IMG/VR virus record: IMGVR_UViG_3300036768_001879
Span: 1-64,000 of that record
Strand: one strand, 5' to 3'
From: a virus
Length of the DNA stretch: 64,000 bases
Below are positions 1 through 64,000 of the stretch, piece by piece; the first letter of the stretch is position 1, and each line of letters begins with the position of its first letter. The notes under the pieces are model-generated. The model did not search any database and was not told the origin of the DNA. It worked only from the letters and a program-made list of their open reading frames with translations. The position numbers and the translations under genes are program-made.

Positions 1-1281
1 TCAACCATCGGTTCCGGCCAGCGTGGCAGTTTCAGGCTGCTCCGAGGCAGGATCAGGCTGCTGAATTACGCGCGAAAAGGGGAACGCCGCGTTCCCCTTT
101 TGTGTTTCCAGCAGCGCGGCAATCTCAGCCGCCGTTCTGGTATCAACGTGTTTGTAACTGAGCGAGGTATTGACCTGCGTATGGCCGAGCACCTTCATCA
201 CCAGCGGCAGCGGGACACCGGCCAGCGTCATGCGCGTGTCGGCGGTGTGGCGCAGGTCGTGAAAGTGAAGATCCTCGATTTCGGCCAGGCGGCAGGCCGT
301 ATTGAAGGCGCGCTTGAAATTGTCGCGAATGCCGAAGACGAGGCTGGTTTCCTTCTGGTCGGACAGCCACCAGAGGCGCTCGAACTCCTGTCTGAGTCGC
401 GGACTGATGCCGACGACGCGCCGGTGCGCGGTCTTGGTGGTTTTCTTGCGCACATTGATCCAGCCGTCCTGGAGGTGGACGTCAGCCCAGGTGAGCTTGA
501 GCATCTCGCCGCGCCGCATCCCGGTGTCGAGCGCGCAGATGATGAGCGGGCGCAGATGTTCGCGCGGGCCGGTGCAGGCCGCCAGCAGGCGCGCTTCCTC
601 GTCGCGCGAGAGCACGCGGTCGCGGCGCGTTTCATCGGCCTTGCTGATGAGCGCCGGGCCGAGCGTAAACGGATTGCGCAGAATCCAGCCGTTGCGATGA
701 GCGAAATTCAGCACAGCGCGCAGCAGTTCAAGTTCGCGGTTGACCGAGGCAATGGCGCGCGGGCGCGTCAGTTCCCTGCCTTCGGCCAGCGCGCGGCTGC
801 GGCGGCGCTGCCCGCGCTGCGAGGTCGGAGCGGGCGGCTCAACCGGCATCTGAAGGCGGTGCAGCTTGAAGGCTTCAAGGTCGCGGTGCGTGATCGAGCG
901 CAGGCGCATGGAGCCGAAGTATTCGGTCAGCACCTGGAGCTTGGATTCGGTGTCGCGCCACGAGCGCAGTCCGGCGATCTTGGTTTCGCCGTGATATTCC
1001 GGCTCAAAGACGCGCGCTTCAGCGAACTCGCGCGCCAGATCGCTGAAGGTCATCCGTTCGCCATCGTAGATGCGCGGGCCGTGCCTGGCCAGCTTCTCCT
1101 GCGCGCGGGCGGCGGCGGTTGAAGCATCCGAGCGGCTGATGATGCGCTCAAACTTCTCGCGCACTCTGCCGGTTTCATCGCGATAACGGACGCGCACATA
1201 GAGGCGCTGATTGCGGCCCTTGCCGCGCGTCACAATAGCGCCGGTGTGATTGGGGCGACGACTGCGTTTTTTGCGAGTCAT
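1..1281 (-). CDS. int: Tyrosine-recombinase integrase
   Basis: Site-specific recombinase of 426 aa that would integrate and excise the phage. The C-terminal half carries the tyrosine-recombinase signature: Arg in TGMRRGEMLKLTWADV, HDLRHT (His and second Arg), LGHTQVNTSLSYKHV (His and nucleophilic Tyr). The N-terminal 90 residues are a basic arm-binding-like domain, followed by a core-binding region. I chose the start at 1281 (MTRKKRS) over an in-frame ATG 11 codons upstream because GGAG lies about 7 nt before it. The excisionase-like gene is directly upstream. The stop codon is the first triplet of the window, so any attachment site beyond it is out of view. Confidence 0.95.
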   Translation of the reverse strand: MTRKKRSRRPNHTGAIVTRGKGRNQRLYVRVRYRDETGRVREKFERIISRSDASTAAARAQEKLARHGPRIYDGERMTFSDLAREFAEARVFEPEYHGETKIAGLRSWRDTESKLQVLTEYFGSMRLRSITHRDLEAFKLHRLQMPVEPPAPTSQRGQRRRSRALAEGRELTRPRAIASVNRELELLRAVLNFAHRNGWILRNPFTLGPALISKADETRRDRVLSRDEEARLLAACTGPREHLRPLIICALDTGMRRGEMLKLTWADVHLQDGWINVRKKTTKTAHRRVVGISPRLRQEFERLWWLSDQKETSLVFGIRDNFKRAFNTACRLAEIEDLHFHDLRHTADTRMTLAGVPLPLVMKVLGHTQVNTSLSYKHVDTRTAAEIAALLETQKGNAAFPFSRVIQQPDPASEQPETATLAGTDG

Positions 1282-1303
1282 GGGCGGCTCCCTGCCGCCC
1301 GGC

Positions 1304-1537
1304 TCAGGCAACACGCTTTGCTGAAGGGTCGCGCAGCATGGCGGCGTGATAGGCCGGAACGTCTTCCGGCAGGTAGTAGACGGTGTGCCCGTCGCGGCGA
1401 TAGCGGATCAGGTTGCGGCGGCGCAGGTCGGCCAGCTTGCGCGGGCTGACGCCGACAGCGCGCGCAAATTCGGCTTCCGTGAGACGGCGCGAAGCCATCT
1501 GTGCAATCAGTTCCTGAATTGATGAGGTCTGTTCCAT
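1304..1537 (-). CDS. Excisionase-like small HTH protein
   Basis: A 77-aa protein with one winged/MerR-like helix-turn-helix: LTEAEFARAVGVSPRKLADL, followed by a wing-like RYRRDGHTVYYLPED. This is the usual form of phage excisionases and recombination directionality factors. The start at 1537 is supported by AGGAG about 8 nt upstream; a longer in-frame version from 1630 lacks this. It lies 22 nt upstream of the integrase in the same direction, which fits control of excision. It could instead be a small transcription regulator; the position favours excisionase. Confidence 0.75.
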   Translation of the reverse strand: MEQTSSIQELIAQMASRRLTEAEFARAVGVSPRKLADLRRRNLIRYRRDGHTVYYLPEDVPAYHAAMLRDPSAKRVA

Positions 1538-1647
1538 TACTTCGGCTCCTTGAATCAGGTTTGCGTTGCCGATAGTAAACAGATTGTTGCCTGAAATCAA
1601 TACCGGAATGCCTGTTTCTGCCAGCGCCACGCTGCCCGGTCGGCGCG

Positions 1648-1989
1648 TCAGGCTTCGGCGCGCTGAAACAGCCGTTCCAGTTTGATGACCGAACCAACGA
1701 CCTCAAATTCATTCCTTGAAAGAATCAGATCGTCTGCGGGACGTTCCGGCAGATAGAGTCTGGCTGACTGCAGTTTCCATTCGACGAAGCGCAGCAGATC
1801 CCGCCCTTCGACGGAGAACACGCCGAGCTGGTGATTTTCCGGAAGCTGACTGCGATCAATCCAGATGAGATCGTCGGGATAAATTCCGAGCGGGATAAAA
1901 TCGGCGGTAGCGACTTCGAAGTACTCCAGTTCATTGCCCGCGAACTCCTGCGGCAGTAATGTGTAACGAATCTGATGGGGAGAAATCAT
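1648..1989 (-). CDS. Stand-alone S24/LexA-like domain protein, catalytic dyad apparently lost
   Basis: A 113-aa protein resembling the C-terminal S24 peptidase fold of LexA and CI repressors, without a DNA-binding domain. Residues about 30-55 (FIPLGIYPDDLIWIDRS) match the region around the catalytic serine, but the Ser position appears to be Asp. The later strand carrying the catalytic Lys reads EGRDLLRFVEW, with Arg there. Both nucleophile and base therefore look absent, by eye alignment only. A GAAGG-type ribosome site precedes the ATG. It lies between excisionase and repressor, so a partner, antirepressor or oligomerization role in the lysogeny switch is possible. Confidence 0.6.
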   Translation of the reverse strand: MISPHQIRYTLLPQEFAGNELEYFEVATADFIPLGIYPDDLIWIDRSQLPENHQLGVFSVEGRDLLRFVEWKLQSARLYLPERPADDLILSRNEFEVVGSVIKLERLFQRAEA

Positions 1990-2158
1990 CGTTCACCTTC
2001 CCTTAAGCTGCGAGAACGCTCAGTCCGGCTGAGCGAGGATATTGATGAACGGTCAGGAAGTCAAAGCAGAGAAATCGCTCCGAACAAAGCACCGGCATCA
2101 CGTCGGGCATGAGGAACCGGACGCTGCGGGAAAATCCGGCAATCGGAACGCGGGGCAA

Positions 2159-2701
2159 TCAGCGCTTTTTCCCTTTGACCGGGACGTCAGTGCGCGACCT
2201 GGCGCGGCGCAGTTCGCTTTGCTGAGGCACGCGCCGCACATCCGGAGTGCTCACCTGAAAATAATGGCGCAGGACGGCTTCCAGCTGCTGATCCGGGCTG
2301 CGCAGGCAGCGGGCGGCGTCAGCTTCAAGGCGCGTCCAGATGTCGCTCGACATTGTGACGGCGCGCTTTTCCGGGACGCCCTGATCCTCGACCTGCGACT
2401 GCTGCGCGCCGAACATTTCCATGACGATCTGATCCGGGTCAAGACCGACCGCCCTGGCAATCTCCCAGACCGTTTCAGCCTTTGGAGCCTTGCGCCGGTT
2501 GTTAATGAAACTCCAGACCGTGGTGTTGTCAATGCGCCCGCCGGTGCGCAACTCAACATCATAGGTCGAGAGTCCGAGGAACGCCATGCGTTCTCTGATC
2601 TTGCGCGCTACTTCGAGTTTCTTTTCCTCAAGTGCCATGATGTGCCGGTGTATACCGGAATCGTTATTGATTGTGGTAATTTTTTTATTGATTGTCATCA
2701 T
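2159..2701 (-). CDS. Probable phage repressor, XRE helix-turn-helix with C-terminal ribbon-helix-helix-like region
   Basis: A 180-aa protein with an XRE HTH at about residues 25-90 (IRERMAFLGLSTYDVELRTG, then TVWSFINNRRKAPKAETVWE) and a C-terminal part with MSSDIWTRLEADAARC, reminiscent of an RHH/CopG element. It is divergent from the Cro-like gene at 2785, the usual place for a lysogeny repressor. The start at 2701 has AGGAGG 12 nt upstream; an alternative ATG at 2638 (MALEEK) starts exactly at the HTH domain but lacks a ribosome site. If 2638 is right, the palindromes at 2645-2704 are leader or operator DNA rather than codons. A short hairpin at 2017-2035 lies downstream on this strand. Confidence 0.7.
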   Translation of the reverse strand: MMTINKKITTINNDSGIHRHIMALEEKKLEVARKIRERMAFLGLSTYDVELRTGGRIDNTTVWSFINNRRKAPKAETVWEIARAVGLDPDQIVMEMFGAQQSQVEDQGVPEKRAVTMSSDIWTRLEADAARCLRSPDQQLEAVLRHYFQVSTPDVRRVPQQSELRRARSRTDVPVKGKKR

Positions 2702-2784
2702 CGTTTGTTCTACCCTCCTGCTGTCATTTACCGAAGTAAACGGCATCAAGCGACAACAATGCTTTTTCGGCAGCCTCACGAGAC
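2645..2784. promoter_or_regulatory. Divergent operator region between repressor and Cro-like gene
   Basis: Three kinds of dyad are visible. CCGGT-GTAT-ACCGG lies at 2645-2658. Two copies of the phage-wide FNR-like palindrome lie at 2664-2683 and 2685-2704, exactly 21 bp apart. TTTAC-CGAA-GTAAA lies at 2727-2740. This arrangement at the divergent start of a repressor and a Cro-like gene is what a lysis-lysogeny switch looks like. Which protein binds which dyad cannot be read from sequence. Confidence 0.6.
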
Positions 2785-3135
2785 ATGCTCTATTGCCACG
2801 ACCTGATTGAGGAAACCATCAGAACACTGGGCCTGAACAACGAAACCGCCGCGCAGCGCGCCGGTTGCTGCGCCACCACCGTCAGCCGCGCGCGGAACGG
2901 TTACTCGACCATCAGGCTCGACAGTTTGTGGAGAATAGCGACCGCGCTCAACATAGAATGGGGAGCCCTGTTCGCGCGGAGCTTACCAGAAACAGCCGGG
3001 AAAGCAAACCGGCATCTACCACAGTCAACGATAAGTGAACTCCCTGGAAAGGATCGGAAATGTCAGAAACCCTTGCAGCGGAACTGCGGGCAGAGCAGCG
3101 CGCGCGCGGCGTGCCGCCCTGGAAACCGAGCCTGA
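2785..3135 (+). CDS. Cro-like small XRE HTH protein
   Basis: A 116-aa protein whose first 70 residues form one XRE-type HTH: EETIRTLGLNNETAAQRAGC, then CATTVSRARNGYSTIRLDSL. The first gene rightward of the divergent region, it sits where Cro lies in lambdoid phages. The C-terminal 45 residues overlap the next gene by 76 nt and look like uninformative sequence read in another frame, so the functional part is probably the N-terminal domain. No clear Shine-Dalgarno sequence precedes the ATG. Confidence 0.6.
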   Translation: MLYCHDLIEETIRTLGLNNETAAQRAGCCATTVSRARNGYSTIRLDSLWRIATALNIEWGALFARSLPETAGKANRHLPQSTISELPGKDRKCQKPLQRNCGQSSARAACRPGNRA

Positions 3136-3458
3136 ACGCCGGCATCACGCCGGGCGAATGGCAGGTTGAAATCTTCAACGCCGGACAGCAGGACGAGCAC
3201 TACCAGATCACGGCCTGCTGCGGCGACCTGATCTCGGAACTGGCCGTCATCGCCGACCCGCACGGCTTTGCGCCGGGCGTGGCGCTGCGCAACGCACAGA
3301 TGATGGCGGCAGCCGGAAAACTCTACGCTGCCGCGCTTCAAGCGCAGCGCGTGCTGCGGGCGCTCGCGCTCGTCGCCGAAGCCGATCCGGCGTCCTGTCT
3401 TCATCGCACACTGCGGCAGCTTGAGGAGGCTCTGGATGCCGCCACAATCAACCCCTGA
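3060..3458 (+). CDS. Hypothetical early phage protein
   Basis: A 132-aa soluble protein not recognised beyond a phage hypothetical. The N-terminal half is mixed (GEWQVEIFNAGQQDEHYQIT), the C-terminal half helical and Ala/Leu-rich (LYAAALQAQRVLRALALVAE). GGAAAGG before the ATG at 3060 supports the start. It overlaps the Cro-like gene and is followed 18 nt later by the Cys-rich gene, so it belongs to the first rightward operon. Confidence 0.6.
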   Translation: MSETLAAELRAEQRARGVPPWKPSLNAGITPGEWQVEIFNAGQQDEHYQITACCGDLISELAVIADPHGFAPGVALRNAQMMAAAGKLYAAALQAQRVLRALALVAEADPASCLHRTLRQLEEALDAATINP

Positions 3459-3476
3459 CCTGAAAGGAGACAGCCT

Positions 3477-3776
3477 GTGAAACGACACATCATTGCGGCA
3501 GCGCTGCTGCTCGCCATCCCCGTCGCGCTCTGGATGCACCATCGGGCTGCAGCGCTGACAACGACAACCGCAGCGGCACCGGCGCAGACGCTCTGCAACT
3601 GCGACGGCAGCTGCTGCCCGTCCAATTGCGCCTGCAGCGGGATGACGGAAAGTTTCGGCTATCTGCCGGATCTCGGATGCCGTTCGTCCTGTTGTAAAAT
3701 CACCAACAAGGTCTGCAATACCGACCATAACATTACGACAAGCTACCGGATCTGCATCTGGAGTCTGTGCGGCTGA
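3477..3776 (+). CDS. Exported cysteine-rich small protein
   Basis: A 99-aa protein with a signal peptide (MKRHIIAAALLLAIPVALWM; cleavage likely within the Ala/Thr stretch at residues 24-36). The mature part of about 62 residues has 12 cysteines, six of them in CNCDGSCCPSNCAC and three in CRSSCC. Such density in an exported protein suggests disulfide cross-linking. The family is not recognised. It is preceded by AAAGGAG and is co-directional with the next gene, also membrane-anchored. Envelope modification, superinfection exclusion or lysogenic conversion are guesses from position only. Confidence 0.65.
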   Translation: MKRHIIAAALLLAIPVALWMHHRAAALTTTTAAAPAQTLCNCDGSCCPSNCACSGMTESFGYLPDLGCRSSCCKITNKVCNTDHNITTSYRICIWSLCG

Positions 3777-3823
3777 ATCCGGCAGCGCCTCAAACAGTCA
3801 GTGAAAGGAGCTGAAAAAAAACC

Positions 3824-4456
3824 ATGAAAAAAGCGATCACATCAAGCCCGGCGCTCCTGCTGGTCTGCTGCATTCTCGTAATGCTGACAGTGCTGGCGCG
3901 CGAGCGCCTGACAAAGCAGCAGGACGTGAAGGTGGACGAAAAGACCGGCTTCACCGTGACGTGGGTTGAAACACAACTCGACAAGCAGGGACGCGGCACG
4001 TTTCTCAATCACGTGGCCACGCGGCTTATCCGGAGCGACGGGCAGTTTGTCGAACTGCAGAAATACTTCACCGGCAAAGAGGCGGTCGGATGGAGTCAGG
4101 GCGAACGCTTCCTGACCTGGTTTGAAGGCGACACGGTGATTCACGACATTGGCCGCCGCCTGCAGCCGCAGGACGCGCTTGCCGCTTTTGAGCGCGTCAA
4201 CCGCGCCGACCTTGACGCTCCGCCGTTTAGCGCGCTGCACGGCATCAAAGTGGTCAACGTCAAACCGGACGCCGAAGGCGCAGTCCGGTCGTACTCGCCC
4301 GAGATGGGCGGGCTGACGCTCAGAAAGCTCAGCCATGCGGGCGGGCTGACCTGGGGCAGAGAGACGGTAGCCATTATGCGCGGTGAGCCTGACCAGAAGC
4401 TGTGGGACGCTTTTATGAAGAAAGTCCCGGCAGGGCTGTCGGTAGTCATTGACTGA
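3824..4456 (+). CDS. Membrane-anchored or exported hypothetical protein
   Basis: A 210-aa protein with one N-terminal hydrophobic segment (ALLLVCCILVMLTVL, residues 10-24) followed by a soluble, mostly beta/alpha domain of about 180 residues. The segment could be an uncleaved anchor; it contains CC but no proper lipobox. AAAGGAG lies about 12 nt before the ATG. It directly follows the Cys-rich exported gene, so the two may act together at the cell envelope early in infection or in the lysogen. No family recognised. Confidence 0.6.
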   Translation: MKKAITSSPALLLVCCILVMLTVLARERLTKQQDVKVDEKTGFTVTWVETQLDKQGRGTFLNHVATRLIRSDGQFVELQKYFTGKEAVGWSQGERFLTWFEGDTVIHDIGRRLQPQDALAAFERVNRADLDAPPFSALHGIKVVNVKPDAEGAVRSYSPEMGGLTLRKLSHAGGLTWGRETVAIMRGEPDQKLWDAFMKKVPAGLSVVID

Positions 4457-4517
4457 ACGAACCAGAACCTGAAAGACGGGCGGCAGCCGCAGGCGAATCG
4501 CCCGTCACTTCGCTGCC

Positions 4518-4955
4518 ATGAATCACGGTCTGTACAACGATCCCGATATTCCGGCCTTCAAACCGGAACCGCTTGCCGCGCTGCGCGCGCGCTTTCCGCA
4601 GGCCATTGCCGAGCAGTTCACAGACCCCTGCGATCCGCGCCTGCGCCGCCCGCTGCACTTCTTCGATTTTGAGGACAATTTCCGTCTCCACATCAGCCGC
4701 GACCTGAACCGGTACGGCTCGTTCATCACTGTCAGCGGCTGGCCGACGAGCGGCAGACAGCTGCCGATCCCGATCCTGCTCATCAGACTGACGCTGCATT
4801 TCGGCGCGCTGTCCGATCACCGCTACGGGATGGGCGAATTCGTGGTGACCGGGCCGGAAGCGGCGGTGCTGATGGTCAGAGTGGATGACGCGCCCGCCGC
4901 CGAACCGGAATGGCCTGAATTCATCACGCTCGACAATGACTCTGCAGGAACTTGA
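4518..4955 (+). CDS. Hypothetical early protein
   Basis: A 145-aa soluble acidic protein, no family recognised. It has no signal or membrane segment. Its last 20 nt overlap the next gene's start at 4936, which indicates translational coupling. No strong ribosome site is seen before the ATG at 4518; the sequence upstream is a short GC-rich gap with no obvious element. Confidence 0.5.
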   Translation: MNHGLYNDPDIPAFKPEPLAALRARFPQAIAEQFTDPCDPRLRRPLHFFDFEDNFRLHISRDLNRYGSFITVSGWPTSGRQLPIPILLIRLTLHFGALSDHRYGMGEFVVTGPEAAVLMVRVDDAPAAEPEWPEFITLDNDSAGT

Positions 4956-5343
4956 ACTCAACATCCGACAGGCAGCCGCCGAACTGCGCGAAGCGAACGC
5001 GCTGCTCAAGCAGGCGGCGCAGGACTGGCCGCACGCCGAGCGGCGCTACCGTCAGGCCTACGCTGAAGCCTTCGTCCGGCTGTGCGAGAACCCCGACGCG
5101 CGCCGCATGACCAACCCCGAGAAAGACGCGCGCTGCACGCTCGAAACCTCCGACCAGTGGCTGGCGGCGCATCTGGCCGAAGGCTCGCTGACAGCGGCCA
5201 GAGAGCTGGTGCGCTCGCTGCAGGCCACGCTCTCGGCCTGGCAGACGCTTTCAAACAACCTGCGCGCCGAACTCGATCTGACGCGCTACCCTCACGAGAA
5301 CCGCCCGGTCGCGGCACCGCGCCCGCCGCAGCCTGCGCGCTGA
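4936..5343 (+). CDS. Helical phage protein of the recombination/early type
   Basis: A 135-aa almost wholly helical protein (LQELELNIRQAAAELREANA at the start; a heptad-like ALVRSLQ/LSAWQTLSNNLRAEL segment near the end). This pattern, a repeated helical hairpin ending in a conserved LQ..LS.LRAE-type motif, is common in small phage proteins beside replication and recombination genes; their function is unknown. The start at 4936 was preferred to an in-frame ATG at 4885 deep in the previous gene. It is the last gene before the regulatory gap at 5344-5598. Confidence 0.55.
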   Translation: MTLQELELNIRQAAAELREANALLKQAAQDWPHAERRYRQAYAEAFVRLCENPDARRMTNPEKDARCTLETSDQWLAAHLAEGSLTAARELVRSLQATLSAWQTLSNNLRAELDLTRYPHENRPVAAPRPPQPAR

Positions 5344-5406
5344 CAACCAGCGCCCGGCGCGAAGCTGCCGGGCGGCGCTGACGGTCACTCCGAAGGTGAC
5401 TTTACT

Positions 5407-5426
5407 TTGTTGACCGAAATCAATAA
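5407..5426. promoter_or_regulatory. FNR-like palindrome, replication operon copy
   Basis: TTGTTGA-N6-TCAATAA, i.e. core TTGAC-CGAA-ATCAA, lies 60 bp upstream of the strong promoter of the replication operon. It is one of the best matches to the dispersed motif. A small hairpin, GTCAC-N7-GTGAC at 5384-5400 followed by a T-rich stretch, lies just left of it and may terminate the previous operon. Confidence 0.6.
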
Positions 5427-5466
5427 AATAACGCTCGCAATAAACACAAGGGCTGACACTCCTTGT

Positions 5467-5496
5467 TTGACCTGACAGTTCACGGACGGGTATACT
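5467..5496 (+). promoter_or_regulatory. Strong sigma70-type promoter of the replication operon
   Basis: TTGACC (-35, 5467-5472), an 18-bp spacer, then TATACT (-10, 5491-5496): five of six consensus bases in each box. Transcription would start near 5503, at the left arm of the hairpin described next, so the RNA would begin with that structure. Confidence 0.7.
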
Positions 5497-5502
5497 GTCA
5501 AC

Positions 5503-5593
5503 AAGCCTCTTAGTGAGGGCTGGCTCCTTCCGACTTGTCACCGGAAGCAGAAACCCGTCAGCCAGCTTTCACTAAGGGGCTTCTCTTTTTCTC
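5503..5593 (+). ncRNA. Long leader hairpin with U-tract: attenuator or small RNA
   Basis: The arms at 5503-5525 and 5560-5582 form a 23-bp stem with about three non-Watson-Crick positions. Inside is a second stem, CTTCCG (5527-5532) with CGGAAG (5542-5547). CTCTTTTTCTC follows at 5583-5593, as in an intrinsic terminator. The initiator ATG is only 6 nt further and has no Shine-Dalgarno sequence. The promoter at 5467 would therefore make a transcript of about 90 nt unless the polymerase reads through or is antiterminated. It could be an attenuator, a copy-control RNA or a replication primer RNA. Confidence 0.65.
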
Positions 5594-5598
5594 ACGCC

Positions 5599-7194
5599 AT
5601 GATCCATCGCAAGAAAGACAGAACCGGCAGCACGCCGATTGATCGCAGGCTGCTGCAGGACAGTTCGATCAGTTTTGAAACGCTCGGAATGCTCTGCTAC
5701 CTGCTCTCGCACGCCGACACGTGGGAGATCACGCTGCACGACATTGAGCGGCAGGGCGGGATCAAAGCCGCGCGGCGACAGCGCATGATGCGCGAAGCCG
5801 AGCAGGCGGGATATCTGGAACGGCGCGAATGCCGCACCAGCGGCAAAGTGACGTACCGGACAGACCTGCACGAAATCCCGCTCCCGCCCGAACGCCGCAC
5901 CAGCCTCCGCTGCAATCATCGCCCTCAGTCAAAACCGCCGCAACCGGCCCGACCGCAAACGGAAAAACCGTCTGCGGCAAAGCGCACCGCAGACGGAAAA
6001 CCCGCTTGCGGCAAGCCCGCACGCAGCCGCACCGCAGACGGAAAACCCGCTTGCGGCAACGCAGCCAGCGCGCCCGTCAAAGCATTCAAAACAAAGCGAA
6101 AAGAGGTGTCACCGCAAGCGGAAAACCCGTTTGCGGTGCAGCCGCAGCCGGGCGTACCGCAAGCGGGTAAACCGCAAGCGGGTAAACCGCAGACGGAAAA
6201 ACCGCAGACGGAAAACCCGCTTGCGGCTATAAATAAATTACATGCATGTGAATTACATACATGTGAATTACATGAAAGTGAAAAACATGAAATACCAGAA
6301 ACATGGGATCAAAAGAGAGAAGTGAAAACAAAACATGCCGACCCGCCAGCAGACGCGGACGGGCTGCCGCCCGCCGCGCAGCCTGAAGATTCGCTCTCTG
6401 CGCCGTCCGGCTGCGGCTGCACAACGCCGGAAAGCGCAGCAGGCGCGCCCGGCAACGAGCAGGCAGCGCCGGAGAGCGAACTGACGCGCGCGCGCTGGAC
6501 CTGCGCCGCCCAACCCGCGCTGCCGAGCCTGCAGCCGGGCCTGAGCGCGAACCGTGAACTGCATCTCTGGCACAGGTGGTGCGCCAGCTGCTTCGGGCAT
6601 TACTGGCAGCAGCGGTATCAGCCGCAGCGCTGGCGCTGCCGCGAAGCCGACGCCGTGCGCCTGCACGAACTGATCCGGGCGCATCAGGAGATCACCTTCC
6701 GCGACTGGCGCATCGCTATTCGCAATTACCTCGCCACGCCGCAGGCGCGCCACACGCTGGCCGATCTGGCGCAGCGTTACGAAGTCTTTCGCGCGCACCC
6801 GCTCAATCAGTTCAAGCAGCCTCAGGCCGGATACCAGGAGCGTCCGACGGACGGGCTGACGCCCGCCGAGATCGCGCAGCTTTTTGAGCACCGCGAACGT
6901 CAGGCGCTGCGCTACAACGCCACCTGCCGGATTCAGGAACTGATGCGCCGCCGCCTGCTCTACAACGAGGCTCCCGACGAGTGGGAGGTCGAATGGTGCA
7001 ACCGGCTGCTGGCGGGCGAGTTCGATCCGCTGCAGTACCCGCGCGCCTACCAGTACCGCCGCGAATACTACGCGCGGCGCGGGCTGTCCGTGCCCGCACA
7101 GACGCCGGAAGCGCAGGCGCAGCTGGCGCAGATTCTCGCGGCAGCCGGTCAGGCCGGGCTGCCGGTGATGGAGGTTTCGCAATGGCAGAACTGA
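5599..7194 (+). CDS. Winged-helix replication initiator carrying the origin in its coding sequence
   Basis: A 531-aa protein. Residues 1-95 form a winged-helix DNA-binding domain (PIDRRLLQDSSISFETLGML, then MMREAEQAGYLERRE) typical of phage replication initiators (lambda O, DnaD-like). Residues about 110-235 are low complexity and encoded by iteron-like repeats: QAGK/QTEK pentads, then LHACELHTCELHESEKHEI over AT-rich DNA. The C-terminal 230 residues are helical and may recruit the helicase in the next gene. The ATG has no Shine-Dalgarno sequence and follows a hairpin and U-tract. The stop overlaps the primase-helicase start. Initiator function is inferred from domain, position and repeats. 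Confidence 0.7.
   Translation: MIHRKKDRTGSTPIDRRLLQDSSISFETLGMLCYLLSHADTWEITLHDIERQGGIKAARRQRMMREAEQAGYLERRECRTSGKVTYRTDLHEIPLPPERRTSLRCNHRPQSKPPQPARPQTEKPSAAKRTADGKPACGKPARSRTADGKPACGNAASAPVKAFKTKRKEVSPQAENPFAVQPQPGVPQAGKPQAGKPQTEKPQTENPLAAINKLHACELHTCELHESEKHEIPETWDQKREVKTKHADPPADADGLPPAAQPEDSLSAPSGCGCTTPESAAGAPGNEQAAPESELTRARWTCAAQPALPSLQPGLSANRELHLWHRWCASCFGHYWQQRYQPQRWRCREADAVRLHELIRAHQEITFRDWRIAIRNYLATPQARHTLADLAQRYEVFRAHPLNQFKQPQAGYQERPTDGLTPAEIAQLFEHRERQALRYNATCRIQELMRRRLLYNEAPDEWEVEWCNRLLAGEFDPLQYPRAYQYRREYYARRGLSVPAQTPEAQAQLAQILAAAGQAGLPVMEVSQWQN
5953..6295. other. Putative phage replication origin: palindromic iterons plus AT-rich unwinding repeats
   Basis: Five 25-bp near-palindromes start at 5953, 5987, 6032, 6112 and 6202. 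Each reads CCGCA(A/G)(A/G)CGG, a 5-bp A-rich centre, then CCG(C/T)(C/T)TGCGG. Half-iterons start at 6157, 6172 and 6187, giving a 15-bp period up to 6202. Directly right is an AT-rich block with three 15-bp repeats, AATTACAT(G/A)CATGTG-like, at 6236, 6251 and 6266, and a degenerate fourth at 6281. Iterons beside an AT-rich repeat block inside the initiator gene is the lambda ori design. Confidence 0.75.
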
Positions 7195-9053
7195 ACGCAC
7201 AGTCAATGCTCGATGCCGCGCTCGAATACGCCGCGCGCGGCTGGCACGTGGTTCCGCTGCACACGCCGGATGAGCGCGGAGCCTGCTCCTGTCGGCAGGG
7301 CGCGGCCTGCGACAACTCCGGCAAGCATCCGCGGACGCTCAACGGTCACAGCGATGCCACCGCCGACGAGCAGAAGATCAGGCAGTGGTGGAGCATGTGG
7401 CCGAACGCCAACATCGGCATCGCCACCGGGCCGTCAGGCCTCTTTGTGGCCGACATTGACCCGAAGGATCGCGGGCAGGAGACCTGGCGCGCGCTGATTG
7501 CCCGCCACGGCGGCAGCGGGCGCGGGCGCGTGGCCGTGACCGGCAGCGGCGGCTGGCACGTCTACTACCTGCGCGGCGACTGCCAGCTCTCGCAGGGCAA
7601 CAGCAAGTCGGGCATCGGGATCGGCCCTGGCGTGGACTATCGCGCCGCCACCGGGTATGTCGTCGCGCCGCCGTCGCTGCACGCGAGCGGCGGGCGTTAC
7701 CGCTGGAAACACGCCGACGATCCCGAACCGCTGCCCGCCTGGATTCCGGCTGAGATCGCGCAGCAGCAGCGGCAGGCCGCAGGCAGCGCGGCTGAAATGC
7801 AGAGCCTGCGCGCCGCCGCGCAGATTCCGCGCGGCGTGCGGCACCGCTACCTGCGCAACGTGGCGGCAGTGGCGCGGCACGACGGCTTTGACCGCGAAGG
7901 CATCCTGGCGCTGCTGCGCGCGGAAAATCGCAAGTGCGATCCGCCCAAGAGCGATCAGGAACTGATCGGGCTGGCCGAATGGTTTGCGAAGAAGGAGCCG
8001 GGCCGGGCGCTGGCTGAAGTGATCGAACACACCGGGCTGCAGGCAGCGCAGCCGGACGCCGCCGAGCCGTTCACGCTGCCGACGCTCGAAGAGTACCGCG
8101 CCAGCATCCTTGAGATTTACGAGCGCGGGCTGCAGCGCGGCGTCTCGACCGGATGGGATGCGCTCGACCGTTACTTCACGGTGCTGCCCGGAGGGCTGAC
8201 CGTCATCAGCGGTTTCTCGACGATGGGCAAGACGGCTTTCCTGTCGGCGCTGGTCTGCAATCTGGCCGCGCAGCAGCGCTGGAAGTTCGGCCTCTTCACG
8301 CCGGAGATGCGGCCCTATGCCAGCTACTTCTTCCGGCTGGCCGAAACCTGGAAGGCGCGCAGCTTCTCGCGCTGGACAGCGGAGCGCGGCAGTCGGGCCG
8401 AACTCGAAGACGCCATCACCGAGATGGCGGCGCGCCTGTTCCCGCTCGACGCGCTCAACGAGGCGGCGTTCACGTTTGACTGGTTTATTGACGCCGTGCA
8501 ACGGCTTGATGATCGGAGTAAACTCGACGCCATCGTCGTTGACCACTGGATGAAGCTGATTCATCCGGCACCGCGCGGCGGCGAGAGCCGGTCGGACGTG
8601 GTCATCCGGCAGGTCAATCAGCTCAAGGCGCTGTGCGAGCAGCGCCGGATTCACTGCTTTCTGGTCGTGCATCCGCGCGTGCTGGGCCGGTTGTCGGACG
8701 GATCGCTGCCGGTGGCCGACATTGACGATCTGCCCGACAGTCGCGGCTGGCCCGCGCTGATTGACAATTTTCTGGTGCCGCACCGCGACAAGCGCGACGG
8801 CGACAACCGCGTCACCATTCACGTGCGCAAGCGCAAGCCCTGGTGGATCGGCGAGGAAGGCAGCTGCGAGCTCTGGTACGACGCGCTGACCGGTTGTTAC
8901 TCGGATTCGCCGGAGGCGGGCGCGTTCGCCCGCGAAGTCTACGCCGACTACAAGACGCGTTCAGCAGCCGATGATTCAGCGGACGCCGCGCCGCCCGCCG
9001 CCGCGCCCGCAGCGGCTTCGGACGATGAGGCTGCCGTCAAAATGCCCTTCTGA
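7182..9053 (+). CDS. Bifunctional primase-polymerase with C-terminal DnaB/RecA-like helicase
   Basis: A 623-aa fusion. Residues 15-200 are an archaeo-eukaryotic Prim-Pol domain: CSC...C then SGKHPR (zinc/primase signature), the metal-binding pair in FVADIDP (D91, D93), and GGWHVYYLRG with the catalytic His. A PriCT-like helical linker follows (PRGVRHRYLRNVAAVARHDG). From about residue 325 is a DnaB/Twinkle-type ATPase with Walker A GFSTMGKT (about 344-351) and Walker B DAIVVDHWMK. It would prime and unwind at the fork. The start at 7182 overlaps the initiator's end and has GGAGG upstream. Confidence 0.9.
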   Translation: MAELNAQSMLDAALEYAARGWHVVPLHTPDERGACSCRQGAACDNSGKHPRTLNGHSDATADEQKIRQWWSMWPNANIGIATGPSGLFVADIDPKDRGQETWRALIARHGGSGRGRVAVTGSGGWHVYYLRGDCQLSQGNSKSGIGIGPGVDYRAATGYVVAPPSLHASGGRYRWKHADDPEPLPAWIPAEIAQQQRQAAGSAAEMQSLRAAAQIPRGVRHRYLRNVAAVARHDGFDREGILALLRAENRKCDPPKSDQELIGLAEWFAKKEPGRALAEVIEHTGLQAAQPDAAEPFTLPTLEEYRASILEIYERGLQRGVSTGWDALDRYFTVLPGGLTVISGFSTMGKTAFLSALVCNLAAQQRWKFGLFTPEMRPYASYFFRLAETWKARSFSRWTAERGSRAELEDAITEMAARLFPLDALNEAAFTFDWFIDAVQRLDDRSKLDAIVVDHWMKLIHPAPRGGESRSDVVIRQVNQLKALCEQRRIHCFLVVHPRVLGRLSDGSLPVADIDDLPDSRGWPALIDNFLVPHRDKRDGDNRVTIHVRKRKPWWIGEEGSCELWYDALTGCYSDSPEAGAFAREVYADYKTRSAADDSADAAPPAAAPAAASDDEAAVKMPF

Positions 9054-9189
9054 AAGGAGCGTTATGTATCTGCTGGAAAGCCTGCTGCTGGAAATACTCG
9101 CACTGCTGCCTGCATCGCATCGCAGGCCGCACATCATCATCACCGTCCGTGAACCGCATTCACGGCTCAGCATCAAGGGAGGAAACAAA

Positions 9190-9519
9190 ATGGGTATTGT
9201 ACTGACCGATACGCAGTTCGTTGAACTCGGGCCGATTCAGGCCGTGGACGCGCGCGGCAACCCGGCGCGCATTGACGGCGCGCCAGCCTGGAGCGTTTCA
9301 GCGCCGGAACTGATCTCGCTCACGGTGTCGGCTGACGGACTCTCGGCCACTGCCGCCGCAGCCGGGCCGCTCGGCTCGGCGCAGATCATCGTCAAAGCGG
9401 ACGCCGACCTGGGCGAAGGCGTGACGGAAATCACCGGCACGCTCGACGTCGAGGTCATTGCCGGGCAGGCAGTCGGCATCAGGATCCCTGCCGGACAGCC
9501 TGCCGAAGCCGGGCAGTAG
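9190..9519 (+). CDS. Ig-like fold phage protein
   Basis: A 109-aa all-beta protein of a common phage family: LTDTQFVELGPIQAVDARGN, PAWSVSAPELISL, DLGEGVTEITGTLDVEV. It resembles bacterial Ig-like (BIG2) domains and usually has no assigned function. GGGAGGAAACAAA precedes this ATG. In the same frame another ATG at 9064 with its own AGGAG would add a 42-residue leader (MYLLESLLLEILALLPASHR...), so two forms are possible. Its place between primase-helicase and RNase H is unusual for a virion-type fold. Confidence 0.65.
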   Translation: MGIVLTDTQFVELGPIQAVDARGNPARIDGAPAWSVSAPELISLTVSADGLSATAAAAGPLGSAQIIVKADADLGEGVTEITGTLDVEVIAGQAVGIRIPAGQPAEAGQ

Positions 9520-9584
9520 CCGCGCGCGTACCCGCAGGGCGCGCGGACTCGCACGCGCGCTCTGCGGGGCAGTCGGGAGGCGCA

Positions 9585-10031
9585 ATGAACAAAGCCATCA
9601 TCAGTTGCGACGGGCTGGCCGAGCCGGCCAATCCGGGCCACGCTATCTGGGCCTTCGTCGCCATCCCGCCCGATGACCGCGCCGTCATCACGCAGGCCGG
9701 TTACATCGGCCCGGAGATCAGCAACAACGTGGCCGAATACTACGCCGTCGGCATGGCGCTCAAATATGCCAGCGATCAGCAGTGGCAGGCCGTCGAGGTG
9801 TGGACGGACAGCCTGGTGGTGGTCAGGCAGGTGACGGGCGACTGGCGGTGCAATCGCGATTCGCTCATCAGGCTGCGCGACCGGATCAGAACGCTCAGTC
9901 AGCAGTTCGCGCAGTTCAGTCTGCAGTGGCATCCGCGCGAGCAGAACCACCTGCCCGACCGCGCCTGCCGCGAACTTTACAAATCAATGTTCGGCGCATA
10001 TCCGCCCGAACGCGAAAGGAAACGCTCATGA
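9585..10031 (+). CDS. RNase HI-like ribonuclease
   Basis: A 148-aa RNase H-fold protein of the reverse-transcriptase-like/RNase HI type. Visible acidic residues are Asp in SCDGLAEPANPG, Glu in NNVAEYYAVGMAL, Asp in VEVWTDSLVVVRQV, and the final Asp in LPDRACRE. It would remove RNA from RNA-DNA hybrids, for example primers made by the Prim-Pol upstream. GGGAGG precedes the ATG. The stop overlaps the next start (ATGA), so it is coupled to the ParB-like gene. Confidence 0.85.
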   Translation: MNKAIISCDGLAEPANPGHAIWAFVAIPPDDRAVITQAGYIGPEISNNVAEYYAVGMALKYASDQQWQAVEVWTDSLVVVRQVTGDWRCNRDSLIRLRDRIRTLSQQFAQFSLQWHPREQNHLPDRACRELYKSMFGAYPPERERKRS

Positions 10032-11602
10032 CAACTCTGGCCGCAAACAAACCCATGAAGATTCAGCTGATTGACCACAAACTGATTGTGCCGTCGGCTG
10101 ACAATCCGCGCCGCAGCTGCGACGAGCGCAGGCTGCAGGAACTGGCCGCCTCGATCCGCGAGCACGGCATTCTGGAACCGCTGCTCGTGCGCCCGGCGCA
10201 GAAGAAACAGCGATTTGAAATCATCAGCGGCGAACGGCGCTGGCGCGCTGCCGCTATTGCCCGGCTCAGGGCGCTGCCCTGCGTCGTGATGAGCGCCGAC
10301 GATGAGCGCGCCTTTCAGATGCGCATCATCGAAAACCTTCAGCGCGAGGACGTTCATCCGCTCGACGAGGCGCAGGCTTTCGCTGAAATGATGACGCGCT
10401 TCGGGCGCGAAGCCGGGGAGATCGCTGCCGGCATCGGGCGCTCGACCGGCTACGTCTGGCGTCGCCGCCAGCTGGTTGAACTGCCCGAGCGGGCGCAGCA
10501 GGCGCTGCGTGACGGCTCGCTGCACCTGAGCGTGGCTGAACTGCTCGTCACCGTTGCGCCGGAACTGCGCGACGAGGCGCTCGGCGATCTGATGATGCCG
10601 CACGTGACCACGCTCTCAGCCGCCCGCCGCATCATCGAAGCGCGCTACCGCACGCAGCTCAAGGGCGCGCCCTTCGATGTGCGCGACGCGCAGCTGTACC
10701 CTGAAGCCGGTTCCTGCGCGCGCTGCCCGCGCAAGTCCGGCAACGCGCCGCTGCTCTTTGAGGATGAGGAACAGCCCAAAAACATCTGCCTCAATCCGGC
10801 CTGCTTTGCCGAGAAAGTCAGACGCGCCACCGGGCGCGCGCTGGAACGCGCCCGCGCTGAAGGCGTGCAGGTGATTGAAGATGAAAAGACGTTGCGGCAG
10901 ATTTTTCCTTACACTGGCAGCAGCGTTTCGACCGCGTGCGCGTTCGTTGACGCCGACGCAACCTGCCCGGATGACATTGAGCGGACGTGGCGGCAGGTGA
11001 TCGGCGACCGCCTGCCGCTCTACGCCGCAGTTGACCCGGCGGGCCGGGCGCACTTTCTCTACAAACGGCGCGAGGCGCGCCGTGCTGTCGAGGAACTGCT
11101 GCCGCCGCGCCCGGACCCGGCAGTGAATTTTCAGGATGATGACGCCGCCGACGCCGCTGCGGAGCCCAGCCCGTCCGAACTGCGCGCTGAAGCCGCGCAG
11201 CGGCTGGTAGGTTGCATTGCGCAGCGCGCGCTTGAGAACGGCATCCAGAAGGACTGGTGGCGCGCAATGTGCCGCCTGGCGCTGAAGGACTTCTTCAGCG
11301 GCAACCTTCAGGCGCTGGCCGCGCGTTACGACCTCAAACCGGGCGATGCCGCGGAAGCCGAAACCATGCTCAGCGATCTGCTGGAAACCATGACCGTGGC
11401 GCAGCTGCAGGCGTTTCTGCTCGTGCTGATTGTGGCGAGCAGTTTCGAGCGGTATCGCTATCAGGCCGGGCGGCTCGAAGATATTGAAGCCGAAGCCCGC
11501 GACCTGTTCGGCTTTGATCTGAAGACCATCTGCGAGCAGGTGACGAAGGAACGCACCGCGTCCGCCCGCGCGGCGCGCAAAACAGCGGAGGCGGCGCGAT
11601 GA
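10028..11602 (+). CDS. ParB/Spo0J-like CTPase-type protein with added zinc-knuckle-like region
   Basis: A 524-aa protein. The N-terminal ParB domain has the CTP-binding motifs GERRWRAAA and ENLQREDVHPLDEAQ, then an HTH (IAAGIGRSTGYVWRRRQLVE). A middle region contains CARCPRKSGN...CLNPACFAEK, a probable Cys4 knuckle seen in plasmid and phage ParB relatives. The C-terminal 250 residues are helical. No ParA ATPase is visible in the window, so classical partition is unlikely from this gene alone. A DNA-clamp role in replication or gene control is possible. It is coupled to its neighbours by ATGA overlaps on both sides. Confidence 0.8.
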   Translation: MTTLAANKPMKIQLIDHKLIVPSADNPRRSCDERRLQELAASIREHGILEPLLVRPAQKKQRFEIISGERRWRAAAIARLRALPCVVMSADDERAFQMRIIENLQREDVHPLDEAQAFAEMMTRFGREAGEIAAGIGRSTGYVWRRRQLVELPERAQQALRDGSLHLSVAELLVTVAPELRDEALGDLMMPHVTTLSAARRIIEARYRTQLKGAPFDVRDAQLYPEAGSCARCPRKSGNAPLLFEDEEQPKNICLNPACFAEKVRRATGRALERARAEGVQVIEDEKTLRQIFPYTGSSVSTACAFVDADATCPDDIERTWRQVIGDRLPLYAAVDPAGRAHFLYKRREARRAVEELLPPRPDPAVNFQDDDAADAAAEPSPSELRAEAAQRLVGCIAQRALENGIQKDWWRAMCRLALKDFFSGNLQALAARYDLKPGDAAEAETMLSDLLETMTVAQLQAFLLVLIVASSFERYRYQAGRLEDIEAEARDLFGFDLKTICEQVTKERTASARAARKTAEAAR

Positions 11603-11994
11603 GTTTTCATGTGCCTGAACGTTACCGGATCAGAAGCGGGCCGCTCGGCAGCGGCCCGGACTACGGCAACAACGGCGCATTCCTGATCCCGCCGTCGCTC
11701 GCCGGAAAGCGGCCCGCGCTGCGCGTGATCGCCACCGACAATGACGGCTGGGAACACGTCTCGGTTTCGACGCCCTCACGCTGCCCGACCTGGGATGAAA
11801 TGTGCCTGGTCAAACTGCTCTTCTGGGACGCCGAGGACTGCGTGATGCAGCTGCACCCGCCCGAAAGCCGGTGGATCAACAATCACCCGCACTGCCTCCA
11901 TCTCTGGCGACCGCAGGCAGTTGAAATCCCGCAGCCGCCAGCCTGGATGGTGGGCGATCCGAAATCCAATCTGACACGGGAGGCTCGCAGATGA
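11599..11994 (+). CDS. Conserved small phage protein, DUF7694-like
   Basis: A 131-aa protein with the pattern GPDYGNNGAFLIP, DNDGWEHVSVSTPSRCPTWD, EMCLVKLLFWDAEDCVMQLH and WINNHPHCLHLWRP. These blocks match a conserved phage/plasmid family of unknown function that I recall as DUF7694. It is in an ATGA overlap with the ParB-like gene before and an overlap with the helical protein after, so it belongs to the replication operon. Confidence 0.65.
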   Translation: MSFHVPERYRIRSGPLGSGPDYGNNGAFLIPPSLAGKRPALRVIATDNDGWEHVSVSTPSRCPTWDEMCLVKLLFWDAEDCVMQLHPPESRWINNHPHCLHLWRPQAVEIPQPPAWMVGDPKSNLTREARR

Positions 11995-12470
11995 CCGAAA
12001 CAACCGGACACGTCCGCGCGCTCAGTGAACTGCTCGACGAACTGTGCCGGGCGCGGCAGGCGGCGGCTGAATCAGCGGCGCTGCTCGCCGCGCGACGGCG
12101 CGCCTTCGACGACGAACACGCCGAACTGCTGGCCGAAGTGGCCGCCGACAGCGCGCTGGTTGCGCGGCTGGAAGAGCAGGCGCGGCGGCTGGCGCTCGCC
12201 GTTTACGCCGCCACCGGACAGCGGGAACCCGTCGCCGGGTGCCGCGTCATCGAGGAGGTCAGGCTCGCTTACGATCAGCAGCGGGCGCTGCGGTGGGCGC
12301 GGACGCACGGCGTCTGTCTCAGGCTGGACACGGGCGCGTTTGAGCGGCTGGCCGCGCAGACCGCCGACTTCAGGGCGCAGGATCTGGACTTCGTGACGGT
12401 CGCGCGCCAGCCGCAGGTGCTGATTGACGAGGCTCCGGCGCGGGCGCGCGGGCGCGCTCAGGATTCCTGA
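11991..12470 (+). CDS. Coiled-coil early phage protein
   Basis: A 159-aa protein. The first 75 residues are a coiled coil (ARQAAAESAALLAARRRAFD and following heptads), then a compact part with VRLAYDQQRALRWARTHGVC and DFVTVARQPQVLID. This two-part form occurs in small phage proteins near recombination genes and is loosely reminiscent of Gam-like inhibitors, but the match is not good enough to name. Its start overlaps the previous gene. Confidence 0.5.
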   Translation: MTETTGHVRALSELLDELCRARQAAAESAALLAARRRAFDDEHAELLAEVAADSALVARLEEQARRLALAVYAATGQREPVAGCRVIEEVRLAYDQQRALRWARTHGVCLRLDTGAFERLAAQTADFRAQDLDFVTVARQPQVLIDEAPARARGRAQDS

Positions 12471-12541
12471 ACGTCCGCCCGCTTTACCGCCGTCAATGCG
12501 CGCCGGCAGGGCAGCCTTGACGGCGACATCAGGGAGCACCG

Positions 12542-13069
12542 ATGGGCAAGCGATTCACGATTGGAATTGACGCGGGCCGTCGCACGGGCGTGGCGGTCTT
12601 TGACCGGGCGCAGCGGCGGCTGGTTTATCTCGGCACGCTGGACTATTTCGGCGCGCGCGAGTACCTGAAGAAGAATTTCGCGCCCGGCGAATGCGACGTG
12701 CTGATCGAAGACCCGACGCGCCTGCGCCCGGCCTTTCTGCGTCCGACCAGTCTGTCCGACGAAGCTGCCGCGCAGCGCGTGCAGATGCACATTGCTCAGA
12801 AGGTGGGCGCTGTCAAACAGCTGACCGCGCTGCTCATCGAGGATCTGCGCCGTCTCGGGTACAACGTCGTGCCGGTCGCGCCGCAGCCGAAACGCCAGCG
12901 CGCCAAAAACGACGCGCGGCAATTCAAACTGCGCACCGGCTGGCCAGGCGCCAGCAACGAGCACACGCGCGATGCAGCCATGCTCTGCTACGGCGTGATG
13001 AGCGTGGCGCAGCCGGTGCCGGTCAGGGTCCAACCATTCCCGGCGCGCCGCCGCGCGCGCCGCTCATAA
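12542..13069 (+). CDS. RuvC-like Holliday-junction resolvase
   Basis: A 175-aa RNase H-fold nuclease. Motifs are the first Asp in FTIGIDAGRRTGVAVFD, an acidic strand DVLIEDPTRL, and the last acidic residue in EHTRDAAMLCYG, the order seen in RuvC-type resolvases. It would cut branched recombination or replication intermediates before packaging. A basic tail (FPARRRARRS) fits DNA binding. GGGAG lies 6 nt before the ATG. It closes the replication/recombination block. Confidence 0.8.
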   Translation: MGKRFTIGIDAGRRTGVAVFDRAQRRLVYLGTLDYFGAREYLKKNFAPGECDVLIEDPTRLRPAFLRPTSLSDEAAAQRVQMHIAQKVGAVKQLTALLIEDLRRLGYNVVPVAPQPKRQRAKNDARQFKLRTGWPGASNEHTRDAAMLCYGVMSVAQPVPVRVQPFPARRRARRS

Positions 13070-13088
13070 CCGAAAGGACATTCCTCAC

Positions 13089-13367
13089 ATGGATTGCTTC
13101 TCTCTGCTGCGGGGCCTCATCCGCAGCCTGCTGCATGACACCGAAGAAATACCGTCCGGCAGCCCGGCGCGCACCGTTCAGAGAGCGCGCCGCGACGAAC
13201 CTTACCGCGTCGTCGAGCGGCCATCAGGTTACGCCATTGAGCGTGCCGGGCGGCTGATCTTCCCATTCGATGATGCGCGGCTGGATCGCGCGCGCGCCGA
13301 GGAAATGGCCGCCGCGCTCAACCGCAACCGTGAAATCAGGGAACGCTACAGCGGGGTATCGCCATGA
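13089..13367 (+). CDS. Hypothetical small protein
   Basis: A 92-aa basic protein, not recognised. A hydrophobic N-terminus (MDCFSLLRGLIRSLLHD) is amphipathic rather than membrane-spanning. The middle (YRVVERPSGYAIERAGRLIF) is beta-like and the end helical. AAAGGA precedes the ATG. It overlaps the next gene by ATGA. Confidence 0.5.
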   Translation: MDCFSLLRGLIRSLLHDTEEIPSGSPARTVQRARRDEPYRVVERPSGYAIERAGRLIFPFDDARLDRARAEEMAAALNRNREIRERYSGVSP

Positions 13368-13639
13368 AAGGGCGGGAAGAAGAACAAGCCGGAGTCTGGA
13401 TCAACAACGAACACCTTGAACCGGGCGAAGCGCTGGCGCGCACGCACTACGCGGTGCTGATTATGTGCTGCCTGCGCCGCTGGGACTACGACCTGACGGC
13501 GCTCGGGCGCTGGCTGGCGGCGCAGAACGTGTCGCTCGCGCAGCAGCCGGTCTGCGTGCAGCGCCGCCTGACGCGGCAATGGCTGCTGGCGCTGCTGCCC
13601 GACCCGGTTGAGGAAGCCTGCCGGGCGCAGCGCGCCTGA
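13364..13639 (+). CDS. Hypothetical small protein
   Basis: A 91-aa helical protein, not recognised (LARTHYAVLIMCCLRRWDYD, then RWLAAQNVSLAQQPVCVQRR). Coupled to the gene before it by an ATGA overlap and followed 12 nt later by a GTG-started gene. No membrane segment of full length. Confidence 0.5.
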   Translation: MKGREEEQAGVWINNEHLEPGEALARTHYAVLIMCCLRRWDYDLTALGRWLAAQNVSLAQQPVCVQRRLTRQWLLALLPDPVEEACRAQRA

Positions 13640-13651
13640 AAGGAGGAACCT

Positions 13652-14029
13652 GTGCAGTTGATTACGCCTGAAGAACAGCAGCAGCTGGCCCGGCGCGGCG
13701 TCCGGGTGCTGACGCTGGAGGCTTATCTGGCGCAGTTCGAGCCGGAGAGCCGCGAAGCGCAGCTGACGCTCGAAGACCTTGAACGCGCCGAAGCCGAAGC
13801 CTGTGATCCGCCCGCCGCGCCGCCGCGCGCGCCTTCAGCCGCGACAGCCGCAGCCGGGCCTGACGCCGCCGCGCCGGAGGCTGAACGCTGGCCGAAAAGC
13901 TGGCGCGCCCGCCGCCCGGAGCGTTGTCAGCAGTGTCGCGCCGTCATCCCGCTGCGCGCCACGGTGGTTGCGCTCAGCCCGCAGCGGCGCATCTGCGGCA
14001 CCTGCTATGACCGCAGGGAAGCGCAATGA
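13652..14029 (+). CDS. Small protein with C-terminal zinc ribbon
   Basis: A 125-aa protein starting with GTG behind AGGAGG (MQLITPEEQQQLARRG). An Ala/Pro-rich linker leads to a C-terminal Cys4 knuckle, RCQQCRAVIPLRATVVALS... then CGTCYDRRE. A DNA- or protein-binding adaptor is likely; target unknown. The stop overlaps the start of a 41-aa membrane peptide. Confidence 0.55.
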   Translation: MQLITPEEQQQLARRGVRVLTLEAYLAQFEPESREAQLTLEDLERAEAEACDPPAAPPRAPSAATAAAGPDAAAPEAERWPKSWRARRPERCQQCRAVIPLRATVVALSPQRRICGTCYDRREAQ

Positions 14030-14151
14030 ATCACCTGTACGCCGCACTGTGGATGCTGCTGGCCGGTGTGCCGCTGGCCGCTGGCGCGCTGCTGGCCGCA
14101 GTGCTGCTCGCCACCAGAAACTTCAATCGCCGGAGGGAACGTCATGACTGA
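14026..14151 (+). CDS. 41-aa single-span membrane peptide
   Basis: Small gene of 41 codons in ATGA overlap with the previous stop. Residues 4-29 are one hydrophobic span (ALWMLLAGVPLAAGALLAAV) followed by a basic tail (RNFNRRRERHD), an N-out/C-in anchor by the positive-inside rule. Its last codons overlap the next ATG at 14144, whose ribosome site (GGAGG) it contains. It could be functional or mainly serve coupling. Function unknown. Confidence 0.5.
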   Translation: MNHLYAALWMLLAGVPLAAGALLAAVLLATRNFNRRRERHD

Positions 14152-14455
14152 TCTCAGACTGCTGCCCTGCCCGTTCTGCGGCTCGACGCTGATCGCGCTC
14201 GCGCGCCTCGTGCCGTCGCAGCCCGCGCAATGGCAGGTCTGGTGCGGCACCTGCGATGCCGCCGTCCGGCCAGCCGTGACCGAGCAGCTGGCCGTTGAGG
14301 CGTGGAACCGGCGCGCCGGTTCCATGGCCGCCGAAGAATCCTTCGCCGCGCAGTATCACACGCTGGCGCAGCGGCACGCCCGCGCCGTCGAGGAACTGCT
14401 CAGGCTGCGCGCGCGCCTCGCGCGAGGCGGCGCAAGTTACGGAGAACAACCATGA
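14144..14455 (+). CDS. Lar-like zinc-ribbon protein, copy 1
   Basis: A 103-aa protein with the Lar-family signature: LPCPFCGS at the N-terminus, VWCGTCDAA, then TEQLAVEAWNRRAG. Lar-type proteins of Rac prophage relieve type I restriction, but most homologues are untested zinc ribbons. The C-terminal 40 residues form a helix absent from the minimal domain. It is followed in ATGA overlap by a second copy, so this is a tandem pair. Confidence 0.7.
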   Translation: MTDLRLLPCPFCGSTLIALARLVPSQPAQWQVWCGTCDAAVRPAVTEQLAVEAWNRRAGSMAAEESFAAQYHTLAQRHARAVEELLRLRARLARGGASYGEQP

Positions 14456-14739
14456 ACGCTCACGAGAATCTTCTGCCCTGCCCGTTCTGCGGTTCCACAA
14501 CCGTCTCGCTCATCAGGCCGAGCGCCAGACTGTGGACGGTGCTGTGCGGCGTCTGTTCGGCGTCGTCGCGTCACGCCAACAGCCGCGACGGCGCTGCCGC
14601 CGACTGGAACCGGCGCGCCAGCCCGGCGCAGCTTGAGAACGCTTTTGCCAAACGCTACTTCGCGCTGGCCGCGCAGTACGATCAGGTGGTCGCCGAACTG
14701 CTCGATCTGCGCGCAGCCGGATGCCACCACAAACACTGA
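14452..14739 (+). CDS. Lar-like zinc-ribbon protein, copy 2
   Basis: A 95-aa paralogue of the previous gene: LLPCPFCGSTTVSL, VLCGVCSASS, AAADWNRRA, and a C-terminal helix (FALAAQYDQVVAELLDLRAA) matching the one in copy 1. The same four Cys are kept. A tandem duplication with divergence is the simplest reading. A role in blunting host restriction is possible by family only. Confidence 0.65.
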   Translation: MNAHENLLPCPFCGSTTVSLIRPSARLWTVLCGVCSASSRHANSRDGAAADWNRRASPAQLENAFAKRYFALAAQYDQVVAELLDLRAAGCHHKH

Positions 14740-14786
14740 GTCCGCTGGCTCCCGCGCCCGGATTCTTTCAGACAGGAGCATTGCCA

Positions 14787-14900
14787 ATGCCGAGAAAAAG
14801 ACTCAGACCCGAATACACTCAGAAGAACTACAAGTTTCATTGCAGGATCATAGGCGACGTGCCGCAGGTTGTGTGGATCAGATCGTTGATGAAATTCTGA
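14787..14900 (+). CDS. Small basic ORF, possibly 5' part of a frameshifted gene
   Basis: A 37-codon frame (MPRKRLRPEYTQKNYKFHCR...) with a good AGGAG 8 nt upstream. It ends at 14900 inside a second frame (14873-15049) whose protein sequence looks genuine but has no good start. Either these are two coupled genes, or one gene of about 85 codons broken by an indel near 14870-14900. Confidence 0.4.
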   Translation: MPRKRLRPEYTQKNYKFHCRIIGDVPQVVWIRSLMKF

Positions 14901-15049
14901 AGCTGACCGACCGGCGTTGTGAAACGCTGTCGCTGTTTGAATACATAAAGATTCTGGAAGCCGTCAGAGAGGAAATTGAGATCCGTCTTGATGCGGCTGA
15001 TTACGACCTTCGCCGGAAGGCAAACGAAGATGATGACAGTTCCGACTGA
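14873..15049 (+). CDS. Acidic helical small protein, start uncertain
   Basis: A 58-codon frame from GTG at 14873: VDQIVDEILKLTDRR, LSLFEYIKILEAVREEIE, ending KANEDDDSSD. Composition and heptads look like real protein. The only upstream start with a ribosome site is in the other frame at 14787, so this may be the 3' part of that gene. Function unknown. Confidence 0.4.
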   Translation: MDQIVDEILKLTDRRCETLSLFEYIKILEAVREEIEIRLDAADYDLRRKANEDDDSSD

Positions 15050-15065
15050 ATGGAGGAATGAGCGA

Positions 15066-15336
15066 ATGGAAAGCGAACTCATCTGCGGCAGCCTGACCGT
15101 GGATTTCAACGCCGCGCTGCCTGCGCTCACGCATCAGGTGTCGCTGCCGGACGGCACGCGCGCCGCCACGCTGCGCTACGTGCAGACGGCTTGGAATCAC
15201 TGGACGTGGGAGCTTGCCGCCGACACCTGCGCGCGCAGGGGGCAGCGCGCATTCGCTGCTCGACGCGCTGGCCCGCGCCCGCGCGGCCTGCCTTGAATGG
15301 CTGACTGACGACTGCCAGCCTGCGGAGACTGCATGA
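15066..15336 (+). pseudogene. Small phage gene with apparent one-base insertion in a G run
   Basis: Begins MESELICGSLTVDFNAALPA with GGAGG 9 nt upstream, and reads sensibly to WNHWTWELAADTC. At the G5 run 15238-15242 the frame then gives an Arg-rich end (stop at 15296). The +1 frame continues as good protein, AHSLLDALARARAACLEWLT, to a stop at 15336 that overlaps a following ATG. One extra G explains this. It may be a real mutation, an assembly error or, less likely, a programmed shift. Confidence 0.5.
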
Positions 15337-15464
15337 ATCCCGACAACGCCGAACTGTAAGTCATCGTCCTGCAGGCGCGCAGGCACGAACGAATGGACTG
15401 GTATCAGCTGACCGGGGAAAGGAACATCGCGGATGGGCGAACAATCAAAGATCGAATGGACTGA
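15333..15464 (+). pseudogene. Small ORF with internal TAA
   Basis: An ATG overlapping the repaired end of the previous gene begins MNPDNAEL, then TAA (15357-15359). The same frame then stays open for 34 more codons (VIVLQARRHERMDWYQLTGE...) to a TGA at 15464. One nonsense change would explain it. The reading frame downstream of the TAA overlaps the DUF5131 start. Low-confidence remnant. Confidence 0.35.
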
Positions 15465-16374
15465 CCACACCTTCAATCCGTGGACGGGCTGCGAGAAAGT
15501 CAGCCCGGCCTGTCGCAACTGCTACGCCGAGGCGCTCGCGCGCCGCGCGCCGCAAACCTTCGGGCAGTGGGGCGGCGATCAGCCGCGCCGCCTGACTTCA
15601 GCCGCAAACTGGCGGCTGCCGCGCCGCTGGAACCGGCAGGCGCAGGCGGCGGGCGAGCGCAGGCGCGTCTTCTGCGCTTCGCTGGCCGATGTGTTTGAGG
15701 ATAAACCTGAACTGCGCCGCTGGCGGCGCGAGCTGTTCCGGCTCATCAGCGAGACGCCGCTGCTGGACTGGCTGCTGCTGACCAAGCGGGCCGACCGGAT
15801 TGAGGATCTGATCTGGCAGGCGCTCGCGCCTGAGTACGACGACATGGCCGAGCCGCACATCCTGATGGTCGAGCGATTCAGCGACCTCTTTCCGCACGTC
15901 TGGCTGGGCGCAACGGTCGAGGATCAGGAGCGCGCCCGCGAGCGCCTCACGGCGCTGCGCGAAACGTCGGCGCGCGTGCGCTTTCTCTCCTGCGAACCGC
16001 TGCTCGGGCCGCTCGATCTGACGGCGTGGCTCGCGCCGGTGCCGGAAATTGACTGGATCATCATTGGCGGCGAAAGCGGGCCTGCCGCGCGCCCGTTCCA
16101 TCTCGATCACGCGCGCGCTCTCATCAGGCAGTGCCGCGCGGCGGGCGTGGCGGTCTTCGTCAAGCAGCTGGGCGCGGTGCCGGTGCTGCCCGCAGCCGAC
16201 TGGGAGCGCCTGCGCCCGCAACCGCTCCTCGCCGCGCGCCATCACTACCGGATTCCAGCCGGGTACGTGGCCCTGCGGCTGAACGATCCGCAGGGCGGCG
16301 ACCCCGCCGAATGGCCCGCCGATCTGCGCGTGCGCGAGTTCCCCGCCCGCACGCGTCGGGAGGTTTCACTATGA
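15433..16374 (+). CDS. Phage Gp37/Gp68 family protein (DUF5131)
   Basis: A 313-aa protein with the family hallmarks: SKIEWTDHTFNPWTGCEKVS, PACRNCYAE, VFCASLADVFED, LTKRADRI, NVWLGATVE-like HVWLGATVEDQ, FLSCEPLLGPLDL, and IDWIIIGGESGPAARPF. DUF5131 proteins are widespread in phages and have a radical-SAM-like barrel with conserved Cys (here C in TGCEKVSPACRNC). The reaction is not established. GGGGAAAGGA lies upstream. It is coupled to the DUF3850 gene by ATGA overlap. Confidence 0.85.
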   Translation: MGEQSKIEWTDHTFNPWTGCEKVSPACRNCYAEALARRAPQTFGQWGGDQPRRLTSAANWRLPRRWNRQAQAAGERRRVFCASLADVFEDKPELRRWRRELFRLISETPLLDWLLLTKRADRIEDLIWQALAPEYDDMAEPHILMVERFSDLFPHVWLGATVEDQERARERLTALRETSARVRFLSCEPLLGPLDLTAWLAPVPEIDWIIIGGESGPAARPFHLDHARALIRQCRAAGVAVFVKQLGAVPVLPAADWERLRPQPLLAARHHYRIPAGYVALRLNDPQGGDPAEWPADLRVREFPARTRREVSL

Positions 16375-16670
16375 TTCACGAACTGAAGATCCTGCCGGAA
16401 TACTTTGCCGAGGTCGCAAGCGGCAGCAAGACCTTTGAACTGCGCCGTAATGACCGGCAGTTTCGCGTCGGCGACGTGCTGCGGCTGTGCGAATACGAGC
16501 CGGAGTGCGGGCGTTACACCGGCAACCGTGTGGACGCGGTAGTGACTTCGCTGCTGCCTGGCGGCAGGTTCGATCTGCCGGACCATCTCTGCGTGATGAG
16601 CATTCGGGTGATCCGGCAGCCGCCCGGCCCTGCTGCGCCAGCCGCAATCATCAAACCCTTCAACCAGTGA
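16371..16670 (+). CDS. DUF3850/ASCH-like PUA-fold protein
   Basis: A 99-aa protein: HELKILPEYFAEVASGSKTF, ELRRNDRQFRVGDVLRLCEY, then VDAVVTSLLPGG. This is the DUF3850 branch of the ASCH/PUA-like fold, thought to bind RNA or modified nucleotides. It is often a neighbour of DUF5131 in phage genomes. It is coupled to DUF5131 by ATGA. Given the hypermodification cassette downstream, recognition of modified bases is possible but speculative. Confidence 0.7.
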   Translation: MIHELKILPEYFAEVASGSKTFELRRNDRQFRVGDVLRLCEYEPECGRYTGNRVDAVVTSLLPGGRFDLPDHLCVMSIRVIRQPPGPAAPAAIIKPFNQ

Positions 16671-16677
16671 GGTGTGT

Positions 16678-17184
16678 ATGCACAATCATTTTTCTTCACC
16701 GTTCGACCAGCCGCTGCCCGCTCAGAGCGCCAGCGCCGCCAGCGCGCAGGTAGTCGTGACGCCCGAGCCGGTCGAACCGTCCGGCGCGCTCACGGAGAGC
16801 GAATTCGAGCGCCTGCGCTTTCTGCTGCCGCCCGATCTGCTGCTGAAGATCGAACGGCTCAATCAGCGCGCGCGCAGCCGCTTTCTGGTCTGCGGCGACG
16901 TAACGCTCGATCTTGAGGACGGCGTGCTTTTTGGCCGGGCCGGGCAGTGTCAGCTGACCCGCTATGAGAGTCGCCTGCTGCGCCTGCTGATGGAACAGCG
17001 CGGTCAGGAACTGACGGAGCTGCAGATTCTGCTCGCCGTCTGGAAGCGCGAACGCCAGAGCAATCTCGTCGCCGTCTACGTTTCCTATCTGCGCGCCCGG
17101 CTGCGCCAGGTCGGTTCGGCGCTCTCAATCACCAAACCGCGACACGGAGGCTACGCGATCACCGATGGCTCACGAAAACAGTAA
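16678..17184 (+). CDS. Orphan OmpR/PhoB-type winged-helix regulator without receiver domain
   Basis: A 168-aa protein. Residues about 70-165 are a Trans_reg_C winged helix: DVTLDLEDGVLFGRAGQ, LTRYESRLLRLLMEQRGQEL, SNLVAVYVSYLRARLRQVG, KPRHGGYAITD. The first 65 residues are Pro/Ala-rich and contain no Asp-bearing receiver domain. GAGG lies 5 nt before the ATG. It ends the early operon and lies just before the gap that starts the lysis/late genes, so it is a candidate activator of late transcription. Confidence 0.75.
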   Translation: MHNHFSSPFDQPLPAQSASAASAQVVVTPEPVEPSGALTESEFERLRFLLPPDLLLKIERLNQRARSRFLVCGDVTLDLEDGVLFGRAGQCQLTRYESRLLRLLMEQRGQELTELQILLAVWKRERQSNLVAVYVSYLRARLRQVGSALSITKPRHGGYAITDGSRKQ

Positions 17185-17413
17185 TCCCGCGCCTTTCAGC
17201 GCCACGCACCCGCATTACATCGGGCAGTGCCCGGCCTGCGGCGATGGCGTGCGCGTGGATCCGAACGACCCTGAACGCGCCGTTCACAAACCGGCCAGCC
17301 TGGGCTGGCGCGCCACCTTCGGCGTGCGCCTGGTTGATGCTGACCGCCGCGATCAGACCGACCTGCTGGCGGCGGTGGCCGAGTACTGCCGCCAGCGCAC
17401 GCGGCGCGACTGA
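17165..17413 (+). CDS. Small CxxC protein
   Basis: An 82-aa soluble protein, not recognised. CPACGDGVRVDPNDPERAVH looks like half of a zinc ribbon; no second Cys pair follows until a lone Cys near the end. It overlaps the winged-helix gene by 20 nt. Last gene of the early operon. Confidence 0.5.
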   Translation: MAHENSNPAPFSATHPHYIGQCPACGDGVRVDPNDPERAVHKPASLGWRATFGVRLVDADRRDQTDLLAAVAEYCRQRTRRD

Positions 17414-17446
17414 AGCGCGCCCGCAGTGTTGCTCATGCACAACGTA

Positions 17447-17466
17447 TTATTGATTCTGGTAAATGA
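17447..17466. promoter_or_regulatory. FNR-like palindrome, lysis operon copy
   Basis: TTATTGA-TTCTGG-TAAATGA (core TTGAT-TCTG-GTAAA) sits in the gap before the holin gene. Sequence around it is nearly identical to the copy at 27695. A possible sigma70 promoter overlaps it: TTGATT, 18 bp, TAGGGT (17450-17479), which is weak at -10. Confidence 0.55.
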
Positions 17467-17509
17467 TTTGTGGTAGGGTGAACGCGGTATTGGCATGAGA
17501 CGTTCCCTT

Positions 17510-17549
17510 CCGGGCTGCACCCGCAGATCCGTGCAGCCCGGCTTTTCTT
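17510..17549 (+). terminator. Intrinsic terminator before the holin gene
   Basis: CCGGGCTGCAC (17510-17520) pairs perfectly with GTGCAGCCCGG (17531-17541), loop of 10 nt, followed by CTTTTCTT. It lies between the FNR-like site and the holin start, so late transcription starting at that site would have to pass it. Confidence 0.8.
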
Positions 17550-17577
17550 CGGCCCGATCAGACCAGGGAGAAAATCA

Positions 17578-17757
17578 ATGAACGATCCAAAGACCACGAT
17601 GAGCGGCGTTATCACGTTCGTGGCGTGGCTGCTGGCGCACTTCGGCATCGTCCTGCCGACGAGCGCCAAAGAACTGATTCTGGCACTCGGCGTGGCAGTC
17701 ATCGGTTATCTGGCCCGCGACAGATCGAAGAATCCCGCACAGCCGGAGCAGCCCTGA
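17578..17757 (+). CDS. Putative class II holin
   Basis: A 59-aa protein with two membrane spans, GVITFVAWLLAHFGIVLP and LILALGVAVIGYL, a short loop (TSAKE), and a charged C-terminus (RDRSKNPAQPEQP). Size and topology are those of small class II holins. AGGGAG lies 8 nt before the ATG. The stop overlaps the start of the next gene (TGATG). The M15 endolysin lies 10 kb downstream, so holin and endolysin are not adjacent. Confidence 0.7.
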   Translation: MNDPKTTMSGVITFVAWLLAHFGIVLPTSAKELILALGVAVIGYLARDRSKNPAQPEQP

Positions 17758-18074
17758 TGCGTCACCTGCTCGGACGATTGTTTTTGTTTCTGGCTGAAGC
17801 CGCCGACCCGCAGCTGCGGATTCAGCTGGAAGAGTACGAGCGCGAGCGCGATCAGCTGCTGCGCGAAATCAGCTTTCAGCAGGCGCAGGTTGCGGCGCTT
17901 GCCGCCCAGGCCGAACACCTCACGCATGAACGCGACGAAGCCCGTGAAAGAATCGCCTCACTCGAACGCGCCACGGCGCAGATTGCCGCGCGCCTGGGGC
18001 AGGATCACACTGCCGGTCGCAGCGATGCTGATGTGCTGCGTGGTGACCTGTTCGGCGCAGAACGCCCGCGCTGA
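17757..18074 (+). CDS. Coiled-coil protein of the lysis module
   Basis: A 105-aa protein with a short hydrophobic N-terminus (HLLGRLFLFLAEAA) and a long coiled coil (LEEYERERDQLLREISFQQA, HERDEARERIASLERATAQI). This resembles an inner-membrane spanin subunit (Rz-like), though the membrane segment is short. It is coupled to the holin, and the next gene starts inside it in another frame, the architecture of Rz/Rz1 pairs. Confidence 0.5.
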   Translation: MRHLLGRLFLFLAEAADPQLRIQLEEYERERDQLLREISFQQAQVAALAAQAEHLTHERDEARERIASLERATAQIAARLGQDHTAGRSDADVLRGDLFGAERPR

Positions 18075-18480
18075 ACCGGATCCTTCGAGCGAGGGCGCGC
18101 GCATCACTGAACGCCTGCCGGACGGCACGCTCATTGTGCTCGCTGGCGGACAGGAGTACCGCGCGCTGCCCGCCGCCCGGATGCGCGAACTCGACAACGC
18201 GCTTGAGGACAAGCGCCTGCTGGCGGAAAAGGTGGCGCTGCTTGAGGCGCAGCTGGCCGAGCGCCGCCGCGCCGCTGAACTCGACGCGCGCGAGCGCCAG
18301 CTGTACGCCAGCCAGCTGGCCGCCCGCGAACGCGAAACGGCGCTCTGGCGGCAGCTGTTTGAGAAGGCCGACAAGGCGGCTCGCCCTGGCCGCGTGCGCC
18401 GCTTTCTGGATCATCCGGTCGCGGCCATCCTGCTGGAAGCTGTCGTCCCGGTGGTTACGCTGGCCCTCAGAATGCGTTGA
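17926..18480 (+). CDS. Spanin-like protein: signal sequence, coiled coil and C-terminal membrane segment
   Basis: A 184-aa protein beginning inside the preceding gene in a different frame. The N-terminal export signal has a basic region (RRRLPRAWGR), a hydrophobic core (ITLPVAAMLMCCVVTC) and SAQNARA; VVTC is a poor lipobox because Thr precedes Cys. The centre is a coiled coil (LAEKVALLEAQLAERRRAAE). The end is a hydrophobic span (AAILLEAVVPVVTLAL). Lipobox-like start plus C-terminal span is the layout of unimolecular u-spanins. The start codon is uncertain; a shorter ATG lies at 18025. Confidence 0.5.
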   Translation: MNATKPVKESPHSNAPRRRLPRAWGRITLPVAAMLMCCVVTCSAQNARAEPDPSSEGARITERLPDGTLIVLAGGQEYRALPAARMRELDNALEDKRLLAEKVALLEAQLAERRRAAELDARERQLYASQLAARERETALWRQLFEKADKAARPGRVRRFLDHPVAAILLEAVVPVVTLALRMR

Positions 18481-18500
18481 AAACACAACCGGAGACTCCC

Positions 18501-19241
18501 ATGACTGAAAAAATGAAAACCGCCCGCGCCGCCGAACCAGCCCGGCTCAGTATCGAATACCTGCCGCTGCGCCGAATCCGCCCGCTCCCGCGCAACGCCA
18601 AACAGCACGACCTCGAAGCGATCATCGCTTCAATCAGCGAGTTCGGCTTTCTTGACCCTATCGGCATCAACAAGCGCACCGGACACGACCTTGACGGCAA
18701 TGGCCGCCTGGAGGCGCTGCAGGAGATGGAGCGGCGCGGACTGCCGCCGCCGCGCGGCATTGTGGCGGGCCGCAACGGCTGGGAAGCGCCCACCGTGGCG
18801 GGCATCAGCCTTGACGCAGCCCGCGAAGCCCGCGCCGCGCTGGCCCTGAACCGCACCAATGAACTGGGCGGTTTCGACGAGCAGCTGCTGCTTGAGATCC
18901 TGCGCGAATGCGAGCAGGAAGGCGGACTGGAAGCCACCGGCTACACGCCGGATTTCATCAACAGCCTGATGATGCGTCTTGACCCGCCCGCCGCCGCGCC
19001 CGCCGCCGCCGCGCCGGCAGTGTCGCTGGATCTGGTCAGCGCGCCGCCATCGCAGGTGCGGATGGTGCAGTTGTTCTACACCGCCGAAACGCAGCCCGTT
19101 CTGCTCAGTCGCGCTGCGGATCTGATTGACGCCGGTGCGGTGCTCGATGATGCGGGCGCGCCCGTGCGCGACCTCTCGGAACTCGTCTTCGCTTTGATTC
19201 GCAATGCTCACGCTCAACTTGAAACCGGTGCTGACCGATGA
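18501..19241 (+). CDS. ParB/Srx-domain protein of the modification cassette
   Basis: A 246-aa protein with a ParB N-terminal fold: YLPLRRIRPLPRNAKQHD, IIASISEFGFLDPIGINK, GHDLDGNGRLEALQEMERRG. It lacks the GERR-type motif of the other ParB-like protein and is of the kind often found beside phage DNA methylases and DNA-modification genes. A Pro/Ala linker leads to a C-terminal helical part. GGAG lies 7 nt upstream of the ATG. Its end overlaps the dioxygenase gene by 38 nt, placing it as the first gene of the hypermodification operon. Confidence 0.7.
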   Translation: MTEKMKTARAAEPARLSIEYLPLRRIRPLPRNAKQHDLEAIIASISEFGFLDPIGINKRTGHDLDGNGRLEALQEMERRGLPPPRGIVAGRNGWEAPTVAGISLDAAREARAALALNRTNELGGFDEQLLLEILRECEQEGGLEATGYTPDFINSLMMRLDPPAAAPAAAAPAVSLDLVSAPPSQVRMVQLFYTAETQPVLLSRAADLIDAGAVLDDAGAPVRDLSELVFALIRNAHAQLETGADR

Positions 19242-20112
19242 AGAGACGGCGGCGCTGGCCGGACGACTGCTGCCCGCCAGCGCCGCGCCGCTCGTGCTGC
19301 GCGAAGACGCCGACGTCTGGCGGCCTGACGGCACACTGCTGCTGCGCTTCCGCAAGCGCGTCTTCGGGTTTGACGAATGCCGCACGGCCTGGCGCGCGCT
19401 GCGCGCCGCCGCCGTGACGACGGACAATCGCGGCGTGGCTGCCGGAGCCATTGACGATCCCGGCGCGACCGAGCGCCCGGCTGCCATTGTCACCGGCACG
19501 CGCTACCGCCCGCTCAAGCGCGATGGCACCGTCTCGAACACCAACTTCGCAAAAAAGGTCAGGAGCGGCGTGATCGGGTTCTTTGACCGCAATGTGCGCA
19601 TCCCCTACTGCCGCCAGACGGCCTTCAACATCAACCACGCTTCAAGGTTCGCCGCCGCGCTGCCGTTTATTCAGAGCGTCAGCCGGGTCTTCCAGCGCGA
19701 ACTGCCGGAACGCTGGGCGGCGCAACGCGCCATCTGCGATCAGACGCACCCGGATTTCCTGATTCCGGGTACCGTCTTTACCACCGTCACGGTCAATCGC
19801 AACTGGCAGACCGCCGTTCACAAGGATGCCGGCGACCTGCCGGAAGGCTTCGGCGTGCTGAGCGCCCTGAGCGTGGGCGATTACGACGGCTGTTACTTCT
19901 GTTTTCCGCAGTACGGCGTGGCTGCCGATCTGCGCACGGGCGATCTGCTGCTCGGCGATGTTCACGCCTGGCACGGCAACACGCCGCTGCGCGGGCGCGG
20001 CAATTACGAGCGCCTGAGCCTGGTGTTTTACTACCGCTCGCGCATGCGCGACTGCGGCAGCGCCGAAGCCGAACTGTCCCGCGCCCGCTCCGGCCTGCGC
20101 ACCCTGCGATGA
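19204..20112 (+). CDS. TET/JBP-family Fe(II)/2-oxoglutarate DNA dioxygenase
   Basis: A 302-aa member of the TET/JBP-like phage dioxygenases. Iron ligands are H206 and D208 in QTAVHKDAGDL and a distal His in GDVHAWHGN (H254 or H257); Arg in YERLSLVFYYR would bind 2-oxoglutarate. GYDG-type strand GDYDGCYFCFPQYGVA and LRTGDLLLGDV fit the double-stranded beta helix. It would oxidise the 5-methyl group of a pyrimidine in DNA (5mC to 5hmC in tested phage TETs; thymine in JBP). It overlaps both neighbours, so it is the likely entry step of the cassette. Confidence 0.85.
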   Translation: MLTLNLKPVLTDEETAALAGRLLPASAAPLVLREDADVWRPDGTLLLRFRKRVFGFDECRTAWRALRAAAVTTDNRGVAAGAIDDPGATERPAAIVTGTRYRPLKRDGTVSNTNFAKKVRSGVIGFFDRNVRIPYCRQTAFNINHASRFAAALPFIQSVSRVFQRELPERWAAQRAICDQTHPDFLIPGTVFTTVTVNRNWQTAVHKDAGDLPEGFGVLSALSVGDYDGCYFCFPQYGVAADLRTGDLLLGDVHAWHGNTPLRGRGNYERLSLVFYYRSRMRDCGSAEAELSRARSGLRTLR

Positions 20113-20891
20113 AACTAACGCGCACATACCTGCAGCACCGCGACGTGACCGCCTTTGGCCGGGCGCTGCTGGCTGCGCGCGACCTGGATCCGGTCTATGA
20201 AGCCTTCGGCTGCGCCGGGTTCACGCGCGCCGAGCGTTCGGCGCTGGTGCTCGCCTACTCGTGGTTTTATCACGCGGGCGTGGCCGCCGACATTGCCGAG
20301 CAGCCGGACTTCTGGCGCGCCGCCCGGCTGGCCTACGAAGCCAATGCGCCGCGCGGCACCGAGCGCCGCCATTTTCGCGGCCCGCGCGGACTGGCGGCCA
20401 TTGAATGGGTGCGCGCCCGTTTTGCCACGCCCGAAGCCGCGCTCGATGCGCTGCTTGCGCCGACCTTTGGCGCTTTCCGCGCGCGGGCGCTCGCCTGGCC
20501 GCAGACCGGCGACTGGATGGCCTTCAAGCTGGGCGACCTGCTTGAGCGCGTGCGCGGCGACCGCATCTCGTTTGACGATTGCGCCCTGGCCTTTTACCGC
20601 GAACCGCGCCGCGCTGCGCTGCTGGTGGCTGAAGAACGCGGCCTGACGGCGGGCGTTGACGCGCTGGCGCGGCTGATCGTGGCGGAGTTTGACGGCGTGG
20701 CTGCCCCGCCGCACGCCGACCGGCCCTGCGGCCTGCAGGAGATTGAAACCATGCTCTGCAAGTACAAGGCGCACCGGCACGGCTTTTATCCGGTTGGCAG
20801 GGATCGCGCTGAAATCGTGGCCGCGCTGCGCGCCCGGCCCGTGATGGGCGCTGGCGCCTTCCGCGCCCGGATGCTGGAGGTGCTCGCATGA
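20109..20891 (+). CDS. aGPT-Pplase2-like amino acid:DNA transferase
   Basis: A 260-aa helical protein resembling the alpha-glutamyl/putrescinyl-thymine pyrophosphorylase clade 2 family of the DNA-glycosylase fold. Key blocks are HFRGPRGLAAIEWVR, GDWMAFKLGDLLERVRGD and the C-terminal EIETMLCKYKAHRHGFYPVG. In the thymidine-hypermodification pathways of phages such as ViI and M6, family members displace a (pyro)phosphate on 5-hydroxymethyl-dU in DNA with an amino acid. Its substrate here would be made by the dioxygenase and the kinase in the same operon. ATGA overlaps on both sides. Confidence 0.75.
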   Translation: MKLTRTYLQHRDVTAFGRALLAARDLDPVYEAFGCAGFTRAERSALVLAYSWFYHAGVAADIAEQPDFWRAARLAYEANAPRGTERRHFRGPRGLAAIEWVRARFATPEAALDALLAPTFGAFRARALAWPQTGDWMAFKLGDLLERVRGDRISFDDCALAFYREPRRAALLVAEERGLTAGVDALARLIVAEFDGVAAPPHADRPCGLQEIETMLCKYKAHRHGFYPVGRDRAEIVAALRARPVMGAGAFRARMLEVLA

Positions 20892-21790
20892 AGCCGGTTC
20901 ACCTGTCCGGCATGGGGATGCTCGGCTGCGCAGCGGCGCTGGCGCTCGATGCTGCCGGGCGCGCCTTCACCTGGGACGATGCGGACGCGGTCAGCGCCTG
21001 GCCTGCAAGCAGCGGGCAGATTGTCACCGACGCGGACTCGCCGCAGCTGGAAGCCGCCCGCGCCGCGTGGGAGGCCCGCCAGACCGGCCTTGCCCCCGAT
21101 GCGCCCGCTTACGCGCCGTTCCTGCGGCGCGCCGCCCGCTGGCTGCTGCTGAGCCGCGCGCCCGCCGCCGCCCGCGCCCAGGCGCGCCACGCCGCCGCCT
21201 GTGCAGGCAGGTTCTGGCGCGCTGGCGATGACGATCTCTTTCTGGATGTGCCCGGCTTTGTCGGCAGCGTCCGCGCCCGCTACGCGCACCTGCGGCGCAC
21301 CGGCCCGCCCGCCGACGCCCGGCCCGTCACCGCGCACGGCTTTGCCCGCGCCCGCTGCTTCCTGTGGGGCTGGAGCGCCGCCTGCGCCGAACTCTGCCTG
21401 CCTGCCGGACTTGAAGCCGCCAGCCTCCCGCTGCCCCCAGCGCTGCATGTGCGCCCGCACCGCTTTATGAGCGCCTGGGTGGTGCCGCACGGTCGCGCCG
21501 GATACCTGATCGGCACGTCCTACGTGCGCCAGACCGAGCCGCGCCAGCCGCAGCACCCCGAACAACTCATCGCCCGCACGCTCGAACGGCTGGGCAGTTA
21601 CGGCGTGCGCGTTGCGGCCACCGGCCCGGTGCGCTACGGCTGGCGCCCGCTGGCCGTCAGGGGCGAACCCCAGGTCACCGTCGCGCGCCACAACGGACAC
21701 CTGATGCTGCCCGCGCTCGGCATGTACGGCGTCACGCTGAGTCCGCTGGCTGCAGCCGCGCTGCTCCGGGCGCTGGAGGATGAGCCGTGA
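20888..21790 (+). CDS. FAD-dependent oxidoreductase/lyase (DAO-like)
   Basis: A 300-aa protein with an N-terminal Rossmann-like start, VHLSGMGMLGCAAALALDAA (GxGxxG form, residues 8-13), and a C-terminal block typical of D-amino-acid/glycine-oxidase relatives (GPVRYGWRPLAVRGEPQVTV, NGHLMLPALGMYGVTLSPLA). FAD enzymes of this kind lie beside amino acid:DNA transferases in phage hypermodification loci, where one converts an N-linked glycine on the base to an aminomethyl group. That role is inferred here. It overlaps both neighbours by a few bases. Confidence 0.7.
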   Translation: MKPVHLSGMGMLGCAAALALDAAGRAFTWDDADAVSAWPASSGQIVTDADSPQLEAARAAWEARQTGLAPDAPAYAPFLRRAARWLLLSRAPAAARAQARHAAACAGRFWRAGDDDLFLDVPGFVGSVRARYAHLRRTGPPADARPVTAHGFARARCFLWGWSAACAELCLPAGLEAASLPLPPALHVRPHRFMSAWVVPHGRAGYLIGTSYVRQTEPRQPQHPEQLIARTLERLGSYGVRVAATGPVRYGWRPLAVRGEPQVTVARHNGHLMLPALGMYGVTLSPLAAAALLRALEDEP

Positions 21791-22338
21791 AAAGACTGAT
21801 CGGTATTGGCGGCCCGCCCGGAGCCGGAAAAAGCCACCTGGTACAGTGCGCGCTGGCGGCGCTCGACCGCCACCGCTTTGTCATGCAGCAGGAAGGCACG
21901 ATCCAGTACCTGCAACACCTGCGCCTGCCGCTGATCGTGCTGGGCAGCTACGCGCCCGGCGATGCCACGCCCGGCACCGACCGCCTGCATCTGTGCGTCC
22001 ACCCGGAAGCCAAACGGTTCCTGGCGCGCCACGCCGCCGCCAGCGCCGATCTCTGCTGCCTGTTTGAAGGCGACCGCTTCTGCAATGAGCCGTTCCTTGC
22101 CGCCGCCGCCGCCTGGTTTGACGATGTGCGCCTGCTGCTGCTCGATGTGCCGCGCGCGGTGCGCGACCGCCGCTGCCAGACACGCGGTGCGCGGCAGGCT
22201 GAAACCTTTCTGCGAGGGCGGGAAACCAAATACCGCAATCTGGCCCGTCTGAGCTGCGCCGAAGTGCTGCCCAATTTCACCGCCGCGCACGCCGACGCCC
22301 TGCTTGAGCGCCTGCTGCGGCTGATTGAACTGCAATGA
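21787..22338 (+). CDS. P-loop DNA kinase, 5-hydroxymethylpyrimidine DNA kinase type
   Basis: A 183-aa small P-loop kinase. Walker A is GGPPGAGKS (residues 8-16); PGTDRLHLCVHPEAKRFL and CLFEGDRFCN (91-100) match the 5-hmdU DNA kinase family. These enzymes phosphorylate the hydroxymethyl group of the base within DNA, activating it for replacement by an amino acid. Here the hydroxymethyl base would come from the dioxygenase, because no thymidylate-synthase-like hydroxymethylase is seen. It is coupled by overlap to the FAD gene and the glycosyltransferase. Confidence 0.8.
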   Translation: MKRLIGIGGPPGAGKSHLVQCALAALDRHRFVMQQEGTIQYLQHLRLPLIVLGSYAPGDATPGTDRLHLCVHPEAKRFLARHAAASADLCCLFEGDRFCNEPFLAAAAAWFDDVRLLLLDVPRAVRDRRCQTRGARQAETFLRGRETKYRNLARLSCAEVLPNFTAAHADALLERLLRLIELQ

Positions 22339-23165
22339 ATTACCGGATTGTCATTCCGACACACCGCCGCGCCGCCACGCTGGGCGCGCGCACCCTGAAA
22401 TGGCTGCGCGCCTGCGGCGTGCCCGATGCGCGCGTGACCCTGCTGGTCAGCGACGAAGCCGACGCCGAGGCTTATCGCGCGGCCTACCCGGACTGCTGCG
22501 TGCCGACGGTGCCGGCCTTTGACTGTCTGCGCGACAAACTGAACTACCTGCACCGCACGGCCCGGCCCGGCGAACGCGTGCTGGTCATCGAGGACGATCT
22601 GACCGGACTGCTCCGCAAGCGCGACAACCGCGCGCCGCTCACGCACGACCTTGACGCGCTCGTGGCGGACGGCTTTGCCGCCTGCGAGCGCTACGGGACG
22701 GCGCTCTGGGGCGTCACGCCCACCAACAACGGACTCTTTATGAAGGAGCGCGCCAGCGCCGAACTGCGCTTCTGTGTCGGGTACTGCTACGGCTTTGTCG
22801 GAACCGGCGACCCGCGCCTCGAAGTCACGCTCAACTTCAAACACGACTATGAACGCACGCTGCTTTACTTCATTCGCTATGGCGCGGTGGCGCGCCTGAA
22901 CTACGTGGGCGTTGAAACGCGCAGCTTCAGCGCGCCGGGCGGGCTTCAGGAGTATTCCGCGGAAGCCCGCCGCGCCGCCGAACTGGCCAGCAACGAATAC
23001 CTGCTGCGCCGTTACCCGCATCTGGTGGCGCGCGCGGCGCGCCTGAATCGCACGCTCAACGCTTACACCGAACTTCGTCTGAATGCCCGCGCCAGCCGCG
23101 ATACCGACTGGATGGCGCTGCAAAGGCTGCACGATGCTGCAAATGGTTTTCCCGGCTGCTGGTAA
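22335..23165 (+). CDS. TET-associated glycosyltransferase (GT-A fold)
   Basis: A 276-aa GT-A-like enzyme. IVIPTHRRAATLGARTLKWL at the start, VTLLVSDEADAEAY, and the acidic metal-binding block VLVIEDDLTGL (DD at about 87-88) fit the TET-associated glycosyltransferase family, which adds sugars to 5hmC in DNA. Further blocks are WGVTPTNNGLFM and LNFKHDYERTLLYF. It is in an ATGA overlap with the kinase and overlaps the next gene by 32 nt. It would act on oxidised base, on a product of the amino acid branch, or on a different set of sites. Confidence 0.8.
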   Translation: MNYRIVIPTHRRAATLGARTLKWLRACGVPDARVTLLVSDEADAEAYRAAYPDCCVPTVPAFDCLRDKLNYLHRTARPGERVLVIEDDLTGLLRKRDNRAPLTHDLDALVADGFAACERYGTALWGVTPTNNGLFMKERASAELRFCVGYCYGFVGTGDPRLEVTLNFKHDYERTLLYFIRYGAVARLNYVGVETRSFSAPGGLQEYSAEARRAAELASNEYLLRRYPHLVARAARLNRTLNAYTELRLNARASRDTDWMALQRLHDAANGFPGCW

Positions 23166-24918
23166 GGGCGAACGTTTCAGGCGCGCCGGTTGGCGCGACG
23201 ACAAGCCCTTTATCCGGATCAATGGCCTGACGCTGCTTGAACGCGCGCTGGCGGCTGCCGCCTGCCCGCCCGAGGTGCGCGTCCTGGTGGCGCTCGGCGA
23301 CAAGTACCGCAACACGCCGCTCGTTGACCGGCTGGCCGCGCAATGGCGCTTTGAACCGGTCTTTGTGCCGCCCACCGGGAGCGTCGTTGACACGCTGCTG
23401 GCCTGCGCCAGCCGTCTTGACCCGGAACTGCCGCTCGTCTGCCACGACGCCGATATTCAGCTGCCGCTCGGCTGGCCGCTCCCGCCCGGCAACGGCCTCT
23501 GGTGGACTCCCGACGAAGGACCGCTGGCGCAGTACAGCTACCTGCGCGCCGATCAGGCCGGGCGTCTGCTTGAGATCCGCGAAAAACAGCGCATCTCGGA
23601 GCGGGCCTGTTGCGGCGTCTACAAGTTTGAGCGCGCGGGCGAATTCCTTGCCGCCGCCCGCGCGACCACCGCGCCCGGCGAACGCTACCTCTCGCACGTC
23701 ATTGCCCGGATGCTCGCTGCAGGCGCTACCTTTCACGCCTGGCCCGCTACCGGCTGGATCAACAACGGAACTCCGCAGCAGCTGGCCCTGAATGCCGCCG
23801 CCCGGCCCGCCCGGCCTCATACATTCTGCTTTGACCTCGATGGCACGCTCTGCGGCCCGCCCGCCACGCCCGGCGATTACAGCACCTGCCGCCCGCTGGA
23901 ACGCAACATCGCCTGGCTGCGCGCCCTGCACGCCGCCGGACACCGGATCATCATTCATACAGCCCGCCGCATGCTCACGCATCGCGGCAATGTGCAGGCC
24001 GTCGTTGACGAGATTGGCGAACTGACGCGCCAGCAGCTGCGCGATTTCGGCGTGCCTTACCACGAACTCGTCTTCGGCAAGCCTTACGCCGATTTCTACG
24101 TTGATGACAAAGCCGTCAATGCCGAACTCGACCCGGAGCGCGAAACCGGCTTTTACGCCAGCACCGGCCTCGCGCCCAGGCACTTCAATCAGATCACCCA
24201 AACCGCGCGCGGGCTGCGCAAGACCGGCGACCTGCGCGGCGAACGGTTCTTCTATGAGAACTGCCCGGAGGACTTCAGGCCGTTTCTGCCCCTCATTCAC
24301 GACGCCTCGGACGCGGCCATCGAAATGCAGCGCCTGCCCGGCCCCACTTACGCGCAGGCCCTCGTCAGCAATGAACTCGCGCCCGCTGACCTGCGCGCCG
24401 CGCTCGATGCGCTCGCCGTGCTGCATCGCCAGCCGGACGCGGGCGCTGACACCGCCAGCCTCTATCTGGAAAGGCTCGAAGCCCGCTACGCGCAGGCTCC
24501 GGCGCTCTACGCCGCCCTGCCACAGAGCGCCCGCGTCCTTGAAGACCTGCGCGCCTTCTTTGAAGGTTACGCCTTTGAGCCGCGCCGGATGCACGGCGAC
24601 CCGGTGTTCGGCAACATTCTGTTCGGCCCGCGCTTCATTGATCCGCGCGGGCGCGTCGGCGCGCAGCTGACGCTCTGCGGCGACCCGAACTATGATCGCG
24701 CCAAGCTCCTGCAGTCGCTCACTGGCTACGATGCCGTCCTGCTCGGACGCGCGCCAGCCCGGCGCACCGTTGAACGCCTGATTGCTGAACTCAATCCGCA
24801 GCCGGACGTCTGGCGCATTACGCTGGCGCATTACTTCTGTCTGCTGCCGCTGCACACCGAACTGCATCAGGAGTTCTGGCAGATCGCCCTTGAACTTCAT
24901 CGCCAGTGGTTCGGCTGA
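23134..24918 (+). CDS. Trifunctional nucleotidyltransferase-HAD phosphatase-APH kinase fusion
   Basis: A 594-aa fusion of three domains. Residues 1-225 are a sugar-nucleotidyltransferase (MVFPAAGKGERFRRAG, then DKPFIRINGLTLLERAL). Residues about 228-345 are a HAD phosphatase (FCFDLDGTLC, IIHTARRM, GKPYADFYVDDKAV). Residues about 375-594 are an aminoglycoside-phosphotransferase-like kinase (MHGDPVFGNILFG, FIDPRGRVG). Similar sets in capsule loci phosphorylate, trim and NDP-activate a small polyol or sugar. Being coupled to the glycosyltransferase, it probably makes the activated donor used for DNA decoration. Start at 23134 is preferred because it begins at the first domain. Confidence 0.75.
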   Translation: MLQMVFPAAGKGERFRRAGWRDDKPFIRINGLTLLERALAAAACPPEVRVLVALGDKYRNTPLVDRLAAQWRFEPVFVPPTGSVVDTLLACASRLDPELPLVCHDADIQLPLGWPLPPGNGLWWTPDEGPLAQYSYLRADQAGRLLEIREKQRISERACCGVYKFERAGEFLAAARATTAPGERYLSHVIARMLAAGATFHAWPATGWINNGTPQQLALNAAARPARPHTFCFDLDGTLCGPPATPGDYSTCRPLERNIAWLRALHAAGHRIIIHTARRMLTHRGNVQAVVDEIGELTRQQLRDFGVPYHELVFGKPYADFYVDDKAVNAELDPERETGFYASTGLAPRHFNQITQTARGLRKTGDLRGERFFYENCPEDFRPFLPLIHDASDAAIEMQRLPGPTYAQALVSNELAPADLRAALDALAVLHRQPDAGADTASLYLERLEARYAQAPALYAALPQSARVLEDLRAFFEGYAFEPRRMHGDPVFGNILFGPRFIDPRGRVGAQLTLCGDPNYDRAKLLQSLTGYDAVLLGRAPARRTVERLIAELNPQPDVWRITLAHYFCLLPLHTELHQEFWQIALELHRQWFG

Positions 24919-24934
24919 ATGAACTGTTTGACCG

Positions 24935-25648
24935 ATGATGAAAGAACGCCGTAAACAATCAACGCCCGCGCAGCCCTGGGAACGCCTCCCGGATGAATCC
25001 GCGCCCGCCTGGGCTGCCTTTGTCGAGTACCGCGAACTCGGCCCTGAACGCAGCACGGAAGCAGTCGCCAGAAAGGTGGCAAAAAGTTGGCAGCTGATCC
25101 GGCGCTGGTGCGCCCGCCACGACTGGGTGGCTCGCACTGCCGCCTACGACTCGTGGCTGGCCGAACTCCGGCAGCAGGAAGCCGAAAAAGCCATCCGCGA
25201 GGAACAGCGCAGGTGGGCCGAGCGCGAACGCCAGCAGCGCGAGGAACTCTGGGAAACGCGCAACCTGCTCATTCAGAAGTACCGCGAAATGGCGCAGATG
25301 CCCATGCGCGAAATCACCCGCGTTGCGCCCGATCCGGAAGCGCCCGATCAGCTGGTGCAGGTCACGATCAAGCCCGTGCGCTTCAACGCCAATTCGCTGG
25401 CGCATCTGGCGCGCGCCGTGGCTGAGGTCGGCAACCTGGCCGTTGAGCGCCCGACACAGCACGCGCAGATTGATCTGAACGCGCAGGTCGGCTTCAGAGG
25501 CATTGAAACGCGCCAGCAGGCCGAGGCTTACCTGAAACAGTTTGCCGAGCGCCTGCGCCAGCAGCTCAACATCAGCGCCGAGGAAGCCGCGCAGCTGGCC
25601 CGCGATGCCTGCCCGGCTGAAACCGCCCTGCTCGAAATGCCCGAATAA
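24935..25648 (+). CDS. Terminase small subunit
   Basis: A 237-aa protein with an N-terminal HTH for recognising packaging DNA (STEAVARKVAKSWQLIRRWC, then ARHDWVARTAAYDSW), a central coiled coil (EEQRRWAERERQQREELWET) for oligomerization and a helical C-terminus. Position upstream of the large subunit supports the call. There are two adjacent ATGs (24935, 24938) and no clear ribosome site; it follows the modification cassette by 16 nt. Confidence 0.8.
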   Translation: MMKERRKQSTPAQPWERLPDESAPAWAAFVEYRELGPERSTEAVARKVAKSWQLIRRWCARHDWVARTAAYDSWLAELRQQEAEKAIREEQRRWAERERQQREELWETRNLLIQKYREMAQMPMREITRVAPDPEAPDQLVQVTIKPVRFNANSLAHLARAVAEVGNLAVERPTQHAQIDLNAQVGFRGIETRQQAEAYLKQFAERLRQQLNISAEEAAQLARDACPAETALLEMPE

Positions 25649-25661
25649 CAGGAGAACAGCT

Positions 25662-25910
25662 ATGGACGACATCAGCGCGATCAATTCCTTCGACTTTGAG
25701 TTCAGAGAAGGCGGCTATGTCGGGTGGTGCCATTGCGGCGCGCAAAACGGCTGGCGCTCGACTGTCGACCTTGACGACGACTGCGGCGGCACGGGCGTCC
25801 TCTACTGCTGGTGCGGAGGCGATCTGTGCGTCTGTCACAATCACGGCGAAACTCCGTGCTTCGGCTGCGAGGAATGCGAGGGCGATGACGACGATGATTA
25901 TTGCGATTAA
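25662..25910 (+). CDS. Acidic Cys-rich small protein between terminase genes
   Basis: An 82-aa cytoplasmic protein with GYVGWCHCGAQNGW, LYCWCGGDLCVCHNHGE, and CFGCEECEGDDDDD: several CxC/CxxC pairs able to bind zinc, and an acidic tail. No signal peptide. AGGAG lies 8 nt before the ATG. Small zinc proteins are common beside phage terminase genes; function unknown. Confidence 0.65.
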   Translation: MDDISAINSFDFEFREGGYVGWCHCGAQNGWRSTVDLDDDCGGTGVLYCWCGGDLCVCHNHGETPCFGCEECEGDDDDDYCD

Positions 25911-25928
25911 CAGCCGCGCGAAACTCCT

Positions 25929-27569
25929 GTGACCTTCACTGAATCACAACCAGACGCCGCGCCCGACGCCGACCTGCGGCGGCGCGTGCAGGCCTTCAAG
26001 CTGAAATTCGACGACGACCTCTGCGCCGGACGCATTCCGTTTGCGCCCGCCGTCGCGCCGCTGCCCTCGCAGTGGATCGAGCAGAACGTCTACGATTACA
26101 CGACCGTCAACCTTGAGAACTTCGATTTCCAGCGCGCCGCCCGCCTGCGCCTGACCGCGCGCCAGCGGCGCATCATTGACCACGTGCTCGCGCCGCGCGC
26201 CGACGGACGCCTGCGCTATGACACGGTGGTCTGGAGCGAACCCAAGAAGTCCGGCAAGACGATGGTCGCCTCGGCGGTGGGCGCCTACTTTGCCGCCGTG
26301 ATTGACCCGCCCAATGTGATCTACTGCGTGGCCAATACCGAACATCAGTCGTCGAGCCGCATCTTCGGGCAGATGGCTCCGACGCTCTACCGGCTGGCGG
26401 GCCGCTTCCCCCGCGCGCAGACCGCACGCCCGATGGTGCGGCTGCCGAGCGGCACCGTGGTGCGCGCTCTGCCCAACAACTACCGCGCCGAAGCGGGCGG
26501 CAACTACGGCCTCACGCTCTGGTCGGAGGCCTGGGCGATGAAGCACGAAGCCGATCAGCGGCTGTGGGATGAACTGGTGCCGGTGCCGACGCGCCGCATC
26601 TCGCTGCGCTGGGTCGAAACCTACGCCGGATTCGTGGACGAGGACACGCCGCTGCGCCGGTTGCATCAGCAGATCTTCACGGACTTCGATGAGCGCGCTC
26701 TGTGCGACGGCGTGCGCCGCGTGCCGGAACTCTCCGACCTGCCCTGCTACGAACTGCCCGCCGCGCGGCTCTTTGTTTACTGGTCGCACGACCGGCTGAT
26801 GCCCTGGCAGCAGGGCGAGGCGGGCCGCGAGTATTACGCCGCGCAACGCCTTGAACTGACCAGCAACGCCTTCCGTCGCCTGCACGAAAACTGGTTTGTG
26901 CAGTCGGTGGGCAACTTCCTCGACGAGGAACTCCTGCGCGACAGCCTGCGGCTGTCCGGCCCGCTCGCCGTGCCGATGGTCTTCGCCGCCGACGCCTCGC
27001 AGCGTCACGACACAACGGCGCTGGTCGGCGCGCGCCGCGTGACGGGCGCAACCGGCGATCTGTACCAGACCGGCTACGTGCGCGTCTGGAATCCGCAGGG
27101 CGAGGACATTGATCTCGAAGCCACGCTCGCCGACACGGTGCGCGAACTCTGGCGCAACGGGCTGTTGCGCGAACTCTGGTACGATCCCTTCCAGCTGCAT
27201 CAGGTGATGCTCAAGCTGCGTCAGGAAGGGCTGCCGGTCTTTGAGTTCAATCAGGGGCAGGAACGCATCAGGTCGGACACGTTCCTCTCGCTGCAGTACC
27301 GCCAGCGCAACATCGAGAACTACCGCGACGATGATCTGCTCTCGCACCTGCGCGCGGCGCGCGCCCAGGAGATCGAGGGACAGAAGATTCGCCTCGTTAA
27401 AGGCACGCTCAGCAGCGCCAGCCTGATTGACGCCGCCGTGGCGCAGTCAATGGCCGTTTACAAGGCCAGCCTGCAGCCGCCCGAACAGCCGCAGGCCGTG
27501 GCTTCGGATTACTACTCCGACCCGGAAGACGCGCTGCGCTGGGATCTGCTCACGTCCGACATTGCCTGA
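25929..27569 (+). CDS. terL: Terminase large subunit
   Basis: A 546-aa packaging motor with GTG start. The ATPase half has Walker A EPKKSGKT (residues about 104-111), a Q-motif-like LRLTARQRRIIDHVL before it, and Walker B LTLWSEAWAM. The nuclease half has acidic residues in FAADASQRHDTTALVG, ELWYDPFQLHQVM and SLIDAAVAQSMAVYK. It would translocate DNA into the prohead and cut it. Length is normal for the family. Together with the portal it defines the packaging module. Confidence 0.95.
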   Translation: MTFTESQPDAAPDADLRRRVQAFKLKFDDDLCAGRIPFAPAVAPLPSQWIEQNVYDYTTVNLENFDFQRAARLRLTARQRRIIDHVLAPRADGRLRYDTVVWSEPKKSGKTMVASAVGAYFAAVIDPPNVIYCVANTEHQSSSRIFGQMAPTLYRLAGRFPRAQTARPMVRLPSGTVVRALPNNYRAEAGGNYGLTLWSEAWAMKHEADQRLWDELVPVPTRRISLRWVETYAGFVDEDTPLRRLHQQIFTDFDERALCDGVRRVPELSDLPCYELPAARLFVYWSHDRLMPWQQGEAGREYYAAQRLELTSNAFRRLHENWFVQSVGNFLDEELLRDSLRLSGPLAVPMVFAADASQRHDTTALVGARRVTGATGDLYQTGYVRVWNPQGEDIDLEATLADTVRELWRNGLLRELWYDPFQLHQVMLKLRQEGLPVFEFNQGQERIRSDTFLSLQYRQRNIENYRDDDLLSHLRAARAQEIEGQKIRLVKGTLSSASLIDAAVAQSMAVYKASLQPPEQPQAVASDYYSDPEDALRWDLLTSDIA

Positions 27570-27694
27570 CGGCGCGCCCGCCCGGATGCGCCACCGTTCA
27601 CCCGTCACTGACCGCGCGCCAGCGCGCTGGCAGCGGCGCTCGCCTTCAGCCTTTCCTAACGCTCAACGCCCGCCTTTTTTTGACTTCACAAACG

Positions 27695-27735
27695 TTATTG
27701 ATTCTGGTAAATACGATGTTGCCCGCACGCAATAA
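27695..27735. promoter_or_regulatory. Pair of FNR-like palindromes before the fibre/endolysin operon
   Basis: The first site, 27695-27714, is TTATTGA-TTCTGG-TAAATAC, almost the same as the copy at 17447 including flanks. Exactly 21 bp on, 27716-27735 reads ATGTTGC-CCGCAC-GCAATAA, a weaker match. The rest of the 208-bp gap (27570-27777) holds a T7 run near 27674 and a 12-bp palindrome at 27619-27630 but no clear terminator. Confidence 0.5.
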
Positions 27736-27777
27736 GACTGAACGAACAGTCAGCTTCACTGACAAACGCCAACTTCA

Positions 27778-28305
27778 ATGCCTGTCCTGTCGCCGCAGCG
27801 CATCCCGGTTCTGACAAGCACGCAGGTGCAGTTCGCCACGACTGCGCCCGCGCCGGTGGTGTGGGACGCCGACAACGGCACGATCAGCCCGAACGGTCTT
27901 TACACGGCACCCGAGACGCCCGGCGTGGCGCTGGTGTCCTGCACCTCAAACGGCGAAACCCTGCTCTCGACGGTCTTCATCTGCGAGGAATTCCGCTGGA
28001 GCGGGCAGTTCGGGCAGGGCGGCACGCTGGTCGTGCCCGGCAAGGTTTCGCTGGCGATGGATCGCAGTCGGCAGGCGCGGCGGCGCGGACAGATGCGCGC
28101 TACCTGGAAGCTCCAGATGCGGCTTGAGGACTTCGACTTCCGCGAATTCATGGACTTCTACGACGCCACGCATCTGCGCCGCCCGTTCTGGTACGACGAC
28201 GGGCAGACCGAAGTGAAGGGCTTCTTCTGGTTTGACAGCGACGTTGAGTTCACCTACGCGCAGGTGCTGACCTGGGACGTCCAGGTTTCAATCCATCAAT
28301 TCTGA
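27778..28305 (+). CDS. Virion-associated protein with N-terminal Ig-like domain
   Basis: A 175-aa protein. Residues 1-70 are a BIG2/Ig-like sandwich (VWDADNGTISPNGLYTAPET, VALVSCTSNGE). The C-terminal 100 residues (RWSGQFGQGGTLVVPGKVSL, FREFMDFYDATHLRRPFWYD) look like a compact tail- or baseplate-type domain. It lies directly before the endolysin and the large fibre, hence probably structural. No strong ribosome site; first gene after the regulatory gap. Confidence 0.55.
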   Translation: MPVLSPQRIPVLTSTQVQFATTAPAPVVWDADNGTISPNGLYTAPETPGVALVSCTSNGETLLSTVFICEEFRWSGQFGQGGTLVVPGKVSLAMDRSRQARRRGQMRATWKLQMRLEDFDFREFMDFYDATHLRRPFWYDDGQTEVKGFFWFDSDVEFTYAQVLTWDVQVSIHQF

Positions 28306-28317
28306 ATCGGGTTCCGC

Positions 28318-28755
28318 ATGAATCTCAGCGAACATTTCACGCTTGAGGAAATGATCTTCTCGCAGACGGCTGTGCGGCACGGCATCACCAATCTGCCCGG
28401 CCCGGCTGAGATCGAAAACCTCCGGGCGCTCTGCGCCGGCGTGCTGGAACCGCTGCGCCTGCTCGCCCGCCGCCCGCTGCACATCACCAGCGGGTACCGC
28501 TCGCCGGAACTCAACCGGCGCATCGGCGGCGCGGTGACTTCGCAGCACTGTCGCGGCGAGGCGGCTGATCTGGTTGCGCCCGGCCTGACCGTTGAGCAGC
28601 TGATCGAACTGGTGGCGCGCGCGCGCCTGCCGGTGGATCAGGCGATTCACGAAGGGACGTGGCTGCACGTCTCGCACACGGCGCGCCGCCCGAATCGCGG
28701 CGAATTCCTGCGCGCCACCTTCACGCGCCACGGCGTTGTTTATTCGCGCCTGTAA
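28318..28755 (+). CDS. Endolysin, peptidase M15 (L-Ala-D-Glu or D-Ala-D-Ala type)
   Basis: A 145-aa M15_3-like peptidase. Zinc ligands are in SQHCRGEAADL (His and Asp) and GTWLHVSH (His); HITSGYRSPELNRRIGGAVT is the family's conserved Arg-containing block. It would cut peptidoglycan cross-bridges at lysis. No signal peptide is seen, so export needs the holin at 17578. Alternatively it could be a virion-associated lysin, because it is flanked by structural genes rather than by the holin. Confidence 0.85.
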   Translation: MNLSEHFTLEEMIFSQTAVRHGITNLPGPAEIENLRALCAGVLEPLRLLARRPLHITSGYRSPELNRRIGGAVTSQHCRGEAADLVAPGLTVEQLIELVARARLPVDQAIHEGTWLHVSHTARRPNRGEFLRATFTRHGVVYSRL

Positions 28756-28783
28756 GCGCACCGCCCGCTTTCACTGAATCCTG

Positions 28784-31700
28784 ATGAATCCCGTTACCGT
28801 CAACGTTCAGAATGCTGCGCTGCCCGTCACCATTGGCGTGCCGTTTGCGCAGTCCGAAAACCTGCTCTCAACCGCCGCGCTGCGCGTCAGAAACCCGTCC
28901 GGCACGGTCATTGCGGGCAGCGGCGCGTTTGAAATCCTCGCCCGCTGGGGCGGGCTCAAAACCGACACCGCCAGGCCGATAATGATCGCGCTCGTGTCGT
29001 TCAAGCCTTCAACCGGCGTCGCCGGTAACTACACCATTGACGACAGCAACGCCAGCTTCACGCCCGCGCCGATCACCGTCACCAGCAATCCAGGCGACTA
29101 CCGCGTCCAGAACGGCGCGATTGATGTGCGGATCAGCAAGACGTCCACCGATCTGCTCACCTCTTTTCAGATCAGCGGCAGCGAGCAGCTGGCTGCCGGA
29201 TCAAAGCCGCGCCTGAACGCGGTGGCGTCGGCCAGCGCCATCAGGACCACCGGCGTTGCTGACGTCGGCACCAACACGATCACCGTCACTTCGACCACCG
29301 GCCTGTCGGTCGGCACGCAGATCAGGCTCAAATGGGACGGCCCGCTGCTCTACATTCAGGGCGGCGCGGTCGTGGCGAGCGGCGATTACGGTTTCTACTC
29401 CAACTCGCTGACGCCCAAGCGCACCTTCTGGATCAATCGCGGCGGCGCAAATCAGGAATCGCTGACGGCGGATTTCGTCTATCCCGGCTCAGGCACCTCA
29501 GAGTGGTACTACGTCAGCGCGCCTGCCAATTCGCACAGCGCCGGCGAACTGGTCGAGGACAAGTCGCTGCTCGACGACTTCAACGCCAGCGGCGCTTACA
29601 CAATCAACGCCATCAACGGCAACACGCTCACGCTCAATCGCAATCTCGGCGTGCGCGTGATCGAGAACACGCAGCTTGAAGTGCAGGGCGGCGGCACCGG
29701 CCCGGTGACTGCGCCCTTCCAGCCCGCCAGCTGCAGCGTTGAACGGCAAACCGATAATTACGTGGTCATCAGGCAGGTCGGCCACTTCACCAGCAACGTC
29801 AATCCGCTGGTTGAAGTCACCGTGCGCTGGCACATCTACAACGGAATGTCGTGGCTGCGCGCGCAGGTGCGCCTGAACAACTACTCCGCCGACACCAGTG
29901 TCACTGCCACCGATGCGCCCTTTGATGAACTGCGCATGGACGTGCCAACGGCCAGCGCCGCGTCGGGCAGCGATGCGGTGTCGGACAACGCTACAGCCGT
30001 CAGCCGCGTCAACGCCGGAACCACAACCGTGACGCTCTCGGCGGGTTCGTTCCAGATTTCGGTGCCGGAGTTTGCCGAGAAGTACCCGAAGAGCATCGCG
30101 GGCGATGCGGGCGGTTTTCACTTCGGCATCTTTCCGGCTGCGACAAATCAGCAGCTGCCCGGCGACCGCGCCATCTCGCACGAATTCTATCTCGGCAATT
30201 CAACCGCCACTCCAGCCACGCTCACCAGCCGCCCGACCAACTGCGCGCTGCAGCCTTCGTATGTCGTCAACACGCAGGCGCACCGCGCCGTGACAACCGT
30301 GGCGCAGACTTACACGGCGGCGCAGTTCGGCGGCGACTCCGAGATGGCTGAAGCCGCCAACCGCAACGAGGATGCGCTGGCCGTGATCTATGACGTCTCA
30401 AAGGCGGTCGCCTACGGCTCGCAGCCCGCGCAGTCGGCAAAGGAGTTTCGCAATCGCGGCGAGTACGGCGACGGTTACGGCTGGACGATCTTCGGCACCT
30501 TCCCCTGGCAGGACAATCCGCGCTGCTACAACCACTACGACACGCAGTTTCACACGCTCGTGCAGTATCTGCGCACGGGCGATCTGCGCGCGCTGCAGCT
30601 CGGCTCCGAGTGCGCCCGCTACATGGCCGATTACGGGATGATCCAGTCGCGCATCTTCGGCGGCGGCAACCCGTACAACCAGTATCAGGGGCTGGCGCGC
30701 TTTGAGGATGAAGACCGGCGCGGGCCGGGCTTTCTCTCGCACACGTGGCACGAAGGGCTGTGGCTCTACTGGGCCGTCACCGGCGATCAGGCGGTGTTTG
30801 ACTCAGCCATGCTGACCATTGAAGGCAGGGATCAGACCGGCGCTACGCAACCCGGCTGCCTGAAGGCTGCCGACTGGTATCCGGCTGGCACGGGCCTCTA
30901 TCCCGGCTCCTACTACGGACACGGCGCGAGCTTCAACATCTGGACGGGCAATGACGGCACGCGCTGGACCGGCTGGCCCATCCTCGGCCTGATGGCTGCT
31001 TATCGCTACACCGGGCGCAGCGACCTGCTCACGCTGGCCGGGCAGTATGCCAGCTGCTTCACGCAGACTGAAGCGGCGCAGGGCAATCACGGCTACTTCA
31101 TTCAGGACGGCAGCTTCGCTACAGCCAATTCGGCTGATCCGCCGGGCAACGCGCCGAGCTTCATTCAGTACGGCTACACGCTGATCGGCATGATCGAGTA
31201 CTGGAAGCAGACCGGCGACCAGACGGTGCGCGATTACATCAGCCGCGTCGGGCAGATGCTGCTCAAGGGCGATTCGCAGGCGGCGCAGGCGCGCAAGGAT
31301 AACGCGCTGAGCGGCGGCGTGAGCTTCGCCGGACAGTATCTGGCTATTGAAGGCAACTACTTCTGGTGGCCGCTCGCGCAGACGACGCTCGCCTCCGGCA
31401 TCAACAACACGGTGACTTCGATCACGCTCACCGACGCCTCGAAATTTCCGTTCTGGGGCTCAATCGCCATTGATGACGGCATCAACATCGAATACTGCAC
31501 GGTCAGCAATCGCAGCGGCAACACGCTCACTGTCGCGCGCGGCAAGTACGGCTCGACGGCGCGCACGTGGAGCGCGGGCGTGACGGTCTACGTGCAGGCG
31601 TGGGACGGCGACGGGCCGACGAGCGGGCGCGCCATTGACTACCTGCCCTGCATCAGCACGGCGGCCAAAATTACCGGCGACACCGGACTGCAGAACCTCG

Positions 31701-34138
31701 CCAAACGCATCTTCAAGGACACGGCCTTCTATTTCGGGCAGGGCGGGCCGCTGCTCAACCCGGCTGTGCGGTTCCCGATCAATCTGCGCACGGACGGTTT
31801 TCCGGGCAGTTCGATCAAGAACTGGGGGCAGCGCGCCTACGGCGTCGAGCAGTATCTGGCCGATGTGCTGGCCAATCCGGTGCCGAGCCTTTCATCAATC
31901 AGCCCGAATACGAAGACAGCCGGTGATCCGCAGTTCACGCTCACGGTCAACGGGCTGAACTTCATCAGCACTTCAGCGGTGCGCGTCGGCGGCAGCGACC
32001 GCACGACGACCTTCATTTCAGCCACGCAGCTGCAGGCGACGATTCCGGCCTCGGACGTTGCCGCGCCGGGCACGCTGCAGATTACGGTCTTCAATCCGGG
32101 GCCGGGCGGCGGCACCTCGAACGCCGTCACTCTGACGGTCAACGCGGGCGCGGGCGCGCCCACGATCAGCAGCCTGTCGCCTGCGTCGGCAGTGGCGGGC
32201 GGCGCGCAGTTCACGCTCACCGTCAATGGCGCGAATTACCAGAACGGCGCAGTAGTACGGTGGAACGGCTCGAACCGCACGACGACCTTTGTTTCGGCCA
32301 CGCAGCTGCAGGCCACCATCCCTGCTACCGACATTGCTTCGCCCGGCTCGGCTACGGTCACGGTGCAGAACCCGGACGCACAGATCAGCAACGGCGCTAC
32401 CTTTACGATCACCGCGCCAGCGCCCACGATCAGCAGCCTGTCGCCCGCGTCGGCTACAGCCGGTGGCGCGCAGTTCACGCTCACGGTCAACGGCTCGAAC
32501 TTCCAGAGCGGCTCGACCGTGCGCTGGAACGGCTCAAACCGCACGACGACCTTTGTGTCCTCGACGCAGCTGCAGGCGACGATTCTGGCCGCTGATATTG
32601 CTTCGCCCGGTTCGGCTACGGTTACGGTTGTTAATCCCGACAACCAGGTCAGCAACGGCGCGACGTTCACCATCAACAGCGCTTCCGCGCCCACGATCAG
32701 CAGCCTGTCGCCCGCGTCAGCGGTGGCGGGCGGCGCGCAGTTCACGCTCACCGTCAATGGCGCGAATTACCAGAACGGCGCAGTAGTACGGTGGAACGGC
32801 TCGAACCGCACGACGACCTTTGTTTCGGCCACGCAGCTGCAGGCCACCATCCCTGCTACTGACATTGCCTCGCCCGGCTCGGCTACGGTTACGGTGCAAA
32901 ACCCGGACGCGCAGATCAGCAACGGCGCAACGTTCACCATCAACGCCGCCAACAATCCGGTGCCGGTGCTCAACGGCATTTCGCCTTCAGCGGCTTCAGC
33001 GGGCGGGCCGCAGTTCACGCTGACGCTCAATGGGTCGAGTTTTATTTCTTCCAGTCAGGCCAGGTGGAACGGCCAGCCGCTGACCACGACCTTCGTTTCA
33101 ACCACGCAGCTGACAGCGGTTGTTCCGGCTTCGCTGATCGCGGTGCCGGGCAGCGCGACCGTGACAGTCTTCAACCCAACGCCGGGCGGCGGAACGTCAG
33201 CCGGGCGGATATTCACGATTTCGGGAGGCCAGAGTATGCCGCCACCAGGGATCACTTCGCTCTCGCCTTCGCAGGTGGTCATCAACAGCGGTTCGTTTAC
33301 GCTCGTGGTTACGGGCGGGGATTTCGTTTCGGGCATTGCGGGCAAGATTCAGAACGTGCAGCGCCCGACCACCTTCGTCAGCGAATCGCAGTGCAACATT
33401 GCGGTGCAGAACGCCGACATTCAGACGCTCGGCCCGCACGATGTGGTCGTTGTCAATCCGGACGGTCAGGCGAGCAACGTCGTGCAGTTTCAGGTAGTCA
33501 ATCCTTCAGGGCCGACAATCTACGGGCTGTCGCCGTCGAGCGCGCCGGAAGGCACGCAGGGGCTGACGCTCGTGGTCACGGGCGTCAACTTCGCTTCGGG
33601 CGCAGCGGTCAGAGTCAACGGGCAGGCGCGTTCGACGAGCTTCGTCAGCAGCACACAGCTGCGGGCGCAGCTCACAACAGCCGACCTGCAGACGCCCGGC
33701 GTGCTCAATATCACGGTCGCCAATCCGAACAACGACGTCTCTCCGGCTGTCGGCTTCACGGTGATTGCGGTCAACCGCTTTGCGCCCACGCCCACCATCA
33801 GGCCGAAACTTGAAACCATCTACCTTGAAACGGGCGACAAGTTCAGCGCCCGGCGCGTCTTCCGGCGCGGCTCGGACATTCTGGATCTGACCGGCTGCAA
33901 GGCCGAGTTCGAGGTCAAACGTTCGCGCACCGCGCCCGCCACCGATGCGCCGCTCCTGCTGCTGACGTCGGACGCGGGCGACATTGCGCTCGACCTGAAC
34001 GCGGGCAGCATGACGGTCAACGCCAGCGAACTGACCATCAATCAGCAGCAGTGGCGGCTCGGGTGGTATCGCTGGCGCGTCATTACCGCTGCCGGCGAAC
34101 ACGTCACGCTGCTGCACGGCGAAATCTGGAGGCGCTGA
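28784..34138 (+). CDS. Large virion fibre/depolymerase: PcRGLX-like lyase domains, IPT/TIG repeats, BppU-like C-terminus
   Basis: A 1784-aa protein. The N-terminal region (ALPVTIGVPFAQSENLLSTA, FEILARWGG) resembles the RIFT-barrel domain of exo-rhamnogalacturonan-lyase (PcRGLX/YetA-like) proteins. Residues about 510-1015 look like an alpha-barrel catalytic part (WYPAGTGLYPGSYYGHGASF, RWTGWPILGLMAAYRYTGR). Residues about 1030-1660 are seven or so IPT/TIG Ig-like repeats (PTISSLSPASA...GGAQFTLTVNG). The last 110 residues (KLETIYLETGDKFSARRVF) resemble a BppU-type attachment domain. It probably binds and degrades a host surface polysaccharide. Substrate is inferred from family only. Confidence 0.7.
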   Translation: MNPVTVNVQNAALPVTIGVPFAQSENLLSTAALRVRNPSGTVIAGSGAFEILARWGGLKTDTARPIMIALVSFKPSTGVAGNYTIDDSNASFTPAPITVTSNPGDYRVQNGAIDVRISKTSTDLLTSFQISGSEQLAAGSKPRLNAVASASAIRTTGVADVGTNTITVTSTTGLSVGTQIRLKWDGPLLYIQGGAVVASGDYGFYSNSLTPKRTFWINRGGANQESLTADFVYPGSGTSEWYYVSAPANSHSAGELVEDKSLLDDFNASGAYTINAINGNTLTLNRNLGVRVIENTQLEVQGGGTGPVTAPFQPASCSVERQTDNYVVIRQVGHFTSNVNPLVEVTVRWHIYNGMSWLRAQVRLNNYSADTSVTATDAPFDELRMDVPTASAASGSDAVSDNATAVSRVNAGTTTVTLSAGSFQISVPEFAEKYPKSIAGDAGGFHFGIFPAATNQQLPGDRAISHEFYLGNSTATPATLTSRPTNCALQPSYVVNTQAHRAVTTVAQTYTAAQFGGDSEMAEAANRNEDALAVIYDVSKAVAYGSQPAQSAKEFRNRGEYGDGYGWTIFGTFPWQDNPRCYNHYDTQFHTLVQYLRTGDLRALQLGSECARYMADYGMIQSRIFGGGNPYNQYQGLARFEDEDRRGPGFLSHTWHEGLWLYWAVTGDQAVFDSAMLTIEGRDQTGATQPGCLKAADWYPAGTGLYPGSYYGHGASFNIWTGNDGTRWTGWPILGLMAAYRYTGRSDLLTLAGQYASCFTQTEAAQGNHGYFIQDGSFATANSADPPGNAPSFIQYGYTLIGMIEYWKQTGDQTVRDYISRVGQMLLKGDSQAAQARKDNALSGGVSFAGQYLAIEGNYFWWPLAQTTLASGINNTVTSITLTDASKFPFWGSIAIDDGINIEYCTVSNRSGNTLTVARGKYGSTARTWSAGVTVYVQAWDGDGPTSGRAIDYLPCISTAAKITGDTGLQNLAKRIFKDTAFYFGQGGPLLNPAVRFPINLRTDGFPGSSIKNWGQRAYGVEQYLADVLANPVPSLSSISPNTKTAGDPQFTLTVNGLNFISTSAVRVGGSDRTTTFISATQLQATIPASDVAAPGTLQITVFNPGPGGGTSNAVTLTVNAGAGAPTISSLSPASAVAGGAQFTLTVNGANYQNGAVVRWNGSNRTTTFVSATQLQATIPATDIASPGSATVTVQNPDAQISNGATFTITAPAPTISSLSPASATAGGAQFTLTVNGSNFQSGSTVRWNGSNRTTTFVSSTQLQATILAADIASPGSATVTVVNPDNQVSNGATFTINSASAPTISSLSPASAVAGGAQFTLTVNGANYQNGAVVRWNGSNRTTTFVSATQLQATIPATDIASPGSATVTVQNPDAQISNGATFTINAANNPVPVLNGISPSAASAGGPQFTLTLNGSSFISSSQARWNGQPLTTTFVSTTQLTAVVPASLIAVPGSATVTVFNPTPGGGTSAGRIFTISGGQSMPPPGITSLSPSQVVINSGSFTLVVTGGDFVSGIAGKIQNVQRPTTFVSESQCNIAVQNADIQTLGPHDVVVVNPDGQASNVVQFQVVNPSGPTIYGLSPSSAPEGTQGLTLVVTGVNFASGAAVRVNGQARSTSFVSSTQLRAQLTTADLQTPGVLNITVANPNNDVSPAVGFTVIAVNRFAPTPTIRPKLETIYLETGDKFSARRVFRRGSDILDLTGCKAEFEVKRSRTAPATDAPLLLLTSDAGDIALDLNAGSMTVNASELTINQQQWRLGWYRWRVITAAGEHVTLLHGEIWRR
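32157..32943 (+). repeat. Near-identical IPT/TIG-coding repeats within the fibre gene
   Basis: Three consecutive blocks encode PTISSLSPASA...GGAQFTLTVNG domains, starting near 32157, 32423 and 32689. The first and third, 532 bp apart, are nearly identical over about 250 bp (only scattered silent differences), while the middle block is more diverged. Such similarity at DNA level means recent duplication or gene conversion and would allow repeat-number change by recombination. Confidence 0.75.
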
Positions 34139-34252
34139 ATGGACTGCGAGATTCAGGTTGTCTTTGACGATGAAGCAGTGGAGGTCAGCTTCGATGATGA
34201 AGTCGTGCAGATTGACTTCGATGATGAAACCGTAGAGCAGCAGCAGTGCTGA
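34139..34252 (+). CDS. 37-aa acidic protein with three FDDE repeats
   Basis: Small gene whose ATG directly follows the fibre stop codon (TGA-ATG). The protein is MDCEIQVVFDDEAVEVSF then DDEVVQIDFDDETVEQQQC: three tandem units of form (V/I)xFDDE(A/V/T)V, about 9 residues each. Very acidic, with no membrane part. Reinitiation after the fibre stop would express it. It may coordinate metal or act as a small chaperone for the fibre; no family is recognised. Confidence 0.55.
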   Translation: MDCEIQVVFDDEAVEVSFDDEVVQIDFDDETVEQQQC

Positions 34253-34328
34253 GCGGCCCGGTATGAAGACTCAGGTGTTCCACAACTTTTTCACCGCAAA
34301 CCCCGTTGCGCGGCAGAAACGGAGTTCG

Positions 34329-34682
34329 ATGAAGATGTCCGAATTGACCGGTGAGATTGTCAAGATGGCAGTGGCGGCGGCAGGCGCGGCGGTTTCAGGC
34401 TGGCTGGCAGCTTCGCTCAGAAAGGTTTCACCGCGTCAGCTGGATGAACGCCTTGCGCCGCTCGCAAAGGAACAGCTGGCGCTGGAAGCGCACCTGGCGG
34501 CGCTGGAGGCGCGCACCGCTGACCGGCTTGAACAACTCTCCCTGCAGTATGTCACACTGCGCCAGTTCGAGGCTTCAATGGAGGCGTTCGCGCAGCGCAT
34601 TGGCGACGTCAACGCGCAGCTGACCGAAATGCGCCACTCGCTCAGCGAACTGCTGCGGCAGGGCGGGAAGCGCGGCCCGTAA
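34329..34682 (+). CDS. Membrane-anchored coiled-coil protein, possible second holin-like protein
   Basis: A 117-aa protein with one span near the N-terminus (MAVAAAGAAVSGWLAASL) and a long coiled coil (EQLALEAHLAALEARTADRL, RIGDVNAQLTEMRHSLSELL). It could be a holin-associated, antiholin-like or tail-fibre chaperone protein. CGGAG precedes the ATG by 4 nt; an in-frame ATG at 34263 without ribosome site would add 22 residues. Last gene before the head operon's regulatory gap. Confidence 0.5.
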   Translation: MKMSELTGEIVKMAVAAAGAAVSGWLAASLRKVSPRQLDERLAPLAKEQLALEAHLAALEARTADRLEQLSLQYVTLRQFEASMEAFAQRIGDVNAQLTEMRHSLSELLRQGGKRGP

Positions 34683-34689
34683 AACCGCT

Positions 34690-34730
34690 TTATTGATTTC
34701 AGTAGACAGCGTGTTGATTACACGCTACAG
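34690..34730. promoter_or_regulatory. Pair of FNR-like palindromes before the head operon
   Basis: 34690-34709 is TTATTGA-TTTCAG-TAGACAG and, exactly 21 bp on, 34711-34730 is GTGTTGA-TTACAC-GCTACAG. The left halves fit the motif well, the right halves poorly. The second copy also contains the small dyad GCGTGT-TGATT-ACACGC. Confidence 0.45.
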
Positions 34731-34767
34731 TGCGCGAAAACCGCGCTGAAGGGTGACAGCGCGCGCG

Positions 34768-34805
34768 CGTCCTGATTCGCGCGGGGGGCCTTGCGAATCA
34801 GGACG
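34768..34805 (+). other. 13-bp perfect hairpin in the portal gene leader
   Basis: CGTCCTGATTCGC (34768-34780) pairs perfectly with GCGAATCAGGACG (34793-34805) across a 12-nt G-rich loop. No U-tract follows, so it is not a standard terminator. It ends 14 nt before the portal ATG, where it could control ribosome access or stabilise the mRNA. Confidence 0.65.
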
Positions 34806-34819
34806 CCCACCAGAGAACC

Positions 34820-36268
34820 ATGAAGCGACGACACCGGAAAGCTCAACCGCCGCCGCGCCGCAGCGCAGCCACTGCCGCCGCCGTGCAGCCCGCGCCAGGC
34901 TTTGATCCGACGCAGGATTACGTGTCCGGCGGGCAGCGCATGCCCGGCGCTGAAGCGCGCGCGCTCGGCATTGAACCGCTCGACCAGGATCATCGTCAGC
35001 GGTTTCAGACCTACGAGCGGATGCTCGACGACGCCGACATTGCCGCGCCGCTGATGATCCTGAAGAACGCCGTCCTGAACGCGCCCATTCAGGTGCTCTC
35101 GCGGGTTGACGATGACACCGCGCCGGATTACGCCCGCGCCACCGAGCTTGCCGCCTTCGGCGAATGGGCGCTCAGTAACCTGCAGACGCCGCTGCGCCGG
35201 ACGCTCTACCAGATGCTCGACTCGCGCGTCTTCGGCTACAAGATCGCCGAGCAGACCTGGATGCCCGTGACCGAAGGCCCGTACAAAGGCAAGACCACCG
35301 TGCGCTCGCTCAAGGTCAAGCCGGTGCGCAACCTGGCCTTTGTGACCGATCAGTTCAACAACATTGTCGGGTTCCTCTACGTGGGCAAAAACAGCCCGCT
35401 GGTGGCGGCGGCGCAGGGCGTGGTGGACCCGCAGCGGCTGCTGCCGCGCTCCAAATGCGCCGTGCTCAATCACAACCTGATGGACGAGGATCCGCGCGGG
35501 CGCAGCAGCCTGCGCCCGCTGGTGGGCGACTGGATCATGCGGCGGCAGCTGAAGCCGGAGTATCTGCGGCATCTGCAAATCTTCGGCGGCGGCTTCATCG
35601 TGGGCGAAACCGCGCCCAATGCGCCCGACGAGGAGCGCCGCGACGAGACGACCGGCGAACTCGTGCTCAAGGACGGCAAGCCGGTCAGGATCTCGGCTGT
35701 CGCCTATATGAACTCGCAGCTGCGCAAGCTGCGGCAGGGCGGCACCATCGCCGTGCGCAACGGCGCAAAGATCAACATCATTCAGGCCGAGAACGACGGC
35801 GAAGCCTACATCAAGGCGTTCAACTGGCTGACGCAGCGCAGCGTGCGCGCGCTGCTCGGACAGACGCTCGCCGTGCTTGAAGGCGAACACAACGCGCGAG
35901 CGGCGGCTGACACGGCGCTGCGCGTGCTCTGGATGCTGATTAAATCCGTCAAGCAGGACATTGAGGAAATGCTGCAGCAGGACGTCCTCAAGCCGCTGCT
36001 GATTGAAAACTATGGGCGCGCGGCAACCGAACTGCTGCCGCGCGTCAGCCTGGGCGACGTCGAAGCCAAGGACGTGGCCGCGCTGGCCAATGCGGTAGCC
36101 GCGCTCGGGCAGATCAACTGGTGGGAAGAAGATCAGAAGGATGCGCTCAACACGATGATGAACTTCCCGACTTCGCGCCGCCGTCAGAGCGGCGACAGCA
36201 CAGGCAATGCCGGAACCGGAGAACAAAACCAGGGCCAGGGGCCGGGCGCTGCGCCGCAGCGAGCGTGA
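34820..36268 (+). CDS. Portal protein (DUF935/Mu gp29-like)
   Basis: A 482-aa portal of the DUF935 family: YERMLDDADIAAPLMILKNA, LDSRVFGYKIAEQTW, VRSLKVKPVRNLAFVTDQFN, and QIFGGGFIVGE. It forms the dodecameric ring at the capsid vertex through which terminase packages DNA. Basic N-terminal tail (MKRRHRKAQPPPRR). It is followed by overlapping small and minor-head genes. Position 7 kb after TerL with lysin and fibre in between is an unusual rearrangement. Confidence 0.85.
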   Translation: MKRRHRKAQPPPRRSAATAAAVQPAPGFDPTQDYVSGGQRMPGAEARALGIEPLDQDHRQRFQTYERMLDDADIAAPLMILKNAVLNAPIQVLSRVDDDTAPDYARATELAAFGEWALSNLQTPLRRTLYQMLDSRVFGYKIAEQTWMPVTEGPYKGKTTVRSLKVKPVRNLAFVTDQFNNIVGFLYVGKNSPLVAAAQGVVDPQRLLPRSKCAVLNHNLMDEDPRGRSSLRPLVGDWIMRRQLKPEYLRHLQIFGGGFIVGETAPNAPDEERRDETTGELVLKDGKPVRISAVAYMNSQLRKLRQGGTIAVRNGAKINIIQAENDGEAYIKAFNWLTQRSVRALLGQTLAVLEGEHNARAAADTALRVLWMLIKSVKQDIEEMLQQDVLKPLLIENYGRAATELLPRVSLGDVEAKDVAALANAVAALGQINWWEEDQKDALNTMMNFPTSRRRQSGDSTGNAGTGEQNQGQGPGAAPQRA

Positions 36269-36398
36269 CCTGCGACGGCTGGCCGCCGTCACCCGGCAGC
36301 GCATTGACTACGCGCGCGATCTGGCGCGCCGCGCCGACGCCGCCGACTTCATGGAAGCCGAGCCGGTCAGCGGCGCAGCCGACGATGAGGAAAGCTGA
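36207..36398 (+). CDS. 63-aa charged protein overlapping the portal end
   Basis: A frame of 63 codons (MPEPENKTRARGRALRRSER...) starting within the portal gene and ending in a TGATG overlap with the minor-head gene. It is basic in the first half and acidic at the end. The coupling supports translation; no function recognised. Confidence 0.5.
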   Translation: MPEPENKTRARGRALRRSERDLRRLAAVTRQRIDYARDLARRADAADFMEAEPVSGAADDEES

Positions 36399-37015
36399 TG
36401 GCCGTCAGGTGGGACACAAAGGCGCGGCGATTCCGCGGCGCTGACGGCGCGTTTGTGGCAGCTGGCCGCGTGCGCCAGGCAGCCGGGCGCATCAGCGAGC
36501 AGCTGGAGAAGGATTTCCTCGCGCTCGGCAAAAAGCTCGAACGCGGGATGCGGATTGAAACCTGGCAGACGCGCATGGAACACCTGATCCGCTCCGGACA
36601 CATTGCCACCAGCGCCATTGCGCGCGGCGGCTGGAAGAATCAGTCGCGCGCCGCGCAGCGGCAGGTCGAAGCGCGCATCGCGCGCGAACTGCGCCACCTG
36701 GGCAATCTGGCGCTGGAACTTGAAAACGGGCTGCCGCTGGACGGGCGCTTCACGAACCGTCTGCGGATGTACGCGCGGGCCGTCATCGGCACCTACGAGC
36801 AGCAGCGCCGCGCCGACCTGAACGAGCATCGCGAAGTAATCAGGGAGCGCCGCCTGCTGCACGCCGAGGAGAGTTGTGACGACTGCATCGGCTACGCGCG
36901 GCGCGGCTGGCAGGAGCCGGGCGTGCTGCCCGGCATTGGCGAGGAATGCGCCTGCAAGAGCAACTGCCGCTGCACGTTCGAACTGCGCTACAAGAGGAAG
37001 AACCGCCATGAATGA
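36398..37015 (+). CDS. Minor head (Mu gpF/SPP1 gp7-type) protein
   Basis: A 205-aa protein. The helical N-terminal half is followed by the Cys-rich C-terminal block common in phage minor head proteins: HAEESCDDCIGYARRGW, LPGIGEECACKSNCRCTFEL. These proteins attach at or near the portal during head morphogenesis. It is coupled upstream by TGATG and overlaps the protease gene by 8 nt. It is shorter than Mu gpF and corresponds to the C-terminal part of that family. Confidence 0.65.
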   Translation: MAVRWDTKARRFRGADGAFVAAGRVRQAAGRISEQLEKDFLALGKKLERGMRIETWQTRMEHLIRSGHIATSAIARGGWKNQSRAAQRQVEARIARELRHLGNLALELENGLPLDGRFTNRLRMYARAVIGTYEQQRRADLNEHREVIRERRLLHAEESCDDCIGYARRGWQEPGVLPGIGEECACKSNCRCTFELRYKRKNRHE

Positions 37016-38543
37016 ACGCACACGCCTGATGACGGACTTCGTTTACAACGCGCCCTGGCTGATTACGGAAGCCGGGCTGCGCGCGCTGGCGGCAAGCCTT
37101 GAGGACGGCGCGGCGCGTTCGCCCGAACCCGAAGGCGAACGCGCCGAACGCCTGGCGGCAGCCTCCGTGAACGAAGCTGCCAAAACCTTGAACAAGACCG
37201 AGGACGGGATCGCCGTGATCCCGGTTCGCGGGCCGCTCGTCGGCGCGCTGACGCTGTGGCAGATGATTGCGGGCGGCGCAACACTGACCGGCGCACTGCG
37301 CAACCGCATCGCTGCCGCCGCCGACGCGCCCGACGTTTCGGCCATCGTGCTGGACATCAACAGTCCGGGCGGGCAGGTGACGGGCATTGCCGAGACGGGC
37401 GCTGAGATTGCGCGCGCCGCCGAGCGCAAGCCGGTCATTGCCTACGCGGGCGGGATGTGCGCGTCGGCGGCTTACTGGCTGGCCTCGCAGGCGACGGAGA
37501 TCGTAGCTGACCCGACCGCCGAACTGGGCAGCATCGGCGTGGTGGTTGAATGGGCCGATACGCGCGGTTTCTGGGAGCAGCTGGGCGTGCGCTTTCACAC
37601 TTTCGTCAGCAGCCGCGCGCCCAGGAAGCGCATTGATGTGCGGTCGGACAACGGGCTGGCGCGGCTGGAGATCACCGGGTTGCTCGACAAACTTGAGGAA
37701 CAGTTCTATCAGGCGGTGGCTGCCGGGCGCGACGTGACGACCGAGAAGATTGCGCGCGACTTCGGGCAGGGCGGCGTGATGATTGCCGCCGATGCCATCC
37801 GGGCCGGAATGGCCGACCGCACGGGCTTCTTCGGCGAAGCTCTCGCAGCGGCGCGCAAGCGCCGCCGCAGCTATGGAATGTCGGGCCTGCGCGCCGCTGC
37901 GCCCGAACCTTCAGATCAGTCTGCGCCCGGCGCGCCGCCCGAGGCGTCCACCTCAACCGAAAACCCGCCGACCTCCGGGTCGGCAGCCACTGTGGAGGAA
38001 AGTATGTCCCTTATTGAAAAAATCCAGAAAGCGCTCGGCCTTGAGCGCGCCGACGCTGAAGCCGCCATCCGCACCGCAGCGGCTGAAATCGCACCCGCCG
38101 CCGCTGAAGCCGCTCACAGTCAGGCGGAACTGGAAGCCGAACGCCAGCGCCGCGAAGCCGCCGAACAGGCGCTCGCCGCTGCGCGCAGCCGCACCCGCGA
38201 ACTGATGATCCAGGCCACTTATACCGAGCTTCATATTGGCGCCTGCATTGCTCCGGCGCAGGAAGCGCGCTTCCGCGAACTGGCCGCGCAGATGCTCGAC
38301 GACGATCACGCGCATCCGCTCGCAACAGGCTCGCGCTTTGACGCGCTGCGCGAACTGCTGCGCGCCGCGCCGCGCCACGACATGTTTGCCGAACAGGTGG
38401 AGGGCGCGCGGGCGCTCAATCCGGATCCGGCTGACGACGAAGCGGCGGCAGAAGCGCACACCGCCGATCAGTACGCCGACGTGCTGCGCCAGACGCCGCT
38501 CGGACGGCGCGCGCTGGCGCTGGTGGAAAACAAGGGCGCATAG
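37008..38543 (+). CDS. S49-type head maturation protease fused to scaffold
   Basis: A 511-aa protein like lambda gpC. The S49/ClpP-fold protease spans residues about 60-290: GIAVIPVRGPLVGALTL, VLDINSPGGQVTGIAETGAE, the nucleophile Ser in AYAGGMCASAAYWLASQAT, and AELGSIGVVVEW. From about 333 the C-terminal part is a helical scaffold (ADAEAAIRTAAAEIAPAAAE). It would build and then clear the prohead interior. A nested start at 38004 makes the scaffold alone. Confidence 0.85.
   Translation: MNERTRLMTDFVYNAPWLITEAGLRALAASLEDGAARSPEPEGERAERLAAASVNEAAKTLNKTEDGIAVIPVRGPLVGALTLWQMIAGGATLTGALRNRIAAAADAPDVSAIVLDINSPGGQVTGIAETGAEIARAAERKPVIAYAGGMCASAAYWLASQATEIVADPTAELGSIGVVVEWADTRGFWEQLGVRFHTFVSSRAPRKRIDVRSDNGLARLEITGLLDKLEEQFYQAVAAGRDVTTEKIARDFGQGGVMIAADAIRAGMADRTGFFGEALAAARKRRRSYGMSGLRAAAPEPSDQSAPGAPPEASTSTENPPTSGSAATVEESMSLIEKIQKALGLERADAEAAIRTAAAEIAPAAAEAAHSQAELEAERQRREAAEQALAAARSRTRELMIQATYTELHIGACIAPAQEARFRELAAQMLDDDHAHPLATGSRFDALRELLRAAPRHDMFAEQVEGARALNPDPADDEAAAEAHTADQYADVLRQTPLGRRALALVENKGA
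38004..38543 (+). CDS. Nested scaffold protein (lambda Nu3-like)
   Basis: In-frame internal ATG at 38004 (MSLIEKIQKALGLERADAEA) preceded by GGAGGAAAG, a near-perfect ribosome site of the right spacing. It would give a 179-aa scaffold, mainly helical, identical to the protease's C-terminus. This is the C/Nu3 arrangement of lambda. Confidence 0.75.
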   Translation: MSLIEKIQKALGLERADAEAAIRTAAAEIAPAAAEAAHSQAELEAERQRREAAEQALAAARSRTRELMIQATYTELHIGACIAPAQEARFRELAAQMLDDDHAHPLATGSRFDALRELLRAAPRHDMFAEQVEGARALNPDPADDEAAAEAHTADQYADVLRQTPLGRRALALVENKGA

Positions 38544-38592
38544 GCCGCGCGGCCTGCGCTGATCGCTGACCCACACTCTCAAGGAGACAATT

Positions 38593-39003
38593 ATGCCGCA
38601 GACCTTTCTTCATCAGTTCGCGCCGGACTTCTTCAAACCGGCCTACGACAACGAACGCAACTTCACGGATGCCTTCCAGTTTGAACCGAACCAGAACATC
38701 CCCAAAGGTTCGCCGCTCGGCATCGTCACTGCGAGCGGCAAGCTGAAGGTGCGCAACGGCGCAGCCTCTGACGGTTCGCAAACGGCTGTCGGGTTCGCCA
38801 AATACGACATGCAGGTGGACGCCAACGGCAAAATCACGCTCTCCTCAACCTCGGGGCAGTCGGGCGGTTTCTCCTACGAGAAACTCGATCACGCCGAAAT
38901 CTGGCTGGGCGGCGCTTTCAACACTGCGCAGATTCCGGGCTGGACGGCGGCCATTGCCGGCGAGGTCAACGGGCGCGTGGTCGCGGGCGTGCTGATCTTC
39001 TGA
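38593..39003 (+). CDS. Head decoration protein (gpD-like)
   Basis: A 136-aa beta-rich protein: PKGSPLGIVTASGKLKVRNG, TAVGFAKYDMQVDANGKI, FNTAQIPGWTAAIAG. Length, fold type and position between scaffold and major capsid match lambda gpD-type decoration proteins that stabilise the expanded capsid. AAGGAGACAATT precedes the ATG. Confidence 0.75.
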   Translation: MPQTFLHQFAPDFFKPAYDNERNFTDAFQFEPNQNIPKGSPLGIVTASGKLKVRNGAASDGSQTAVGFAKYDMQVDANGKITLSSTSGQSGGFSYEKLDHAEIWLGGAFNTAQIPGWTAAIAGEVNGRVVAGVLIF

Positions 39004-39004
39004 A

Positions 39005-39148
39005 CCGGAGCCTGCGGCTGCTTCGGGTATTGATTTTCATCAATGGCTGATTGATTTGCGTCAACAACCGTTACGCCCGGAGCCGTTGCCTGCGCCGGGC
39101 ATTGATTTCAAACAATGGCTGATTGATCTGCGTCAACAGCCGTTCTGC
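39005..39148. repeat. 72-bp tandem duplication carrying two pairs of FNR-like palindromes
   Basis: Two imperfect 72-bp copies begin near 39005 and 39077, each starting CCGGAGCC. Each holds two palindromes 21 bp apart: 39027-39046 (with perfect TTGAT-TTTC-ATCAA) and 39048-39067 (TTGAT-TTGC-GTCAA); then 39099-39118 (TTGAT-TTCA-AACAA) and 39120-39139 (TTGAT-CTGC-GTCAA). The last site ends 22 nt before the capsid ATG. No clear sigma70 promoter is seen. This is the densest cluster of the motif, placed before the most abundantly needed virion protein. Confidence 0.75.
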
Positions 39149-39161
39149 AAGGAGAACACTG

Positions 39162-40184
39162 ATGAGCGTTTTTGCCTACAAATCGAATGAACAGTGGCAG
39201 GAGATCGCGCGGCTCAAGATGCAGCCGATGACCACCGGCGAATCGGCTGATCCGATCTTCCGGTACTTTCCGGTCGTGGAGAAGCAGACCGACCGCCTGC
39301 GCTGGGAGCAGAAGGATCTTTACGCCGGATTGCAGCAGGTGCGCGGCCTCGGCTCGCAGTTCCGCAGCGTGGCGCATCGCGGCAGCCGGTTGTTTGAAGT
39401 GACGCCGGGCTATTACGGCGAATACAAGCTGCTCGACGAGCGGCAGCTGACGCAGCGCGCCGCCTTCGCCGGCGACGGCCCGGTCAACGTGGACGACCTT
39501 GTCAGCGAGGCGCAGGACGAACTGCTGGTGCGCGAAGTGGCGCTGATCCGCTACATCCTCTGGACGCTCGTGACGACCGGCACCTTCGCCGTCAGCGATG
39601 GCACGCGCGTGCAGTACACCGACACCTATCCGATCCGGCAGTTCACCATGTCGGACTGGTCGAACACGGCTGCGGCCACGCCGCTCGATGACTTCCGGCA
39701 GAACTCCACGCGCGGGCGCGGTTATGGCGCAACGTTCGGGCAGGGCGCGCTGGCCGTGATGAACCAGACGACCGCCAACTACATGTTCAAGAACACGAAC
39801 GCCAGCGACCTCGGCGGGCGACGCATTGGCGGCGGCAACACGGTCAACGGACTGGCGGGCGTGACGCAGATTCTGCGCGATGAACTGCTGCCCGACATTG
39901 CCGTCATGGATGACACCTGGACGGATGAAAGCGGCAACGAGAATCCGTTCATCGCCGACGACAAGGTGGTGATCTTCGGTCGCCGCACGGACGGCAACCC
40001 GCTCGGCAACTATGCGCAGACGCTCAACGCCAACCGGCTGGTTGACGGCGCGGCGGTCACAGCCGGGCCATTCAGCTACGTCAAATCGAGCGACGAGCCG
40101 CCCGTTGAGATCAAGGTCTATCAGGGCCACAACGGCGGCGTCGAACTCTGGTATCCGGGTTCGATCATCGTGCTCAACGTCTGA
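39162..40184 (+). CDS. Major capsid protein (gpE-like)
   Basis: A 340-aa protein of the lambda gpE/phage_cap_E HK97-fold family: FAYKSNEQWQEIARLKMQPM, GSRLFEVTPGYYGEYKLLDE, LVREVALIRYILWTLVTTG, FGQGALAVMNQTTANYMF, and a C-terminal WYPGSIIVLNV. AAGGAG precedes the ATG at 39162. It directly follows the decoration gene and has its own regulatory region of four FNR-like sites. Confidence 0.85.
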   Translation: MSVFAYKSNEQWQEIARLKMQPMTTGESADPIFRYFPVVEKQTDRLRWEQKDLYAGLQQVRGLGSQFRSVAHRGSRLFEVTPGYYGEYKLLDERQLTQRAAFAGDGPVNVDDLVSEAQDELLVREVALIRYILWTLVTTGTFAVSDGTRVQYTDTYPIRQFTMSDWSNTAAATPLDDFRQNSTRGRGYGATFGQGALAVMNQTTANYMFKNTNASDLGGRRIGGGNTVNGLAGVTQILRDELLPDIAVMDDTWTDESGNENPFIADDKVVIFGRRTDGNPLGNYAQTLNANRLVDGAAVTAGPFSYVKSSDEPPVEIKVYQGHNGGVELWYPGSIIVLNV

Positions 40185-40273
40185 GGCGCGCCCCGGACGC
40201 TGAACCAAACAATCAGGCGGCACGGGCGAGCGCTGGCCAGCGCCCGACTGCTCGCCGCGCAGGGAGAGTTTCA

Positions 40274-40657
40274 ATGGCAGAGAAAAAATTCGTCGTGCTG
40301 CACGACGCCGTCAAACTCGACGACAGCCTTGACGGCATAAAAACAAAGGGTTCGGTGGTGGCAATCGCCGAGCAGTCGCTCGTTGACCGGCTGCTCGGCT
40401 TTGGCGCAATTCGCCCGGCGCTGGCCGAGGAAGCCGCGCTTGAGCGCGTTGAGATCGTGGAATCGCTGGCTTCGGCTGAGGTCTTTGCGGCAGCGCAGCT
40501 GCGCGAAGCCGCCGAAGCGCGCCAGCAGCTCAACATTGCGCTGGCGCGGATCGCGCAGCTTGAAGCCGAAAACGCCGAACTCCGGCAGGCGCTTGAAGCG
40601 GCGCAGGCGGCGGCAGCGCAGTCCGAGACGGCCAGACAGCCTGCCGGGAAGAAGTAA
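40274..40657 (+). CDS. Head-associated coiled-coil protein
   Basis: A 127-aa protein: a small beta domain (KFVVLHDAVKLDDSLDGIKT) followed by a coiled coil (LNIALARIAQLEAENAELRQ). In the gpFI-like position after the capsid gene. The upstream 89-bp gap holds a 14-bp GC palindrome. GGGAG precedes the ATG. Function unknown; head completion or fibre base is possible. Confidence 0.5.
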   Translation: MAEKKFVVLHDAVKLDDSLDGIKTKGSVVAIAEQSLVDRLLGFGAIRPALAEEAALERVEIVESLASAEVFAAAQLREAAEARQQLNIALARIAQLEAENAELRQALEAAQAAAAQSETARQPAGKK

Positions 40658-41130
40658 TGCCCATTCTGACGCCGGAAGAATTCGCTGATCGGTACCCCGT
40701 GCAGGGCGTCAACGCCGGACTGCTGCGCGACACGCTGCTCTACGCCGAACAGCAGGTGCGGCGCAGCATCACCGCTGGCGTTTACGAGCAGGTGGCGGGC
40801 AGTCCCGACAGCGATCAGGCGCGGCTCGTGGCGCTGGCCGAAGGGCAGTACGCCTGGGCCTGGCTGCTCGGCAACCGGTCGCTCGCGCTGCTCTCAACCG
40901 GCGCGGCCATCAGGCTCCGGCTGCCCGATGGCGTTGAGGTTCAGAACGCCACGCCGGAACAGATCGCCGCCGCCGTGGCAACGCTCGAACGAGCCGCCGC
41001 CGCAGCCGTCAGTTCGCTGGTCGCCGGGGATGAAACCATTCACCTGCCCGATATTGACGTAGCCGTGATTGACCCGTTTGGCGATCTGGCCTGCACCGAC
41101 CGCCAGATTGACGAAAGGAACGTGCTGTGA
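40657..41130 (+). CDS. Head-tail connector-like protein
   Basis: A 157-aa protein with the helical pattern of phage adaptor proteins: LTPEEFADRYPVQGVNAGLL, LLYAEQQVRRSITAGVYEQV, ARLVALAEGQYAWAWLLGNR. Adaptors dock under the portal to join head and tail. It overlaps the previous stop (TAATG) and is coupled to the next gene. Confidence 0.55.
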   Translation: MPILTPEEFADRYPVQGVNAGLLRDTLLYAEQQVRRSITAGVYEQVAGSPDSDQARLVALAEGQYAWAWLLGNRSLALLSTGAAIRLRLPDGVEVQNATPEQIAAAVATLERAAAAAVSSLVAGDETIHLPDIDVAVIDPFGDLACTDRQIDERNVL

Positions 41131-41813
41131 ACCTGCTCGAAGCCATGTACGGCGAACTGCTGCAGACGGCGCACGAACTGCGCCGCTCATCGTCGTCCGA
41201 CACGGCTGCGCCGCTCTCGGTGCTGATGCTGAGCTACGGCCCGCAGGTCGAGGGCGGCGGCTGGTCGGCTTTTGCCGAACTGCGCGAACGCTGGGTCGTG
41301 CGCGAACGCAGGGAGCAGGTCACCGGGCGGCAGGAAACGCTGCTCATCTGCGACCTCGACAGCCTGCAGACCGGCACGCGGGCAATGGTGGTGGCCAATA
41401 CGTCGGGCGTGGTCATCAACAATCTGATCTTTCGCGCCGCGCTGCGCGACTCGCTGGTGCATCCGTATTCAACGGTCTTTGCGCTCGAAGCCACCGGCGA
41501 AACCTGGGACGGGAGCGGCCTGCGGTCGGAAGAGCCGCTGCTGCCGGTTCCCGCAGGCGGCGGCACGGGCGGCACTCCCGCGCCATCTTCGGGCCTGTTC
41601 ATCATCGGAGAAACGCCGTCCGGAGCCGTCAATGGCAGCAATGCCACCTTCACTACGGCTTACGACTTCATCCCGGAAACGGTTGAAGTGCAGGTCAACG
41701 GGCTGGTGCAGCGCCCGGTAGCGGACTTCATCACGACCGGCACGCGAACCATCACGCTGACCAGTTCGCCGCAGCCGGGCGAAACAATTCAGGTTGATTA
41801 CCAGAGGGCATAA
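41127..41813 (+). CDS. Neck/fibre-like protein with shared C-terminal module
   Basis: A 228-aa protein with GTG start. The N-terminal 135 residues are helix then beta (HELRRSSSSDTAAPLSVLML). The C-terminal 66 residues, ETPSGAVNGSNATFTTAYDF and following, form a beta module shared with the next gene. Modules of this kind occur in receptor-binding and appendage proteins. Coupled to the connector gene by overlap. Confidence 0.5.
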   Translation: MNLLEAMYGELLQTAHELRRSSSSDTAAPLSVLMLSYGPQVEGGGWSAFAELRERWVVRERREQVTGRQETLLICDLDSLQTGTRAMVVANTSGVVINNLIFRAALRDSLVHPYSTVFALEATGETWDGSGLRSEEPLLPVPAGGGTGGTPAPSSGLFIIGETPSGAVNGSNATFTTAYDFIPETVEVQVNGLVQRPVADFITTGTRTITLTSSPQPGETIQVDYQRA

Positions 41814-41815
41814 CT

Positions 41816-42643
41816 ATGGCAACCACGCAGATCGTAAACCGACAGATCGCCAACGGCGCGATTGATGACAGCAAAGTGGCGGCGGGCGCAAACATCGCTT
41901 CCTCGAAGCTGGCCGACGGCGCGAACTTCGTCAAGAAGGACGGCTCGGTGGCAATGACCGGGAACCTGGATCTCGGCTCGCAGCGCATTGTCAACGTCAG
42001 CACGCCGTCAGGCAACAATGACGCCGCCAACAAGAGCTACGTTGACACGCAGATCGCCGCGCTCAATTCGATCTTCGACACCAAGCCTTCGGCGCGCGCC
42101 GCCACGACCGGCAACATCACGATCAGCAATCCCGGCACGGCGGTCTTCGACGGCGTGACGCTCTCAAACGGCGACATCCTGTTTGTGCGCGCGCAGTCGG
42201 CGGCGGCTGAAAACGGCCTCTACACGTTCAACGGCAGCGGCGCGGCGCTCACGCGCATTTCGCAGATGGACGCGTGGGCGGAGTTTCCGGGCGCGTTCTT
42301 CGCCGTCGAGGAAGGCTCGGTTTACGCCGACACGCTCTGGCTCTGCACGGTCAGTCAGGGCGGCACGCTCGGCTCAACGGCGGTCACGTTCGTGCAGGTG
42401 AACGCAGCCGGGCTGACCAGCTCGAACTTCGTTGACAAGGAGACGCCCAGCGGAGCCATCAACGGCAGCAACACGACCTTCACGCTCGCCAACACGCCGG
42501 TGGCCGGTTCGGAACACGTCTATCTGAACGGCATCCTGCAGGACGTGGGCGCGGGCAACGATTACACGATCAGCGGCGCGACCATCACCATGCTGACCGC
42601 TCCGGCAACGGGCGAGAAGCTGCGCGTCAGTTATCGCAAGTAA
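41816..42643 (+). CDS. Tail- or head-fibre-like protein
   Basis: A 275-aa protein with fibre features. IVNRQIANGAIDDSKVAAGA, MTGNLDLGSQRIVNVSTPSG and NDAANKSYVDTQIAALNS are typical of collar and shaft segments. Then come a beta domain and the ETPSGAINGSNTTFTLANTP module shared with 41127. Found among head genes rather than beside the hub, so it may be a head fibre or a neck appendage. Confidence 0.65.
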   Translation: MATTQIVNRQIANGAIDDSKVAAGANIASSKLADGANFVKKDGSVAMTGNLDLGSQRIVNVSTPSGNNDAANKSYVDTQIAALNSIFDTKPSARAATTGNITISNPGTAVFDGVTLSNGDILFVRAQSAAAENGLYTFNGSGAALTRISQMDAWAEFPGAFFAVEEGSVYADTLWLCTVSQGGTLGSTAVTFVQVNAAGLTSSNFVDKETPSGAINGSNTTFTLANTPVAGSEHVYLNGILQDVGAGNDYTISGATITMLTAPATGEKLRVSYRK

Positions 42644-42650
42644 ACCCTGA

Positions 42651-43445
42651 ATGGCGAGCACAGTCATCGCAGAACGCAGTCTGCCACACACGTGGTCGCA
42701 GCAGCTGGTGCTGCCGTCAAACGACGGCAACGAGAACAACAACAACGCTGCGACCACGGCGTTCGTTCGCGCCTGGGTTGATTCGGTTTATCCGGGCTGG
42801 AAGCGGGCGAGCGAGTGGACGCTGTTTGATGATTTCCTGAACGCGCTGACCGGCTCAGCGCTGGCTTCAGCGGTTTCGGGCACCGGCGCGGCAACTTCGG
42901 TCGGGCAGTCGGACGCGAACCATCCGGGCCTGCTCACCTGCAGCACCGGCACCACGGCCACGGGCCGGGCGGGCGCGCTGACCGGCGCGTCAATCATCCG
43001 CTTTGGCGGCGGGCTGATTACGCTTGAAGCGCTCATCAACATCGGCACGCTGAGCAATGCGACCGACCGCTACATCATCCGCCTCGGGCTGCTGGATACG
43101 GTCAGCGCCGACGCGGTTGACGGCGCTTATTTCGAGTACGACGAATCAACGAGCGCCAACTGGCGCACCTGCACGGCCAGCAACAGCGCGCGCACCAAGA
43201 CGAGCAGCAATCAGGCCGTGCAGACCGGCTGGCACAAGCTGCGGATTGATGTCTGGTCGAACGCTTCGAGCGTGGACTTCTACTACGACGGCGCGTACCT
43301 GCGCTCCGAGACGACCAACATTCCAACCGCAGCGGGCCGCGAAACCGGCGTCGGGTTCTGGATTGTCAAGAGCGCCGGAACCACGGCGCGCTCGTTTGAT
43401 GTGGATTACATCTTTCTGCGACAGACTTTCGGGACAACGCGATGA
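42651..43445 (+). CDS. LamG/ConA-like appendage protein
   Basis: A 264-aa protein. The N-terminus repeats appendage motifs (SNDGNENNNNAATTAFVRAW). The rest is a jelly-roll lectin-like domain (YIIRLGLLDTVSADAVDGAY, GWHKLRIDVWSNASSVDFYY). Probably glycan-binding. Third in a run of appendage genes between connectors and tail completion; coupled by ATGA to the gp10-like gene. Confidence 0.6.
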   Translation: MASTVIAERSLPHTWSQQLVLPSNDGNENNNNAATTAFVRAWVDSVYPGWKRASEWTLFDDFLNALTGSALASAVSGTGAATSVGQSDANHPGLLTCSTGTTATGRAGALTGASIIRFGGGLITLEALINIGTLSNATDRYIIRLGLLDTVSADAVDGAYFEYDESTSANWRTCTASNSARTKTSSNQAVQTGWHKLRIDVWSNASSVDFYYDGAYLRSETTNIPTAAGRETGVGFWIVKSAGTTARSFDVDYIFLRQTFGTTR

Positions 43446-43912
43446 GCGTCAACGTTCAGGTCAGGCTCAACCGGCGCTGGAACACGGCGAGCGCCGCCGT
43501 GCGCGACGAATTCCAGCGCGCCGGGCGCGAAGCCGCCTCGCAGCTGACGCGCGCCTTCAAGCGCGAAATCCGCGCCGCTGGCGCAGTGGCTTCGGCGGCG
43601 CTCGTTGACAGCGTCAGCACGCGCTACGCGCAGCGCGGCAGCATTCAGCAGTTTGAAGTGACGGCAGCCGCGCACTGGATCTACGTGGAGCGCGGGCGCA
43701 AACCAAAGAGCGCGCTGCCGCCCGTTGCGGCCATTGCCGAGTGGATGCGCCTGCGCGGGCTGACCGGTTCGGCCTGGGCCATTGCCGTCAGCATTGCGCG
43801 GCGCGGCATCCGGGGCCGTTACCCGCTGCGCCACGCGATTGAAAAGACGCGCCCGGCCATGCGCGCCGCCTTTGACCGGGCTGTAGCGCGGCTGAAAGGC
43901 AGGTTCAGGTGA
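43442..43912 (+). CDS. HK97 gp10-like tail completion protein
   Basis: A 156-aa basic protein: VQVRLNRRWNTASAAVRDEF, a helix with Arg/Ala, HWIYVERGRKPKSALPPVAA, and RRGIRGRYPLRHAIEKTRPA. The YVERGR...P..AI..W block is typical of gp10/neck-type proteins. It is coupled to the tail terminator by overlap. Confidence 0.65.
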   Translation: MSVNVQVRLNRRWNTASAAVRDEFQRAGREAASQLTRAFKREIRAAGAVASAALVDSVSTRYAQRGSIQQFEVTAAAHWIYVERGRKPKSALPPVAAIAEWMRLRGLTGSAWAIAVSIARRGIRGRYPLRHAIEKTRPAMRAAFDRAVARLKGRFR

Positions 43913-44391
43913 TTACGGAACTCGACGCGCGCCGCCAGTTGAAGAAGCTCATCCAGGCTGCCGCGCCAGCGGCGCGCGTCTACGACGACTGGCCGCTGGA
44001 AGCCGATGAAACCTGGAACGCCAACGCGCTCAAATCGCCCGCCGACGGCAATGAGGTTCACTGCTGGATGATGCAGCGCGCCGCGCGCACCGAGGAAGCA
44101 GCCGGAACCGGGCGCGATCTGGTGCAGTGGACGTTTGAAATCTGGCTCTTTTACGGCGCGCGCAGCCGGGCGCAGGAGCCAGCTTCAATGACGATCTTTC
44201 AGCAGGAAATTGACGCGGTGGCAGCCTACCTGGCGCAGCGCCGCACGCTCGAACTCGATGCGCCGGGTTCCGGCGTGCGCGGACACCGCGGACTGCAGAT
44301 GTATCAGGGCGATAAATTTCCGCTCTCTGGCCGGACGGTTCATATCGCCAAGTGTCAGCTGGTGCTGGAACTCTACCAGCACTGGTGCTGA
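43909..44391 (+). CDS. Tail terminator-like protein
   Basis: A 160-aa protein with GTG start: ITELDARRQLKKLIQAAAPA, VQWTFEIWLFYGARSRAQEP, and FQQEIDAVAAYLAQRRTLEL. Its place between the gp10-like gene and the tail tube gene is where tail terminators (gpU-like) occur. In the gap after it (44392-44466) a weak FNR-like half-site lies at about 44394. Confidence 0.55.
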   Translation: MITELDARRQLKKLIQAAAPAARVYDDWPLEADETWNANALKSPADGNEVHCWMMQRAARTEEAAGTGRDLVQWTFEIWLFYGARSRAQEPASMTIFQQEIDAVAAYLAQRRTLELDAPGSGVRGHRGLQMYQGDKFPLSGRTVHIAKCQLVLELYQHWC

Positions 44392-44466
44392 GTTCATTGA
44401 TCCGACTCTGATCTATCGCCAGCGCACAACCGCCCGCAGGTCGCTCGGCCACAAGGAGCAAGCACG

Positions 44467-45537
44467 ATGCCTGAATATCGCATAGAAACTCTTGAACTGG
44501 GCATATCAAAGCTCAGGGAAACCGCCTACAACACAGTCACCGAGGACGGCGCTAATTACATGCGCGTCAAGACGACCTCCACCGAATGGCCGGTGCCGTA
44601 CCCGGAGAAGGTCAGCGACGCGGGCAAAATCGGCGCTGGCTACGGCTACCCGACCTCATACCGCAATGATTACTGGCATCAGCCTTCAATCCAGATCATT
44701 GAGGATATGAACGTGGACTTCTTCGCCTACCTGCTGGCGCGCGCGCTGGGCGGCGCTTGCACGCCAACACAGGTGGTGGCAGGCCCGCCCGTCGTCAACG
44801 ACTGGGAAATCCTTCAGCAGAACATTGCGGGCGGCGGCGCGCAGCTGCCGTCTTCGGGCTTCTTTGCCCGCATTGGCGGCTACGACACGCTCTTCTACGG
44901 CATGTGCGTCACGCAGATGACCATTGCCCAGCAGAAGGGCGGCACGCCGCAGGGCACCTTTGAACTGGTCGGCTCGGGCAAATACAAGAAGCTTTCGACC
45001 ATCACTCCGGCCTTCGCCATGCCGCAGGCGCTCACGAAGTACCAGTACATGATTGCGCCCGCCACGCGCATCACGTACTTCGACGGCACCGGCACGGTTG
45101 ACCTGTGCGGGCGCATTCTGAACTGGCAGCTGCAATTAAACAAGAACGCGCAGGTGCAGGATCGCCGTCCCTGCGATCCGGCTGTCAACGACGACTACAC
45201 GCAGGGTGCTTACCAGAACCGCATGCTCTCGGGCATCCCGACCTGCCAGATTCAGATTGATCTGAGCGTGGACAACAATCAGAACGAACTGACGCTGGCC
45301 GCTGCCAATCAGGACATTACGAACTTCAAGATCGCGCTCCAGGGCGAGAAGCTCGCCGCAGGGCCGGAGCGCGCCGAGATTGATCTGATCGTGCCGGTGG
45401 CCACGATCACGTCAATTCCCGGCACGGCGGTTGACGGCACGGCGGCCATTCGCCTGACGCTGGACGCCAAGCTCGATCCCGTCACGCAGGGGCTCATCAA
45501 GGCGCGCGTGCGCAACCTGATGACGGCGCTCGAATAA
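44467..45537 (+). CDS. Major tail tube protein
   Basis: A 356-aa protein before the chaperone pair and tape measure. ETLELGISKLRETAYNTVTE, MTIAQQKGGTPQGTFELVGS, DLCGRILNWQLQLNKNAQVQ and LTLDAKLDPVTQGLIKARVR fit a beta-sandwich tail tube. AAGGAG lies upstream. A terminator follows, consistent with a separately expressed, abundant virion protein. Confidence 0.75.
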   Translation: MPEYRIETLELGISKLRETAYNTVTEDGANYMRVKTTSTEWPVPYPEKVSDAGKIGAGYGYPTSYRNDYWHQPSIQIIEDMNVDFFAYLLARALGGACTPTQVVAGPPVVNDWEILQQNIAGGGAQLPSSGFFARIGGYDTLFYGMCVTQMTIAQQKGGTPQGTFELVGSGKYKKLSTITPAFAMPQALTKYQYMIAPATRITYFDGTGTVDLCGRILNWQLQLNKNAQVQDRRPCDPAVNDDYTQGAYQNRMLSGIPTCQIQIDLSVDNNQNELTLAAANQDITNFKIALQGEKLAAGPERAEIDLIVPVATITSIPGTAVDGTAAIRLTLDAKLDPVTQGLIKARVRNLMTALE

Positions 45538-45571
45538 GCGCGGCGGCTCATTCAGGCATTCTGTTGATTCT

Positions 45572-45606
45572 CCTGATGCGCTCTGCGGGGCGCATCAGGC
45601 ATCTTT
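45572..45606 (+). terminator. Intrinsic terminator after the tail tube gene
   Basis: CCTGATGCGC (45572-45581) pairs perfectly with GCGCATCAGG (45590-45599) and is followed by CATCTTTT. Just upstream, CTGTTGATTC at 45561 is a left half-site of the FNR-like motif. It would lower expression of the downstream chaperone and tape-measure genes relative to the tail tube. Confidence 0.8.
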
Positions 45607-45618
45607 TCGGAGCAGCGC

Positions 45619-45942
45619 ATGAACAAACCAACCGATCTTTACGCGAAACCCTTCAGCGAACTGACCGCCGACGATCTCAACGTGATTCAGGCCTGGGCCG
45701 CACTGAGCGGCGACCCGGACGCGCTGGTGCCGGACGGCACCCGTCTGGTCACGGTCACGGAATACAAACAACGGCGCGGGCTGCTGCCCGCTCCAGCCGA
45801 CAGTCCTGGCCCGGCTGCCGCCGCTGCCGTGGACAACGACTCCGACAACGACAACTCTGGCACAGACACCAAACCCATCAAGGAGACTGAAACAAAATGG
45901 AAGAAGCCCGCACTGACGCCGCAAACCCGGCCTGGGAACTGA
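45619..45942 (+). CDS. Small tail-module protein
   Basis: A 107-aa protein with helical start (YAKPFSELTADDLNVIQAWA) and a Pro/Ala then Asp/Asn-rich linker (VDNDSDNDNSGTDTKP). It overlaps the next gene by 46 nt. No family recognised; first gene after the terminator. Confidence 0.5.
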   Translation: MNKPTDLYAKPFSELTADDLNVIQAWAALSGDPDALVPDGTRLVTVTEYKQRRGLLPAPADSPGPAAAAAVDNDSDNDNSGTDTKPIKETETKWKKPALTPQTRPGN

Positions 45943-46700
45943 ACGTAAACACCTGGACAATACCCGTGATGGTGTTGCCCGGCCCGCCGCCGCTGGTGAC
46001 GCTGCACCGGCTGCGCAAGCCGACACGGGAGCAGCTTTACGCGCGCGAACAGAAGATCCACGCCTCACAAATCCAGCTCAACCGCAACGCCATCAAACGC
46101 GAGCCGGTCAGCACCGAGGCGGCTGACGCCTGGCTCTACGATCAGATTGCCGAAGGCTACGCCGAATACCGCCCGTCGCAGCCGGGCGCGCAGTATCAGG
46201 GCGAGTTCACCAGGCTCAGCGCCGAGCAGCTGGCGGCGCTGCCGGGCGGCATCAAGTCGGCGGTTTTCAGGGAACTGTGGAAGGCGCGCGCCACGGTCGA
46301 AGGCACTGCCGGCGAGGACGGTTTCGTGCTGCTCTCGACGCGGCAGCTGTGGATTGTCCGGCTCGACCTGCAGGAGGACGCCAGCAACATTCCGCGCTAC
46401 GTCACGCGCCACTACTTCAAGGCTCCGACGCAGGAACAGCGCGACCGCTACCGCGCGCAGAACCACGAGGAGATCATCACGACGCAGGGCGCAAAGGTGC
46501 GCACCACCTTCACGGCGCACCTGAAACCGGCAGTTGATCTGTACGAGGAACTGATCGTGCGCGCCGAAGGCTTCACGTACGACGGCGCGGCGTGGAGCGA
46601 GGAGCGGCGCAGCGACTTCCTGGCCGCCATTGATCCGTTTTTTATGCGCGAGGCGGTGCGCGCGCTGCTCGACGTCTTCGAGGGCACGCTGTCGGACTGA
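45897..46700 (+). CDS. Tail assembly chaperone, gpG-like
   Basis: A 267-aa protein immediately before the tape measure. VMVLPGPPPLVTLHRLRKPT, REQLYAREQKIHASQIQLNR and LLSTRQLWIVRLDLQEDASN resemble long gpG-type chaperones. A T6 run at 46638-46643 lies in DPFFMRE, 20 codons before the stop, and the -1 frame is open from there into the next segment, which lacks its own start. That is the gpG/gpGT design of siphophages. Confidence 0.65.
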   Translation: MEEARTDAANPAWELNVNTWTIPVMVLPGPPPLVTLHRLRKPTREQLYAREQKIHASQIQLNRNAIKREPVSTEAADAWLYDQIAEGYAEYRPSQPGAQYQGEFTRLSAEQLAALPGGIKSAVFRELWKARATVEGTAGEDGFVLLSTRQLWIVRLDLQEDASNIPRYVTRHYFKAPTQEQRDRYRAQNHEEIITTQGAKVRTTFTAHLKPAVDLYEELIVRAEGFTYDGAAWSEERRSDFLAAIDPFFMREAVRALLDVFEGTLSD

Positions 46701-47116
46701 CCGGGCGACTGCGCGAGTGGCTGCGCCGGTACCTGACGGCGAGCGCCGCCTGGGGGCGCTGCCTCGGCGAAGACTGGTGCCAGCGCAGCTACCGGCTGGC
46801 GCGCGCGCAGTTGCAGATTGAAAACGGGCTGAACACGGTCGAGCAGATTTGCGGCGGCTGCGAACGCCGCGAAACCAAACCCACCGAACTGCCGCCCGGA
46901 CTGGAACGCTGGATCAGCCGGTTGTCTGATCTGCGGCTGCTGAAGGAAGCCGGAGCGGTCTATGAATATCCGGCGGCGCTGCTGCCCGACGAATGGGACG
47001 GCCTGCGCGCGTGGCAGGCTGCGGTGGCTGACTTCGAGCAGGAAAAGGCCGAGCGCGAACGCGAGCGCGAACGCGTGGAGGAAGCAGTGCGGCGCAACCG
47101 GCAACGTCCCTGGTGA
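46701..47116 (+). CDS. -1 frameshift extension of the tail chaperone (gpT-like)
   Basis: An open frame of about 138 codons in the -1 frame relative to the chaperone, without ATG or GTG and without ribosome site until a TTG at 46811. It contains LGEDWCQRSYRLARAQLQIE, QICGGCERRETKPTELPPG and a charged coiled coil at the end. It ends 3 nt before the tape measure ATG. Expression by ribosomal frameshift from 45897 gives the longer chaperone. The exact slip site is not certain; T6 at 46638 is the best candidate. Confidence 0.6.
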
Positions 47117-47119
47117 GCT

Positions 47120-50100
47120 ATGGCTGAGGACATTGTTTTCGAGATCAGGTGGAACACGGGCGACGCCGAAGCCGGAGCGCGCCGCATGCAGTCGGCGGCG
47201 CACGCGCTCTATGAGGATCTCTCGCGCACGGCGGCTGGCGCGCGCCACCTGGGCGAATCGGCGCAGCGCGGGTTCACCGTGGCGGCGGACAGTCTCAGCC
47301 GGGCGCGCTCGTCGCTGGATCTCGACGCCGTGCTGTTTCAGCTCGATCAGCTGCGCATCGGGTTCTCACAGCTTGGGCGCGGTTCGCTGGGCGGGCTGCC
47401 GAACGTGCTCAAGGCATTTCAGCGCGCCGGGCAGGAAGCCGCAGCCGTCGTCAGGCAGTCCGGCTTCACTGAAGCCATCCGGCAGCTGGAACTGAACCTG
47501 ACCGGGCTGGATGAGAAATTTGCCGCCCGCCCGCTCTTCAAACAGTTCCAGCAGAGCCTGCTTGAAGCGGCCACAAAGAGCGACGCCTTTGCCGCCGAAC
47601 TGAAAGCCGCCTTCAAGGACCTCGGCGTTGAGATTGAACAGGCGCTCCTGCGCCCGGAGAAAGCCTTTGCCGATCTCGTCAAACGCATTGGCACCGTGCA
47701 GCCCGCGCTGGTGCGGGCGCGCTCGTCGCTGGGCAGCGTGATTGAGGGCAGCGGCCCGCTGGCCGCGAACTTCCAGCAGAACGCCATTCTCGCCACCACG
47801 CAGGACACGCAGCGCGCGCGCCAGCTGCGCGCCGATTTTGCCGCGCTCGGCATAGACGTGAAGCAGGCGGCGCAGGGCGGCGAAGCCGCCTGGGCGCGTT
47901 TCCGCGCCGTGCTGCAGGAAGCCGAGAAATCAACCCTGCGGCTGCGCGGCCTCAATGTCATTCTCGGCACCGAATCCGACCAGTTGAGCGGAGCCTTCGG
48001 GCGAGCCGGACAGGCGCTCAACCGGCTCGACAACGAAGCGTCGGCAGCGGCGCGCGCCATGAGCGGCGTGAGCGGCGGAATGAGCGTGGCAACGGTGGCG
48101 GCAACCGTGCTGGGCGTGGCGGTGCTGGCGGCGGTGGCGGCGTTTGTGTCGCTCGGCGCTGAGGGCGTCAGGCTCGGCGCTGAACTCTTTCAGGTCAGCC
48201 AGCGCACCGGGCTGACGGTTGAAGCGTTGTCGCGGCTGCAGGCGGCGGGCGCTGATCTGAATAAAATCAGCGCCGCCTTTGACACCTTCAAGCAGAAGGC
48301 GCGCGAGGCGGCGCTCGAAAACGAACGGCTGCGCGCCGTCTTTACGGCGCTCGGCCTCGACGCGCGCGAGGCGGCGCGCCACCCGGCAGAAGCCTTTGCG
48401 CAGCTCGAACAGTCGCTGACGAAAATCACCGATGCGCAAACCCGGCTGCGCGCGGCGCAGGCGCTGCTCGGCGCTTCGGGCGCTGAACTGCTGACCACCT
48501 TTATCGCCCTGCGCGAAAACAACGGCGCGCTCAACAGCGAACTCGAACGCCTGGGCGTGATTACCAGCACCGGCACGGCGCGCCAGCTGAACGAGGTTCA
48601 CAAGCAGGCGCGGCTGGTGGGCGCGCAGTTCGATGCGCTCAAAATCCAGATCGCCGCCGAACTCGGCCCGACCTTCATCGAAGTGCTGCAGAAGATGAAG
48701 GAGGCGCTCGTTGAACTCAAACCCACCATCGTTGAGATCGCCAATCTGCTCGGCCTGGCAGCCAAAGCCTTTGCGCTCATCAACAGCGGCCCGAACATTC
48801 CGAACCGGCTGGCCGACAGATTCTTCGACGACCGCAACGCTCCGCAACCCGCAGGCCCGCCCGTGTCGCGGCCATTCGATTTCGGAGTGCCGACGGCGGT
48901 GCAGAGCGGCGCGCGCAGGCCGGACATTGATCGCCGCCTGATCGGCCCGCTCAACTTCCCTGCCCCGTCGCCCGCCGCATCCGCGCTGGCCTTCCGCAAC
49001 GCTACGCGCGGCCAGACAGCGCCGGTGCAGCGCCCGGAGGTACAGGCAGCGGCTGACTTCTTCCGCGCGCAGGGCCGACAGCAGCAGCAACCGGCAGCCG
49101 CGTCCGACAACCGGCAGCTGAACCGCGCGCTGGACGCGCTCAACACGCGCCAGCGGGCGAGCCGCAACGCTGACGCCGAAGCGCGCGCCGCCGCGCGCGC
49201 CCGGCTCGAACTGACGCGAGCCGAACTCACAGCGGAAACCAGCCTGATCCGCGAACAGCTGCGCGCGCGCGAACTCGACCTGAAGGCCAGCTACGACGCC
49301 ACGCTGATTACCACCGAGCAGTACTACGCGCAGAAGCTGGAACTTGAGCAGACCAGCCTGGCGCAGGAGATCCGCGAGAACCGCGCCGCCATTGCCGCCA
49401 TTGACGCCGAGATTGCCGCCGCCACCGCGCGCCACGCCAGACAGAGCGAACTGCTGCAGCTGCGGGCGCAGAAGGCGCGCCTGGAAGGCGAAGGCGCAGT
49501 GCTGCGCGAACGCCAGCTGGCGCTGCCCGCCGCCAATGACGCTGCCCGGCGCGCTGCCCAGGAGCAGGAACGCCGCACGGTTGAGCAGATCAGGATCGCG
49601 TACCTGGAACTGACCGGCGCAGAGCAGCAGGCCTTCGACCGGCGACTGGCCGAGGAATACGCTGAAGCCGTCAAAACGGCGGCGCAGGCCGGACGCCGCG
49701 ACATCCTCTCGCTGATCGAAAAGCTCCAGACGCTGCGTTCGGCGCACTTCGCGCTGGCGCAGCAGATCAAACAGAGCCAGTTGCGCTTCGACGTGCGGCA
49801 GTCGCAGCTGAACGTCATCGAGGAAACCATTCGCGGCGCGCAGACGCGCGGGCTGCTCGACGACACCGAAGCCACCGATGCGGCCATCATTGCGCGCCGC
49901 CGTTTCCGCGAGGAACTGCTGGCTGAAGCCGCCGTGCAGCAGCAGCTGCTCCAGCAGAAGGTGCGCCTGGGCGGGTCGGAAGCTGAAAGCGCGCAGCGCG
50001 ACCTGCTGCAGATCAACGAGCGCATTGCAGCGCTGCGCAACCTCGGCGCTGAACTGACCAGCCAGGAACGCATTCAGCAGCAGCTTTCCGACAATCAGGT

Positions 50101-53100
50101 GTTCCGGCAGGACAGAGCCAACCGGCTGTTCCTGCAGCATCTGGCCGAACAGAAGAGTCTGACGCAGGCCGTGGCCGACGCGCAGATAAAGGCTTACGAA
50201 ACGTTTGTCGGCGCGCTGGAAAAGGGCATTGACAAACTCACGTCAAAGCTCGGACTGTTCGGCGAGGTGGTGGCTGATCTGCTCAAGACCATCACGCGCA
50301 ACCTGATTACGCGCGTGCTGGCGCCGGCAGCGGGCAGCGGTGGATTCGAGGGTCCCGGCCAGCCCGCTGCCGGTGGCGCGCTCGGCCTGCTCGGTTCGCT
50401 GCTCTTTGGCGGGCAGGCCGGTGCGCCCGCGCAGGCGGCGCAGGTCGGCCCGCTCGGCGTGCTGCTCGGCGCGCTCGGCCTGGGCAATGCCGCTGGCGCG
50501 CGCACGCCGCCCTTTGTGCCGCAGCAGAGCGCCGTGAATCCGGCGCTGCTGCTGCCGCTGCTGCTGCCGCAGGCGGCAGGCGCAGGCGGCGCGCAGGCTG
50601 GCGGCAGCACCCTGAGCGCCATCGCCGGGCTGCTTGAGTTCGCACAGGCGCGGCAGGCGGCGGGCGTCCAGGCTCCGCTCGGTCAGGCGTTCAGCGAAGG
50701 CGGGCAGATTCTGGCCGGGCTGACCGGCACGGGCGCGCAGGCGTTCAAAAAACTCAGCGGAATCATTCCTGGCGCAGACACGGCTGCTGGCGGGCTGCAG
50801 ACGCTGACCGACCTGTTCCTGAACCAGTCGCGGCTCAGTCAGGCGGCGCGCACGCCGCCTTTTGTGGCGCAGGCCGGGACGGCGGCAGCGGGCGCGGCGG
50901 CAAAGGGCTCGTTGTTGCAGGGGCTGGCTCCGCTGGCTCCGCTGCTGGGGCTTTCGCTGGGGTCGCAACTGGGCGGGCAGAGCGGACTGGGGCGCGTGCT
51001 GGGCGGCGCGGGCGGACTGCTGCTGGGCGGTTCGGTGCTGGCGGCGGCAGCGCCGGGCGCAATCACCGGGCTGCTCGGAGCCATTGGCTTTGGCGGCACC
51101 AACAGCGCCATTCTCGGCAGCGCCATTGCCGGGTTCCTGACCAATCCGATCACGATTCTGGCCGGCATCGGGCTGCTGATCGGCAGCTTCTTCCTGGGCC
51201 GCGCCAAACAGCGGCGGCAGGATGAGCGCAACGCCGACGCCATCTGGAAGGCTGAAGCCGACCGGCTGGCCGAACTGACAAGGCTCGTCAACGCTGACCG
51301 CATTGACGGCGCGCAGGCGCTGGCTGAAGCCGCGCAGCTGCGCCAGCAGACGATTGCCGCGCTCAATCAGATCAAAACGAAATCGGTCAGAGAGTCGCGG
51401 CTGAAGAACCAGCTGGCCGACGTGGATCGCGTCTACGTCGTGCCGCTCAAGGAAGCCGTCGAGCGGCAGCAGAAGCGCAAGGGCATCAACGATCTGCTGC
51501 TGCCCACGTTTGCCGGCGGCGGGTTTACGGGCCGCGTGCCGGGCGTCTTTGACGGCGCGGACGACAAACTGATCCGCGTGACGGGCAACGAAGTCGTGCT
51601 CAATCCGCACCAGCAGGCCACGCTGGCCGATCTGCTGCTGACCGCCGCCCGCCAGCGCGCGCTGCCCGCCGTGCGCGAGCGTCAGGCTCAGCGCGCCAGC
51701 CAGCCAGCAGCCAGCCGACAGCAGGACGCCGCCGCCGCGCCAGCCGATGCGCGCACCGTGGAGCGCGCGCTGCGCCGCGTGCTTGAAGAACCTGCCAGCC
51801 CGGCTGCGCGCCGCGTGATGCCTCTCGCGCTCAGCACGAGCGCGCGGCGCTTTGCTGAAGGCGGCTTCACGGGCGCAGCCGGTTCAGGCCCGGCGCAGGC
51901 CGCGCCCGCCAGCGCGCCCGCGCCAGCCCGCCCGGCTGCGCTGGCCGGACTGCTGCTGACGGCGGTGCGCAACCACCTGCTGCCAGCCGGTCAGGCCGCA
52001 ACGGGCGGCGCGTCAGGTGCGACGGCGCAAGCCGGACAACCGGCGAGCAGTGCGCGGGCGCAGCGCAGCGAGCGGTCAGCGACGCAGCCTGCCGCGCCTG
52101 AAGTTGAACATCCGACGCCGCAACGCGCCTTCGCTGCCGCTGCAACGCGCGACCGCGCGCCGTTGCGGTCAGTTGTCAACCCGAACGCAGTCGCGCCAGC
52201 AGCGCCCGCGCAAACCGCCGCCCGCGAACACCTGAACGCTGCGGCTGCTTCGCCCGCCGTGCGGGTCAGGCAGCAGCGATTTGCGCCGCTGACGGAACCC
52301 GAGCCGGGCGTTGAAGCCTTCAGCCGCCAGAACGCAGTCATCCGGGCGCAACAGCCGACAGCGCCAGCCGCCGTGACGGTCGCTTCAGCCGGGTCGCTGC
52401 GGGCAGCCGCGCCCGCCAGCGCCATCAGCCGGATTGCCGCGCCGCAGCAGCCACCGGCGATTGCACAGCGCGCCGCCCTGCCGCGCCTTGCAGAGCGCAG
52501 CCTGAGCCCGCCGCCGCTGCTGACTGCTGCAAGCTTCAACGCGCCCGCCCGGCCTGCTGCAGCGAGCCTGCGGCGGTCAGCGCCCGCTGCGCCGCCCGTG
52601 CTGGCGGCAGCGCAGCAGGAGCGGCAGGAAAGTGAGCGCGCCGCGACCGCGCGTCTGCAGCCGCTGGCGGGCATTGAAAGAGAGCGCCGCGCCGCCGCCG
52701 CGCCGCCAGCAGCGGGCGCGCTTCAGCCGGGCCGGGCGCAGGCCGCGGAAGACCGCAGCTTCCTGAGCGCCAGCCGCGACGAATTGCGCACCACCGTTCA
52801 GTTTCAGCAGGTTGCCCGGCTCACGGGCGCGTTTGCGCGCACCGAAGCGCAGATTGCCAGCCCGCCGCGCCGCCCGAGCGAACCGCCCGCCGCCTTTGTG
52901 CGCAGCCTGCTGCAGCAGGCACCGACGAGCCGCCTGGCGCAGTCAGCCGGGCGGGCAGGTGAAGCGGCGGCGCTGGCGCGCCTGACGCCTGATGCGCAAC
53001 GCGAACGCGCGCTGCCGCGCCGCGCGGGCGGCGGGCTGGCGGTGCCGGGCGTGTTCACCGGTGCTGACGATCTGCTGATTCGCGTCAGCGGCAACGAACT

Positions 53101-53446
53101 GATCCTGAACGCGCACCAGCAGGCAACGCTCTCCGCAATGCTGCTTGAAGCGGCGCAGCGGCGCGCCCTGCCGTCAACGCCCGCGCCCGCGACAGCGCTC
53201 ATCCCGGAACAGCCGCGCGCCAGCGCCAGCGCCAGCGTTTCAGCCGCCACGCCCACCGTGCAGCCGATCACAGTAGTCGTCAGCAACAGCTTCGAGCTTG
53301 GCCTGTCCGATCAGACGAAGATCGTCACCAACGCCTTCAACACCGCCGACGGGCGGCGCGCGGCGGTGCGCGTGATTCGCCGCGACGTGCGACGTCAGGG
53401 CGCATCCGGGCTGGCCGGAGATATTGAATCGGCCCTGTCGGGCTGA
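47120..53446 (+). CDS. Tape measure protein
   Basis: A 2108-aa protein, the largest in the window, right after the chaperone pair. At about 1.5 angstrom per residue it predicts a tail near 310 nm. The N-terminal third is helical; hydrophobic spans such as VATVAATVLGVAVLAAVAAF and NPITILAGIGLLIGSFFLG would enter the host membrane. A long coiled coil lies at residues about 680-1010. The last 600 residues are Ala/Pro/Gln-rich and contain two copies of a VPGVF(D/T)GADD...NEVVLNPHQQATL-like block. Confidence 0.9.
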   Translation: MAEDIVFEIRWNTGDAEAGARRMQSAAHALYEDLSRTAAGARHLGESAQRGFTVAADSLSRARSSLDLDAVLFQLDQLRIGFSQLGRGSLGGLPNVLKAFQRAGQEAAAVVRQSGFTEAIRQLELNLTGLDEKFAARPLFKQFQQSLLEAATKSDAFAAELKAAFKDLGVEIEQALLRPEKAFADLVKRIGTVQPALVRARSSLGSVIEGSGPLAANFQQNAILATTQDTQRARQLRADFAALGIDVKQAAQGGEAAWARFRAVLQEAEKSTLRLRGLNVILGTESDQLSGAFGRAGQALNRLDNEASAAARAMSGVSGGMSVATVAATVLGVAVLAAVAAFVSLGAEGVRLGAELFQVSQRTGLTVEALSRLQAAGADLNKISAAFDTFKQKAREAALENERLRAVFTALGLDAREAARHPAEAFAQLEQSLTKITDAQTRLRAAQALLGASGAELLTTFIALRENNGALNSELERLGVITSTGTARQLNEVHKQARLVGAQFDALKIQIAAELGPTFIEVLQKMKEALVELKPTIVEIANLLGLAAKAFALINSGPNIPNRLADRFFDDRNAPQPAGPPVSRPFDFGVPTAVQSGARRPDIDRRLIGPLNFPAPSPAASALAFRNATRGQTAPVQRPEVQAAADFFRAQGRQQQQPAAASDNRQLNRALDALNTRQRASRNADAEARAAARARLELTRAELTAETSLIREQLRARELDLKASYDATLITTEQYYAQKLELEQTSLAQEIRENRAAIAAIDAEIAAATARHARQSELLQLRAQKARLEGEGAVLRERQLALPAANDAARRAAQEQERRTVEQIRIAYLELTGAEQQAFDRRLAEEYAEAVKTAAQAGRRDILSLIEKLQTLRSAHFALAQQIKQSQLRFDVRQSQLNVIEETIRGAQTRGLLDDTEATDAAIIARRRFREELLAEAAVQQQLLQQKVRLGGSEAESAQRDLLQINERIAALRNLGAELTSQERIQQQLSDNQVFRQDRANRLFLQHLAEQKSLTQAVADAQIKAYETFVGALEKGIDKLTSKLGLFGEVVADLLKTITRNLITRVLAPAAGSGGFEGPGQPAAGGALGLLGSLLFGGQAGAPAQAAQVGPLGVLLGALGLGNAAGARTPPFVPQQSAVNPALLLPLLLPQAAGAGGAQAGGSTLSAIAGLLEFAQARQAAGVQAPLGQAFSEGGQILAGLTGTGAQAFKKLSGIIPGADTAAGGLQTLTDLFLNQSRLSQAARTPPFVAQAGTAAAGAAAKGSLLQGLAPLAPLLGLSLGSQLGGQSGLGRVLGGAGGLLLGGSVLAAAAPGAITGLLGAIGFGGTNSAILGSAIAGFLTNPITILAGIGLLIGSFFLGRAKQRRQDERNADAIWKAEADRLAELTRLVNADRIDGAQALAEAAQLRQQTIAALNQIKTKSVRESRLKNQLADVDRVYVVPLKEAVERQQKRKGINDLLLPTFAGGGFTGRVPGVFDGADDKLIRVTGNEVVLNPHQQATLADLLLTAARQRALPAVRERQAQRASQPAASRQQDAAAAPADARTVERALRRVLEEPASPAARRVMPLALSTSARRFAEGGFTGAAGSGPAQAAPASAPAPARPAALAGLLLTAVRNHLLPAGQAATGGASGATAQAGQPASSARAQRSERSATQPAAPEVEHPTPQRAFAAAATRDRAPLRSVVNPNAVAPAAPAQTAAREHLNAAAASPAVRVRQQRFAPLTEPEPGVEAFSRQNAVIRAQQPTAPAAVTVASAGSLRAAAPASAISRIAAPQQPPAIAQRAALPRLAERSLSPPPLLTAASFNAPARPAAASLRRSAPAAPPVLAAAQQERQESERAATARLQPLAGIERERRAAAAPPAAGALQPGRAQAAEDRSFLSASRDELRTTVQFQQVARLTGAFARTEAQIASPPRRPSEPPAAFVRSLLQQAPTSRLAQSAGRAGEAAALARLTPDAQRERALPRRAGGGLAVPGVFTGADDLLIRVSGNELILNAHQQATLSAMLLEAAQRRALPSTPAPATALIPEQPRASASASVSAATPTVQPITVVVSNSFELGLSDQTKIVTNAFNTADGRRAAVRVIRRDVRRQGASGLAGDIESALSG

Positions 53447-53457
53447 AAGGAGAGCGC

Positions 53458-54843
53458 ATGCCGCGCGAACTGAGCAGTCAGATTCTCGGCCCGGTGCTGG
53501 CCGGTGCCGCGCACACACAGCAGGCGGTGGAAATCATCGTGCCCGGCCCGCGCGCCGTTGATCCGGGCAACATAGGGCAGCTGCGGTCGTGGTACCGGGC
53601 CGACGACCTGACGCTCAACGACGGCGAAACCGTGGCGCTCTGGCCCGACCGCAGCCCGAGCGAGATTGACGCCGGGCAGGGCGTGGTGGCGCGGCGTCCG
53701 CGCCTGCGCCTGGGCGTGCTCAACGGGCGTCCGGCAGTTGAATTCGACGGCACGGACGACGCGCTGATCGGCCCGCCCGGTCCCGGCTCGCAGATGACGG
53801 TCTTTCTGGTGGCGCGCGGCTCTCCGCGCTCGCTGCTGCGCTTTCAGGAGAACGAAACCGACTACGTGGTGGTGGGCGATGCGAACGGGCAGTTCGCGGT
53901 CAGCAATCAGGGCGCGCTGCCGCTCGGCCTGACGGACAATCGCTGGCACATCATCACGGCGCGGCTGGCAGTGGGGCAGAGCGGCGGGCTGCACACCTGG
54001 CTGGACGGCGTGACGCAGGGCGTCACAGACGCCAGCAGCAACGGACTCGGACAGACGACGCTCTATCTGGGCGCTAAATACGATGGCACCGAGGCTTTTC
54101 AGGGCGCGCTGGCTGAAGTGATCTCCTATTCGCGAGCGCTCTCGCTGCTCGAACGCCAGCGCGTCGAACAGTATCTGGCTTCGCGCTACAACCTGCCGCT
54201 CTACTACGAAACGACCGATCAGTTCACGCTGCGCGCCGCCACCATTCCGCTGCAATGGAACGACTGGAACTGGGAGGGCGACCTGCGCGGCGCGCCGGAA
54301 ATCCGCTTCAGCGAGGGGCGCGCGCCCGACAACGCCGAACTGACGCTGACCAATCTCAGCCTGCGCTACGGCGCGGCAATGATTGATCCGGCGCGGCAGC
54401 TGGACGGCGCGCGCGTCAGAATCTACTGGCTCTTTGAGCGACCGGACGGCACCTGGGACGGCGACGAGGTCTTCAACGGGCTGGTGGTTGCGCCGGAACT
54501 GGTGGACACCGGGCCGGACGAACTGCTCAAGCTGGAAATCGCCAGCGACATCAACCCGCCCGGCGTGCGGCTGGGCGCGCGCCCGCGCAGCTTTCACTGC
54601 GTGCTGCAGTTCAAGGGACCGAAGTGCGGCGCGGTGACTGCGGCTGTTCACTGTTCGCGGCTCTTTGATGACGCCGTGGAAGGCTGCAAGGCTTACGGGC
54701 GGCAGCACCGGTTTCAGGGGCTGCCGACAATGGGCGCGCTGGCCACGCAGGCGGTCACGGGCGGCGTTGATCCGACGCTCGACCCGCAGACCGGCTGGCC
54801 GCGCCATCCGATCCGCTGGAAAGACGCCTGGGAGTTGCTCTGA
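53458..54843 (+). CDS. Minor tail tip protein with inserted LamG-like lectin domain
   Basis: A 461-aa protein. Residues about 40-240 are a ConA/LamG-like sandwich (LRSWYRADDLTLNDGETVAL, GRPAVEFDGTDDALIGP, DNRWHIITARLAVGQSG, LAEVISYSRALSLLERQRVE). The C-terminal half (RVRIYWLFERPDGTWDGDEV, QFKGPKCGAV, HCSRLFDDAVEGCKAYGRQH) is a gpL/DUF2163-like tail-tip domain with conserved Cys. AAAGGAG precedes the ATG; coupled to the hub gene. The lectin insertion suggests glycan binding at the tail tip. Confidence 0.7.
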   Translation: MPRELSSQILGPVLAGAAHTQQAVEIIVPGPRAVDPGNIGQLRSWYRADDLTLNDGETVALWPDRSPSEIDAGQGVVARRPRLRLGVLNGRPAVEFDGTDDALIGPPGPGSQMTVFLVARGSPRSLLRFQENETDYVVVGDANGQFAVSNQGALPLGLTDNRWHIITARLAVGQSGGLHTWLDGVTQGVTDASSNGLGQTTLYLGAKYDGTEAFQGALAEVISYSRALSLLERQRVEQYLASRYNLPLYYETTDQFTLRAATIPLQWNDWNWEGDLRGAPEIRFSEGRAPDNAELTLTNLSLRYGAAMIDPARQLDGARVRIYWLFERPDGTWDGDEVFNGLVVAPELVDTGPDELLKLEIASDINPPGVRLGARPRSFHCVLQFKGPKCGAVTAAVHCSRLFDDAVEGCKAYGRQHRFQGLPTMGALATQAVTGGVDPTLDPQTGWPRHPIRWKDAWELL

Positions 54844-57716
54844 TGCCGATTCTCTCCGACAAACTGGCCGGTTCAAATGTCGTGCTGCCTTACGGCATGC
54901 ACATCACCGCTGGCAGCACTGTGGCCTACGCGCGCGACACCCGCAGCAACCGCATCAAGCTGATCTCGCTGCTCTCGGAAGGCGTCTGCGATTCGCAGGT
55001 CGTCGGCGGGCTGGAAAAAGCCGTGACGGTCTACTACGCGGGCGAGGAGATTCCGGAGTTCGACAGCAACAATCAGCGCAACTGGAAGTACCATCCGGGG
55101 CAGCTTTCAGCCGGATTTGACGACCCGGTGCAGGGCGCGCCTTACTTCTGGCAGCCGCCCTGGGATCCCACGCTGCAGTTCACCTTTTCAGGTTCGGCTT
55201 ACCTTGAACTGCTGCTTCCCGAAGCCTTCAGCGAGGGCGAGGAAGAACCCACGCGGCTCAAGGTCTACTACCGCACGCTTCAGGTGCCGGACTACGATCA
55301 GTTCGGCAACTGGCAGGGCGACAGCTACAGCAGCAATCTGGCGCGCGTGGCGCTCGATCTGCTGCTGCGCCGGATGGGGCTGCCCGAGCGCCGCATCAAC
55401 TGGGCGTCGTGGTATGAGTTCCGTCAGCGGTGCGGCGAACTGATCCCCTGGAATCCGGGACCGGGCGGCAGAACGGCCACGGTTGATGTGAACGGCAGCG
55501 TGCTGACCTGGAAGAGCGGGCGCAGGTTTGAATCCTTCTGGACGGGCACGGTCTTCGTGGCCGGGCAGGGCTACCAGATTCAGAGCGTGGACAGCGACAC
55601 GCAGATCACGCTGACCGCCGCGCCACCGGCAGCGCAGGACGTGAATTTCCGCTGGGGTTATGTTGAGCGGTTCCAGGCCAACGTGGCGTTTTCAAACGTC
55701 CCGGCAGGCGAGGCGTTTGTCTATCTGATGGCGCTCGCGCCGGGCTGCACGTGGCAGGACGTCAACGGGCAGATCAGGTTTATCACAACGCCCGTGCGCA
55801 GGCCGGTGCATCATTTCCGCTTCGATACGGAATCGGTCAACCCGTCGAACATCGTGGCCGATACGGTCACGTTCTCGCGCATCCGGCAGGAGGAACGGCC
55901 CACGCTGCTGCGCGTCAAATTCCGCAATCTGGACGACCTGTACCTGGCCGAGAAGGAGATCAGCGAGATCCGCGACACCGGCGCTGGCTTTGAGCGCGGC
56001 GTGCCGGAGCCGCTCAACTGGGGCGTGATGACCGAAAGCCAGGCGCAGCGCGCGCTGCGCACGCTGATGGTTGAGAATCACGACCTCGACGTGCTGGCCA
56101 CGCTGCACGGGCAGGGCGACAGTTACCGCGTGGCCAGGGGCGACGTGGTGGAACTGAGCTTTGAATCGCTCGGCGTGCGCGAGAGCGCGCCGTTGCAGAT
56201 GCTGGTGCGCGAGGAAACCTTCCAGAGCACGGCCACCGGCGAGGACGAGCGCGTCTTCAAGCTCCAGCTTTACGACCCGGAATTCTACAGCGACGAACTG
56301 CACGGGCCGGTGCAGCCGGTCATTGTCACCGATCTGCCGCCGCTGGCTTCGCCGGGCATTGCGGCGCGCACGCGCGCGCGCCGGGCGATTGACCCGACCG
56401 GGCGCTATCGCGGCAGGGACACGGGCGTCTTCGACCGCGCGCGGCTGGTCAAAGTCACCTACAACGACATTCAGATTCTGGAAAACGGCCTGCAGATGAG
56501 CTTCCGGCTCTACGGCGAGATTGACAACGGCGACGGGCGCGCCAACGCCGACAGCCTTGAGGCAGCGTGGCTGAAGGTGTACGACAAGTTCGGCAATCTG
56601 ATTTACGACAACAAGTACCCGTTCAGAGGGCAGGGCAAGCTGGGCGGCGGCGTGATCCTGCGCGCCAACGCAGATCCGCGCGAGGAGGCGGTGTTTGAAA
56701 TCCGGCTGATGAACGCCTTCGGCTGGTCGCAGCCGCGCTTCATCACGTGGCGTCCGTGGTCGGGCGTGGCCGGTGAACTGCTCAACAATCTGCCATCGTT
56801 TTTGAACCCGGACGACTGCCCGCAGAACCTGAAAGCCGTGCCGGTCAGCGACAAGCAGGTCAGGCTGACCTGGACACCGGCGCGCAACGGCGGAGCAAAT
56901 CAGGCGGCGTTCATCAAGTACCCGCTGCTCGGCTACGAGGGCTGGACGTGGCTGACGCCTCCGGTCGCGCCGTATGTTCCGGCGCTATCGCCCGCCGAGA
57001 ACACGCTGCTGGTGGGCGTGGAGGCTCCGCTGCAGCCCGATTCGATTTACGACTTCGCCATCTGGCGCAGCGCCAACGGCGAGTTCCGGTCGAACATCGC
57101 TTTTGTGCGCACGCTCAATCAGCCGATTGTCGTTGACACGCAGCGCAGCGCGCCGGGCAGTCTGGCGGCGGTGCCGCTCGATTCAACGCACGTCAAGCTG
57201 ACCTGGACGCGCAACGCCGGCGACAATGACGCCGTCGAAGTCGAGGAGGATGGCGCAGTGGTGACGACGCTCACGCCCGGCTCCACAACCGAATACACGC
57301 GGGCGGTGGCGGCGGGCAGCACGCACACCTGGCGCGTGCGCAACAAATGGATGAGCGGCGTGACGTACTCCGAATGGAGCAACGCGGCGCAGGCCACAAC
57401 GCCCGCAGGAACGGCAGGCGACCCGTCGCAGCTGTCGGCGCACGCCACGGGCGCGCGGGCCGTGGCGCTCGCCTGGAACAACAACGGGAACACGGGCGCG
57501 GTGACGCTGAAGTGGCGCGAAGCCGGGCTGACGGCCTGGAACACGCAGCTGCTGGCGGGCGGCACCACCAGCTACACCAAATCCGGACTGCAGCCGGAAA
57601 CCGAGTACGAGTTTCAGATTGAGATCACCGGCGCTGCGCAGCCGTCGAACATCGCCTATGCGATCACTGATCCGATCATCAGAGACGACCCTTACGGCGG
57701 CGGCAGCGTCCTCTGA
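54843..57716 (+). CDS. Central tail hub/host-specificity protein with fibronectin III repeats
   Basis: A 957-aa gpJ-like hub. The N-terminal 600 residues show hub features (RIKLISLLSEGVCDSQVVGG, RRINWASWYEFRQRCGELIP, FRNLDDLYLAEKEISEIRDT). The C-terminal 330 residues are FnIII-like repeats (AVPLDSTHVKLTWTRNAGDN; ATGARAVALAWNNNGNTGAV). It would form the tail tip and contact the receptor. It shares a TGATG overlap with the previous gene and ends the tail operon just before a strong terminator. Confidence 0.8.
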   Translation: MPILSDKLAGSNVVLPYGMHITAGSTVAYARDTRSNRIKLISLLSEGVCDSQVVGGLEKAVTVYYAGEEIPEFDSNNQRNWKYHPGQLSAGFDDPVQGAPYFWQPPWDPTLQFTFSGSAYLELLLPEAFSEGEEEPTRLKVYYRTLQVPDYDQFGNWQGDSYSSNLARVALDLLLRRMGLPERRINWASWYEFRQRCGELIPWNPGPGGRTATVDVNGSVLTWKSGRRFESFWTGTVFVAGQGYQIQSVDSDTQITLTAAPPAAQDVNFRWGYVERFQANVAFSNVPAGEAFVYLMALAPGCTWQDVNGQIRFITTPVRRPVHHFRFDTESVNPSNIVADTVTFSRIRQEERPTLLRVKFRNLDDLYLAEKEISEIRDTGAGFERGVPEPLNWGVMTESQAQRALRTLMVENHDLDVLATLHGQGDSYRVARGDVVELSFESLGVRESAPLQMLVREETFQSTATGEDERVFKLQLYDPEFYSDELHGPVQPVIVTDLPPLASPGIAARTRARRAIDPTGRYRGRDTGVFDRARLVKVTYNDIQILENGLQMSFRLYGEIDNGDGRANADSLEAAWLKVYDKFGNLIYDNKYPFRGQGKLGGGVILRANADPREEAVFEIRLMNAFGWSQPRFITWRPWSGVAGELLNNLPSFLNPDDCPQNLKAVPVSDKQVRLTWTPARNGGANQAAFIKYPLLGYEGWTWLTPPVAPYVPALSPAENTLLVGVEAPLQPDSIYDFAIWRSANGEFRSNIAFVRTLNQPIVVDTQRSAPGSLAAVPLDSTHVKLTWTRNAGDNDAVEVEEDGAVVTTLTPGSTTEYTRAVAAGSTHTWRVRNKWMSGVTYSEWSNAAQATTPAGTAGDPSQLSAHATGARAVALAWNNNGNTGAVTLKWREAGLTAWNTQLLAGGTTSYTKSGLQPETEYEFQIEITGAAQPSNIAYAITDPIIRDDPYGGGSVL

Positions 57717-57794
57717 GCTTGCTGCGCTCTGGCCAGAGAGTCGCAGCGAGACCGCGCAGACCTGCGGGCAGGTCTGACGGTTTGTTCTGGAGCG

Positions 57795-57829
57795 CCGGGA
57801 GCGCGAGAGCTTCCGGCCTTTTTTTTTTT
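57795..57829 (+). terminator. Strong intrinsic terminator of the tail operon
   Basis: CCGGGAGC (57795-57802) with GCTTCCGG (57809-57816), one G-U pair, followed by an 11-T run at 57819-57829. It separates the rightward tail operon from the convergent leftward gene that ends at 57829. Confidence 0.85.
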
Positions 57830-58236
57830 CACACGGAATATGTCACGCGGTCGCCCGGACGCTCGCCGCGCACGCCGACCTCGCGGATTCCGGCGCGCTG
57901 AAGCTGCTGCTGCCGGGCATCCATCCAGGCGCGCACCAGCCCTGCGCCCTCGCCCACATCGAACGAATAACGATTGAAGAACGGATGCACGGCCAGCAGG
58001 CGGTCGCGCTCGATGACGACGCGCACGTTGTTGAAGGCGGGCCAGGCGCGCGCAATCAGGCTGTCGTATTCAGCGATCAGCGCGGCGCGCAGTTCCGGCG
58101 TTGACGCGGGCAATGGCGCGGGCGCGCTGGCGGGAGCGGCAGGCTGCCGCCGCTCATCGCCCGCGCCTGACAGCCACAGAGCGATGAGCGCCAGCAGAGA
58201 GAGCGCGACCAACAAACGGCGCGTTGAATTGTGCAT
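57829..58236 (-). CDS. Membrane-anchored or exported protein of the leftward operon
   Basis: A 135-aa protein. MHNSTRRLLVALSLLALIAL gives a basic start and one hydrophobic span; an Ala/Pro linker follows, then a globular part (NNVRVVIERDRLLAVHPFFN, GEGAGLVRAWMDARQQQLQR). It lies 5 nt after the stop of the HTH gene, so it is co-transcribed from the divergent region near 58.5 kb. Such leftward genes beside a phage tail operon are often expressed in the lysogen. Function unknown. Confidence 0.55.
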   Translation of the reverse strand: MHNSTRRLLVALSLLALIALWLSGAGDERRQPAAPASAPAPLPASTPELRAALIAEYDSLIARAWPAFNNVRVVIERDRLLAVHPFFNRYSFDVGEGAGLVRAWMDARQQQLQRAGIREVGVRGERPGDRVTYSV

Positions 58237-58241
58237 AAAGG

Positions 58242-58496
58242 TCAGGCGGCGCGCGGCCCGCGCTTGCGCCCTTTGATCCAGCCGCGCGGCGGCGGATTGA
58301 AGGTGTGGATGAAATCCTCGGGGATCATCCAGTATGAGCCGCGCGCGTCCTGCATCAGTCGTGCGCCAGGGATGCGCCCGCGCCGCAGATGGAGTTTGAA
58401 GCCCGCCAGCGACAACCGGCTGCCGGTGCGCTCGCACCACAGCCGGTGTGCCTCGCGGACGGTCAGCATTCGCGTTGCAGAGTTCACGTTGTGCAT
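58242..58496 (-). CDS. Small HTH regulator of the leftward operon
   Basis: An 84-aa protein with an excisionase/MerR-like HTH: LTVREAHRLWCERTGSRLSL, LHLRRGRIPGARLMQD, SYWMIPEDFIHTF, and a basic tail. The likely leftward promoter (TTGAAT, 16 bp, TATTTT) would start the RNA about 2 nt before this ATG, so the mRNA may be leaderless, as lambda cI is from PRM. GGAG is only 1 nt from the ATG. An internal GTG at 58490 or ATG at 58469 are alternatives. It probably controls its own promoter. Confidence 0.55.
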   Translation of the reverse strand: MHNVNSATRMLTVREAHRLWCERTGSRLSLAGFKLHLRRGRIPGARLMQDARGSYWMIPEDFIHTFNPPPRGWIKGRKRGPRAA

Positions 58497-58501
58497 ACTC
58501 C

Positions 58502-58631
58502 GATAAAATAATCGCTCAGTCAATTTATTCAAAATTCCGCACTCGTAACACATTGATTTTTCAGCACTTATCGGAAAAAATTACAGACCGGTAATTTTAT
58601 CTTGACATAAAATTACAGGCCGATTATTTTA
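58502..58631. promoter_or_regulatory. Second divergent switch: two promoters with palindromic operators
   Basis: Rightward promoter: TTGACA (58602-58607), 17 bp, TATTTT (58625-58630). Leftward promoter: TTGAAT, 16 bp, TATTTT (complement of 58505-58510). Both -10 boxes sit in the same sequence CGATTATTTTAT. A palindrome AAAATTAC-N6-GTAATTTT lies at 58577-58598 and a related copy, AAAATTACAGGCCG..., at 58609-58631, 32 bp on and overlapping the rightward -10. This AT-rich block stands out from the GC-rich genome. Confidence 0.65.
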
Positions 58632-58645
58632 TTTGCACGCTGAGA

Positions 58646-59261
58646 GCGAAACCCGAAGCGGATTAATAAGTAGTTCCGGCGTCGCCGAATCGTGCGATTT
58701 CGGCGGTTGTTTGAAAATCGAATCTGATCGGGAGATGGCCGTAGGGAAACCCGGCGACGATGGGATTAACAAGTAGCGCGCGAAACCGCAGGACGGAATA
58801 ACAAGTAACGCAGCGAAACCCGGAGCCGGAAGTAACAAGTACCCGCCGACGCTGTAAAACCAGCACACGGATGGCAGAAGGGTCGAGACAGTTGTGAGAA
58901 CTGGCGCACCTGATCGGGCGTGAGAGTGATCGCGCGACGCAGAATCGGCGCGAATCGTTCGTGGCGACCCCACGGGCGCAGAGATCGGGGCTGTAACCCG
59001 AAGGGAACGGAAAACGCAGGAACGGCGGCAGCGAAACCGCGAAGCGGAATAACAAGTAGCCAGCCCGCGACGACCCGAAGTGAAAAGCGTTTCAAGTTCC
59101 CCGCATAAACCCGTCAGCGAAATCCCGGTCAGACGAAACCCGAAGTGGATTAACAAGTAGTCGGAGGGAACCTAACAAGTAGCTGACTGGCTGCTGTGGC
59201 GCGAAACCCGAAGGCGAAACCGCGAAGCGGATTAACAAGTAGCCAGGGACGTAAGAAGTAG
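58646..59261. repeat. Non-coding array of degenerate ~28-bp repeats
   Basis: About nine copies of a unit reading GCGAAACC(C/G)-GAAGCGG then ATTAACAAGTAG lie at roughly 58646, 58744, 58780, 58813, 59030, 59132, 59166 (short), 59201 and 59246 (short). Spacing is irregular, from 33 to about 190 bp. Every unit ends in a variant of TAACAAGTAG. The stretch 58637-59385 has no convincing gene on either strand. Spacers are neither equal nor protospacer-like. The function is unknown: binding-site array, host-type interspersed repeat or long non-coding RNA. Confidence 0.65.
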
Positions 59262-59385
59262 CGCCGCAGGAAGGCGAAACGCGCCGCGTGCGCGTCTGTC
59301 CGCGCCGGGCAAGCGGACACTGATGAGCCAGCCCGAACAACCGCAGGCGAAGATTCTTCGCCCGCCTTACGAAAAGGAGATTCGC

Positions 59386-59811
59386 ATGAAACCATCACGC
59401 ACCACTCCGAACACCGCCGCGACTCAGAACGAAGAACTGGAAGCCCGCCGCGCACGCGCGCACATGCTCGCCGCGCGGGAAGCCGAAGACTTCCGCAAAG
59501 CTTTCGATACCGACCCGGTTTACGCCATCAAGTGGCACGGCGACTCTCTGTTGCGCCGCTCATTTGAGGCGCGCCTGACCGATGACGTTATCAGCAGGCT
59601 GCTCACGGTCGAGCCTGCCGCCCGCGTGCGCGCGCTGGAGCAGATGCGGCGGACCGCGTTCAACTCCTTCCTCGCTGAAGTCACCGCGAGCGGGCCGGGC
59701 ACGATCAATCAGATGGTTTCCCGCCTCGACTTCGAGGCGCTGGGCGCGGCGCTCAGAGCGCACGGCCTGTTCGATGAACTGGCCAGCCTGCTCGCTGAGC
59801 GCCCGGAATAA
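59386..59811 (+). CDS. Accessory phage protein, helical
   Basis: A 141-aa soluble helical protein: QNEELEARRARAHMLAARE, VYAIKWHGDSLLRRSFEARL, RLDFEALGAALRAHGLFDEL. AGGAG lies 6 nt before this ATG; an in-frame ATG at 59323 has none. First gene right of the repeat array. No family recognised. Confidence 0.55.
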   Translation: MKPSRTTPNTAATQNEELEARRARAHMLAAREAEDFRKAFDTDPVYAIKWHGDSLLRRSFEARLTDDVISRLLTVEPAARVRALEQMRRTAFNSFLAEVTASGPGTINQMVSRLDFEALGAALRAHGLFDELASLLAERPE

Positions 59812-59822
59812 CGCTGACCGCG

Positions 59823-59842
59823 CTGTTGATCCAGGTCAGCAA
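59823..59842. promoter_or_regulatory. FNR-like palindrome, accessory region
   Basis: CTGTTGA-TCCAGG-TCAGCAA (core TTGAT-CCAG-GTCAG) in the 58-bp gap before the gene at 59870. Twelve of fourteen half-site positions agree with the motif. Confidence 0.5.
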
Positions 59843-59869
59843 AACGTTTCCCTGACACAAAGGAGCCTT

Positions 59870-60127
59870 ATGAACACAAACGCAGTGGCGCGTCACAGCG
59901 TCAACACCTTCCCCTGCCTGGACGCGGCCATCGGGTTTATCGAAACCCTGGTCACCTTCTGGCCCACGCTGCACGATGCCGAGATCACGCTGCGCGGCAC
60001 CGAGGTGCGCGCCGTCATCACGCTCGACGCGGCGGGCGGTTCGCCGGAACGTCTCGACAGCCTGCTCGCTGACGTGAACCTGTTTGCCCGCGCTTACGGG
60101 CGCGGCTACCAGCGCGGGCGCGCTTAG
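59870..60127 (+). CDS. Small accessory protein
   Basis: An 85-aa protein (NTFPCLDAAIGFIETLVTFW, then EITLRGTEVRAVITLDAAGG, and a helix ending YGRGYQRGRA). Alpha/beta, soluble, not recognised. AGGAG lies 5 nt before the ATG, and an FNR-like site lies just upstream. Confidence 0.5.
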   Translation: MNTNAVARHSVNTFPCLDAAIGFIETLVTFWPTLHDAEITLRGTEVRAVITLDAAGGSPERLDSLLADVNLFARAYGRGYQRGRA

Positions 60128-60224
60128 AGCGGCCTGCGACCGACACAACAAAGGCGTGAAGCATTCGAGCCGGAATGCCTCCCGCCTTCATTTCCTGTCT
60201 AACCACAACAGAAAGGATACCACC

Positions 60225-60725
60225 ATGTTGCACAATCCAGCTTCAACAAGCAACTCGGTTCGCATCTTCAGACTTGAAGTCAGCGCCAACCCGTACTCGC
60301 CGGTCGCGTATGCGCCCGCCGCCGAACGCGCCCGCGTGGCCGCGCGCCGCAGCGAAGCCTTCAACCACATCCGGATCAATCCGGCAGCCGAACGGCGCAC
60401 GCCGGAGCCGCGCCCCGCCGCGCTGCCCGTTGAATTCAGAGAGCAGGCTGAGAACGCCTTTGACGCCGCGCCCGCCACGACGCCGGAACGCGGGCTGAAC
60501 GGCGTCAGGCCGAGCCGGGTAGCGGTGGCGCAGGCGCTGCGCCAGATCGCTCCGGCGCTCACGGGCGTGCGGCTGCTCGACCTGCTGGGCGTCAATCACA
60601 GCGGGCGCAGCTACCGGCGCTACGTTCACGGCACCGAAGGGCGCGCGTGGGCCGCGCGGTCGCACGAAGAACGCGCCGCAGCCGGATGGGTCGCCCTGCA
60701 GCTGCTCTCACAGGCCGGACTGTGA
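60225..60725 (+). CDS. Accessory protein, unknown
   Basis: A 166-aa protein. The first half is Ala/Pro/Arg-rich and probably disordered; the second half (SRVAVAQALRQIAPALTGVR, LLDLLGVNHSGRSYRRYVHG, SHEERAAAGWVALQLLSQAG) is a compact helical domain, possibly HTH-like. AAAGGA precedes the ATG. Confidence 0.5.
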   Translation: MLHNPASTSNSVRIFRLEVSANPYSPVAYAPAAERARVAARRSEAFNHIRINPAAERRTPEPRPAALPVEFREQAENAFDAAPATTPERGLNGVRPSRVAVAQALRQIAPALTGVRLLDLLGVNHSGRSYRRYVHGTEGRAWAARSHEERAAAGWVALQLLSQAGL

Positions 60726-60761
60726 AGGCGCGGTCAACAACACAGAAACAGGAGAACAGCC

Positions 60762-61412
60762 ATGACCAATACCAACGAATATGGAGCGCTGATCCGGGTG
60801 CCGGAGTGGGCGCTGCTCCTGATGCAGGAGCTTGAGCAGGCCGGCGCCTGGACGACCGGCATTGAACACGTCGGCTCGCGCGGCGGCTTTCAGGCCGTCA
60901 ATATCGCCTGCTATGCTGCTGACGATGCGCGCGAGCTGGCCGTGGTGCAGGTGCGCGAAGCCTTCAAGCGCAAGGCTTCGCACTGGCTGCGCGTCAGGAA
61001 GAACTACTTCCTGATCGGGCGCAACGAGAACGGGCGCGCCTTTGCGCACGCCATTCCCTCGCCTCGTCGTTTCACTGCCGACGCCGTGGAATTTGCGCTG
61101 TGCAGCATCTGGAGATGCACGCCGCGCCAGCTTGAGCGCGTGGTGCGCAACGGCGACGTGGGCTTTGTTCCGGCGCGACGGCCCGCCGATCTTGAGCCGA
61201 TTGACTTCCCGGTCGCGCTGGCCGAATCGCACCTGGTGCGCGGGCGGCTGTTCTTCTCGCCCTCGCGCGGCGAACTCTACGCCGAGGGCGAAGCCGAGAT
61301 CCGGCACCTGAAGGAACAGCACGCACCGGCGCGCATCAGCAGCGGTTTTTATGCCGTGCGGGCAGGGTTCCGCGCGGCAACGTGGAACTTCAGCCGGCAG
61401 ACGGCTGATTGA
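60762..61412 (+). CDS. Accessory protein, unknown
   Basis: A 216-aa soluble protein with mixed structure: ALIRVPEWALLLMQELEQAG, SRGGFQAVNIACYAADDARE, SIWRCTPRQLERVVRNGDVG, ESHLVRGRLFFSPSRGELYA. No family recognised. CAGGAG precedes the ATG by 7 nt. It lies directly upstream of the DUF1874 fusion, so the two may be co-expressed anti-defence genes (inference from position). Confidence 0.5.
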   Translation: MTNTNEYGALIRVPEWALLLMQELEQAGAWTTGIEHVGSRGGFQAVNIACYAADDARELAVVQVREAFKRKASHWLRVRKNYFLIGRNENGRAFAHAIPSPRRFTADAVEFALCSIWRCTPRQLERVVRNGDVGFVPARRPADLEPIDFPVALAESHLVRGRLFFSPSRGELYAEGEAEIRHLKEQHAPARISSGFYAVRAGFRAATWNFSRQTAD

Positions 61413-61425
61413 AAGGAGAACGAAA

Positions 61426-62172
61426 ATGGCAATCGAATGGACATGGAATGATGGCCTTAGCGCAAGAAGTCGTCTGTCCGCCTGTCTGGTCGTCACGGCA
61501 GACGGCGAGGTTCACCGATTTGTCGGGAAGGATATTCCGGGCACGGTGAAAATCTTGAACGAGAAGTTCGAGAAAAACGGTAAGTGGAGCAACACCACTT
61601 ACTATTGCCTCAGCGCCGACGGCACAGCCGTCATCTCCTGGAAACAGGACTGGGAGAACGGCCTGTTCTGGCCGCAGTCAAGCTGGCAGGAAGCCATCGA
61701 GTGGGTGCGCTCGCAGGCCCCACTGGCTTCGCCCGCCAGCGTGGAAAGGCTCATCCGCGAGGAGTGGCCGAAAGCCGCTCAGAAATTCGACGAGAACGCG
61801 GCGGCGTTCTCGCAAATGAGCCAGCGCCCGACCCGGCAGCGCTACCTGCTGAACAGCGCGGTCATTACCGCGCCGGGCAGCTACGAATACGTCCTGCTGG
61901 ATCAGGACGCGGCGCGCGACTGGCTGATGGACGGGGAGTTCATCAGCACCTGCGGGTACGCCGAGACGGCGCAGGTGCTGGAAACGTTGACCGGCGTACC
62001 TGTCCCGGTCAACCGCCAGACGATCCGGATGGAGCCGGGCGATGAGGCTCTGGTGTTCCGGCTGGCATTCCAGCCCGGCCAGGCGCGCATCAACCCGGGC
62101 GACAAGGGCGCGCTGACGCCCGAATTCGTGCGCGAGAACTGCGAGTTCGGAATCCTCAGACGAACCCGCTGA
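61426..62172 (+). CDS. DUF1874 (AcrIII-1/YddF-like) domain fused to an unknown N-terminal domain
   Basis: A 248-aa protein. Residues about 143-248 are DUF1874: YLLNSAVITAPGSYEYVLLD, GVPVPVNRQTIRMEPGDEAL, VFRLAFQPGQARINPGD. Viral members (AcrIII-1) degrade cyclic tetra-adenylate and so block type III CRISPR; their catalytic His lies in a GH..(S/T) motif. Here that place reads STCGYAETAQ, with Tyr. Residues 1-140 (WTWNDGLSARSRLSACLVVT, KWSNTTYYCLSADGTAVISW) are a separate unrecognised domain. AAAGGAG precedes the ATG. It may bind a cyclic nucleotide without cleaving it, or use another residue. Confidence 0.75.
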   Translation: MAIEWTWNDGLSARSRLSACLVVTADGEVHRFVGKDIPGTVKILNEKFEKNGKWSNTTYYCLSADGTAVISWKQDWENGLFWPQSSWQEAIEWVRSQAPLASPASVERLIREEWPKAAQKFDENAAAFSQMSQRPTRQRYLLNSAVITAPGSYEYVLLDQDAARDWLMDGEFISTCGYAETAQVLETLTGVPVPVNRQTIRMEPGDEALVFRLAFQPGQARINPGDKGALTPEFVRENCEFGILRRTR

Positions 62173-62212
62173 ACGCGCCGCTGACGGCTGGAAGTGGTTT
62201 CGGATTGCCCGT

Positions 62213-62232
62213 TTGTTGATTATAGTCAACAA
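62213..62232. promoter_or_regulatory. FNR-like palindrome, best overall match
   Basis: TTGTTGA-TTATAG-TCAACAA, a perfect 7-bp dyad over 20 bp (core TTGAT-TATA-GTCAA). It ends 28 nt before the ATG at 62261, where it could overlap a promoter. Confidence 0.65.
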
Positions 62233-62260
62233 CGCGACGGGCAGACGAAACGGAGGCTGC

Positions 62261-62635
62261 ATGAAAACGGAACTGATGCCTGTCTTCGGACGCCACAGGG
62301 CGCTGCGCTGGGAGCGCGCGCCCTCGGGCGAACTGCTGACGAACGTGCCGCACAGCGTCCGGCATCATTCGCCGGACGGCTTTGAGATCGGCTACGCCGG
62401 TTCAGGCCCGGCTGATCTGGCGCTCAACGCGCTGGCCAGCCTGTTTCCGGCGCGCCGGTCGCGCCAGTGCGTGGAGTGCTTTGACGGGCGCGTGAGCGCG
62501 ACCGCCTGGCGGCTGCACCAGCAGTTCAAGTCTGATTTTCTGATCCGCGCCGACCGGCAGCGCGGCGAGATCGCCTGGGAGCGCATTCTCGCGTGGCTGG
62601 AACGGCACATCTTCGCCGGAGAAGAACGCTCATGA
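62261..62635 (+). CDS. DUF6166-like protein
   Basis: A 124-aa protein with MPVFGRHRALRWERAPSGEL, HSVRHHSPDGFEIGYAGSGP and ADLALNALASLFP. The HSPDGFEWGY.GSGPA-type block is the mark of the DUF6166 family, common in phages and plasmids and of unknown function. GGAGG lies 4 nt before the ATG. Coupled to the next gene by ATGA. Confidence 0.65.
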   Translation: MKTELMPVFGRHRALRWERAPSGELLTNVPHSVRHHSPDGFEIGYAGSGPADLALNALASLFPARRSRQCVECFDGRVSATAWRLHQQFKSDFLIRADRQRGEIAWERILAWLERHIFAGEERS

Positions 62636-62898
62636 ACACCATTCAGTACTTCGACTTCAAGCCTGACCCGGACGGAATCGAATGGATCAGGCTTGAGATC
62701 CTCTGCACTGCAGCTGAAGCCTTCGCGCTGCAGCAGTCCTACTGCGATGCGCTGCTGGCGCGCGCCCGCACCACTGACAAAAAGGAACGCGCCCGCCAGC
62801 GCCTGAAGATGACCGCCGCCGTGCGCCATGCGCGCCGGATTCAGGCTCCGCCGCGCGCGGTTGCCGCGCCGCCGCCGCAGGCGCGCCTCTCAAACTGA
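62632..62898 (+). CDS. Small accessory protein
   Basis: An 88-aa protein: NTIQYFDFKPDPDGIEWIRL, ILCTAAEAFALQQSYCDALL, then a basic helix (KKERARQRLKMTAAVRHARR) and a Pro/Ala tail. Not recognised. It overlaps the DUF6166 stop by ATGA. Confidence 0.5.
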   Translation: MNTIQYFDFKPDPDGIEWIRLEILCTAAEAFALQQSYCDALLARARTTDKKERARQRLKMTAAVRHARRIQAPPRAVAAPPPQARLSN

Positions 62899-62921
62899 CT
62901 GCCGGAAAGGAACGTCAATAT

Positions 62922-64000
62922 ATGATTGAACAGTACCGCAGAGCGCGGCGCGCCGGGACGCCGCTCATCGCCATCACTACGCCCGACCCGGAAGCCACGA
63001 TGCAGGCGGTGGCGGGCGACGACCAGCAGCCCGTCATCCAGTGGGACATCTGCAACGGCTGGCGCGCCCGCAACGCTGCCGCTCAGACCGTGCTGCGCCA
63101 GATCAGCGCGGGCAACGATCTGCAGATGATGACCGCCAACCCGGCTGAGATGGTCATGCTGGCTGCGCAACTGCCCGCGCAGACCACGCTCTTTGTTTTG
63201 AACGCGCACCGCTACCTGACCGCCGACAACACTCCGACCTCTGCCGGGTTCGCGCAGGGGCTGTGGAACCTGCGCGATCAGTACAAGGCGGCGGGCGCGG
63301 CGGTGGTGCTGCTCGCGCCGCAGCTGACGCTGCCCGTCGAACTGCAGCAGGACGTGCTGGCGCTTGACGAGCCGCTGCCGGATGAAGCCGCGTTGCGCGC
63401 GGTCATCAGCGCGCTGTGCGAAAGCAACGAACTGCCCTGCCCTGACGCGGCCACGCTCGACCGCGCGGTGGATGCGCTGCGCGGGCTGGCGGCGTTTCCG
63501 GCTGAACAGGTCACGGCCATGTCGCTCGCGCGCAGCGGGCTGAAGGTGGACGAACTGTGGGAGCGCAAGCGGCAGATGATTGACGCCACGCCGGGTCTGG
63601 CGGTCTGGCGCGGCGGCGAAACGTTTGCCGACGTGGGCGGCTCGGCGGTGGTCAAGGACTTCCTGACGCGCATCCTGACTGGCCGGGCGCGTCCGCGCGT
63701 GATCGTCTTCATTGACGAGATCGAGAAGGCGATGGGAGGCGCGCAGGGCGACACATCGGGCGTCAGCCAGGACTTTCTCGGCACGCTGCTGACCGAGATG
63801 CAGGACACGCGCGCCGTTGGTTCAATCTTCATCGGCCCGCCCGGTTCAGGCAAGTCGGCGGTAGCGAAGGCGGCGGGCGCTGAGGGCGGCATCCCGACGA
63901 TTGCGCTCGATCTGTCCGGAATGAAAGCCTCGCTGGTGGGCGAGAGCGAACAGCGGCTGCGCCAGGCGCTGAAGGTGATTCGCGCCGTGGGCAGCAATCA
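62922..64000 (+). CDS. AAA+ ATPase, 5' part, motifs in permuted order; runs off the window
   Basis: The ATG at 62922 opens a frame that is still open at 64000 (about 359 residues). A helical N-terminal domain is followed by GLAVWRGGETFADVGG. Then comes a Walker B-like strand, VIVFIDEIEKAMGGAQGD, with SGVSQDFLGTLLTEMQD. Only after this comes Walker A, GSIFIGPPGSGKSAVAKAAG, and a pore-loop-like SLVGESEQRLRQALKVI. In ordinary AAA+ modules Walker A precedes Walker B. Similar phage ATPases exist; their role is unsettled. AAAGGA lies upstream. Confidence 0.75.
   Translation, partial: MIEQYRRARRAGTPLIAITTPDPEATMQAVAGDDQQPVIQWDICNGWRARNAAAQTVLRQISAGNDLQMMTANPAEMVMLAAQLPAQTTLFVLNAHRYLTADNTPTSAGFAQGLWNLRDQYKAAGAAVVLLAPQLTLPVELQQDVLALDEPLPDEAALRAVISALCESNELPCPDAATLDRAVDALRGLAAFPAEQVTAMSLARSGLKVDELWERKRQMIDATPGLAVWRGGETFADVGGSAVVKDFLTRILTGRARPRVIVFIDEIEKAMGGAQGDTSGVSQDFLGTLLTEMQDTRAVGSIFIGPPGSGKSAVAKAAGAEGGIPTIALDLSGMKASLVGESEQRLRQALKVIRAVGSN

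Follow-up and report, generated by a model that had tools for sequence, protein, structure and literature searches.

A candidate phage operon for TET-initiated thymine hypermodification with amino-acid transfer and glycosylation

Introduction

What base would a phage make with a TET/JBP dioxygenase, a DNA kinase, an amino acid:DNA transferase, a flavoenzyme and a glycosyltransferase encoded in a single operon? The question is raised by the window analysed here, a stretch of 64,000 nucleotides (positions 1 to 64,000 of the IMG/VR virus record IMGVR_UViG_3300036768_001879), whose record is a linear contig of 67.4 kb that may be incomplete. Parts of the set are familiar. In Pseudomonas phage M6 and Salmonella phage ViI (5-NedU, 5-NeOmdU), 5-hydroxymethyluracil (5hmU) is provided before replication by a dUMP hydroxymethylase, then processed by a kinase of the 5hmU-DNA kinase family and an amino acid:DNA transferase (ADDT, aGPT-Pplase2) and tailored. 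The window shares this kinase, this transferase and subsequent tailoring, but has a TET where these phages have the hydroxymethylase, and its operon lacks their PLP and radical-SAM genes. Kinetoplastid base J (JBP1/2 plus a glucosyltransferase) would share the opening logic of the window, thymine oxidation followed by glycosylation, insofar as the predicted thymine specificity of the window is right; its pathway lacks the kinase, ADDT and flavin steps.

Results

Operon structure

Seven overlapping genes occupy positions 18501-24918 of the + strand. Their identities and overlapping arrangement, proposed in a first-pass annotation made from the sequence alone, were borne out by Pfam and PHROG matches, by a check of the ORF coordinates, which agreed with those first given, and by catalytic motifs found intact across the operon enzymes on inspection of sequences and alignments. 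Stop and start codons overlap by four bases at the TET/ADDT, ADDT/flavoenzyme, flavoenzyme/kinase and kinase/glycosyltransferase junctions, and the overlaps are longer at the two outer junctions, between the ParB-like and TET genes and between the glycosyltransferase and the last gene. GC and GC3 of the operon agree with those of the rest of the phage (66% GC), so no sign of a chimera is apparent; a chimeric assembly was rejected in view of this uniform composition and the four-base overlaps at the key junctions. A DNA-level search against phage records returned no match.

The first gene (18501..19241) encodes a ParB-like protein matching phrog_620 at 2e-27. Such a gene lies directly upstream of TET in 98 of the 151 TET loci whose upstream sequence is long enough to tell, and its product is probably a DNA-binding or targeting partner of TET. 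The TET/JBP Fe(II)/2-oxoglutarate dioxygenase (19204..20112) exceeds the Pfam cut-off for PF12851 (4.9e-22) and keeps the catalytic H206-x-D208, the distal H257 and the 2OG-binding R270; its profile match to TET2 structures is weak. It is predicted to make a 5-hydroxymethyl pyrimidine in DNA. Scanning IMG/VR with the window TET as a single-protein query found nothing, and alignment queries were needed.

Amino-acid module

The three assignments made in the first pass for the genes starting at 20109, 20888 and 21787 hold to different degrees: the outer two are supported by Pfam matches above the cut-offs, and the DAO match of the middle one lies below its cut-off (4e-4) and is backed by homologues and fold. 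The ADDT (20109..20891) matches PF18724 at 4.7e-10 and phrog_6364 at 1e-54. It has 103 phage relatives, M6 among them, and is 33% identical to M6/Yua relatives; the family profile matches the solved "Glycinyltransferase" 8z2m. In the ADDT tree the window protein groups, on a long branch of its own, within a hydroxymethylase-linked clade (SH-aLRT 99). The P-loop kinase (21787..22338), a Ploopntkinase3 protein of the 5-hydroxymethyluridine DNA kinase type, matches PF18751 at 2.3e-8 with an intact Walker A motif. Its nearest relative among those compared (39% over 122 aa) is a kinase domain from locus L313, where it is naturally fused to a TET in one open frame.

The flavoenzyme (20888..21790) matches full-length proteins of the same operon in the phages Tonitrus (1.7e-23) and LittleMunchkin (5e-18), and homologues occupy the same slot in the ADDT/kinase cassettes of six hydroxymethylase-type contigs. 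Its GxGxxG motif is intact, and its AF2 model (pLDDT 80.8) retrieves D-amino-acid and glycine oxidases with Foldseek at probability 1.00; the protein thus combines a DAO-superfamily fold with a slot adjoining ADDT and kinase. The PaMx11-type glycinyltransferase and flavin-dependent lyase (8z2m, 8z2o) offer the same ADDT family with a flavoenzyme in the same slot, in a setting with a hydroxymethylase and not a TET; this pair is said to have been described by Wen and colleagues in 2024. An initial match of the window flavoenzyme to 8z2o came from FDL-clade rows in the alignment, and the assignment to FDL by sequence was rejected. The FDL clade itself matches 8z2o ("Flavin-dependent lyase") at 1e-88, whereas profile searches against the PDB gave no credible match for the window protein alone and none for its clade, and the two clades align by hhalign with a probability of 14.8 over the N-terminal part only. 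The sequence link to the characterised lyases being confined to the nucleotide-binding region, the window flavoenzyme belongs, by sequence, to a DAO clade separate from them. We therefore base its reaction on fold and slot, and predict that it trims the amino acid after transfer. Scanning IMG/VR with this protein as a single query found nothing, and the DAO alignments held no stretch conserved enough for scanning.

Sugar module

The TET-associated glycosyltransferase (TAGT; 22335..23165) exceeds the PF20691 cut-off (3.8e-7), matches phrog_842, a beta-glucosyl-HMC-alpha-glucosyltransferase, at 2e-9, and carries an acidic pair, D87-D88, that is invariant in the alignment and corresponds to the GT-A acidic motif. 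It is 32% identical to the TET-adjoining TAGTs of the phages Acadian and Prairie. Its substrate here is uncertain, since the T-even TAGT adds a second sugar onto an already glucosylated base (PMC13216743).

The last gene (23134..24918) encodes a fusion whose Pfam and PHROG matches follow the domain order: an NTP_transf_3/IspD-like nucleotidyltransferase (below cut-off), a HAD phosphatase and an APH-type kinase (the latter above cut-off). The HAD DxDGT and the APH HGDxxxxN and IDPRG motifs are intact, and the structure model is of low confidence (pLDDT 51). The first-pass identification as a fusion stands; its start was moved, by homology, to ATG 23134 from the in-frame ATG 23083, which gives a longer ORF. 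We predict that the fusion supplies TAGT with its donor, an activated sugar or alcohol.

A different role for these last two proteins, acting on a target other than DNA, such as a surface glycan, as mere neighbours of the DNA-modification genes, would fit the HAD domain, which resembles capsule-biosynthesis phosphatases, and the many fusion homologues in phage contigs with neither TET nor TAGT nearby. We consider it improbable: TAGT and TET share a locus in about 80 loci, full-length fusion homologues stand beside both in three further loci (L216, L217 and L266), the Synechococcus phage S-CBWM1 encodes the HAD, nucleotidyltransferase and APH proteins as separate genes beside TET-TAGT, and the genes of the window overlap.

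Entry base

Among 96 loci with kinase and ADDT, none combines TET with a dUMP hydroxymethylase of the thymidylate-synthase type: the hydroxymethylase is present in none of the 16 TET loci and in 61 of the 80 non-TET loci (Fisher p = 6e-9, on rows that are not independent). At the level of whole records, a search with PF00303 (the hydroxymethylase/TS family) found it in all four cultured non-TET controls, and in neither the 67.4-kb window record nor three complete cultured phages with TET and ADDT. The C5-methylase family PF00145 likewise had no match in the record of the window, in 11 cultured TET phages or in 12 IMG/VR records with TET, ADDT and kinase; counted by locus, neither this record nor any of the remaining 15 loci combining TET, ADDT and kinase yielded a C5-cytosine methylase. 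In one locus (L041) an M6-type set (ADDT, PLP enzyme, radical SAM and kinase) carries a TET in the cassette.

The first-pass annotation had named a 5-methyl base as the entry point; this can be narrowed, probably to thymine rather than 5-methylcytosine (5mC), because the record holds no C5-methylase or hydroxymethylase and TET excludes hydroxymethylase. A cytosine pathway would instead have TET oxidise 5mC, made by a methylase of the host or by an unseen one of the phage, toward a cytosine hypermodified via kinase, ADDT, flavoenzyme and TAGT. An absent methylase could indeed lie outside the sequence or be host-encoded, as the linear contig may be incomplete; PF00145 is present in three other TET records (3/51 records from the TET, TAGT and ADDT scans), and a GC content this high would make cytosine a richer target. 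The phage TETs characterised so far are, reportedly, 5mC dioxygenases (Burke and colleagues, 2021), and the TET-glycosyltransferase cytosine hypermodification attributed to that work shares a TET and a glycosyltransferase with the window, whose record shows no co-occurring C5-methyltransferase. Nevertheless, cytosine seems unlikely to us: alongside the PF00145 and PF00303 results in the window record and the three complete phages, the TET stands in for the dUMP hydroxymethylase among enzymes that are otherwise specific to thymidine, and the window ADDT clusters with thymidine-pathway ADDTs.

Discussion

How new is this operon? The first-pass annotation had stressed the union, in one operon, of two toolkits that phages mostly keep separate. 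The union is real here, but a TET-fed cassette of kinase, ADDT and flavoenzyme has precedent, and the idea that the set is wholly unprecedented was rejected once cultured actinophage cassettes were found. The complete genomes of Rhodococcus phage Tonitrus, Gordonia phage LittleMunchkin and Mycobacterium phage Reprobate carry TET/JBP, ADDT, 5hmU-DNA kinase and flavoenzyme beside a ParB-like gene (a five-gene cassette in Tonitrus), at the genome start upstream of the terminase as in the window, and neither hydroxymethylase nor C5-methylase was found in these genomes or the window record. TET, ADDT and kinase also co-occur in about a dozen IMG/VR contigs. The Tonitrus set has already been termed thymine hypermodification in a 2025 paper (PMC11955845). 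The cultured cassettes differ from the window in gene order, in their distant TETs and ADDTs, in the FDL-type flavoenzyme of Reprobate as against the DAO clade, and above all in lacking TAGT and the fusion.

Conversely, the TET-TAGT clusters of Mycobacterium phage Acadian, Arthrobacter phage Prairie, S-CBWM1 and the IMG/VR locus L217 join TET and TAGT as the window does, most with a ParB gene. The fusion is common to the window and L217, and a kinase also occurs in Acadian. Unlike the window, these clusters lack ADDT and DAO, in place of which a PIG-L-type deacetylase is encoded in Acadian and Prairie. The two modules (TET, kinase, ADDT and flavoenzyme; ParB, TET, TAGT and fusion) were found together in none of the 312 other stretches compared, and the addition of TAGT and the fusion to a TET-fed cassette looks new. 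Similar operons may already have been listed by Iyer and colleagues in 2013.

The observed gene content, motifs and co-occurrence are best explained, in our judgement probably, by an operon for post-replicative DNA-base hypermodification, initiated by TET on thymine and adding an amino-acid-derived group and probably a sugar; from them we infer every chemical step, the preference for thymine rather than 5mC and the advantage to the phage. The first-pass idea of a TET-initiated, amino-acid-plus-sugar hypermodification is supported. Acting on phage DNA, the TET would convert thymine to 5hmU by oxidation of the 5-methyl group, in place of the dUMP hydroxymethylase of M6/ViI-type phages. The kinase would then phosphorylate the hydroxymethyl group in DNA, the ADDT would swap the phosphate for an amino acid (glycine, probably, as with the characterised relatives), and trimming of the adduct by the flavoenzyme would probably leave an aminomethyl group. 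TAGT would add a sugar or related group to the unconverted 5hmU fraction or to the trimmed product, the fusion supplying its nucleotide-activated donor.

Where the sugar would sit distinguishes two sub-cases. One TET may feed two parallel products, some 5hmU becoming an amino-acid or aminomethyl base and some a glycosylated, base-J-like one, never both on the same base. We regard this as a serious possibility of somewhat less than even probability. Each module is also found by itself, Tonitrus and LittleMunchkin having ParB-TET-ADDT-kinase-DAO and L217 having ParB-TET-TAGT-fusion, and partner labels change often on the TET tree (at least five changes for ADDT+kinase, 10 for TAGT), so that modules swap; on the other hand, the window has a single, tightly overlapping operon with the ADDT, flavin and kinase genes placed between TET and TAGT. 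More tentatively, two additions might meet on one thymine, a group derived from the amino acid (aminomethyl or aminoacyl) and a sugar or phospho-alcohol, with TAGT glycosylating the flavoenzyme-stage substituent. Such a thymine would be a kind of base undescribed in the literature examined, made with a phage thymine-hydroxylating TET.

If TET-initiated hypermodification of thymine is right, there would be two mutually exclusive doors into thymidine hypermodification, one opened before replication by a hydroxymethylase and the other after replication by a JBP-like TET, and the long-held suspicion that TET/JBP enzymes oxidising thymine arose in phages would become open to direct test. The operon would also offer a way of equipping thymines in existing DNA with amino and sugar groups that are chemically reactive. 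A new base would be indicated as well, one that may guard phage DNA against host nucleases, plausibly those of restriction or CRISPR systems.

Organization of the operon and identity of its products

The seven-gene operon (18501-24918, + strand) sits immediately 5' of the terminase genes in a linear, possibly incomplete IMG/VR phage record of 67,440 bases, of which the window spans positions 1-64000, and encodes, in order, a ParB-like protein, a TET/JBP dioxygenase, an aGPT-Pplase2-type amino acid:DNA transferase (ADDT), a flavoenzyme of the DAO fold, a kinase of the 5hmU-DNA-kinase family Ploopntkinase3, a TET-associated glycosyltransferase (TAGT) and a nucleotidyltransferase/HAD/APH fusion. 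Four-base stop/start overlaps are found at the TET/ADDT, ADDT/DAO, DAO/kinase and kinase/TAGT junctions, with longer overlaps at the ParB/TET and TAGT/fusion junctions. Profile searches against Pfam and PHROGs bore out the gene labels of the first-pass annotation: the TET_JBP, ADDT, Ploopntkinase3, TAGT and APH matches exceeded the Pfam cut-off, the DAO match of the flavoenzyme fell under it, and the ParB assignment of the first gene came from PHROGs. Catalytic residues of the operon enzymes are intact. The identity of the flavoenzyme was confirmed by homologues within the same cassette in two cultured phages and by a confident structural model (pLDDT 80.8), for which structural comparison ranked D-amino-acid and glycine oxidases highest.

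Elsewhere in the window, a second ParB, full in that it carries both ParB_N and HTH, is encoded beyond the operon (9782-11602, + strand). A tyrosine integrase gene (1-1314, - strand) suggests a temperate phage. A 1784-residue protein with six IPT/TIG domains (28784-34138, + strand) is flanked by terminase and portal genes, and a protein with a STIV B116-like domain (61351-62172, + strand; PF08960, 1.5e-13) belongs to a family named for an archaeal virus.

Some database labels of phage proteins appear to be misleading. Mycobacteriophage proteins labelled ‘queuine tRNA-ribosyltransferase’ (L013:807-1670 and L014:813-1691 in two fetched stretches) conserve the HxD, H and R residues and look like TET/JBP dioxygenases. 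Proteins labelled ‘terminase small subunit’ in the same stretches (L013:3327-3866 and L014:3022-3588), a label also carried by phrog_800, look like Ploopntkinase3 kinases.

Probable source of the hydroxymethylated base

Among 96 loci containing both ADDT and kinase genes, none of the 16 with a TET gene harbored the thymidylate-synthase-type dUMP hydroxymethylase; this gene was present in 61 of the 80 without TET (Fisher p = 6e-9, a value that is too strong, given that the rows include near-copies and that short contigs are numerous). Whole-record searches, positive for four hydroxymethylase controls, found no hydroxymethylase in the window record or in any searched TET+ADDT record. In the ADDT tree, the window protein clusters with hydroxymethylase-linked ADDTs (SH-aLRT 99, on long branches).

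Three further loci bear on the role of TET. In L041, a 9.9-kb contig in which no hydroxymethylase was found, a TET gene lies inside a cassette of M6-type ADDT, PLP, radical-SAM and kinase genes; its ParB-TET-ADDT-PLP-radical SAM-kinase array (L041:1911-8504, + strand) corresponds to the M6-type 5-NedU enzyme set plus TET. A contig from a Gammaproteobacteria MAG encodes a natural TET-kinase fusion in a single 1024-residue open frame (L313:9530-12601, + strand), with TET at residues 34-376, a Ploopntkinase3-type kinase at residues 837-985 and no domain assigned between them; this kinase is the nearest relative of the window kinase among the kinases compared (39% identity, 8e-20). In L309, the gene order is ADDT-flavin-dependent lyase-kinase-TET, and its TET shares 53% identity with that of the window.

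A C5-cytosine methyltransferase was sought without success in the window record, 11 cultured TET phages and 12 IMG/VR TET+ADDT+kinase records; the search works, since it detected one in three other TET records. A cytosine pathway, for which the methyltransferase would come from the host or from an unsequenced part of the genome, is thus the less likely reading. Taken together, the exclusion counts, the negative methyltransferase searches, the ADDT tree and the three loci say that TET provides the hydroxymethyl pyrimidine used by the kinase, and that this pyrimidine is most likely a uracil derived from thymine.

Proposed pathway

5hmU is known to be modified post-replicatively via a phosphorylated intermediate made by a kinase (PMC6449724), and phages with 5-NedU encode a 5hmU kinase together with a deoxyuridylate hydroxymethyltransferase (PMC11946847). 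Database matches include solved structures of a glycinyltransferase and a flavin-dependent lyase for the families concerned. In a thymine pathway drawn from the genes, motifs, gene order and co-occurrence observed here, TET would convert thymine to 5hmU, the kinase would phosphorylate it, ADDT would then install an amino acid, the flavoenzyme would trim the latter, and a sugar would also be added. T-even relatives of TAGT put a second sugar onto an already glucosylated base (PMC13216743), so the target of the window TAGT may be a substituent and not the hydroxymethyl itself. The fusion, with predicted kinase, phosphatase and nucleotidyltransferase activities, fits production of a nucleotide-activated donor; its homologues are also present in phage contigs without nearby TET or TAGT. 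Two parallel products, one amino-acid-derived and one glycosylated, are just as probable as one doubly decorated base.

Relatives and composite nature of the operon

TET, ADDT, kinase and flavoenzyme genes adjoin a ParB-like gene in three complete cultured phages, Tonitrus, LittleMunchkin and Reprobate. The Tonitrus set has been named a thymine hypermodification system, with one of its five genes given only as a hypothetical protein (PMC11955845), which we take to be the flavoenzyme detected here. TAGT occurs in other arrangements: ParB-TET-TAGT-deacetylase-kinase in Acadian, ParB-TET-TAGT-deacetylase in Prairie, TET-TAGT-HAD-NTP-APH as separate genes in S-CBWM1, and ParB-TET-TAGT followed by the nucleotidyltransferase/HAD/APH fusion in the IMG/VR stretch L217, with L216 and L266 being similar. 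Within about 6 kb, L105:9947-16001 (+ strand) combines ADDT, kinase, TAGT-like and hydroxymethylase genes, and so looks like an equivalent of the amino-acid-plus-sugar combination that is built on a hydroxymethylase.

The window operon is, in effect, a Tonitrus-type cassette followed by a TET-TAGT-fusion-type cassette. Both together were absent from every other fetched stretch (L001-L313, L001 being the window), each scan covering the best 80 loci, so that these figures are no gauge of the rarity of the composite. Along the TET tree, partner labels switch at least five times for ADDT+kinase and at least 10 times for TAGT; given such frequent changes of partner, the operon likely originated by module exchange.
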